This document shows, in pieces, positions 1-33,176 of a stretch of 33,176 bases of DNA; within the stretch, counting starts at the first letter, position 1, and each line of letters starts with the position of its first letter. The position numbers and the translations under genes were made by a program. Under the pieces are notes generated by a model. That model did not search any database. It was not told where the DNA came from and saw nothing but the letters and a program-made list of their open reading frames with translations. Source of the DNA: Ignavibacteria bacterium. GTDB taxonomy: Bacteria; Bacteroidota; Ignavibacteria; Ch128b. The stretch is taken from NCBI GenBank assembly GCA_026415235.1, contig JAOAHM010000085.1, forward strand, positions 1 through 33,176, written 5' to 3'.

Positions 1-662
1 TCTGCTGCAACATGATAATCTTTGTCACCTACTTTGAAAGCGGAATTTCTCAGATATGTCCAGAGAATTGTAACCATTCCAAGTTCATGTGCGTATTGGA
101 ATGCTTGAGAAATCTCTTGAATTTGTCTTTTTGATTCAGCAGAGCCATAATAAATTGTTGCACCAATTGCTACAGCGCCAAGGTCGAATGCTTGTTTAAC
201 AGATGCAAATAGAATTTGATCGTAAGTGTTTGGATAACTTAGAAATTCATTATGATTAATTTTTAAGATGAATGGAATTTTATGAGCATATTTTCTTGCA
301 ACTGAACCGAGAACTCCAAGCGTCGAAGCAACAGCGTTGCATCCGCCTTCAATTGCAAGTTTTACTATGTTTTCTGGATCAAAGTAAATTGGATTTGGTG
401 CAAATGATGCTCCAGCTGAATGTTCAATTCCTTGATCAACTGGAAGAATTGATAAGTAACCTGTACCAGCAAGTCTACCAGTATTGAAAAGAAGTTGCAG
501 ATTTCTCAGAACCTGTGGATTTCTATCAGAAGGTACGAAAATTCTATCAACAAAATCAGGTCCTGGAAGGTGAAGCATATCCTTAGGAACAGTTTTGCAT
601 TCGTGTTTCAGTAGGTAGTCTGCTTCATTTCCCAGAAGTTTTACAATTTCATCTATTGTCAT
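1..662 (-). CDS. fbaB: Class I fructose-bisphosphate aldolase (DhnA/FbaB type), 3' end missing
   Basis: Reading the minus strand from the ATG at 660-662 gives [18 protein letters not shown] and an open frame to the window edge (about 220 residues). Visible stretches [43 protein letters not shown] and [13 protein letters not shown] are typical of the DhnA-type class I aldolases, which use a Schiff-base lysine to cleave fructose 1,6-bisphosphate into DHAP and glyceraldehyde 3-phosphate in the cytoplasm. The family is about 350 residues long and the catalytic lysine should lie just beyond the edge, so I cannot see it. A GGAGAG ribosome binding site precedes the ATG. The ORF track omits this gene because its stop is outside the window. 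It is divergent from the uppS operon. Confidence 0.9.
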
Positions 663-695
663 TTTTATCTCTCCAATTTTAGTTGTGGTTTTCGA

Positions 696-703
696 CAAAT
701 ATA
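696..703 (-). promoter_or_regulatory. Possible -7/-10 element of the aldolase gene
   Basis: The minus strand reads TATATTTG about 34 bases before the aldolase ATG. This fits the TAnnTTTG form described for Bacteroidota promoters. No convincing upstream box is seen, so this is a weak call. Confidence 0.3.
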
Positions 704-861
704 AGAAAAATCAGTAGTCGAATTTTTTGATGGTTGTTAATTAATTAGAACTTAAACTGGATTTGTTAAAAAATTGAAAGATTATCCGCATTTTTAATCT
801 AAAATATAAAATTGATAAGTAAATAACCGAACAAATCTTGGAAAATAAAAGGAATAAATTT

Positions 862-886
862 CTCGCAAAGACGCTAAGACGCGAAG
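862..886. repeat. Short repeat-like stretch with AAGACGC twice
   Basis: CTCGCAAAGACGCTAAGACGC followed by GAAG stands out from the AT-rich surroundings. It contains the heptamer AAGACGC twice in direct orientation. Similar CGCAAAGACGC strings occur as dispersed intergenic repeats in various bacteria (from memory). Only one copy is in this window, so repeat status cannot be shown here. Confidence 0.4.
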
Positions 887-1070
887 TTTATTTACAATTA
901 TAAAATTCAGATTGTTGTGATTATGTTTAAAAAATCTTAATTAACCAAAGCACCTTTTAGTTAAAATGAAACTTTTTAATTACAAATAATTAAAAGAGAA
1001 GAAACTTATGTGAACTTGAAATAATCAAAACTTATTTTTTTTTCGTTCTAAACTTAGTAAATTGTTTCGC

Positions 1071-1076
1071 TATAAT
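1071..1076 (+). promoter_or_regulatory. Possible -10 box of the uppS-bamA-lpx operon
   Basis: A perfect TATAAT lies 22 bases before the uppS TTG start. No good -35 hexamer is found 16-18 bases upstream, so support rests on the -10 and its position ahead of a long operon. Confidence 0.35.
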
Positions 1077-1097
1077 GAAATAAATTGAAGGATATAG

Positions 1098-1916
1098 TTG
1101 AAGAGAGTACAATCATCTGACGATCAAAAACTTCAGGAAAAGTTAAAAGCCAAAGGCAATTTACCACGGCATATCGCCATTATTATGGATGGTAATGGTA
1201 GATGGGCAAAGAAACGAGGACTTCCTCGTGTTGCTGGTCATTCTGAAGGTGTAAAAAGCGTTCGAGATGTAGTAGAAGCCTGTGCTCAACTTGGTATTGA
1301 ATATTTAACTTTGTTTGCTTTCTCCACGGAGAATTGGAGACGACCTAAAGAGGAAGTTTCTACTTTAATGAAATTGCTTCTCAAAACTCTCAAAACAGAA
1401 ACAGATGAGCTTCATAAAAATAATATTCGTCTTCGAATGATTGGCGATTTTGAAACTCTTCCTGAAGAAGTTCAGAAACAACTTAGAGAAGCAATAAAGA
1501 AAACAGAAAACAACACAAGATTAAATTTGATTTTAGCTCTTAGCTATTCTGGTAGATGGGATATTCTTCAAGCAACAAAAAAAATTGCTGATGATGTAGC
1601 TCGCAAGAGAATCAAAACTTCGGAAATAAATGAAGAGTTATTTAAGCGTTATCTTTCCACTTCACAATTTCCTGAACCTGATTTGCTCATTCGCACCAGT
1701 GGGGAAATGCGAGTAAGTAATTTTCTTCTCTGGGAAATTGCCTACACTGAACTATATGTTACCGAAACACTCTGGCCAGATTTCAGAAGAAAAGAATTGT
1801 ATAAAGCTATTGAAGATTATCAGAAGAGAGAAAGAAAATTCGGTTTGGTAAGTGAGCAGATAAAGAAAATTAAAGGATATGGCAAAAATGTTTTTACCCT
1901 CAAGCAGTCTAAATAA
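1098..1916 (+). CDS. uppS: Undecaprenyl diphosphate synthase
   Basis: Cis-prenyltransferase that adds isopentenyl units to farnesyl diphosphate to make undecaprenyl diphosphate, the lipid carrier for peptidoglycan and O-antigen. The family signature HIAIIMDGNGRWAKKRG is present with the catalytic Asp at residue 31. Other conserved stretches are FAFSTENWRRP, LALSYSGRWDI and IRTSGEMRVSNFLLWE, and the acidic C-terminal motif region ELYVTETLWPDF. The length, 272 aa, is slightly above the usual 240-260 because of about 20 extra N-terminal residues. The start is TTG, preceded by AAGGA at a workable distance; no ATG lies between it and the conserved core. It is the first gene of a nine-gene envelope operon and its last 38 bases overlap bamA. 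Confidence 0.95.
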   Translation: MKRVQSSDDQKLQEKLKAKGNLPRHIAIIMDGNGRWAKKRGLPRVAGHSEGVKSVRDVVEACAQLGIEYLTLFAFSTENWRRPKEEVSTLMKLLLKTLKTETDELHKNNIRLRMIGDFETLPEEVQKQLREAIKKTENNTRLNLILALSYSGRWDILQATKKIADDVARKRIKTSEINEELFKRYLSTSQFPEPDLLIRTSGEMRVSNFLLWEIAYTELYVTETLWPDFRRKELYKAIEDYQKRERKFGLVSEQIKKIKGYGKNVFTLKQSK

Positions 1917-4389
1917 ATCTCTCAAAATTTTGTTTTTCATTTTAGCTTTATTAGTTGAGTTAACTTTAGCTCAACAAAATCTTCCTACTTATAAGATTTT
2001 AGGAATTTCTGTTGAAGGAAATGTAACTGCAGATCCAGCTGTAATAATTGCTGCAAGTAGCTTGAAAATTAATGACGAAATTCAAATTCCAAGCGATGCA
2101 ACAATAAATGCGATTAAAAGAATTTTAGCTTTAAATATTTTCTCCGATGTACAGTTAATCAAAGAACGACAGGTTGGCAATGGAATTTATATTCTTATAA
2201 AAGTTCAGGAATATCCTCGATTAGAAGATTTTGTTATTGTAGGTAATGATGAAATTGGAGAAAAAGATTTAAAGAAAGAGATTACATTAATTAAAGGTCA
2301 AACATTAAAGCCACAAGATATTAGCAAACTGAAACGAAACATTCTTCGTCTTTACGAAGAAAAGGGAATGCTTAACGCTAACATTACTACAACACTCTTA
2401 GAATTTTCAAAAGTTGATACAACAAAGAAAAAATTACTTATCCGTTGGATTAATAGATACGATAGTGAAGATACTCACACTATGGAAATTGATAGAAGCG
2501 ACAAAGCAGCAGTTGAAAATATCGAGAGAATGAAAAATAGAGTACTCTTAAAAATTAAAATTGATGAAGGCAATGTTGTATTAGTCAAAAAAATAAATTT
2601 CTTCGGAAATAAAAATTTCTCTAAAAGCAAACTTATTAGTCAATTTGATGAGACAGTTGAAAAGAGATGGTGGCGCTTCTGGAAGAAAGAAAAATTTGAT
2701 AAAAAGAATTTCGAGAAAGATAAAGAAGCATTAATAAAATTTTATAAAAAGAACGGATATAAAGACGCAACCATACTTCAAGATTCAGTTTATCTTGACG
2801 AAAACAAAAAAAATCTTTTCATAGATATTTATCTCTACGAAGGTCCTCAATATAAAATTCGAAATATTCAATGGATTGGCAATACAGTATTTCCAACGGA
2901 AGTTTTGAATAAGCGACTTGGTTTCGAGAAAGGTGATATCTTTGATTACGAGAAATTTGAAAGAAATCTTAGACAGAACGAACAACAATCTGATGTCTCT
3001 TCACTTTACTTTGATAATGGCTATCTCGGATTTTCATTAAAGACCGAAGAAGTTAAAGTGGCAGATGACTCTTTAGATATTATTATCAAGATAGCTGAAA
3101 GAAATCAATTCAAGATTGGATATGTTGAGATTAAAGGTAACGACAAAACGATGGATAAAGTTATTCGTCGTGAGCTTTTCACAAGGCCTGGTGATTATTT
3201 CAATCGTGGACTTTTATTGAGAAGTCTTCAGCAACTTGCTAATCTTCAATACTTCAATCCTGAAAAATTATATCAGGAAGGAATTGATTACTTCCCTACT
3301 TCAGATTCAACCGTTGACATTACTTACAAAGTCGAAGAAAAGTCAAGTGATTATTTAAATGCTTCGGTTGGTTATAGTGGCAGTTGGGGATTTAGTGGTG
3401 CAGTAGGAATTACTCTCACAAACTTTTCACTTTCCAATCCATTCAAACTTGGTGGTGGACAAATTTTAAATTTCAATTGGCAGTTTGGTATTGGTAATTA
3501 TTATAGAACATTTCAACTTGGATTTACCGAACCATGGTTTATGGATACTCCAACTTCTGTTGGCTTTGATGTTTTCGATACAAGACAAATTTACATTTAC
3601 GAATTAAGGCAATATGGTGGAAGTATTCGAGTTGGTAGAAGACTCTCTTGGCCTGACGATTATTTCACAGTAAATGGTAGTCTCAGATATTATATGAATG
3701 ATGTTAAAGGTGGTGGTGGTTACTATCGAGAAGGAATGTATAAACAATATTCACTCGCATTTGGAATTGGAAGAAAAGATATTGATAATCCAATCTTTCC
3801 AAGCACTGGAAGTATTTTTAATGTTGATTTTGATTTATCTGGTGGACCTTTCCTTCCTGGTGATGTTGATTATCTAAAAACAGACATTAATCTCGAAGTT
3901 TATAGACGATTGTTTGGTTCAAATAAGATTACTTTCTTCCTCGGTAATTATTATGGATTTATTTACGAGCTTGTACCTAACACACCAATTCAACCATTTG
4001 AATATTATTACATGGGAGGAAGTGGATTAATTATTGCAACTGAACCTTTGCGTGGATATGATGACCGTTCAATTGGTCCAAAGAATGTTAATGGAAATGT
4101 AATTGGTGGAAAAATATTTGTTCGAAATACAGCAGAACTTAGACTTGCCGTTACACTTCAACCAATGCCTCTTTATGTACTGGCATTTGCTGAAGCTGGA
4201 AATGTATGGAGAGATATGAAAGATGTTAATATATTTGATTTGAAACGAAGTGTTGGATTTGGTGCTCGTGTATTGATTAATCCAATTGGAATGATTGGAT
4301 TTGATTTTGGTTATGGATTTGATAGAAAATCTGTTAGTGGTTTTGATCCACAATGGATATTTCATTTTCAATTCGGTAGAGGAATGTAA
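1879..4389 (+). CDS. bamA: Outer membrane protein assembly factor BamA
   Basis: Omp85-family core of the beta-barrel assembly machine. An N-terminal signal peptide (LKILFFILALLVELTLAQQ) is followed by repeated POTRA domains to about residue 490: beginnings such as YKILGISVEGN, VKKINFFGNKNFSKSKL, IRNIQWIGNTVFP and IGYVEIKGNDKTMDKVI fit the POTRA pattern. The rest is a 16-strand-type barrel (bacterial surface antigen domain) with the LRGY motif of the conserved inner loop at about residue 728. The length of 836 aa is normal. The protein ends FHFQFGRGM rather than with the terminal aromatic residue usual in proteobacteria. The annotated ATG lies inside uppS in another frame; a second in-frame ATG at 1888 is an equally plausible start. 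The two Skp-like chaperone genes follow directly. Confidence 0.95.
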   Translation: MAKMFLPSSSLNKSLKILFFILALLVELTLAQQNLPTYKILGISVEGNVTADPAVIIAASSLKINDEIQIPSDATINAIKRILALNIFSDVQLIKERQVGNGIYILIKVQEYPRLEDFVIVGNDEIGEKDLKKEITLIKGQTLKPQDISKLKRNILRLYEEKGMLNANITTTLLEFSKVDTTKKKLLIRWINRYDSEDTHTMEIDRSDKAAVENIERMKNRVLLKIKIDEGNVVLVKKINFFGNKNFSKSKLISQFDETVEKRWWRFWKKEKFDKKNFEKDKEALIKFYKKNGYKDATILQDSVYLDENKKNLFIDIYLYEGPQYKIRNIQWIGNTVFPTEVLNKRLGFEKGDIFDYEKFERNLRQNEQQSDVSSLYFDNGYLGFSLKTEEVKVADDSLDIIIKIAERNQFKIGYVEIKGNDKTMDKVIRRELFTRPGDYFNRGLLLRSLQQLANLQYFNPEKLYQEGIDYFPTSDSTVDITYKVEEKSSDYLNASVGYSGSWGFSGAVGITLTNFSLSNPFKLGGGQILNFNWQFGIGNYYRTFQLGFTEPWFMDTPTSVGFDVFDTRQIYIYELRQYGGSIRVGRRLSWPDDYFTVNGSLRYYMNDVKGGGGYYREGMYKQYSLAFGIGRKDIDNPIFPSTGSIFNVDFDLSGGPFLPGDVDYLKTDINLEVYRRLFGSNKITFFLGNYYGFIYELVPNTPIQPFEYYYMGGSGLIIATEPLRGYDDRSIGPKNVNGNVIGGKIFVRNTAELRLAVTLQPMPLYVLAFAEAGNVWRDMKDVNIFDLKRSVGFGARVLINPIGMIGFDFGYGFDRKSVSGFDPQWIFHFQFGRGM

Positions 4390-4403
4390 AACAATAATAA
4401 AAA

Positions 4404-4949
4404 ATGAGGTTAACAGTGAAAGCTATCAATTTAATTTTATCTTTGATTATTTTCTTATCAATTACTTTGTATGCACAACAACCACAATTAAAAGTCGGTG
4501 TTGTAGATTCAGAAATAATTTTAAGTCAATTGCCTGAATACAAAAAAGCTCAAGATCAATTAAATGAGATTGTGAAAAAATGGCAGGCAGAGCTCGATAG
4601 CCTTTCGATGGAATATCAAGAAAGGCTCGAAAATTACAGAAAGCAAGAAGCAATGATGACCGACGATGTGAAATTGAAAGAACAACAAGAAATTATGAAA
4701 TTAGAGCAGGAGATTTATACTTTCCGTCAACGAAAATTTGGTCAGCAAGGTGATTTTGCAATGGAACAGGAAAAACTTCTTTCACCAATTAAACAAAACA
4801 TCATCAAAGCTATTGAAAAAGTAGCTAAGGAAGAGAAAGTTACATTAGTTTTAGATAAAGCTGGTGAAGTTGTTGTTCTTTATTCCGATCCATCTTATGA
4901 TTTAACTTTCAAAGTCCTCGACCAACTAAGAAGAGGAAAAGTAAAATAA
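4404..4949 (+). CDS. Periplasmic chaperone, Skp/OmpH family (first copy)
   Basis: Skp-like periplasmic chaperone that would hold unfolded outer membrane proteins on the way to BamA, encoded 14 bases upstream. The protein has an N-terminal signal peptide (INLILSLIIFLSITLYAQQ), the family opening KVGVVDSEIILSQLPEY, a long charged helical region (about residues 45-125, likely the coiled-coil arms), and the closing segment VTLVLDKAGEVVVLYSDPSYDLT. The length of 181 aa is typical. The start is uncertain: the ATG at 4404 has no ribosome binding site, while an in-frame GTG at 4416 sits six bases after GAGG and would give the more usual signal peptide start VKAINLILS. A paralogue follows 14 bases later. 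Confidence 0.88.
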   Translation: MRLTVKAINLILSLIIFLSITLYAQQPQLKVGVVDSEIILSQLPEYKKAQDQLNEIVKKWQAELDSLSMEYQERLENYRKQEAMMTDDVKLKEQQEIMKLEQEIYTFRQRKFGQQGDFAMEQEKLLSPIKQNIIKAIEKVAKEEKVTLVLDKAGEVVVLYSDPSYDLTFKVLDQLRRGKVK

Positions 4950-4963
4950 TTTAAGAGGCTTTT

Positions 4964-5470
4964 ATGAAAAAGCTAATCATTCTCTTCGCATTCTTTTTTA
5001 TTTCTGTTCCAATTTTTGCTCAGGTAAAAATTGGGTTCATAAATTCAGAAGCAATTATGAAAGAGCTTCCTGAAGCACAAGATGCTCAAAGAAAACTTGA
5101 TAATCTTGTTCAAGAATGGCAAGCAGAGCTTCGTCGTCTCGAAAGCGAATGGAAAATGAAATACGATGCATATGATCGAGATAAATTAATTATGAGCGAT
5201 CAAACACGAGCTGAAAAAGAAAAAGAGCTTGTTGATTTGGAAAATAGAATTATGCAATACCGAGAGCAAAAATTTGGACAGAACGGAGAGCTTTTCCAAA
5301 AACAAGAAGAGTTCATGAAACCAATTCAAAATAAAATCTTCACAACCCTTGAGAAGATTGCGAAAGAAGAAGGATATGATTTTGTTTTCGATAAAAGTGG
5401 TGAAATCTTATTGCTCTATGCAAACGAAAAATATGATTTAACAAACAAAGTCTTACAAGCATTGAAGTGA
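4964..5470 (+). CDS. Periplasmic chaperone, Skp/OmpH family (second copy)
   Basis: Second Skp/OmpH-type protein, 168 aa, with signal peptide MKKLIILFAFFFISVPIFAQ and the same layout as the upstream copy: KIGFINSEAIMKELPEAQ, a helical middle with EWQAELRRLESEW, the shared REQKFGQNGEL block (RQRKFGQQGDF in copy one), and DFVFDKSGEILLLYANEKYDLT at the end. Similarity along the full length shows an old tandem duplication, but the two have diverged clearly. It probably forms trimers with its paralogue or by itself. AAGAGG before the ATG supports the start. lpxD begins six bases after the stop. Confidence 0.9.
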   Translation: MKKLIILFAFFFISVPIFAQVKIGFINSEAIMKELPEAQDAQRKLDNLVQEWQAELRRLESEWKMKYDAYDRDKLIMSDQTRAEKEKELVDLENRIMQYREQKFGQNGELFQKQEEFMKPIQNKIFTTLEKIAKEEGYDFVFDKSGEILLLYANEKYDLTNKVLQALK

Positions 5471-5476
5471 AAGTTT

Positions 5477-6523
5477 ATGGAAATAACAGTAGAAGAAATT
5501 GCTTCGTTGGTTGGTGGCGAGGTCGTCGGTGATGGAAAGAAGATAATTCGTAATGTAGCTAAAATCGAAGAGGCTGGTGAAGATGATTTGACCTTTCTTT
5601 ATCAAGAAAAGTATGAGAAATATTTAAGTCCAGACTCTTCATTTGCAGTTCTTGTTAACAAAGATTTTTCGAAATCATATCCATCGCTGACATTTATAAA
5701 AGTCGCTGAACCTTATCTCGCATTCATCAAAATCATTGAAAAATATTTTATTCCTGAAGTTGAACTGCCACCACTTTTTAGCAAAACAAAAGATGAAGTA
5801 AACTTTTCCTTTGGAAAAAATTTTAGATGCGGAGAGAATGTATCAATTGGTAAAAATTGTAAAATTGGCGATGATGTAACAATCTTTTCGAATGTAGCAA
5901 TTTTAAATGATGTTGAAATTGGAGATGGAACTGTAATCTACCCAAATGTTACAATTAGAGAACGCTGCAAAATAGGAAAGCGAAACATAATTCATTCAGG
6001 AGTTGTGATTGGAAGTGATGGCTTTGGTTATTACAAGTTAAGCGATAAGTCGTACAAAAAAATTCCGCAAATTGGAATTGTCGTCTTAGAAGATGATGTT
6101 GAAGTTGGTGCAAATACATGTATTGACCGAGCAAGCATAGGCGAGACAAGAATTAAAAAAGGAACCAAGATTGATAACTTAGTTCAGATTGCTCACAATG
6201 TTGTGATTGGTGAAAATTGTGCAATCTCTGGTCAAACTGGATTTGCTGGAAGTACAAAAGTTGGAAATAATGTGATTGTAGCTGGTCAGGTAGGATTTGC
6301 TGATCATATTGTCGTTGAAGATGATGTTGTTGTTATGGCAAAGACTGGCGTTTCTCACAGTCTAAAGAAGGGCAAAGTTTATTTTGGTTATCCAGTGATG
6401 GAAGTTAGAGAAGCATTTAAGTTGCATGCTCTCTATAAAAATCTTCCAGAACTGAGAGAAAAAATTTTTGAATTAGATAAGAAATTAAATGAGTTAGTTC
6501 AGAAATTGAATGAAAGCAAATAG
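5477..6523 (+). CDS. lpxD: UDP-3-O-acylglucosamine N-acyltransferase LpxD
   Basis: Third step of lipid A synthesis: transfers a 3-hydroxyacyl chain from ACP to the 2-amino group of UDP-3-O-acyl-glucosamine. The N-terminal domain (about 1-100) has the LpxD opening ITVEEIASLVGGEVVGDG and a uridine-binding region. It is followed by a left-handed parallel beta-helix of hexapeptide repeats (IGKNCKIGDDVTIFSNVAIL and so on, about 110-300) and a C-terminal helix. The likely catalytic His is H240 in LVQIAHNVVIGENC. ANTCIDRASIGET and GQTGFAGSTKVGNN are strongly conserved in the family. The length of 348 aa is normal. It is followed by lpxC-fabZ after 11 bases, the order commonly seen in FCB bacteria. 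Confidence 0.96.
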   Translation: MEITVEEIASLVGGEVVGDGKKIIRNVAKIEEAGEDDLTFLYQEKYEKYLSPDSSFAVLVNKDFSKSYPSLTFIKVAEPYLAFIKIIEKYFIPEVELPPLFSKTKDEVNFSFGKNFRCGENVSIGKNCKIGDDVTIFSNVAILNDVEIGDGTVIYPNVTIRERCKIGKRNIIHSGVVIGSDGFGYYKLSDKSYKKIPQIGIVVLEDDVEVGANTCIDRASIGETRIKKGTKIDNLVQIAHNVVIGENCAISGQTGFAGSTKVGNNVIVAGQVGFADHIVVEDDVVVMAKTGVSHSLKKGKVYFGYPVMEVREAFKLHALYKNLPELREKIFELDKKLNELVQKLNESK

Positions 6524-6534
6524 GAGAACTCAAA

Positions 6535-7953
6535 ATGGTTGAAAAGCAGAGAACGATTGCTAAACCTGTTACTGTAAGTGGAATAGGGATTCATACTGGA
6601 ACTCAATGCACAATGACATTCAAACCAGCACCAGAAAATTATGGAATAAGATTTATTCGAGTTGATTTAGGAGGAAATCCTGAAATTCCTGCTATAGTCG
6701 AAAATGTTGTGGATGTTTCACGAGGAACCACCATTGCAGTAGGTGAAGCAAAAGTTCATACTGTTGAACATGTTTTAGCTGCTGTTTATGGATTAAAGAT
6801 AGATAATCTGAAAATTGAATTAGATGGAATTGAACCACCAATTGGTGATGGAAGTGCAAAACTATATGTTGATGCATTGCTCGAAGCAGAAATTGTTGAA
6901 CAAGAAGCTCCGAAAGATTATTTAGTAATTGATCAAACTGTAATGTATCACGATGAAGAAAGAGGAATTGATATTGTTGCTCTTCCGTTGGACGATTTCA
7001 GAATTACAATAATGATTGATTACAACAATCCAGCTCTTGGAAGTCAACACTCATCTTTATTTAGCCTTGAAAAAGAATTCATTACAGAATATTCAACTGC
7101 AAGAACATTTTGTTTCTTGAGTGAAGTAGAACAACTTGTAAATCAAAACTTAATCAAAGGTGGTGATATTGATAATGCAGTTGTTATTGTTGACAGAAAA
7201 CTTTCAGACGAAGAATTAAATAATCTTGCTCAAAAACTAAACATCAAACATCCACTTTTCCTTGGTGAGAATGGAATTTTGAACAACGAAACTTTGCGTT
7301 TCAAAAACGAACCTGCAAGACATAAAGTTTTAGATTTGATTGGTGACCTTGCACTGATTGGCGTTCCTTTGAAAGCTCAAATTCTTGCTGCTCGTCCAGG
7401 CCATAAAGCTAATGTTGAATTTGCTCGAATGATTAGAAAACTTTATCAGCAAAAGAAACTTGAGAAAAAATATCAGTTCATTAAAAAAGAAGGTGTTGTT
7501 TTTGATGCAAATGCAATCTTAAGAATTCTGCCTCATCGCTATCCTTTTGTTTTAGTTGATAAGATTGTTGATTTGAAGATGGGCGAAAAAGTTGTTGGAA
7601 TTAAAAATGTGACAATTAACGAACCATACTTTCAAGGACATTTTCCTGGTCAAATGGTTATGCCTGGAGTTTTAATAATCGAAGCACTTGCACAAACAAG
7701 TGGAATTCTTTTGCTTAATTCAATTCCTGATTTTGATAATAATCTCGTTTACTTTATGGCGATTAATAATGCAAAGTTCAGAAGACCTGTTGTTCCTGGT
7801 GATCAGTTAATACTTGAAGTAGAGCTTGTTAATCAAAGAAGCAAAACATTTACAATGAAAGGTCGTGCAATAGTTGATGGTAATCTTGCAGCTGAAGCAG
7901 AATTTATGGCTGCAATTGTTCCGAAGGAAGAAAGTCAAAAATCACAGAAATAA
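6535..7953 (+). CDS. lpxC-fabZ: Bifunctional LpxC deacetylase / FabZ dehydratase
   Basis: A single 472-aa frame joins two enzymes. Residues 1 to about 300 are LpxC, the zinc deacetylase that commits UDP-3-O-acyl-GlcNAc to lipid A: the ligands H79 (in HTVEH), H263 and D267 (RHKVLDLIGD), the general base E78, and the C-terminal RPGHKANVEFAR are present. Residues about 320-472 are FabZ, (3R)-hydroxyacyl-ACP dehydratase: LPHRYPFVLVDKI, then NEPYFQGHFPGQMVMPG with catalytic H369 and E383 in IIEALAQTSG. The fusion is known in the Bacteroidota/Chlorobi group. LpxC and FabZ compete for the same hydroxyacyl-ACP pool, so the fusion may balance lipid A against phospholipid. The start has GGAGAA upstream. 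lpxA follows after eight bases. Confidence 0.96.
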   Translation: MVEKQRTIAKPVTVSGIGIHTGTQCTMTFKPAPENYGIRFIRVDLGGNPEIPAIVENVVDVSRGTTIAVGEAKVHTVEHVLAAVYGLKIDNLKIELDGIEPPIGDGSAKLYVDALLEAEIVEQEAPKDYLVIDQTVMYHDEERGIDIVALPLDDFRITIMIDYNNPALGSQHSSLFSLEKEFITEYSTARTFCFLSEVEQLVNQNLIKGGDIDNAVVIVDRKLSDEELNNLAQKLNIKHPLFLGENGILNNETLRFKNEPARHKVLDLIGDLALIGVPLKAQILAARPGHKANVEFARMIRKLYQQKKLEKKYQFIKKEGVVFDANAILRILPHRYPFVLVDKIVDLKMGEKVVGIKNVTINEPYFQGHFPGQMVMPGVLIIEALAQTSGILLLNSIPDFDNNLVYFMAINNAKFRRPVVPGDQLILEVELVNQRSKTFTMKGRAIVDGNLAAEAEFMAAIVPKEESQKSQK

Positions 7954-7961
7954 AAAATTGT

Positions 7962-8735
7962 ATGCCTGAAATTCATCCTACCTCAATCGTATCAAAAGAT
8001 GCTCAAATTGCAGACGATGTAATAATTGGTCCCTTCTGTATTGTAGAAGGAGATGTGAAAATTGAAAGTGGAACGAAATTATTGAGTCATGTTGTGATTT
8101 ACGATGGTGCAAGAATTGGAAAGAACAACAAAATTTTTCCCGGCACTGTGATAGCAGCTGTTCCACAAGATTTGAAATTCAACAACGAGTACACAGAAGT
8201 TTTTATTGGTGATAATAATACAATTCGAGAAGCTGTAACAATTAGTCGTGCAACTTCTGCAACAAAAAAAACAATTGTTGGAAGCAATTGTCTTTTAATG
8301 GCTTATGTTCATGTTGCTCATGATTGTGTTGTTGGAAATAATTGCATACTTGCAAATTCAGTTGAACTTGCTGGTCATGTTCATGTCGAAGATTATGTAA
8401 TAATTGGTGGACTTACAGGAGTTCATCAATTTACTTCCATTGGTCAACATTCTATGGTTGGTGCTTGTTCAAAAATTGTTAAAGACATTCCACCTTATAC
8501 TTTGTTTAGTGGAAATCCAATTAGATACGAAGGATTAAACATAATTGGACTTCGACGAAGAGGATTTTCATCCGATGCAATAGCCTCATTGAAAGAAGCT
8601 TACAACATTTTATATAGTCCGTATTACAACACAACTCAAGCAGTTGAAAAAATTAAATCTGATGTAAAACAAACAAACGAAGTAAAAGCATTGCTTGCTT
8701 TCATTGAAAAAAGTCGTCGTGGTATTAGCAAATGA
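7962..8735 (+). CDS. lpxA: Acyl-ACP--UDP-N-acetylglucosamine O-acyltransferase LpxA
   Basis: First enzyme of lipid A synthesis. The 257-aa protein starts MPEIHPTSIVSKDAQIADDV and is built of hexapeptide repeats forming a left-handed beta-helix up to about residue 185, then a helical C-terminal region (NIIGLRRRGFSSDAIASLKEAY). Diagnostic motifs are AAVPQDLKFNNEYTEVFIGD, NTIREAVTISRAT and YVHVAHDCVVGNNC with catalytic H120, plus GLTGVHQFTSIG and ACSKIVKDIPPYTLFSGNP. The length equals the family norm. It lies eight bases after lpxC-fabZ and its last four bases (ATGA) overlap the next gene, so translation is probably coupled. Confidence 0.97.
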   Translation: MPEIHPTSIVSKDAQIADDVIIGPFCIVEGDVKIESGTKLLSHVVIYDGARIGKNNKIFPGTVIAAVPQDLKFNNEYTEVFIGDNNTIREAVTISRATSATKKTIVGSNCLLMAYVHVAHDCVVGNNCILANSVELAGHVHVEDYVIIGGLTGVHQFTSIGQHSMVGACSKIVKDIPPYTLFSGNPIRYEGLNIIGLRRRGFSSDAIASLKEAYNILYSPYYNTTQAVEKIKSDVKQTNEVKALLAFIEKSRRGISK

Positions 8736-9478
8736 ACTTTTGGAAATTTCTTGATACAGGTGAGAACACAGGCAAATTCAATATGGATTTTGATTTGAGT
8801 TTGGTTGAAAGAGTAAATAGTGAAGGAGTTTCTTTTATTCGATTTTATCAATGGAAGCCTTATGCAATTTCGCTCGGATATCATCAAAAAATTGAAAGCA
8901 TAAATGTTGAGCTTTGCAAAGAACATTCAATTGATATCGTGCGAAGACCAACTGGTGGTAGAGCAATTTTACATTCTGATGAATTAACTTATTCGGTAGT
9001 TACTCCCATCAAAAATTTTTCACCACACGAGCTTTATTACAAAATTAATCTTGCTTTAATAGAAGGTTTACATAGTTATGACATCAGATTAAAAGATGTT
9101 GAACTCGAGAAAGCACAAATTGATTTTAAAAACTTCTACAAGTCATCGAAGTCAATTCCATGTTTTTCAAGTTCAGCAAGAAATGAAATAAAATTTCAAA
9201 ACAAAAAGCTTGTAGGTTCTGCTCAGAGAGTTATAAATGATGTGCTTCTTCAACATGGTTCAATTTTGATTGGTGAGTATCATAAGAAAATAGTTGAATT
9301 TTTGAATTTGAATGATGATGAAAAAGCAATGCTAAAAAATGAATTGGATGAAAAAACAATTTCACTAAAAGAAATATTAAATGAAGAAATTAATCTCAAT
9401 AATTTGAAAAACTCTCTCCTGAAAGGTTTTGAAAAAATTTTTGAAATAAGTTTGATTGAAAGTGAGGTAACAATATGA
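8732..9478 (+). CDS. Lipoate/octanoate transferase, LipM-like (BPL/LplA/LipB fold)
   Basis: Member of the biotin/lipoate protein ligase fold. The core shows [19 protein letters not shown] (about 71-89) and [21 protein letters not shown] with the conserved lysine at K159. A cysteine (C144 in [12 protein letters not shown]) stands where octanoyltransferase LipM of Bacillus has its catalytic Cys, in a matching CFxSxxxxE context, so I favour octanoyl-ACP:protein octanoyltransferase over a lipoate-salvaging ligase. It would load octanoyl groups on 2-oxoacid dehydrogenases or GcvH for lipoate synthesis in the cytoplasm. It sits in the lipid A operon, overlapping lpxA and panB by four bases on each side. 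The C-terminal 50 residues are variable and helical. An LplA-like ligase remains possible. Confidence 0.82.
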
Positions 9479-10290
9479 GTACAACAACTGAGATTAAGAA
9501 AGTTACAACTCGTAGAATTCAAGAGATGAAAGATCGAGGAGAGAAAATCACCGCACTTACTGCATACGATTTTTTAATTGCAAGATTGTGTGATAGAGCA
9601 GGAATTGATATTATTCTTGTAGGCGATTCTGTTGGCAATGTTTTTCAAGGACATCTTACCACTTTACCTGTAACTCTTGAGGATATGATTTATCACACTA
9701 AAGCTGTTCAGCGTGGTGTAAAGCGAGCAATGATTGTTGTTGATATGCCCTTTATGAGTTATCAAACAAATGTTGAAGAAGCATTTCGTAATGCTGGCAG
9801 AATTATGAAAGAAACAGATGCAGGTGCAGTAAAAATAGAAGGTGGTGAAATATTTGCTGAAACTGTTGCTAAACTTACCGCTAATGGAATTCCAGTGATG
9901 GGACACATTGGATTAACTCCACAATCAATTCATCGTTTTGGTGGATATCAACCGAGAGGAAAAGAAAAAGAAGAAGCTCAACAATTAATTCGAGATGCAA
10001 AAGCACTTGAAGAAGCAGGTGCATTTGCAATTGTTATTGAAAAAGTACCAGCTAAACTCGCAAAACGAATAACTCAATCAGTAAAAATTCCAACAATTGG
10101 TATCGGTGCAGGAAAATATGTAGATGGACAAATTCTTGTTGTTTATGATATGCTTGGATTAACAGAAGAATTCAACCCACGATTTGTTAGAAAATATGCC
10201 CATCTATCAGAAACAATTTTCGATGCTTTCAAACATTACATCGAAGATGTTCGCAGTGGCGACTTCCCAAATGAAAAAGAAAGCTATTGA
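9475..10290 (+). CDS. panB: 3-methyl-2-oxobutanoate hydroxymethyltransferase
   Basis: Ketopantoate hydroxymethyltransferase, which adds a hydroxymethyl group from methylene-THF to 2-oxoisovalerate, the first step towards pantothenate and CoA. The full family pattern is seen: [82 protein letters not shown] with the catalytic Glu, and [21 protein letters not shown]. The length of 271 aa is standard. The start overlaps the preceding lipM-like gene by ATGA. It is the last gene of the operon; a 440-base AT-rich gap follows. Other pantothenate genes are not in the window. Confidence 0.97.
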
Positions 10291-10414
10291 TTAATTGATT
10301 TAATTCTTCTCATCAACACACTCACTCTTTCAATTTTCATAAAATATTTATTACACAATTTTTTATTATTCTTCTTTCCAGAAACTCATTCAACTTTTTT
10401 TGAATTAATTTGTG

Positions 10415-10506
10415 AAAAAATTTTTTGTTGAGAAGTCCATTGAAAAATTTTTTTGATTTCATCAGAGAAAATTTTTTCAATCACTTTGATTAAAAAAAAT
10501 TTTTTT
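10415..10506. repeat. Four spaced A-tract/T-tract palindromes
   Basis: AAAAAATTTTTT at 10415, AAAAATTTTTTT at 10443, GAAAATTTTTTC at 10467 and AAAAAAAATTTTTTT at 10492. The A-to-T junctions are 27, 24 and 28 bases apart. Neighbouring bases also recur (TTTTTTTGAT). Such tracts bend or stiffen DNA and attract nucleoid proteins; a regulatory role here is inference. Confidence 0.55.
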
Positions 10507-10532
10507 GATGATAAAGTTGTTTAAGAAGATGT

Positions 10533-10578
10533 ATCACATCATTCAAAAAACTTTATGTTGAATGAATGATGATGTGAT
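10533..10578. repeat. Imperfect inverted repeat (hairpin)
   Basis: ATCACATCATTCA at 10533-10545 pairs with TGAATGATGATGTGAT at 10563-10578, leaving a three-base bulge and a 17-base loop. No T-run follows directly, so an intrinsic terminator is unlikely. It lies about 50 bases upstream of the predicted -35 box and could be an operator. Confidence 0.5.
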
Positions 10579-10625
10579 GTTGTTAAAAAGTGTGATGAAA
10601 AAATTTAAAAGTTGTTGAAAAACTA

Positions 10626-10653
10626 TTGACAAAAAATTTTTAAATAATATATT
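10626..10653 (+). promoter_or_regulatory. Sigma70-like promoter of the ATP-grasp/kamA operon
   Basis: TTGACA at 10626-10631, a 16-base spacer and TATATT at 10648-10653. Transcription would begin near 10660, leaving a leader of about 40 bases to the GAGAGAG ribosome binding site region. Confidence 0.6.
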
Positions 10654-10730
10654 AGCAATAGAATCAAAAAAATATGTTGAACAAATTGAGAGAGTGATTT
10701 ATTAGTACTAATACTTCTTCTGATAAAAGA

Positions 10731-11783
10731 TTGAATGTTGTTCTTACCTACAACATAAAACAAGAAAGTTTTAACACACCATCGGCTAAGTATCCTTTTC
10801 TCAAAAAATTCAATTACTCAGCTAACATTAGTGAAGATACATTTGCAGAGTGGGATACAGAAGAAACAATTAATGCAGTTCGTGATGCACTTTCAATTTA
10901 TCACGATGTAACTTTAGTTGAAGCAGATAACGATGCATTCGAAACATTTCGTGAATTGAATCCAGATATTGTTTTCAACATCGCTGAAGGTTTTAATGGC
11001 ATTAGTCGTGAAGCACAAATTCCAGCAATGTTAGAGTTTTTGAACATTCCTTACACAGGTTCTGATCCAGTTACACTCGGAATTTGTCTTGATAAATCTC
11101 GAACAAAAGAAATTTTATCTTACTATAAAATTCCTACTCCACAATTTCTTCTCGTTGAAAGAGGAGATGATTACTCGACAATTGACTTTCCGCTTCCAGC
11201 AATTGTTAAACCAGTTGCAGAAGGTTCAAGCAAAGGAATTTATAATTCTTCTGTAGTGAGAACAAAAGATGAGTTGATAAGAGAGATTAAGAAAATTCAC
11301 GAAATTTATAATCAAGCAGCTTTAATTGAGAAATTTCTTGAAGGAAGAGAATTTACCGTTGCAATACTGGGAAATGGAAAAGATGCTCGTTGTCTTCCAA
11401 TTATCGAAATGAAATTTGAAGAATTACCTGAAGGAATTCTACCAATTTATTCATACGAAGCAAAATGGATATTTGATACACGAGAAGAACCACTTGATAT
11501 TTATGAATGTCCAGCAAACATAGACGAAAATCTAAAAGCAAAAATTGAAAAAGTCGCCCTCGATACTTACCGAGTTTTGAAATGTCGTGATTGGTCAAGA
11601 ATTGATATTCGACTGGATGAAAATGGAATTCCAAATGTATTAGAAATAAATCCTTTGCCTGGTATTTTACCAAATCCAAATGATAATTCTTGTTATCCAA
11701 AAGCAGCTCGTGCAGCAGGTATGACTTACGAAGAAATGATTAATGCTGTATTGAATGAAGCAAGAAAAAGGTATGGCATATGA
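10731..11783 (+). CDS. ATP-grasp ligase, D-alanine--D-alanine ligase-like (first copy)
   Basis: ATP-grasp carboxylate-amine ligase of the Ddl family. Visible elements are YTGSDPVTLGICLDKSRTKEIL, the ATP-binding FPLPAIVKPVAEGSSKG, EKFLEGREFTVAILGNG, and the metal-binding end RIDIRLDENGIPNVLEINPLPG, followed by a Ddl-like ARAAGMTYEEMI. The substrate pair cannot be read from the sequence. Being coupled to a second, different Ddl-like gene, a GNAT and lysine 2,3-aminomutase, it is more likely to join unusual amino acids than to make D-Ala-D-Ala for the wall, though true Ddl is not excluded. The start is uncertain: the TTG at 10731 has no ribosome binding site, whereas GAGAGAG at 10688-10694 would suit an in-frame ATT at 10701 (then STNTSSDKRLNVV). 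Confidence 0.82.
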   Translation: MNVVLTYNIKQESFNTPSAKYPFLKKFNYSANISEDTFAEWDTEETINAVRDALSIYHDVTLVEADNDAFETFRELNPDIVFNIAEGFNGISREAQIPAMLEFLNIPYTGSDPVTLGICLDKSRTKEILSYYKIPTPQFLLVERGDDYSTIDFPLPAIVKPVAEGSSKGIYNSSVVRTKDELIREIKKIHEIYNQAALIEKFLEGREFTVAILGNGKDARCLPIIEMKFEELPEGILPIYSYEAKWIFDTREEPLDIYECPANIDENLKAKIEKVALDTYRVLKCRDWSRIDIRLDENGIPNVLEINPLPGILPNPNDNSCYPKAARAAGMTYEEMINAVLNEARKRYGI

Positions 11784-12826
11784 AAGAAAACATTAAAGTC
11801 TTACTTGCTTACAATCAACCTGTTGGTGGAATTTATGAAAGTTACGATGGGAAGCGAAAAAAATCGGAAGCTTCAAATGTTATAGACCTTTCCGAAGTAG
11901 GTGTGATTGAAGAATACGAAGAGATTAAAGAAACTCTTACTGCAAAAGGAATAGAAACAGAAACCTTTAATTTACTCGATAACATTCAAGAACTTTGTTC
12001 GAAATTAGCTTCGAAAGAATACGATGTAGTTTTCAATCTTGTTGAAAGCGTTGGTGGAGAATCGGTAAAGGAAATGTATGTTGCAGGAATTTATGAATTG
12101 TTTAATGTACCTTACACTGGATGTAGTGCAGTTACACTTGGATTGTGTTTGAACAAACATCGAGCAAAGTTGTTTATGAAAGGTGCAGGTTTTAATGTTC
12201 CAAATTGGCGCTTATACGAAACACCAAATAAAATTTCTTTTGATTTGAAGCCAGAGTTCCCGTTGATTGTTAAACCATCTCGTGAAGATGCAAGCGTTGG
12301 AATTAGTGAACAATCAGTTGTTTTCAATGAACAAGAATTAAAAGAACAAGTCGAATATCTCTTCACAACATTGAAACAACCAATTTTAGTTGAAGAATAT
12401 ATAGATGGAAGAGAAATTAACTCAGCAATTTTAGGTGATAAAGAAAAAATTGCTCTTCCACTTTCCGAAATTAGTTTCGATACTTTACCTGATGATTTAC
12501 CAAAAATTGTAACTTATGAAGGAAAGTGGATTAAAGAGAGTTTGTATTATCAAAATACAATCCCAGTTTGTCCTGCACCTTTGGAAGAAAAACTATCTAA
12601 TCAATTAAAACAAATTGCACTTGAAGTTTCAAATCTTTTTGGTTGTCGAGATTATTGCAGAGTTGATTTAAGATTGGATAAAGAAAATCGTCCTTATGTT
12701 CTTGAAGTAAATCCCAATCCAGATATATCAATTGATGCAGGTTTTGCAAGAGCAGCAAAAGCTTATGGATTATCTTACGACGAGTTGTTAATCAAAATAA
12801 TTGAATTCGCATTAGAAAGAAGATGA
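11780..12826 (+). CDS. ATP-grasp ligase, D-alanine--D-alanine ligase-like (second copy)
   Basis: Second Ddl-like ATP-grasp protein, 348 aa, starting in the ATGA overlap with its paralogue. Shared features are YTGCSAVTLGLCLNKHRAKL, FPLIVKPSREDASVGIS, EEYIDGREINSAILGD and RVDLRLDKENRPYVLEVNPNPD. The end differs from the first copy: VNPNPDISIDAGFARAAKAYG in place of the Ddl-type INPLPGILPNPN, so the acceptor-site loop is changed and a different substrate is likely. The opening NQPVGGIYESYDGKRKKSEASNV also has no Ddl counterpart that I recognise. Two consecutive ligations, or a heterodimer, are possible. The next gene again overlaps by ATGA. Confidence 0.82.
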   Translation: MKENIKVLLAYNQPVGGIYESYDGKRKKSEASNVIDLSEVGVIEEYEEIKETLTAKGIETETFNLLDNIQELCSKLASKEYDVVFNLVESVGGESVKEMYVAGIYELFNVPYTGCSAVTLGLCLNKHRAKLFMKGAGFNVPNWRLYETPNKISFDLKPEFPLIVKPSREDASVGISEQSVVFNEQELKEQVEYLFTTLKQPILVEEYIDGREINSAILGDKEKIALPLSEISFDTLPDDLPKIVTYEGKWIKESLYYQNTIPVCPAPLEEKLSNQLKQIALEVSNLFGCRDYCRVDLRLDKENRPYVLEVNPNPDISIDAGFARAAKAYGLSYDELLIKIIEFALERR

Positions 12827-13308
12827 TAATTAGAGAAATGAAAAAAGAAGATAGAGAACAGTTAAAAGAAATTTTGTTCAATACTCAAAATTTTTCAATT
12901 GAAGAGAAAGAAGTAGGATTGGAGCTCATTGATATTGCTCTGAATAATCCGAACCAAAAAGATTATTATTTCAAAGTTGCCGAAGAGAACGAAAGAGTTT
13001 TAGGTTATTATTGCATTGGTCATCGTGCTTTGACAGATGGAGTTTTTGATTTGTATTGGATTGTTGTCTCACCAGATGCAAGAGGATTGGGAATTGGAAC
13101 AAAATTGATTGAAGACGCAGAAGAATTTGTTAAATCAAAAAATGGAAGATTAATTCTTGCTGAAACTTCATCACGTGATGATTATGCAAGCACAAGAGAG
13201 TTTTATAAAAAAAATAATTATAAAGAAGTAGCTATCATCAAAGATTTCTATCGTGTTGGTGATAGCTTAATAATCTTCGGCAAATACATAAACAACCAAG
13301 GAGAGTAA
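12823..13308 (+). CDS. GNAT-family N-acetyltransferase
   Basis: A 161-aa GCN5-related acetyltransferase. The acetyl-CoA pyrophosphate loop is seen in VVSPDARGLGIGTKLIEDAE (R87-G-L-G-I-G92), preceded by the strand DLYWI and followed by the typical C-terminal REFYKKNNYKEVAIIKDFY. It overlaps the upstream ATP-grasp gene by four bases and ends two bases before kamA, so it belongs to the same transcript. In archaea and some bacteria, lysine 2,3-aminomutase pairs with an acetyltransferase (AblB) to make N-epsilon-acetyl-beta-lysine. This protein is shorter than AblB as I remember it, so an analogous role is only a suggestion. Confidence 0.85.
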   Translation: MIIREMKKEDREQLKEILFNTQNFSIEEKEVGLELIDIALNNPNQKDYYFKVAEENERVLGYYCIGHRALTDGVFDLYWIVVSPDARGLGIGTKLIEDAEEFVKSKNGRLILAETSSRDDYASTREFYKKNNYKEVAIIKDFYRVGDSLIIFGKYINNQGE

Positions 13309-13310
13309 CT

Positions 13311-14444
13311 ATGGAACTCTGGCAAAAAATGATCAGAGATAGCATTCATTCAGTCGATCAACTCGTCGAAAAATTTAAACTCGATAGACGAGTGGCTGAA
13401 AGGCTGGACAAATTTTTCCAGGCTCGCATTAATCCATATTACTTAAGCTTAATTCGTTACCCTGGTGACCCAATCTGGCTTCAATGTGTACCTGATGAAA
13501 CAGAATTAAGCGACATTGATGCTCCCGAAGATCCACTTGGCGAAGACTCGATGAGTCCCGTTCCAAACATTACTCATCGTTATCCCGATCGTGTCTTGTT
13601 CTTAACAACAAGTCAGTGCGGAATGTATTGTAGATTTTGTACAAGAAAAAGAAAAGTTGGTGACTCGTCTAAAATTTCAATGCGAGGACTCGAAGCAGCA
13701 TTTAAGTACATTGAAGAACACACTGAAATTAGAGATGTAATTCTTTCTGGCGGTGATCCATTGATGTTAACAGATACAATGCTCGAAAAAATTCTTCAAA
13801 GATTAAGACAAATTCCTCATGTTGAAATTATCAGACTTGGTACAAGAATGCCCGTTGTTTTACCACATCGAATTACTCCAAAACTTGTTCGAATGCTCAA
13901 AAAATATCATCCGATTTATGTGAACACTCATTTCAATCATCCTTGGGAAATTACTCCTGAAAGTAAACGAGCTTGTGAACTTTTAGCTGATGCTGGTATT
14001 CCAATTGGTAATCAAACAGTTCTGATGAAGGGTGTGAACGATGACCCTGAAATTATCAAAGAACTATTCAGAAAATTATTGCTAATGCGAGTTCGACCAT
14101 ATTATCTCTATCAAGCCGATTTGACAAAAGGTGCAAATCATTTCAGAACTCCTGTGAAAGTTGGTCTTGAAATAATGGATAAGTTAAGAGGACATACTTC
14201 TGGACTTGCTGTTCCTTACTATGTAATTGATGCACCAGGTGGTGGAGGTAAAATTCCATTGCTTCCACAATACATCTTATATCAAGATGATGAAAAGTTA
14301 ATCTTAAGAAATTACAAATACGAAACTTTTGTCTATCCAGATGTCAAACCAGAAGAATATCGAAGTGGAATTCCAATTCAAACTGATAACTATGAAAGCA
14401 CAACAACTATATCGTTGCCTGTAATTCAAAATCAAAATGAATAA
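13311..14444 (+). CDS. kamA: Lysine 2,3-aminomutase family radical SAM protein
   Basis: Radical SAM/PLP aminomutase converting L-lysine to L-beta-lysine. It has the 4Fe-4S motif CGMYCRFC (C103, C107, C110), ILSGGDPLML, the PLP-lysine site DAPGGGGKIPLLP (K314) and both acidic residues that bind the lysine side chain in the clostridial enzyme: D270 in YLYQADLTKG and D307 in the DAPGGGGK motif. This favours lysine over glutamate as substrate. At 377 aa it is shorter than the clostridial enzyme (about 416) and longer than EpmB (about 340). No epmA or efp gene is nearby, so EF-P modification is less likely but not excluded. A GGAGAG site lies at the end of the GNAT gene. It is last in a four-gene operon. 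Confidence 0.88.
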   Translation: MELWQKMIRDSIHSVDQLVEKFKLDRRVAERLDKFFQARINPYYLSLIRYPGDPIWLQCVPDETELSDIDAPEDPLGEDSMSPVPNITHRYPDRVLFLTTSQCGMYCRFCTRKRKVGDSSKISMRGLEAAFKYIEEHTEIRDVILSGGDPLMLTDTMLEKILQRLRQIPHVEIIRLGTRMPVVLPHRITPKLVRMLKKYHPIYVNTHFNHPWEITPESKRACELLADAGIPIGNQTVLMKGVNDDPEIIKELFRKLLLMRVRPYYLYQADLTKGANHFRTPVKVGLEIMDKLRGHTSGLAVPYYVIDAPGGGGKIPLLPQYILYQDDEKLILRNYKYETFVYPDVKPEEYRSGIPIQTDNYESTTTISLPVIQNQNE

Positions 14445-14841
14445 TCATTTTAATTTTGATGAAGACCGATTGATTTTAATGTAATTGTTCCAATTTATTA
14501 AAGTTACTTTGTTTGAGTTTAATCAATTCGATATTATTTCTTTTCTTAAAAGCGAAATAATTATTCTTCTTGATTTAGCAAAAATTCGAGCATCGTTACT
14601 TGAAGCTTAGCCAGTTGAAAATACTAATTTTAAATTAAGTTTTATATTACTTCCTTTCGCTTTTTATCTGAGATTAGGTTGATTAAAAATTTTTTTGTTC
14701 TCTCATTAACTAATGAAATCAATTCAAAACAAAAGTTATTGTAATCATTCCGCTTTTAATTTTCAGAGAGATTAAAATATAAAATGAGAATGTTTTTATA
14801 ATTTTTTTCTTTTCTTATCTTTTAATAAAAATTTTATTACC
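14445..14841. other. AT-rich intergenic region before pncB
   Basis: About 397 bases without a recognisable gene, RNA or terminator. A TATAAT at 14797-14802 could be the pncB -10 box, but no -35 match is present. Confidence 0.5.
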
Positions 14842-16260
14842 ATGAAAAATATTTTTGAAAATTTTGGTTTGTATCTTGATTACTACGAACTCACAATGGC
14901 TCAAGGTTACTTTTTGAGTAACCGTCATGAATTAAGAGCCAATTTTGATTATTTCTTTAGAACCAATCCATTTGGTTCGGGTTACACAGTTTTTGCTGGA
15001 CTTGCAGATTTCATCGAGCTTCTTCAAATGTTTCGATTTGGTTCTGAAGGAATAGATTACTTGCATCAAAAAGGATTTAAAGATGATTTTTTGGAATACC
15101 TCAAAAACTTTTCATTTAAAGGAACAATTTACTCGGCGCAAGAAGGTGAAATTGTCTTTCCCTATGAACCATTAATTCGTGTTGAAGGAAATATTGTTGA
15201 GACACAGATTATTGAGTCCATGCTTTTGAATATTATCAATTTTGAATCTTTAATTGCTACTAAATCAAGAAGAATAAGGTTTGCTGCAAAAGATAAAATA
15301 TTCTCTGATTTTGGTTTGCGTAGAGGTCAAGGACTTGCTGCAATTTTCGCAAGTCGTGCTGCTGTAATTGGCGGAGCTAATAGTACATCAAATGTTTTAG
15401 CTGCGTTCAATTACGATTTAACTCCTGCAGGAACTCAAGCACATTCATGGATTCAAAGTTTTGGAGATGAACTTGAAGCATTTAGAAAATTTGCTGAATT
15501 CTATCCAGATAATTGTGTTTTGCTTGTTGATACTTTTGATACTTTGAGAAGCGGAATACCAAATGCAATTAAAGTTGCAAAAGAACTTGAGCAAAAAGGT
15601 AAACGATTAAAAGCAATAAGACTCGATAGTGGTGACCTTGCTTACTTCTCAAAGAAAGCAAGACGAATGTTAGACGATGCTGGTCTTACTTATGTAAAAA
15701 TTGTTGCTTCAAATCAGCTCGATGAATATTTGATTAAAAGTCTTGGAGAACAAAACGCCCCAATTGATTTTTTTGGTGTTGGAACTAATCTAATAACTGG
15801 TCAGAAAGATGCAGCTCTTGATGGTGTTTATAAAATCAGCATGATTGAACATAATCCAACCATTAAACTTTCAGAAGATATAAGTAAAGTAACTTTGCCA
15901 GGGAAAAAGAAAGTCTATCGTTATTTTAATGGAGAGAATAAATTTTATGCAGATTGTATTGCTCTGGAGGAAGAAGATGAAATTGAGATGATGCATCATC
16001 CCTTTGACATTTATAAAAAATGTAACTTAAAAGGTTTGAGTCGAGAAGAAATTTTGCACAAAGTTGTTGATGAAGGAAAAATTCTTCTTGAGAATAGATC
16101 GGTCAATCAAATTGCGGAGTATAATGAATGGAGATTTTCTCAGTTGCCTGATGAACATAAGCGATTTGAATATCCACACATCTATAAAGTTGGTGTGAGT
16201 ACAAAACTTTTAAATCTTAGAGATGAATTAATTAAGAAAAATAAGGAGGAAAAATTATGA
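14842..16260 (+). CDS. pncB: Nicotinate phosphoribosyltransferase
   Basis: Converts nicotinate and PRPP to nicotinate mononucleotide, with ATP, in the Preiss-Handler NAD salvage route. The 472-aa protein shows LYLDYYELTMAQGYF near the start, FDYFFRTNPFGSGYTVFAGL, DFGLRRGQGLAAIFASRAA, GTQAHSWIQSFGDELEAF, LLVDTFDTLRSGIPNAI, IRLDSGDLAYFSKKAR and FFGVGTNLITG, all family signatures. The length fits the longer NAPRTase form found in Gram-positive bacteria and FCB species rather than the 400-aa E. coli form. It overlaps pncA by four bases, which supplies its substrate, so the pair forms a nicotinamide-to-NaMN operon. Confidence 0.95.
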   Translation: MKNIFENFGLYLDYYELTMAQGYFLSNRHELRANFDYFFRTNPFGSGYTVFAGLADFIELLQMFRFGSEGIDYLHQKGFKDDFLEYLKNFSFKGTIYSAQEGEIVFPYEPLIRVEGNIVETQIIESMLLNIINFESLIATKSRRIRFAAKDKIFSDFGLRRGQGLAAIFASRAAVIGGANSTSNVLAAFNYDLTPAGTQAHSWIQSFGDELEAFRKFAEFYPDNCVLLVDTFDTLRSGIPNAIKVAKELEQKGKRLKAIRLDSGDLAYFSKKARRMLDDAGLTYVKIVASNQLDEYLIKSLGEQNAPIDFFGVGTNLITGQKDAALDGVYKISMIEHNPTIKLSEDISKVTLPGKKKVYRYFNGENKFYADCIALEEEDEIEMMHHPFDIYKKCNLKGLSREEILHKVVDEGKILLENRSVNQIAEYNEWRFSQLPDEHKRFEYPHIYKVGVSTKLLNLRDELIKKNKEEKL

Positions 16261-16805
16261 AAGCCTTGTTCATAGTTGATTTGCAAAATGATTTCTGTCC
16301 ATGGGGAGCTTTACCAACTCCAAAAGGTGATGTAATAATTCCTGTGATTAACAAATTAATGGATAAGTTCGATATGGTTCTTGCATCAAAAGATTGGCAT
16401 CCAGAGGATTCAATTCATTTTCAGAAATGGCCTGTACATTGTGTTCAAGGAACAAAGGGAGCAGATTTCCCCGAAGGTCTAAACTCTGAAAAAATTCACA
16501 AAGTATTTTTGAAAGGAACTGGAAATAAAGACGATGGTTATTCCGCATTCGAAGCAACAAATGAAAACCTCGCAGAATTTTTAAGACAAAATAATGTTGA
16601 TGAGCTATATGTAACAGGACTCACTGCTGAGTATTGTGTGAAGCAAACAGTTTTAGATGCACTTAAAAATGGTTTTAAAACATTTGTTATCAAAGATGGT
16701 GTTGAAGGAATTCATCAAAATGAAGGTGATTTTGAAAAAGCAATGAAAGAAATGGAAGAAGCTGGTGCAGTGATTGTAAATTCTAATGATTTGAAGTTTG
16801 AGTGA
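16257..16805 (+). CDS. pncA: Nicotinamidase
   Basis: Cysteine hydrolase of the isochorismatase fold that deamidates nicotinamide to nicotinate. The catalytic triad is visible: D8 (FIVDLQNDF), K86 (VFLKGTG) and C127 (TGLTAEYCVKQT). The metal-binding cluster is DWHPEDSIHF (D47, H49, H54). PVHCVQGTKGADFPEGL is typical of nicotinamidases as opposed to other isochorismatase-like enzymes. Its 182 aa is slightly short compared with E. coli PncA (about 210). A full AAGGAGG ribosome binding site eight bases before the ATG, within pncB, supports the start and shows that this organism uses canonical Shine-Dalgarno sequences. Confidence 0.95.
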   Translation: MKALFIVDLQNDFCPWGALPTPKGDVIIPVINKLMDKFDMVLASKDWHPEDSIHFQKWPVHCVQGTKGADFPEGLNSEKIHKVFLKGTGNKDDGYSAFEATNENLAEFLRQNNVDELYVTGLTAEYCVKQTVLDALKNGFKTFVIKDGVEGIHQNEGDFEKAMKEMEEAGAVIVNSNDLKFE

Positions 16806-17147
16806 ATTTTTGTTTTTCAACTTTATAAAGAAATTACTTAGGTAAACTGAAAATTTTATAACCTAATTTTTACATTTTAAATTTATCGCATCTTTGCATT
16901 AAACATAAATAACAACTACAATTTTATTTCAAAATTTTTATTAACCACATTGTTTTTCTTTTTTCGATTCATCTAAACTATTTCAATCTCTCTGCATAGA
17001 TTTTACACCGACAAAGCTTTTTTAGTTAAATAGAATTGTTAATGTTAATCGTTCAAAAATTATTTTGCTAATCATTTCTTTGAATTAATTAACTTTTGAA
17101 AAGCCTATCACAATTTTTATTTTTGAAGAAATTTTCAAGGTAAGGTA
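16806..17147. other. AT-rich intergenic region before proS
   Basis: About 342 bases, with no coding frame, tRNA or clear terminator recognised. It should hold the proS promoter; AAGG shortly before the ATG is the only element I can point to. Confidence 0.5.
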
Positions 17148-18842
17148 ATGAGATTATCGAAAGCATTTATTCCAACAACTAAAGAAGCCCCAGCAGATGC
17201 AGTTATTCCAAGTCACATTTTAATGATGCGAGCTGGAATGATTAGACCACTCGCTGCTGGTATTTATTCATTTCTTCCTCTCGGTTATCGAATGATTAAA
17301 AAAGTTTGCGACATCATTCGAAGAGAAATGGATGCAATTGGTGGACAGGAATTTCATCTTCCTGCTCTAAATCCAAAAGAAATTTGGGAAAAAACCAATC
17401 GTGTTGAAGCTTTTGGTGATATTTTGTTTCATGTTAAAAATCGTGATTATGTTCTCGCTCCGACACACGAAGAAATAATTGCTCAAATTGCAGCTGACCA
17501 TGTTAAATCTTACAGAGATTTACCACAAATTTGGTATCAAATTCAAACCAAATTTCGAAATGAACCAAGACCACGAAGTGGTGTAATTCGTGGAAGACAA
17601 TTTTTAATGAAAGACTCTTACTCGTTAGATCGAGATTGGGAAGGACTTGATCGAAGTTACGAACTTCATGCAGAAGCTTATCGAAGAATTTTTACGGCAT
17701 GTGGATTAAAATTTTTTGAAGTTGGTGCATCAACAGGTGCAATGGGCGGAACAGGTTCACAAGAGTTTATGGTTGAGTCCGATGCTGGTGAAGATACATG
17801 CGCAATTTGTGATAATTGCGGTTATGCTGCTAATGTGGAAGTAGCAAAAGCAAAAGTTGAAGATTATCCACGAGAAGAAAAATCGGAAGAGCTTCATGAA
17901 ATTTATACTCCAAATGTCAGAACAATTGATGAACTTTCAGAATTCTTAAAGATTCCAACAACAAAATGTGCAAAGTCGAGAGTTTACATTCATAATGGAA
18001 ATCCTGTTTTAATTTTGATGTTAGGCAACGATGAAGTCAACGAAGAAAAATTAGTTGCAGCACTTGGTGGGAAAGTGCGTCCTGCTCATCCAGAAGAATT
18101 AATGGAAATTACTGGTGCCGATGCTGGCTCAATAGGTCCAATTAATACTTCACTTAGAGTTATTGCCGATGTAAAATTGCGTCATGCAAACAACATGGTT
18201 AGTGGTGCAAATAAAAATGATTATCACATCGGTGGAATTGACTTTGACCGTGATTTACCGAATGTGGAATATTTTGATTTACATTTTGTTAATGCTGGTG
18301 ATAAATGTGTTCAGTGTGAAAGCCCATTGCGAGTTGTAAGAGCAATTGAACTTGGACATATTTTCAAATTAGGAACAAAGTATTCAGAAGCCCTTGGTGC
18401 AAAATTCTTAGACGAAAGAGGAGAAGAACAACCAATTGTGATGGGAAGTTATGGAATTGGCGTTGAAAGAATTGTTGCTTGTTTGATTGAACAAAATCAT
18501 GACGAGAAAGGAATCATCTGGCCTAAAGAAATTGCACCATTCAAAGTTCATTTGATTGGTGTTAATATGAAAAATGAAGAAATCAAGCGAACATGCGAAA
18601 AACTTTATCATGAAATGATTGAAAATGATATCGAAGTTCTTTATGATGACCGTGATGATGTCTCAGCTGGATTTAAGTTTAACGATGCCGATTTACTTGG
18701 AATGCCTTTGCAAGTAATTGTTGGAGAAAAAAATCTTTCCATGAATAAAGTTGAAATTAAATTCAGAGCAACAGGAGAAAAGAAAATCGTAGAACTTGGA
18801 ATGCTTCTCAGAACAATTCAAGATGAATTATATTTGCCATAA
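17148..18842 (+). CDS. proS: Prolyl-tRNA synthetase, bacterial type
   Basis: Class II aminoacyl-tRNA synthetase charging tRNA-Pro. Visible features are the N-terminal MRLSKAFIPTTKEAPADA, ILMMRAGMIRPLAAGIYSFLPLGYR (motif 1 region), KFRNEPRPRSGVIRGRQFLMKDSYS (motif 2), SYGIGVERIVACLIEQ (motif 3) and a C-terminal anticodon-binding domain with LYDDRDDVSAGFKFNDADLLGMP. Between motifs 2 and 3 (about 220-385) lies the YbaK-like INS editing domain that removes Ala from tRNA-Pro, including CAICDNCGYAANVEVA. At 564 aa it is close to the E. coli enzyme (572). It is monocistronic or joined with the CDGSH gene 12 bases downstream. Confidence 0.96.
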   Translation: MRLSKAFIPTTKEAPADAVIPSHILMMRAGMIRPLAAGIYSFLPLGYRMIKKVCDIIRREMDAIGGQEFHLPALNPKEIWEKTNRVEAFGDILFHVKNRDYVLAPTHEEIIAQIAADHVKSYRDLPQIWYQIQTKFRNEPRPRSGVIRGRQFLMKDSYSLDRDWEGLDRSYELHAEAYRRIFTACGLKFFEVGASTGAMGGTGSQEFMVESDAGEDTCAICDNCGYAANVEVAKAKVEDYPREEKSEELHEIYTPNVRTIDELSEFLKIPTTKCAKSRVYIHNGNPVLILMLGNDEVNEEKLVAALGGKVRPAHPEELMEITGADAGSIGPINTSLRVIADVKLRHANNMVSGANKNDYHIGGIDFDRDLPNVEYFDLHFVNAGDKCVQCESPLRVVRAIELGHIFKLGTKYSEALGAKFLDERGEEQPIVMGSYGIGVERIVACLIEQNHDEKGIIWPKEIAPFKVHLIGVNMKNEEIKRTCEKLYHEMIENDIEVLYDDRDDVSAGFKFNDADLLGMPLQVIVGEKNLSMNKVEIKFRATGEKKIVELGMLLRTIQDELYLP

Positions 18843-18854
18843 AAAGGAGGAAAT

Positions 18855-19091
18855 ATGGATAAACCAAACATTGCATTAAAAATGCCAGCAGTTTTAGAAC
18901 TCGAACCAGGAACATACTGGTGGTGTCGTTGCGGATTATCTAAAAATCAACCTTTTTGTGATGGTTCACACAAAACAACATCTTTTTCACCAATGGAATT
19001 AAAAATTGAAGAGAAAAGAAGAGTTGCTTTGTGTCAATGTAAGCATTCTGAAAAAATTCCATTCTGTGATGGTACTCATAGAAAATTGTGA
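18855..19091 (+). CDS. Double CDGSH iron-sulfur domain protein
   Basis: A 78-aa protein with two complete CDGSH motifs of the form C-x-C-x2-(S/T)-x3-P-x-C-D-G-(S/T)-H: CRCGLSKNQPFCDGSH and CQCKHSEKIPFCDGTH. Each should bind a redox-active [2Fe-2S] cluster with three Cys and one His, as in mitoNEET/Miner2-like proteins. The two-motif monomer resembles the CISD3 class. There is no membrane anchor or targeting signal, so it is probably cytoplasmic. The biological role of bacterial members is poorly known; redox sensing or cluster transfer are suggestions. A perfect AAGGAGG precedes the ATG, implying high translation. It lies between proS and transaldolase. Confidence 0.93.
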   Translation: MDKPNIALKMPAVLELEPGTYWWCRCGLSKNQPFCDGSHKTTSFSPMELKIEEKRRVALCQCKHSEKIPFCDGTHRKL

Positions 19092-19133
19092 TTAGTTAAG
19101 TAACTCAAAATTTAAATTCATTGAGAGGGAAAA

Positions 19134-20255
19134 ATGAATAGTAGATTGTATAAACTTTTGAAAATTGGTCAGAGCATCTGGCTTGATAACATTAGTCGTT
19201 CATTGATTAAATCAGGTGAATTGAAATCGTTGATTGAAAAAGGCGTAAGGGGAGTTACATCAAATCCAACAATCTTCGAAAAAGCAATTTTAAGCAGCAA
19301 CGATTACGATGAACAAATTCAAAGTTTAATTTCAAAAGGATTGAAGTCAGAAGAAATTTTAGAAGAGTTGATGGTTGAAGATATTAAAGAAGCGTGTGAT
19401 ATCTTTCGCACTGTATTTGAAGAGACAAATGGAAATGATGGATTTGTCAGCATCGAAGTAAATCCTTTGCTTGCTTATGAAACTGAAAAAACAATCGAAG
19501 CTGTAAAGAGAATTTGGCAAAAAATTAATCGTCCAAATTTAATGGTTAAAATTCCTGCAACTAAAGAAGGATTAAAGGCAATTGAACAATCCATAGCTGA
19601 TGGAATAAATGTAAATGTTACTTTAATCTTTTCAATCGAAAGATATAAAGAAGTTGCCGAAGCATACATCAAAGGCATTGAGAGAAGATTGAGCAAAGGA
19701 GAAGATATTAAAAATGTAAATTCAGTTGCGAGTGTCTTTGTAAGTCGAATTGATACTTTAGTTGATAACGAAATTGTGAAACTGATTAATCAAGGTAAAC
19801 CTGAATTGACAAAATATCTTGGCAAAGCAGCTGTTGCCAATACAAAACTACTTTATCAAGAATTCAAGAAAATATTTTTTGATGAAAGATTTAAAAAGCT
19901 AAGTGAAGCTGGTGCAAAAATTCAACGACCCCTCTGGGCAAGCACAAGCACTAAAAATCCCATGTATAGTCAGCTACTTTATGTTGACGAACTTTTTGCC
20001 CCTCACACTGTGAATACTCTTCCACCAAAAACCTTAGAGATTATGATGGAAGAAAGTATTGTTGAAGATAGAATTGAAAAGAATTTAGATGATGCAAGAA
20101 AGTTAATTGATGATTTGAAATCCTTAGGAATTGATTTTAATCAAATATTTGAAAAGCTTGAAAAAGATGGTGTAAAAGCTTTTGAAGTTTCATACTTAAA
20201 CTTGCTTTCTTCTCTTGAGCAAAAAGTTAAAATACTTCAAATGCTTGAAAATTAA
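19134..20255 (+). CDS. tal: Transaldolase
   Basis: Pentose phosphate pathway enzyme moving a dihydroxyacetone unit between sugar phosphates through a Schiff base. The N-terminus has IGQSIWLDNISRSLIKSGEL and GVRGVTSNPTIFEKAI, and the active-site lysine is K139 in NLMVKIPATKEGLKAI. NVNVTLIFSIERYKEVAEAYIKG, SVASVFVSRIDTLVD, RPLWASTSTKNP and YVDELFAPHTVNTLPPKTLE follow. The 373-aa length and sequence fit the longer transaldolase class typified by actinobacterial and cyanobacterial enzymes, not the 220-aa MipB/TalC type. GAGAGGGA precedes the ATG. It is convergent with the monooxygenase gene, with only 11 bases between the stops and no obvious terminator. Confidence 0.95.
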   Translation: MNSRLYKLLKIGQSIWLDNISRSLIKSGELKSLIEKGVRGVTSNPTIFEKAILSSNDYDEQIQSLISKGLKSEEILEELMVEDIKEACDIFRTVFEETNGNDGFVSIEVNPLLAYETEKTIEAVKRIWQKINRPNLMVKIPATKEGLKAIEQSIADGINVNVTLIFSIERYKEVAEAYIKGIERRLSKGEDIKNVNSVASVFVSRIDTLVDNEIVKLINQGKPELTKYLGKAAVANTKLLYQEFKKIFFDERFKKLSEAGAKIQRPLWASTSTKNPMYSQLLYVDELFAPHTVNTLPPKTLEIMMEESIVEDRIEKNLDDARKLIDDLKSLGIDFNQIFEKLEKDGVKAFEVSYLNLLSSLEQKVKILQMLEN

Positions 20256-20266
20256 CTTAAAAATTT

Positions 20267-21316
20267 CTAAGAGTTCGCATTAATTGAAACTGATTGAAGT
20301 TCTTTTCTAATTACAGGTGCAACTTTATCTCCAAAAAGCTCAATTGATTTTAAAACTTTTTTGTGTGGCAATGTACCTATTGTGAATTGAAGCATAAATC
20401 TATCGTGCTTAAAAATTTCGTATTGATATAAAATTTTTTCTATAATTTGCTCAGGACTTCCTACAAAATTTGCACCTTTTAATGAAGTTGAAAATAAAAA
20501 TTGTTCGTAGGTCATTGGAGGCCAACCTCTCTCTCGACCAAGTTTATCCATTTGATATTTTATTGCAGGAAATGAAAGTTCAAGTGCCTCTTCAGTTGTT
20601 TCAGCAATAAATCCATGGGAGTTAATACTGAGTTTAGTTTGGTGATTAAACTTTTCAGCAGTAGAGCGATAAAGCTCTGCAAAATATTTAAATCGTTCAG
20701 GCATTCCCCCAATGATTGCAATTGCCATTGGTAATCCAAGTTTTCCTGCTCTCACTGCTGATTCAGGAGTTCCACCAATGGCAATCCAAACAGGAATTGG
20801 ATTTTGAACTGGTCTCGGATAAACTCCACGATTTACAATTGTGTGAGTGAATTTTCTTCCTTTCCAATTGATAATTTCAGATTTACGAAGTTCGAGTAAT
20901 AGTTCTAATTTTTCTTCAAAAAGTTCTTCATAATCACTCAAGTTGTAACCGAACAAAGGAAAAGACTCAATGAAAGAACCTCTTCCAACCATAATTTCAG
21001 CACGACCACCAGAAATCAAATCAATTGTTGCAAATTGCTGGAAGATACGAATTGGGTCATCGGAACTTAAAACATTTACAGCACTTGTTAACCGAATTCG
21101 CTTTGTAATTGTCGAAGCAGCTGCTAAAACAATCGCAGGTGATGAAATGATATAATCTGGTCTGTGATGTTCACCTATACCAAACACATCAAGACCAACT
21201 TCATCAGCGAGTTTTATCTCTTCCATTAATCTTCGGTATCTTTCCTCTTCGCTAATTAATTCACCAGTGTGAAAATCTTTTGTTCTATCACCAAATGAAA
21301 AAATTCCAAGTTCCAT
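20267..21316 (-). CDS. LLM-class flavin-dependent oxidoreductase (luciferase-like)
   Basis: Bacterial-luciferase-like TIM-barrel protein of 349 aa. The family pattern is clear: [12 protein letters not shown] at the start, [65 protein letters not shown], then [30 protein letters not shown] and [26 protein letters not shown]. These proteins use FMNH2 or F420 to oxygenate or oxidise small organic substrates, and the substrate cannot be predicted here. Related annotated proteins are often called LLM class oxidoreductases of the alkanal monooxygenase group. It is a single minus-strand gene between convergent tal and the divergent DUF218 gene. Confidence 0.9.
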
Positions 21317-21440
21317 CTTTCACTATTTTTTTCGTATAAAACATTATAAATCAATTAACAATTCCATTGCAATCAATTTCAAAGGCGATTTAATAATTTT
21401 GTATCAATTGATAATTTCAAAAACAAAAACTAATTGCAAA

Positions 21441-22145
21441 ATGAAATACAAAAATCTTGTAATTGTAGCAGGACATGCAGTTTATATTGGAAAAAATTTC
21501 AATAATGTTTTTGATGATGCTAATTGGTTTCTTTATCCCTTTCAAAAAGGCGAACCGAAACTTTATATAGAGCACATCAAAGTAGGTTGTGAGATTGCTC
21601 GAAGTGATGAAAACTCTTTTTTAATTTTTACTGGAGGTCAATCAAGAAAAGAAGCATACTTCCGATCTGAAGCTCAAATGTATTGGGAAATAGCAAATCA
21701 CTTAGGTTATCTTGATGAAGATTTGAAATCACGAACAACAACAGAAGAATTCTCTCGTGACTCATTTGAAAATCTTTTATTCCCTATTTGTCGTTTTCGT
21801 GAATATCTCGGTTATTATCCTGAGCACATAACAATGGTAACTTTCAAATTCAAAGAAGTGCGTTTTCATTTGCATCGAAAAGCACTAAGAATTCCTGAGA
21901 GTATGGTTACTTTCGTCGGTCCAAATAATCCCGATGATGTTGAACTTGCACGCAAAGGTGAAGCAAAAGCAATTGAACTAATGAAGAATGACCCTTATTG
22001 CTGTAATGACGAATTACTTGAAAAGAAAAATCAGCGTAATCCTTGGAAGCGTCAACATGGTTATACGATAAGTTGTCCCGAACTAAAAGAATTACTTGAG
22101 TATCGTGGTAGAAAAATTTTTAACGGTAAATTACCATGGGATTAA
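21441..22145 (+). CDS. DUF218/YdcF-like protein of the eukaryote-like subtype
   Basis: The 234-residue protein begins MKYKNLVIVAGHAVYIG and contains FLYPFQKGEPKLYIEHIKVG, FLIFTGGQSRKE, EFSRDSFENLLFPICRF and ITMVTFKFKEVRFHLHRKAL. This matches the DUF218 (YdcF/SanA-like) fold, where GG-S/T and the ordered acidic residues form the pocket. The opening AGHAVY and the lack of a membrane anchor recall the soluble members found in fungi and plants (from memory). The function is unknown. The ORF track starts at a TTG at 21399, but the ATG at 21441 begins directly before the first conserved strand and is more likely. Its end overlaps the next gene by ten bases. Confidence 0.8.
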   Translation: MKYKNLVIVAGHAVYIGKNFNNVFDDANWFLYPFQKGEPKLYIEHIKVGCEIARSDENSFLIFTGGQSRKEAYFRSEAQMYWEIANHLGYLDEDLKSRTTTEEFSRDSFENLLFPICRFREYLGYYPEHITMVTFKFKEVRFHLHRKALRIPESMVTFVGPNNPDDVELARKGEAKAIELMKNDPYCCNDELLEKKNQRNPWKRQHGYTISCPELKELLEYRGRKIFNGKLPWD

Positions 22146-23014
22146 AAATTAAAATTCTGAGTTTCCTTCTGATTTCATTTCTATTTTTTAATTGTGGTGA
22201 AAAGAGAATTGAGGAAAAAGGTTTAGTTGTAAAAGATGATATAGGAAATGAAATCAAATTAAAAACTTATCCGAAAAGAATAATCTCTTCTGCACCAAAT
22301 ATTACTGAAATTATTTATGCAATTGACGCTCAGGAATTACTTGTGGGTAGAACTTCTTTTTGTAATTATCCAGAAGATGTAAAAAGAATTCCTGTTGTTG
22401 GTGATATGCTTAATTTGAACTTTGAACGAATTGTTGAGCTTCAACCAGATTTAATTATTATGACTGTTGAAGGTAATACAAAAGAGACTTTTGATAAATT
22501 GAAAACACTTGGGATTCAAGTTTATGTAACAAATCCGAGAGATATCAATGGAATTCTTAAATCAATCAAAGCGCTCTCGATTATTCTCAACAAAAAAGAT
22601 ACTGCTGAAGTTTTATTGAAATTCTTTTCTCAAAAACTTGAACAAATTCGGATGCAGAATTTAAAAGAACAAACGGTAATGTTTGTGGTCTCTTTAGTTC
22701 CATTAATTGTCGCAGGACATAATACCTTTATTAATGATTTACTCAATGTGTTAAAACTAAAAAACATCTCACCAAATTCAACAACTGCTTATCCGATTCT
22801 CTCAAGGGAAGAAGTGATGAAGAAGAATCCAGATTGGATAATTCTACCTTCAGGTTATACGATGGAAGAAATATTAAGAAGTTATCCTGAGTGGAAAAAA
22901 TTAGATGCAGTCAGAAAACAAAAAATAATTTTTGTCAATCCCGATTTATTCTTTCGACCTGGACCAAGATTTATTGACGCCATTGAGTTTTTAATGGGAA
23001 AAATCCAATTTTAA
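22136..23014 (+). CDS. Periplasmic-binding lipoprotein, BtuF/FhuD-like ABC transporter component
   Basis: Class III solute-binding protein (Peripla_BP_2). The N-terminus IKILSFLLISFLFFNCGEK is a lipoprotein signal with lipobox cysteine C20. The mature part shows PKRIISSAPNITEIIYAID, LVGRTSFCNYPEDVKRIPVVGD, FERIVELQPDLIIM and NPDLFFRPGPRFIDAIEFL, the pattern shared by BtuF (vitamin B12) and heme/siderophore binders. SAPNITEIIYAIDAQELLVGRT and CNYPEDV are closest to BtuF-type cobalamin-binding proteins, so B12 is the favoured ligand. No permease or ATPase gene lies nearby in the window, so its partners must be elsewhere. Translation is coupled to the DUF218 gene through the overlap. Confidence 0.85.
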   Translation: MGLKIKILSFLLISFLFFNCGEKRIEEKGLVVKDDIGNEIKLKTYPKRIISSAPNITEIIYAIDAQELLVGRTSFCNYPEDVKRIPVVGDMLNLNFERIVELQPDLIIMTVEGNTKETFDKLKTLGIQVYVTNPRDINGILKSIKALSIILNKKDTAEVLLKFFSQKLEQIRMQNLKEQTVMFVVSLVPLIVAGHNTFINDLLNVLKLKNISPNSTTAYPILSREEVMKKNPDWIILPSGYTMEEILRSYPEWKKLDAVRKQKIIFVNPDLFFRPGPRFIDAIEFLMGKIQF

Positions 23015-23279
23015 TTATGTTCCAAACATACTATTTAATTTTAAGCAAATAATCATCATTTAAGATAATTTCTCCGAGAGGCATCGTCATTTACAGCAAT
23101 GCGAGTTGAGAGGGAAATGAAATGTTCAAATGATTACCAATCTTGTTCATAGAAAATTTTTTCCCTAAAAGATGATAAAACTACCGCTCTTCTGCACTGC
23201 TGCTCAAAGGATATTTTTTTGTAAATTGATTTAGTTACCAAACTTTCCTGATTTTTGTAAACAATAAAGTGGATTATTT

Positions 23280-25172
23280 ATGATTAATTTTAGAGATAAA
23301 AATCTAATTCCCATTTGGGAAAAAGTTCAGCGTGGTGAAGAATTATCATTTGAAGATGGAATTACTCTATATAAATCTTCGGACATCATCTCAATTGGTA
23401 AAATGGCGCATTGGCTTCAGCGAGAAAAAAATGGTGATGCCGTTTACTTTGTAGTAAATCAAAAAATTGAACCGACAAACATTTGTGTACTTTCGTGTAA
23501 GTTCTGCGATTTTGCCGTTAAGAAAAATTCTCCTGAAGCTTATGAAATGACAATTGAAGAAATTTTATCGAAACTTCATCCTGAACTTCTTGAGGTTCAC
23601 ATCACTGGTGGATTGCATCCTGATTGGGAATGGGAATATTATGTCGGAATGGTTCGAGAGATTAAAAAACATTTTCCCAAAATTGATGTTAAGGCATTCA
23701 CTGCAGTTGAAATAGATTTCTTTTCAAAAAAATTCAAAAAATCAATTGAAGAAGTTTTGCTTGAATTAAAAGAAGCTGGACTTAGAACATTGCCTGGTGG
23801 TGGTGCAGAAGTTTTTTCTGAGAGAGTTAGGAGACTTCTTTTCAATCAAAAGATTGGCGCAAAACGATGGCTCGAAATTCATAAGAAAGCTCACGAACTT
23901 GGAATTCGTTCAAATGCGACTTTACTTTATGGTCACATCGAAACAATTGAAGAAAGAGTTAATCACTTCTTGTTGTTAAGAAATTTACAAAAGGAAACAG
24001 GTGGATTTCTTTCGTTCATTCCTCTTGCTTTTCAACCTGGTGATACAGGAATTAAACCAAGAAATCAATTTACTTCTGCGATTGATGATTTGAAGACAAT
24101 TGCCATTTCACGATTGATGCTTCATAATTTTGATCACATTAAAGCTTATTGGATTATGCTTACTGAAGAGCTTGCTGCAGTGGCTTTAAATTTCGGCGCT
24201 GATGATATGGATGGAACTGTAGGTGGTGAAAGAATTGCTCACGATGCTGGTGCAATTACTCCAATGCAACTGGCAAAAAATAAATTGATTAAAATTATTA
24301 ATGATGCGAACAAAATTCCTGTTGAAAGAGATATCTTTTATAAACCAGTTAGACTTCATTCTAATAATGTTATAGGAAGAGTTTCATATTTGAATACACT
24401 TCCTTTCTTCAAATATCTCGATAATCGTGAATACAAAATTTTTCCTGCTACACCACGACAACTTGGAATGCTTTTCAAAGATGGAAATATTGATGCAGGA
24501 ATTGTTTCGCTTGTTGATTTCTTTGAGAAAGAAAATGATTTTACTTATTTGAAATATGGAATAGTTGGAAATAAAAATGTTAAAAGTGTTCTACTTTACT
24601 CTAAATTTCCAATTGAACAGTTGGATAAAAAAAGTATTGCTGTGACGGATGAAACTTCAACATCGTTTAGATTGCTTCAGGTTTTGCTTGAGTTGAAATA
24701 TGGACTTGATGTAGTTTATGTGCGTGAGAAAATTTCTGCACGAGAAAAAACACTTCCGAATTTCGATGCATTTCTAACAATTGGCGATGAGGCTTTAAAA
24801 TTTTTGAAAAATAAACTTGATGGATTTAATTACATTTACGATTTAGCTCAACTATGGTATGATTGGAAAAATCTTCCTTTTGTTTTTGCTGTCTGGGCAG
24901 TGAAAAAAGATTTACCTCAAACTAAAATTGATGCTCTTGATAAACTTTTGAACGATGCATTAAACAAATTCTTTTCTTCTACAACAGAGATTGAAGAATA
25001 TTACAATGTAAAAATTGGTTTCACCCAAAAAGAAATTCAGGACTATCTGAATAACATAGTTTACAGATTGGGTGAAAAGGAAATTCAATCAATTAGTTTA
25101 TTCAAAGAATATTATCAAACTTTACTGCTGAAGCATTCTGAGGAAGAAAAAAAAGTTAAGTTATCCCATTAA
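23280..25172 (+). CDS. mqnE-mqnA: MqnE-MqnA fusion: aminofutalosine synthase plus chorismate dehydratase
   Basis: One uninterrupted 630-aa frame holds two menaquinone enzymes of the futalosine route. Residues 1 to about 355 are MqnE, a radical SAM enzyme joining 3-(1-carboxyvinyloxy)benzoate to SAM to give aminofutalosine: C69-VLS-C73-KF-C76, HITGGLHPDWEWEYY, RTLPGGGAEVFSERVR, LLYGHIETIEERV and GADDMDGTVGGERIAHDAGA. Residues about 365-630 are MqnA, which dehydrates chorismate to that same benzoate: IGRVSYLNTLPFFKYL, DAGIVSLVDFFE, SVLLYSKFPIE, AVTDETSTSFRLLQ, DAFLTIGDEAL and DLAQLWYDWKNLPFVFAVW. The linker is only some ten residues. The order in the protein is opposite to the reaction order; MqnA makes the substrate of MqnE, so channelling is plausible. 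mqnC follows after a repeat-filled gap. Confidence 0.93.
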   Translation: MINFRDKNLIPIWEKVQRGEELSFEDGITLYKSSDIISIGKMAHWLQREKNGDAVYFVVNQKIEPTNICVLSCKFCDFAVKKNSPEAYEMTIEEILSKLHPELLEVHITGGLHPDWEWEYYVGMVREIKKHFPKIDVKAFTAVEIDFFSKKFKKSIEEVLLELKEAGLRTLPGGGAEVFSERVRRLLFNQKIGAKRWLEIHKKAHELGIRSNATLLYGHIETIEERVNHFLLLRNLQKETGGFLSFIPLAFQPGDTGIKPRNQFTSAIDDLKTIAISRLMLHNFDHIKAYWIMLTEELAAVALNFGADDMDGTVGGERIAHDAGAITPMQLAKNKLIKIINDANKIPVERDIFYKPVRLHSNNVIGRVSYLNTLPFFKYLDNREYKIFPATPRQLGMLFKDGNIDAGIVSLVDFFEKENDFTYLKYGIVGNKNVKSVLLYSKFPIEQLDKKSIAVTDETSTSFRLLQVLLELKYGLDVVYVREKISAREKTLPNFDAFLTIGDEALKFLKNKLDGFNYIYDLAQLWYDWKNLPFVFAVWAVKKDLPQTKIDALDKLLNDALNKFFSSTTEIEEYYNVKIGFTQKEIQDYLNNIVYRLGEKEIQSISLFKEYYQTLLLKHSEEEKKVKLSH

Positions 25173-25479
25173 GTTAGTTTGGAATGTCTATTGTGTCACC
25201 CTGAGCCTGACGAAGGGTGACAGTTTAATTTCAATATTGCTATTGCGCTCCAGTTGTCATCCTTCGTCCTTGCTCAGGAAGACAACAAGTAGTTTGAAAT
25301 TTTTGCTTTGTCACTCTGAGCCTGACGAAGGGTGACAATAGTCAGATTGAAATTATGAGTTTATTAAAATCAGTCAGGCTTCGTAAAGTTCAGCCTGACA
25401 AAAAGAACTTACTGTCATCCCGAGCAACAACGAGGGGTGACATTGATATGTTCTATTAAAAAGAAAAGAAAGAAAAACT
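25173..25479. other. Intergenic region filled with palindromic repeats
   Basis: The 307-base gap between mqnE-mqnA and mqnC is mostly occupied by five palindromic units at 25195-25441, listed separately. They are richer in G+C than the surroundings. No gene is seen. Confidence 0.75.
25195..25441. repeat. Cluster of five GTCAYCC...GGGTGAC-type palindromic repeats
   Basis: Units: 25195-25221 (GTCACCCTGAGCCTGACGAA then GGGTGAC), 25254-25285 (reverse-oriented, degenerate, TTGTCATCCTTCGTCC...), 25310-25336 (near copy of the first, GTCACTCTGAGCCTGACGAA), 25373-25399 (GTCAGGCT...AGCCTGAC) and 25414-25441 (GTCATCCCGAGCAACAACGA then GGGGTGAC). Each can form a hairpin. Palindromes of this GTCACCCTGAGC...CGAAGGGTGAC kind are widespread intergenic repeats in Bacteroidota and others (from memory), probably REP-like non-autonomous elements. 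They may also act as transcript-end hairpins for mqnE-mqnA. Confidence 0.85.
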
Positions 25480-26580
25480 ATGCTTACGAAAGATATACTA
25501 AAAAAAGTTATTGATGGCGAAAGAATATCTAATGAAGAATGTTTACAACTTCTCCAATACAATGATATACTCGAACTTGGTGAAGTTGCAAATGAAATTC
25601 GCTTCAGAAAAAATCCTGAAAACTATGTAACATTTGTTGTAGATACAAATCCAAACTACACAAATGTTTGTGAAATTGATTGTACCTTCTGTGCATTCTA
25701 TCGTCATAAAGATGAGCCCGATGCTTACACTTATTCGGTAGACGAGTTAATCAAAAAATTTAAAGACGCAGCTAAGAGAGGCGTTACTACTGTTCTTCTT
25801 CAAGGTGGTGTTAATCCAGATTTACCTTTTGAATATTATCTCGAACTTGTTGAAAGAACAAGAAAAGAAGTTCCAGAAATTCATCCTCACTTCTTCTCTA
25901 CTTCAGAGATTATTGGAATGAGTGAGGTGAGTGGACTTTCAATTAGAGAAGTTCTTATAAAATTAAAAGAAGCTGGTCTCAATACAATTCCAGGTGGTGG
26001 TGCAGAAATTTTAAGTGACCGTGTTAAAAGAAAAATAAGTAAGAAGAAAGGAACAAGTGCAGACTATCTAAATGTAATGCGTGAAGCTCATTTGCTTGGA
26101 TACAAAACAACCGCAACAATGATGTTTGGTCACATTGAAAGCGATGAAGATATTGTAATTCATCTCGAAAGTATTAGAAAACTTCAAGATGAAACTGGAG
26201 GATTTACTGCATTCATTCCATGGAGCTTCAAACCCGAAAACACTCCACTCGAAAAACACATCAAATCATTTGCTTCGCCATATCGCTATTTGCAAATCAT
26301 AGCAATCTCAAGAATTTATCTTGATAACTTCCCTCACATTCAAGCATCGTGGTTTAGTGAAGGTAAAAAGATTGGACAAGTTGCATTACACTTTGGTGCA
26401 GATGATTTTGGTGGAACACTTGAAGAAGAAAATGTTCATGCTGCAGCAAATTTCATAAACAAAAGCTCAACAGAAGAAGTAATTGATTTAATTCATGGTG
26501 CTGGTTTCGATGCTGCACAAAGAGATACGCTGTATAATATTTTGAAAGTGTATGCCCAAAATGCAATCAAGATTTTATGA
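25480..26580 (+). CDS. mqnC: Cyclic dehypoxanthinyl futalosine synthase
   Basis: Radical SAM enzyme of the futalosine menaquinone pathway that cyclises dehypoxanthine futalosine. The cluster motif is CEIDCTFCAFYRHKDEPDAY; TTVLLQGGVNPDLPFEYYLE, HFFSTSEIIGMSEVSGLSI, LNTIPGGGAEILSDRVKRKI, TATMMFGHIESDEDIVIHL and FTAFIPWSFKPENTPLEK follow, with GADDFGGTLEEENVHAAAN near the end. These features separate MqnC from MqnE (FCAFYR against FCDFAV). The 366-aa length is normal. It has the same orientation as mqnE-mqnA. Its last 14 bases overlap, convergently, the 3' end of the response regulator gene on the other strand. MqnB and MqnD homologues are not in the window. Confidence 0.95.
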   Translation: MLTKDILKKVIDGERISNEECLQLLQYNDILELGEVANEIRFRKNPENYVTFVVDTNPNYTNVCEIDCTFCAFYRHKDEPDAYTYSVDELIKKFKDAAKRGVTTVLLQGGVNPDLPFEYYLELVERTRKEVPEIHPHFFSTSEIIGMSEVSGLSIREVLIKLKEAGLNTIPGGGAEILSDRVKRKISKKKGTSADYLNVMREAHLLGYKTTATMMFGHIESDEDIVIHLESIRKLQDETGGFTAFIPWSFKPENTPLEKHIKSFASPYRYLQIIAISRIYLDNFPHIQASWFSEGKKIGQVALHFGADDFGGTLEEENVHAAANFINKSSTEEVIDLIHGAGFDAAQRDTLYNILKVYAQNAIKIL

Positions 26581-27613
26581 ACATTAGTAATTCAGATAAA
26601 TCTTTAATTCCTTTAGATTCATAATTAACCTTAGAAAGATAATCTTCTATTAAGCTTATTTCTAAATCTTTTTTCTCCTGTATTACATAAAGGGAAAAAA
26701 TGATAGCAGAAAATATAACATTAAATAAATCTGGTTGAAATGATTGATCTGGGTGAATTGATTTGTTTCTATAATTATTTAATTTGAAACCAAATCTAAC
26801 TAATTCAAGAGGGCTTTCAGCAATAATTATAGATAAAGAATTATTTTCTTGCCATACAAATTCTTTACTAGTTAAAATTAATTTTTCAGCTTGATATTTA
26901 TTTTTTTCAAAATCTCTTTTCAATTCCTCATCGCTTTTTGAATTTCTTAAAAAAGAAATTAAACAACTATGATAAAGATGTATAATTAATCTATAATAAA
27001 TATAACTTGATGTAATGTTTTTAAGGTTAAGCATTAAATTCAATATTATATTAATATTATCTAATATTTCCCATTGAATTTCAAAAGGTAATTTACTATT
27101 TGAAATTTTGCGTTTGATTTTCTTATTAAACTTAAATATATCAAATAGATAATATTCTTTTTCTAGTTCTTCCAAGATTTTTCTTATACCTATATCGAAC
27201 CAGTCCTGTAGTCCAGCGTCTTTTCTACTTTTGTCAAATGTATAAACTACCAATCCTTTTTTAACTAGTTCTTGATGTTCTTCTGATAAGTCTAAGGCCT
27301 TAAACTGTCCTGAATAAGTACATATTTTAGAAATGGGGCAAATTGAAAAAGCTTTTTTAATGATTTCAAAACCAGAATCTCTTCTGCCTCCTTTATGTGA
27401 TTGTTGCGTAAAATCAATATCAATAAATAGAATATGATAAAAATCGTTCTTTTCATTGGCCTCCGATAATTTACTAATAGCTTTTTCTGGAAATTCACAT
27501 TCAATTATATCAAATTCATATTCTGAATTTTCTTTTAACTTATAAAGTTCTTCTATCAAAATATCTCTTGCTTCGATGGTATCTTCTGCTATCAATACTT
27601 TAAATTTTTTCAT
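26567..27613 (-). CDS. Response regulator with putative HEPN ribonuclease output domain
   Basis: A 348-aa protein of two parts. Residues 3 to about 150 form a receiver domain: KVLIAEDTIEARDIL with acidic E10/D11, phospho-acceptor D65 in ILFIDIDF, T99/S101 in KICTYSGQ and K128 in VVYTFDKS. Residues about 155-325 are all-helical, with no DNA-binding motif, and contain NNYRNKSIHPDQSFQPDLFN, where R282-N-x3-H287 fits the R-N-x3-H active site of HEPN ribonucleases, followed by a long hydrophobic helix as in HEPN folds. I infer a phosphorylation-controlled HEPN RNase. The HEPN call rests on the motif and helical context only. The start overlaps the kinase gene by 14 bases, which pairs the two. The 3' end overlaps mqnC convergently. 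Confidence 0.7.
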   Translation of the reverse strand: MKKFKVLIAEDTIEARDILIEELYKLKENSEYEFDIIECEFPEKAISKLSEANEKNDFYHILFIDIDFTQQSHKGGRRDSGFEIIKKAFSICPISKICTYSGQFKALDLSEEHQELVKKGLVVYTFDKSRKDAGLQDWFDIGIRKILEELEKEYYLFDIFKFNKKIKRKISNSKLPFEIQWEILDNINIILNLMLNLKNITSSYIYYRLIIHLYHSCLISFLRNSKSDEELKRDFEKNKYQAEKLILTSKEFVWQENNSLSIIIAESPLELVRFGFKLNNYRNKSIHPDQSFQPDLFNVIFSAIIFSLYVIQEKKDLEISLIEDYLSKVNYESKGIKDLSELLMFIKS

Positions 27614-28526
27614 ACTTAATTAATTTTGGTACTTGTAATTTTATTATAGTTTGAGATTTATCACTATCAATTTCGAATTTACTCTCAATATGTAAGTTAT
27701 GACACCATTTTTTTACCAATCTTAATCCAACTTTAGATGATTTAGACATAGGTATTTCTTCTGTCAGATTTTCTTGATTTGAATTAAACCAATCAGTCTC
27801 GGTTTTAGAAATTATACGATTATTATAAATTGCTACTTTAATAAACATTTCATATTCTATAATTTCTATATGAATTTTGGGATCTTCTTCGTCAGTGTAT
27901 TGAAAAGCGTTTCTCAATAAATCTTTGCATATTAGTTCTAATGCTGTTTCAAGATTATCGTCAATTTCTATTTCACATATACCTTTTGTAAAAATGGGAA
28001 TATTTAGGTTTAGAAGTTTATTTTTATGCTCTCTAATAGATAATCTTAATGAATCTATACCTTCTTTAATTGTATAAATTTGTGCTTCTATTAAATTTTT
28101 TAGATTTACTTTATGTATTTCTTTGGCTTTTGGTAATCTTTCTTTATTCAAATCCCACATAATTAGATTGGTAATGTCTCTAATTCTTGTAATATTATGC
28201 TTAGCTTTTTTTATCAAATGAAAGTATTCAACGGTTTGAGGGATACTATTCAGATATGAGAGAGCTGCAAATACATCGGTATTAATTGAATGCGACATTT
28301 CATCAACAATCTTTTTCCAAGTATTTAATTGTGAATTTAGTTCTTTCTCCCTTAGAAGTGAATTGAGAGTTTTCTTTTGAAATTTAATTCTTTCTTTAAT
28401 TAATTCGTTGAATGTTTTTTCCCTATGTAATTCTTTTTCTTTTATTTCAGAAATTTCCTTTCTTAAATTTTCATTTTCATTTTTTAAGTTTTCAATTAAA
28501 TTCAATAACTCTTTAATTTCATCCAT
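27600..28526 (-). CDS. Soluble histidine kinase
   Basis: A 308-aa kinase without membrane segments. Residues 1 to about 70 are a charged coiled coil (IENLKNENENLRKEISEIKE). The H-box is IVDEMSHSINTDVFAAL with H79, an unusual form of the SHELRTPL pattern. The catalytic domain has an N-box (LICKDLLRNAFQYTDEE, N206) and a G2-like box (SKVGLRLVKKWCHNLH, GLRLV from 267). The DxGxG G1 motif is replaced by VAIYNNRIIS, so ATP binding may be atypical. With no sensor domain of its own it probably receives input through the coiled coil or from the 398-aa protein encoded 17 bases upstream. Its stop overlaps the receiver-HEPN gene, its likely phosphotransfer partner. Confidence 0.83.
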   Translation of the reverse strand: MDEIKELLNLIENLKNENENLRKEISEIKEKELHREKTFNELIKERIKFQKKTLNSLLREKELNSQLNTWKKIVDEMSHSINTDVFAALSYLNSIPQTVEYFHLIKKAKHNITRIRDITNLIMWDLNKERLPKAKEIHKVNLKNLIEAQIYTIKEGIDSLRLSIREHKNKLLNLNIPIFTKGICEIEIDDNLETALELICKDLLRNAFQYTDEEDPKIHIEIIEYEMFIKVAIYNNRIISKTETDWFNSNQENLTEEIPMSKSSKVGLRLVKKWCHNLHIESKFEIDSDKSQTIIKLQVPKLIKYEKI

Positions 28527-28543
28527 TTTAATTAAGTGTTTTT

Positions 28544-29740
28544 TTACTTACGAATTTTCTCTAAAAAATTTTCATATTTTTTCTCAAGTGTATAACTGAA
28601 TAAATTACCTGGGTTTTTAAAAACATTAAATATTGGAGAAAATTCATTTATTAAATTCAGATAGACTTGATAATCAATCATTGTTTTTTCTTCATAGAAC
28701 GAAATTTTTGTATTTTCTTTTAACCAGCTTAAAACTTCTATTTCTTTTGTTTTTTGTTCTTCAGTTAATATTGCCTTTAAATACTTTAGTAACTCGTTAC
28801 ACTTTCCTAAATCCATAAGAAATGGTTCATAGATTTCATCTGATAATGAACCACTAGTATGACCAATATAAATATATGGACGAGTTTGTACATATTCAGA
28901 AGCTTCTTTTAACGGAAATTCTTTTCCTGTAAAAATTACAGCATAAATTCCAGCATCATAATATAATTTTAATGCTTCATCCCAGGGAGTTAGGTTTTCT
29001 CTAAAATATTTCTTTAAGAACTCAATATCATCGGTTAAACTTATATAATTGTTTTCATCTATATGGAATCGCTCAGAATTTTCAATTAAAGCATTCTTTA
29101 TTAGTGATAAATCATCAATTTCTAAACCAAAATGTAATTTTAATAATAAGGGAATATTATCTAAATGCAGTTTATTACTATTTCTTACTAAACTTGCAAT
29201 ATGTTTAGCAATTATGTATGACTTATAATCTTCCTTATATAAGCAAAAATGAAGTTCGTTAGATTTTCTTACTTTATCAATTATAAAATGATTTTCTGTA
29301 ACTAAAATACGGAAAACTTTGTTAAGGAAATCTATGTCACAAAGTTCTAACATCCTGGGTTCTTTACTAAAGAATAAATTTTTAAATTGTTTTTGGATAA
29401 AATCTAAAGTTTTATCACTATAAGAGAACACATATACTTTTCTAGTAAGAAATACACAATTGAATATATCTACAATTGCTTTTTTAAATACATCTTGGCT
29501 GATTAGATAACTTTCTTTAATGTGTTCTAAATTAATTTTTGAATATGTTGGTTTCCTAATAATTTCATAAAAATTTAGTAATTCTATACCATAATCTTGA
29601 TAATCAAATTGTATAGGTAACTCTTCTTTTTCAAAAAAGAGATGACTTATTTTTTTTAACTTAACGGGTTTTCCTTCCTTATCAAGATAATTTTTAACAT
29701 CATTAATTTTTTGTTTTAAATTTAATTCTGATACAACCAT
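28544..29740 (-). CDS. Unrecognised 398-aa protein of the CARF/two-component cassette
   Basis: I do not recognise this family. The protein has no signal peptide or membrane helix and is rich in Lys, Ile, Leu and Asn. Residues about 8-65 look like a small helical, possibly winged-helix, segment (KINDVKNYLDKEGKPVKLKK). A region at about 100-160 alternates strand and helix (KVYVFSYSDKTLDFIQKQF, RILVTENHFIIDKVRK). About 250-300 holds TPWDEALKLYYDAGIYAVIF and RPYIYIGHTSGSLSDEIYEP, the most motif-like part, with Gly-His-Thr-Ser-Gly in a turn. The remainder is helical. A ribosome binding site AAAAGGA lies before the ATG. Its place between the CARF gene (86 bases upstream) and the kinase gene (17 bases downstream) suggests a sensor, adaptor or second effector. 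Confidence 0.75.
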   Translation of the reverse strand: MVVSELNLKQKINDVKNYLDKEGKPVKLKKISHLFFEKEELPIQFDYQDYGIELLNFYEIIRKPTYSKINLEHIKESYLISQDVFKKAIVDIFNCVFLTRKVYVFSYSDKTLDFIQKQFKNLFFSKEPRMLELCDIDFLNKVFRILVTENHFIIDKVRKSNELHFCLYKEDYKSYIIAKHIASLVRNSNKLHLDNIPLLLKLHFGLEIDDLSLIKNALIENSERFHIDENNYISLTDDIEFLKKYFRENLTPWDEALKLYYDAGIYAVIFTGKEFPLKEASEYVQTRPYIYIGHTSGSLSDEIYEPFLMDLGKCNELLKYLKAILTEEQKTKEIEVLSWLKENTKISFYEEKTMIDYQVYLNLINEFSPIFNVFKNPGNLFSYTLEKKYENFLEKIRK

Positions 29741-29826
29741 ATTTGAAATTCCTTTTATTATCTTCTTTCATTCAAAATTAACGAACTTTCTAAAGAATTT
29801 ATTTACTGAAATATTTCCGCAACTTT

Positions 29827-30810
29827 TCAATTTTCGATTTTTATCTTTTCTAAATCCAATAAAATTCCATAAAACATTGCACCTTTCTTGCCGTGACTAA
29901 CTATTTGATAATACCTTGAGATTTTGTCGTCATTAAGTAGAATTTTAATTTTTTTATTTAATCTTGAAATATTTGCTCTGAATGTAGTAGTTGATAAAGG
30001 CTGCTTATTATATATAATTTTTTTTAATACTAATCTGTGCAATTCAAGATCGGGAAAACTTTCTTCATGATATATATATATTTCATTGATTATTTCAAGC
30101 GGGACAAATAATCCTGACATTTTTACTTCACTAATACCTTGTAGTTTTTTTTCTACAAAGAATCTGTAATAGGAGAACTCAATTGGAGAAAATGGAACTT
30201 CATATTGTCCAATGTAAACTCTGCCTTTCTTAATCTGCAATATTAGTTCTGGTAATAATGATTTTTTAATATTGTTTAATTCATTTTCTAACCTTATTAT
30301 TTTTGGCAAAGTTGTGTTTAATTTAACTTCTTTAATATCACCACCATACTTTGGGTTACGAATATATATTAGTTTAAGTGGAAATTCTTTTGAAAAGTCA
30401 CCTGACTCACTCAATAGTATCCAACAAACTTGCATCGCTGGAGTGCCTGATGAAATTGAAGCGGTATATTCAATAAATTCATTTTTCGGTAAAGTATCAC
30501 AAAAAGTTTTGAGCTTTTCATATATTTCATTATGGTCTACAACATCGTTAATATTAAGTTCGAATAGTAATACTTTATTTGAAAGTTTCCTTTTTTTAAT
30601 TTCTTTAATTAAGTATAAGCCTATTCCTTTAAAATCAATCTCTGAACTTGAATTGTATAATAGAATAATCTCATCATATTTCATTTGTTTAAGTATTGTT
30701 AAGATAGCCCCATCTTCTTGACCCATCAATTTTCCAGCGTCATTTGTTCCAATAAAGGATAGCAAAATTTTTTTTATTTTTTTCATAAATTCATTGGAGT
30801 TTTTAATCAT
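29827..30810 (-). CDS. RtcR-type CARF domain protein with C-terminal winged helix
   Basis: The N-terminal half (about 10-165) is a Rossmann-like CARF domain of the kind found at the front of RtcR: ILLSFIGTNDAGKLMGQEDG, DEIILLYNSS, then the ligand-site motif EYTASISSGTPAMQVCWILL and LKLIYIRNPKYGG. CARF domains bind cyclic oligoadenylates or related RNA-end signals. Residues about 195-320 look like an OmpR-like winged helix (PFSPIEFSYYRFFVEKK, STTTFRANISRLNKKIKILL, YYQIVSHGKKGAMFYGILL), so it may be a ligand-controlled transcription factor of its own operon. It lacks the AAA+ domain of RtcR. M9 (30786) is an alternative start just before the domain. No cas gene or oligonucleotide cyclase is visible nearby. 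Confidence 0.8.
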   Translation of the reverse strand: MIKNSNEFMKKIKKILLSFIGTNDAGKLMGQEDGAILTILKQMKYDEIILLYNSSSEIDFKGIGLYLIKEIKKRKLSNKVLLFELNINDVVDHNEIYEKLKTFCDTLPKNEFIEYTASISSGTPAMQVCWILLSESGDFSKEFPLKLIYIRNPKYGGDIKEVKLNTTLPKIIRLENELNNIKKSLLPELILQIKKGRVYIGQYEVPFSPIEFSYYRFFVEKKLQGISEVKMSGLFVPLEIINEIYIYHEESFPDLELHRLVLKKIIYNKQPLSTTTFRANISRLNKKIKILLNDDKISRYYQIVSHGKKGAMFYGILLDLEKIKIEN

Positions 30811-30820
30811 TTAATAGTTA

Positions 30821-30850
30821 TTTATAAATTAAATTATAATAAAATGTCAA
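30821..30850 (-). promoter_or_regulatory. Sigma70-like promoter of the CARF cassette
   Basis: On the minus strand TTGACA (plus coordinates 30845-30850) is followed after 18 bases by TATAAA (30821-30826), just upstream of the CARF gene start. The whole divergent gap is only 49 bases, so the -35 box lies nine bases from the hemerythrin-like start codon. Confidence 0.55.
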
Positions 30851-30859
30851 TATTTTCCA

Positions 30860-31360
30860 ATGAAACGATTTGAACAATTATATTATCTTTCGTGGGATCA
30901 TCGCTCTGCTTTGATGGAAGCTTTTAACGTCTCAAAGTATGTTGATGAATTCGATAATCTTCAAACTCTTGAGAAAAGAAATTCTATCATTAATTTTTAT
31001 GAAAAAGATTTGCTTCTTCATTTCAGAGCTGAAGAAGAAATTCTTTTACCAAGAATGACTTTAAATTCTGAAGTGAACATCGAATTAATCAGAAAGACTC
31101 TTGATGATCATATACTCATCCATAGTTTAATTATTTTATTAAAAAAGGAAACCAACGATTTTCAGAAATTGAAATCTATCCTAAAAGAATTTGCAACGAA
31201 CTTAACAGCACACATCAGATTTGAAGAACGAGAGCTTTTTGAACATGCTCAATCTATTTTGAACAATAATGATTTTAACGAAATACAAAAAGAAATCACC
31301 GAACGATATGGAGATAAATATCTCTCACCTTCCTGCGATTTACCAGAAGAACTTGCATAG
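30860..31360 (+). CDS. Hemerythrin-like (HHE) protein
   Basis: A 166-aa four-helix HHE-domain protein. Putative di-iron ligands follow the hemerythrin pattern: H14 (SWDHRSAL), H54 and E58 (LHFRAEEEIL), H84 and H88 (LDDHILIHSLI), H118 and E122 (TAHIRFEERELF). Such proteins bind oxygen, sense NO or repair iron-sulfur clusters; the substrate here is not predictable. It lacks the N-terminal region of the RIC/YtfE proteins. A TATAAT at 30835-30840 could be its -10 box. It is divergent from the CARF gene, with a 49-base shared control region. pabB follows after 92 bases. Confidence 0.87.
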   Translation: MKRFEQLYYLSWDHRSALMEAFNVSKYVDEFDNLQTLEKRNSIINFYEKDLLLHFRAEEEILLPRMTLNSEVNIELIRKTLDDHILIHSLIILLKKETNDFQKLKSILKEFATNLTAHIRFEERELFEHAQSILNNNDFNEIQKEITERYGDKYLSPSCDLPEELA

Positions 31361-31452
31361 AAATTGACTTGAAGAACTTAAATTCTTTACTAACTTTTAA
31401 CAAAAATTTTTTTCATTGCAAAAGTAATTGTTCAGATTTTTAAATTGTCACT

Positions 31453-32835
31453 ATGAGCATCGTAAAATTTGAAGCATCTTTGAACATTTCACCTTTCGAA
31501 CTTTTCAGTCGAATTCATCCTGAAGAAGGTTGGATTTTTTTTGATACTTCTCTTCAAAATGTTCCTTACTCAAACTACTCAATAATTTGTATCAAACCGA
31601 AGATTATCGTTTCATTCGATGGAAATAAGTTCACTATAAGAGACCAACAAAAAGTTGAAAATGTAACTTCAACTGAACCATTAAAATTTCTAAGAGAATT
31701 ATTTCTAAAGCTCAAAAATGATTACACTTCGGAAGTTGTATCTAACACTTTCACATCTGGATTTGCTGGATATTTTTCCTATGACTTTGGAATGAAGATT
31801 GAAAAAGTTGGAAGTAAAAATCCTTCATCTACAAATCTACCAGAAATTTTTCTTGCGTTTTTTGAAAATGTTTTAGTCTTTAATCATTCAACAAAAAAGT
31901 ATGAAGTCTATTCATATAATTCACCAAAAGAGTTTTTGGATTTTATTTTCAGACGATTAGAAACTCCTAAAAAACCTTTGCAACAAAATTTTAAAATTGA
32001 ATTCAAATCAAATTTTTCTAAAGAGGAATATCTTAAGACAATCGAACGAGTGAAGAAGTATATTGAAGAAGGTGATGTGTATCAGATAAATTTATCTCAA
32101 CAATTTCAGTGTAATGTCAATCTTCATCCAATTGAAATATATTCACGACTTAGAGAGAGAAATCCCGCTCAGTTTTCAGCTTTGATTTGTGTTAATCAAA
32201 ACCAATGGATTTTAAGTTCTTCCCCTGAACTATTTATTGATTTGAAAGGGAAAAAAGTTATCACAAAACCAATCAAAGGAACGATTAGGCGAGGAAAAAA
32301 TTCAGACGAAGATGAAGAGCTAAAAAATCAATTACTAAATAGCGAAAAAGATTCAGCTGAATTGCTTATGATTGTTGATTTGGAAAGAAATGATTTTGGA
32401 AAAATTGCTCGTGCTGGTAGTGTTAAAGTTAATTCATTAAAGCGAGTTGAGACTTATGCAAGTGTTCACCATCTCGTCGCTGAAATTGAAAGTGAACTTA
32501 TGAATGATAAAGATATTTTTGATTTGATTGAAGCAATGTTTCCTGGTGGTTCAATAACAGGAGCACCAAAAAAAAGAGCAATGGAAATTATTGATGAACT
32601 CGAAAAAACAAAGCGTGGTGTTTACACTGGTTCAATTGGCTATATTGATTTGAATGGTAATTCGATGTTCAACATTGCAATTAGAACTTTGATTTATGAA
32701 AATGGAAAATTGTTTCTCAATCTTGGAGGAGGAATTGTTTACGATAGTAATCCAGAAAAAGAATTCGATGAGACATTGCAAAAAGGTAAAGCTATCTTTC
32801 AATCTTTATTAGGAGATATTCTTGAAACAGATTGA
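31453..32835 (+). CDS. pabB: Aminodeoxychorismate synthase component I
   Basis: Chorismate-utilising enzyme making 4-amino-4-deoxychorismate for folate. Conserved pieces are SGFAGYFSYDFGMKIE, IEEGDVYQINLSQQF, RNPAQFSALICVNQNQWILSSSPELF, PIKGTIRRG, ELLMIVDLERNDFGKIA, YASVHHLVAEIES, MFPGGSITGAPKKRAMEIID, YTGSIGYIDLNG and NLGGGIVYDS. The lysine in PIKGT (K275) marks PabB; anthranilate synthase TrpE has Ala there. It therefore adds ammonia or glutamine nitrogen at C4. The 460-aa length fits. The next gene, a class IV aminotransferase overlapping by 14 bases, is the expected lyase PabC. The glutamine amidotransferase subunit PabA is not in the window. The start codon has no strong ribosome binding site. 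Confidence 0.93.
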   Translation: MSIVKFEASLNISPFELFSRIHPEEGWIFFDTSLQNVPYSNYSIICIKPKIIVSFDGNKFTIRDQQKVENVTSTEPLKFLRELFLKLKNDYTSEVVSNTFTSGFAGYFSYDFGMKIEKVGSKNPSSTNLPEIFLAFFENVLVFNHSTKKYEVYSYNSPKEFLDFIFRRLETPKKPLQQNFKIEFKSNFSKEEYLKTIERVKKYIEEGDVYQINLSQQFQCNVNLHPIEIYSRLRERNPAQFSALICVNQNQWILSSSPELFIDLKGKKVITKPIKGTIRRGKNSDEDEELKNQLLNSEKDSAELLMIVDLERNDFGKIARAGSVKVNSLKRVETYASVHHLVAEIESELMNDKDIFDLIEAMFPGGSITGAPKKRAMEIIDELEKTKRGVYTGSIGYIDLNGNSMFNIAIRTLIYENGKLFLNLGGGIVYDSNPEKEFDETLQKGKAIFQSLLGDILETD

Positions 32836-33176
32836 TCCATTCTCAAATACTTCTTACAAATTTGGTTTTGGCTTCTTTGAAACAATGCGAGCAATCTATG
32901 AAAAAATTATTTTTTTCGATGAACATATTGCAAGATTGAACACTTCGTTGAAGAAATTCAATCTCAATAAAGTTGATAAAGAGATTATCTATCAAAATAT
33001 TTTGAAAGAAATCAAAAAGAAAAAATTTAAAGATGCTCGAATTCGTATCACTTACTCACTTCAAAATGATAATTCAATCATAACTTATGAAGTTCAAAAA
33101 TTTGAACATACTTTTCCTGATCGTGCAAAAATTTCCTTCTCTAAAATTAAATTAATTCACGGTGATGAACTTAGAC
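32822..33176 (+). CDS. pabC: Class IV aminotransferase, PabC-like aminodeoxychorismate lyase, 3' end missing
   Basis: The frame starts at TTG 32822-32824, five bases after a clear AGGAGA (32811-32816) inside the end of pabB, and runs to the window edge (118 residues, then cut). It reads KQIDPFSNTSYKFGFGFFET, MRAIYEKIIFFDEHIARLN, ILKEIKKKKFKDARIRITYS, matching the N-terminal half of fold-type IV PLP enzymes (the G-x-F-E-T-x-R pattern and the later H-x-x-R-L/N helix). Next to pabB the likely role is PabC, releasing pyruvate from aminodeoxychorismate to give p-aminobenzoate. The catalytic lysine should lie outside the window or near its edge. A branched-chain aminotransferase or D-amino-acid transaminase is a less likely alternative. 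The ORF track does not list it. Confidence 0.85.
   Translation, partial: MKQIDPFSNTSYKFGFGFFETMRAIYEKIIFFDEHIARLNTSLKKFNLNKVDKEIIYQNILKEIKKKKFKDARIRITYSLQNDNSIITYEVQKFEHTFPDRAKISFSKIKLIHGDELR

Follow-up and report, generated by a model that had tools for sequence, protein, structure and literature searches.

A single open reading frame without internal stop codons in the genome of an Ignavibacteria bacterium encodes a complete aminodeoxyfutalosine synthase (MqnE) followed by a complete chorismate dehydratase (MqnA). It lies within a window of 33,176 nucleotides, the whole stretch of DNA analysed here (contig JAOAHM010000085.1), and its features are listed in the table below together with related loci from other genomes. 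Judging from the sequences, it is highly probable that the 630-aa product is a bifunctional MqnA and MqnE enzyme derived from the end-to-end joining of two adjacent operon genes; that both halves are active is, taken by itself, very likely. The first-pass annotation had described one protein with a full MqnE and then a full MqnA domain, connected near residue 360. Indeed, the corresponding profiles are matched near end to end within one frame, with the native MqnE tail extending to approximately residue 363 and MqnA beginning at approximately residue 364.

Table. Features of the mqnE-mqnA locus (window coordinates) and related loci in other genomes
Feature	Coordinates or loci	Strand	Remarks
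mqnE-mqnA fusion ORF	23280..25172	+	ATG start, 630 aa, stop within coordinates
MqnE (aminodeoxyfutalosine synthase) radical SAM domain	23313..24350	+	residues 12-357; TIGR03700, PF04055, PF19288
CX3CX2C [4Fe-4S]/SAM motif	23484..23507	+	C69-C73-C76
MqnE/MqnA junction	24327..24368	+	residues 350-363; native MqnE tail and MqnA start
MqnA (chorismate dehydratase) domain	24372..25115	+	residues 365-612; PF02621, PDB, fold match
MqnA N372	24393..24395	+	aligns with Asn mutated in PDB 7an7
MqnA S436	24585..24587	+	aligns with Ser mutated in PDB 7an8
MqnA Y589	25044..25046	+	aligns with Tyr mutated in PDB 7an9
mqnC, cyclic dehypoxanthinyl futalosine synthase	25480..26580	+	TIGR03699; next gene downstream of fusion
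MqnE homologue, family f4	L124; L125 = L105:1420-2640; L126 = L108:1423-2568 (-)		genomes G018, G036, G008
MqnA-MqnC single-frame fusions, family f4	L020, L021, L022, L105:2568-4661		
MqnA-MqnC single-frame fusions, Myxococcota-like records	L046, L047, L052, L055, L061, L067		

The N-terminal half is readily assigned to MqnE. In the NCBIfam profile search, residues 12-357 matched the MqnE equivalog model TIGR03700 over its entire length (profile positions 1-351 of 351) with 467.3 bits, compared to the curated cut-off of 434.55 bits. The same half stayed below the cut-offs of the MqnC model (TIGR03699, 345.5 bits versus 428.1 needed) and of TIGR03551 (308.2 bits versus 374.1), the latter tested for distinction from CofH, and it is placed apart from MqnC in the MqnE tree. 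Every one of the 91 MqnE rows in the alignment (A2) has the three cysteines of the CX3CX2C motif, C69, C73 and C76. The fold search retrieved MqnE of Pedobacter heparinus (PDB 6xi9/6xig; 39% identity to 6xi9), which shares the full-length domain, the cysteine motif and the fold; however, the P. heparinus enzyme is a separate protein, whereas the Ignavibacteria MqnE carries a second enzyme at its C-terminus.

MqnE catalyses the reaction of the MqnA product with SAM to yield aminodeoxyfutalosine, and in the fusion this step, in which the adenosyl part of SAM would be joined to the MqnA product to give 6-amino-6-deoxyfutalosine, would fall to the N-terminal radical SAM domain. The substrate would be supplied by the C-terminal domain through dehydration of chorismate to 3-[(1-carboxyvinyl)oxy]benzoate, the reaction described for MqnA (PMC8042841), in agreement with the initial statement that the product of MqnA is the substrate of MqnE. 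As the first-pass annotation also stated, the order of the domains, with MqnE at the N-terminus and MqnA at the C-terminus, is opposite to the order of the reactions.

To the origin of this arrangement, the phylogenies of the two halves speak consistently. In quick trees with SH-aLRT support only and no bootstrap, all 28 fused rows of the MqnA tree fall on one side of a branch (SH-aLRT 93), and so do the fused rows of the MqnE tree (SH-aLRT 92), except for L038, a row labelled unfused that sits among the fused ones and comes from a contig ending inside its MqnA part. A single origin of the fusion, with which both trees are consistent, is the simplest reading rather than a proof. In both trees, Chloroflexota, Rokubacteria and Latescibacterota provide the nearest relatives, with mqnE-mqnA(-mqnC) genes that are adjacent but separate. 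In these sister taxa, approximately 13-17 residues follow the conserved VERD motif in the separate MqnE, and in the majority of cases mqnA begins no later than the stop codon of mqnE. In the fusions, the span from E349 of the VERD motif to N372 of the MqnA domain amounts to 24 residues in 23 of 26 cases; this constant span, together with the tail length of the sister MqnE, indicates that a native tail and a native head were joined without an added linker. Adjacent, often overlapping mqnE and mqnA genes, in this order, would thus have merged, most simply once, and the resulting gene would have been passed down across the lineage by inheritance.

The same comparison accounts for the reversed domain order, which follows from the ancestral operon order mqnE-mqnA-mqnC and requires no functional explanation because the separate genes of the sister taxa share it. 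The 'mqnEAC operon' has already been mentioned in the literature (PMC4746308), and the operons of this type in Chloroflexota, Rokubacteria and Latescibacterota resemble the Ignavibacteria locus in the genes, in their order and in having mqnC next. The difference is that the genes are separate and often overlapping in these operons but occupy one frame in Ignavibacteria. As for the advantage of the merger, we infer that fixed 1:1 production and co-localisation of both enzymes would be the most likely benefit.

Alternatively, the fusion could serve to channel carboxyvinyloxybenzoate, which would leave the MqnA site and reach the MqnE site directly along a path created by rigid packing of the two domains; transfer from the C-terminal to the N-terminal domain had been proposed in the first-pass annotation. 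The reactions are consecutive and take place within one chain, and the junction length is invariant in 23 of 26 fusions. Furthermore, an AlphaFold model built with 115 aligned sequences (pLDDT 94.6, pTM 0.92) predicts a single body with confidence, with a junction pLDDT of 96-97 and no disorder, which suggests that the fusion is a rigid two-domain body; this model superseded a poor one based on only 13 sequences (pLDDT 75, pTM 0.54). However, operon order and the seamless joining of the genes fully account for both the order and the connection of the domains, and most relatives perform the two steps with separate proteins. Channelling of this kind appears unlikely to us.

In another alternative reading, one half would have turned into a structural or regulatory appendage. 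Some observations could be taken to point to such a loss of catalysis: divergence is faster in the MqnA half than in the MqnE half, as seen from the longer branches in the MqnA tree, and the MqnE homologue of a related family within the class lacks the cluster motif. By contrast, the catalytic residues are kept in both halves across the fused clade, and no replacement enzyme was found in the genome. Specifically, the PDB entries 7an7 (Asn), 7an8 (Ser) and 7an9 (Tyr) are mutant chains of Streptomyces coelicolor MqnA, and the columns of the MqnA alignment that correspond to these positions contain N in 50 of 50 rows (N372), S in 48 of 50 rows and T in the other 2 (S436), and Y in 48 of 50 rows and F in the other 2 (Y589). 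The earlier claim that both halves keep their signatures is borne out, and given the conservation of the MqnE cysteines and of the three MqnA positions, the fusion carries two apparently complete active sites. A non-catalytic half is, in our assessment, very unlikely.

Assignment of the C-terminal half to MqnA, rather than to MqnD, requires some care. Residues 365-612 matched PF02621 above its cut-off (179.9 bits, profile positions 3-250 of 252), but this family includes both MqnA and MqnD, and were the domain an MqnD or another PF02621 protein, the fusion would join non-consecutive steps. The sequence search of the PDB with this half yielded significant E-values exclusively for MqnA/chorismate dehydratase chains, among them 7ahr/2nxo (SCO4506; E 1e-23), and the fold search ranked MqnA structures, including 7ahr, 2nxo and 6o9a (approximately 4e-20 to 1e-19), well ahead of MqnD (3e-10). 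Moreover, the domain retains the MqnA catalytic positions, the MqnD rows sit on a long separate branch of the MqnA tree, and the genome has a separate MqnD elsewhere. The MqnD assignment was rejected on the basis of the PDB matches, the fold ranking and the position in the tree, and we regard it as exceedingly improbable. Compared to SCO4506, the fused MqnA shows the same full-length PF02621 domain, key Asn/Ser/Tyr residues and fold at approximately 25% identity; unlike SCO4506, it lacks its own start codon, with its N-terminus being joined to the MqnE tail.

The gene content of the genome is in line with this assignment. It encodes two PF02621 proteins, the fusion and one MqnD; the latter, located on another contig (C84), has an MqnD-like start and groups with the MqnD rows. 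The fusion is the only match for both MqnE and MqnA, with the second MqnE-like protein being MqnC, the product of the downstream gene (TIGR03699, 475.9 bits versus the cut-off of 428.1). The assembly is a draft of 97 contigs with 88.8% completeness, so that absences from it are not final and another copy of mqnA or mqnE may have escaped assembly; none, however, was found in any of the sampled genomes of the fused families. At this completeness, no TIGR00173 match signifying MenD and no TIGR03664 match signifying futalosine hydrolase were detected. Given the lack of a TIGR03664 hydrolase, the next step of the pathway would need an MTAN-like nucleosidase; the genome encodes two nucleosidase-family PF01048 proteins, which may be of the MqnB or the MTAN type. 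Overall, the presence of the fusion, mqnC and mqnD along with the absence of MenD fits the aminodeoxyfutalosine route.

Among 391 genomes sampled from the class Ignavibacteria, 125 contained a match, and approximately 92 of these encode MqnE and MqnA in one ORF. By a hand count from the match table, which also gave the total of approximately 92, 84 of these loci are near full length and 8 are cut by contig ends or damaged. The fusions come from families f1, f3, f9, f11, f12, f17, f18, f23 and f31, with no exception among the intact loci. The remaining genomes with a match carry a separate mqnE (19 genomes; families f8 and f16), an MqnA-MqnC fusion (4 genomes; family f4) or fragments or MqnC only (10 genomes). 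Relatives of the same genus carry the single ORF at 86-87% identity, and those from other genera and families at approximately 55-77%. No MqnE-MqnA fusion was detected outside the class among the sampled genomes of the phylum. A further, frameshifted copy is present in a KSB1 record (L070), and a copy from a record titled Deltaproteobacteria (L035) groups within the Ignavibacteria in both phylogenies. Thus, the search for other fusions of this kind proposed in the first-pass annotation was productive, yielding nine Ignavibacteria families and the KSB1 record. Rather than being confined to one genome, the fusion is typical of most Ignavibacteria with the futalosine pathway.

Against this background, the chance that a sequencing or assembly error in a draft of this many contigs deleted a stop codon between two genes, which had been named as a potential refutation, is negligible, given that approximately 84 near-full-length loci elsewhere show an identical junction length in a frame that is likewise unbroken; the recurrence of the single-ORF architecture in other genera and families excludes chance or a lost stop codon. 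Two further candidates were discarded. A 691-aa frame in G064 (f8), considered as an independent fusion, resolved into two distinct genes, mqnE (394 aa) and mqnA (287 aa). An 898-aa frame resembling an MqnE-MqnA-MqnC triple fusion (G130/L036/L107:3-2696 (-)) has part of MqnA missing and part in another frame, probably the result of a deletion or an assembly fault in one record.

The fusion combines two known enzymes in a new way and is widespread in one lineage. Throughout that bacterial lineage, the two committed steps that open the futalosine pathway to menaquinone (vitamin K2) have merged into one protein, which supports the view that MqnA and MqnE are linked functionally or physically. Automatic UniProt rules may already annotate proteins of this kind as multifunctional fusions. 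No published description of an MqnE-MqnA fusion was found in the literature searched, which was covered in part, and fusions are not mentioned by Zhi et al. (2014; PMC3914697). Since the two enzymes and the order of their operon genes were known before, the gain in biological understanding is modest. From a practical standpoint, the fusion may offer a single-chain construct for producing aminodeoxyfutalosine from chorismate and SAM, and it calls for caution in annotation, given that searches for a separate mqnA may score fused genomes as lacking the first step.

Other fusions involving cofactor pathway enzymes provide points of comparison. The MqnA-MqnC fusions of family f4 and of the Myxococcota-like records similarly couple MqnA covalently to a radical SAM enzyme from the futalosine pathway; unlike in MqnE-MqnA, however, MqnA precedes MqnC and the two steps are non-consecutive. 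In neither tree do the Myxococcota-like rows lie near the MqnE-MqnA clade. One of these records, L052, is titled Klebsiella pneumoniae, but its mqn genes group with the Myxococcota-like sequences, and it is probably a mislabelled MAG. The bifunctional FO synthase CofG-CofH (NF006687) likewise covers two cofactor-pathway steps with a single chain and includes an MqnE-like radical SAM domain, but both of its halves are radical SAM domains and the pathway is that of F420; the fusion is not a member of NF006687 (253 bits versus the cut-off of 1018).

The four genomes of family f4 (99-100% complete) encode the MqnA-MqnC fusion and MqnD, and no MqnE match reached the cut-off in them. They contain instead an MqnE homologue of 368-407 aa, in which, in the three copies read, the CX3CX2C region is lost and the rest of the barrel is recognisable. 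The genomes with these copies (G018, G036 and G008) are near-complete and have MqnA, MqnC and MqnD, with a canonical MqnE not being found. With regard to whether and how aminodeoxyfutalosine is made, family f4 may be a better target than the MqnE-MqnA fusion itself.

Some additional features surround the fusion gene. Window positions 26567-30810 on the reverse strand include a protein with CARF-like similarity at 29827-30810 (RtcR/Csx1-type models). Next to it lie three ORFs that match no known family convincingly, apart from very weak hints of GIY-YIG in one and of HATPase in another. The gap that separates the fusion from mqnC contains two copies of a 48-nt repeat (window 25175-25222 and 25290-25337) with the inverted-repeat core TGTCACCCTGAGCCTGACGAAGGGTGACA.
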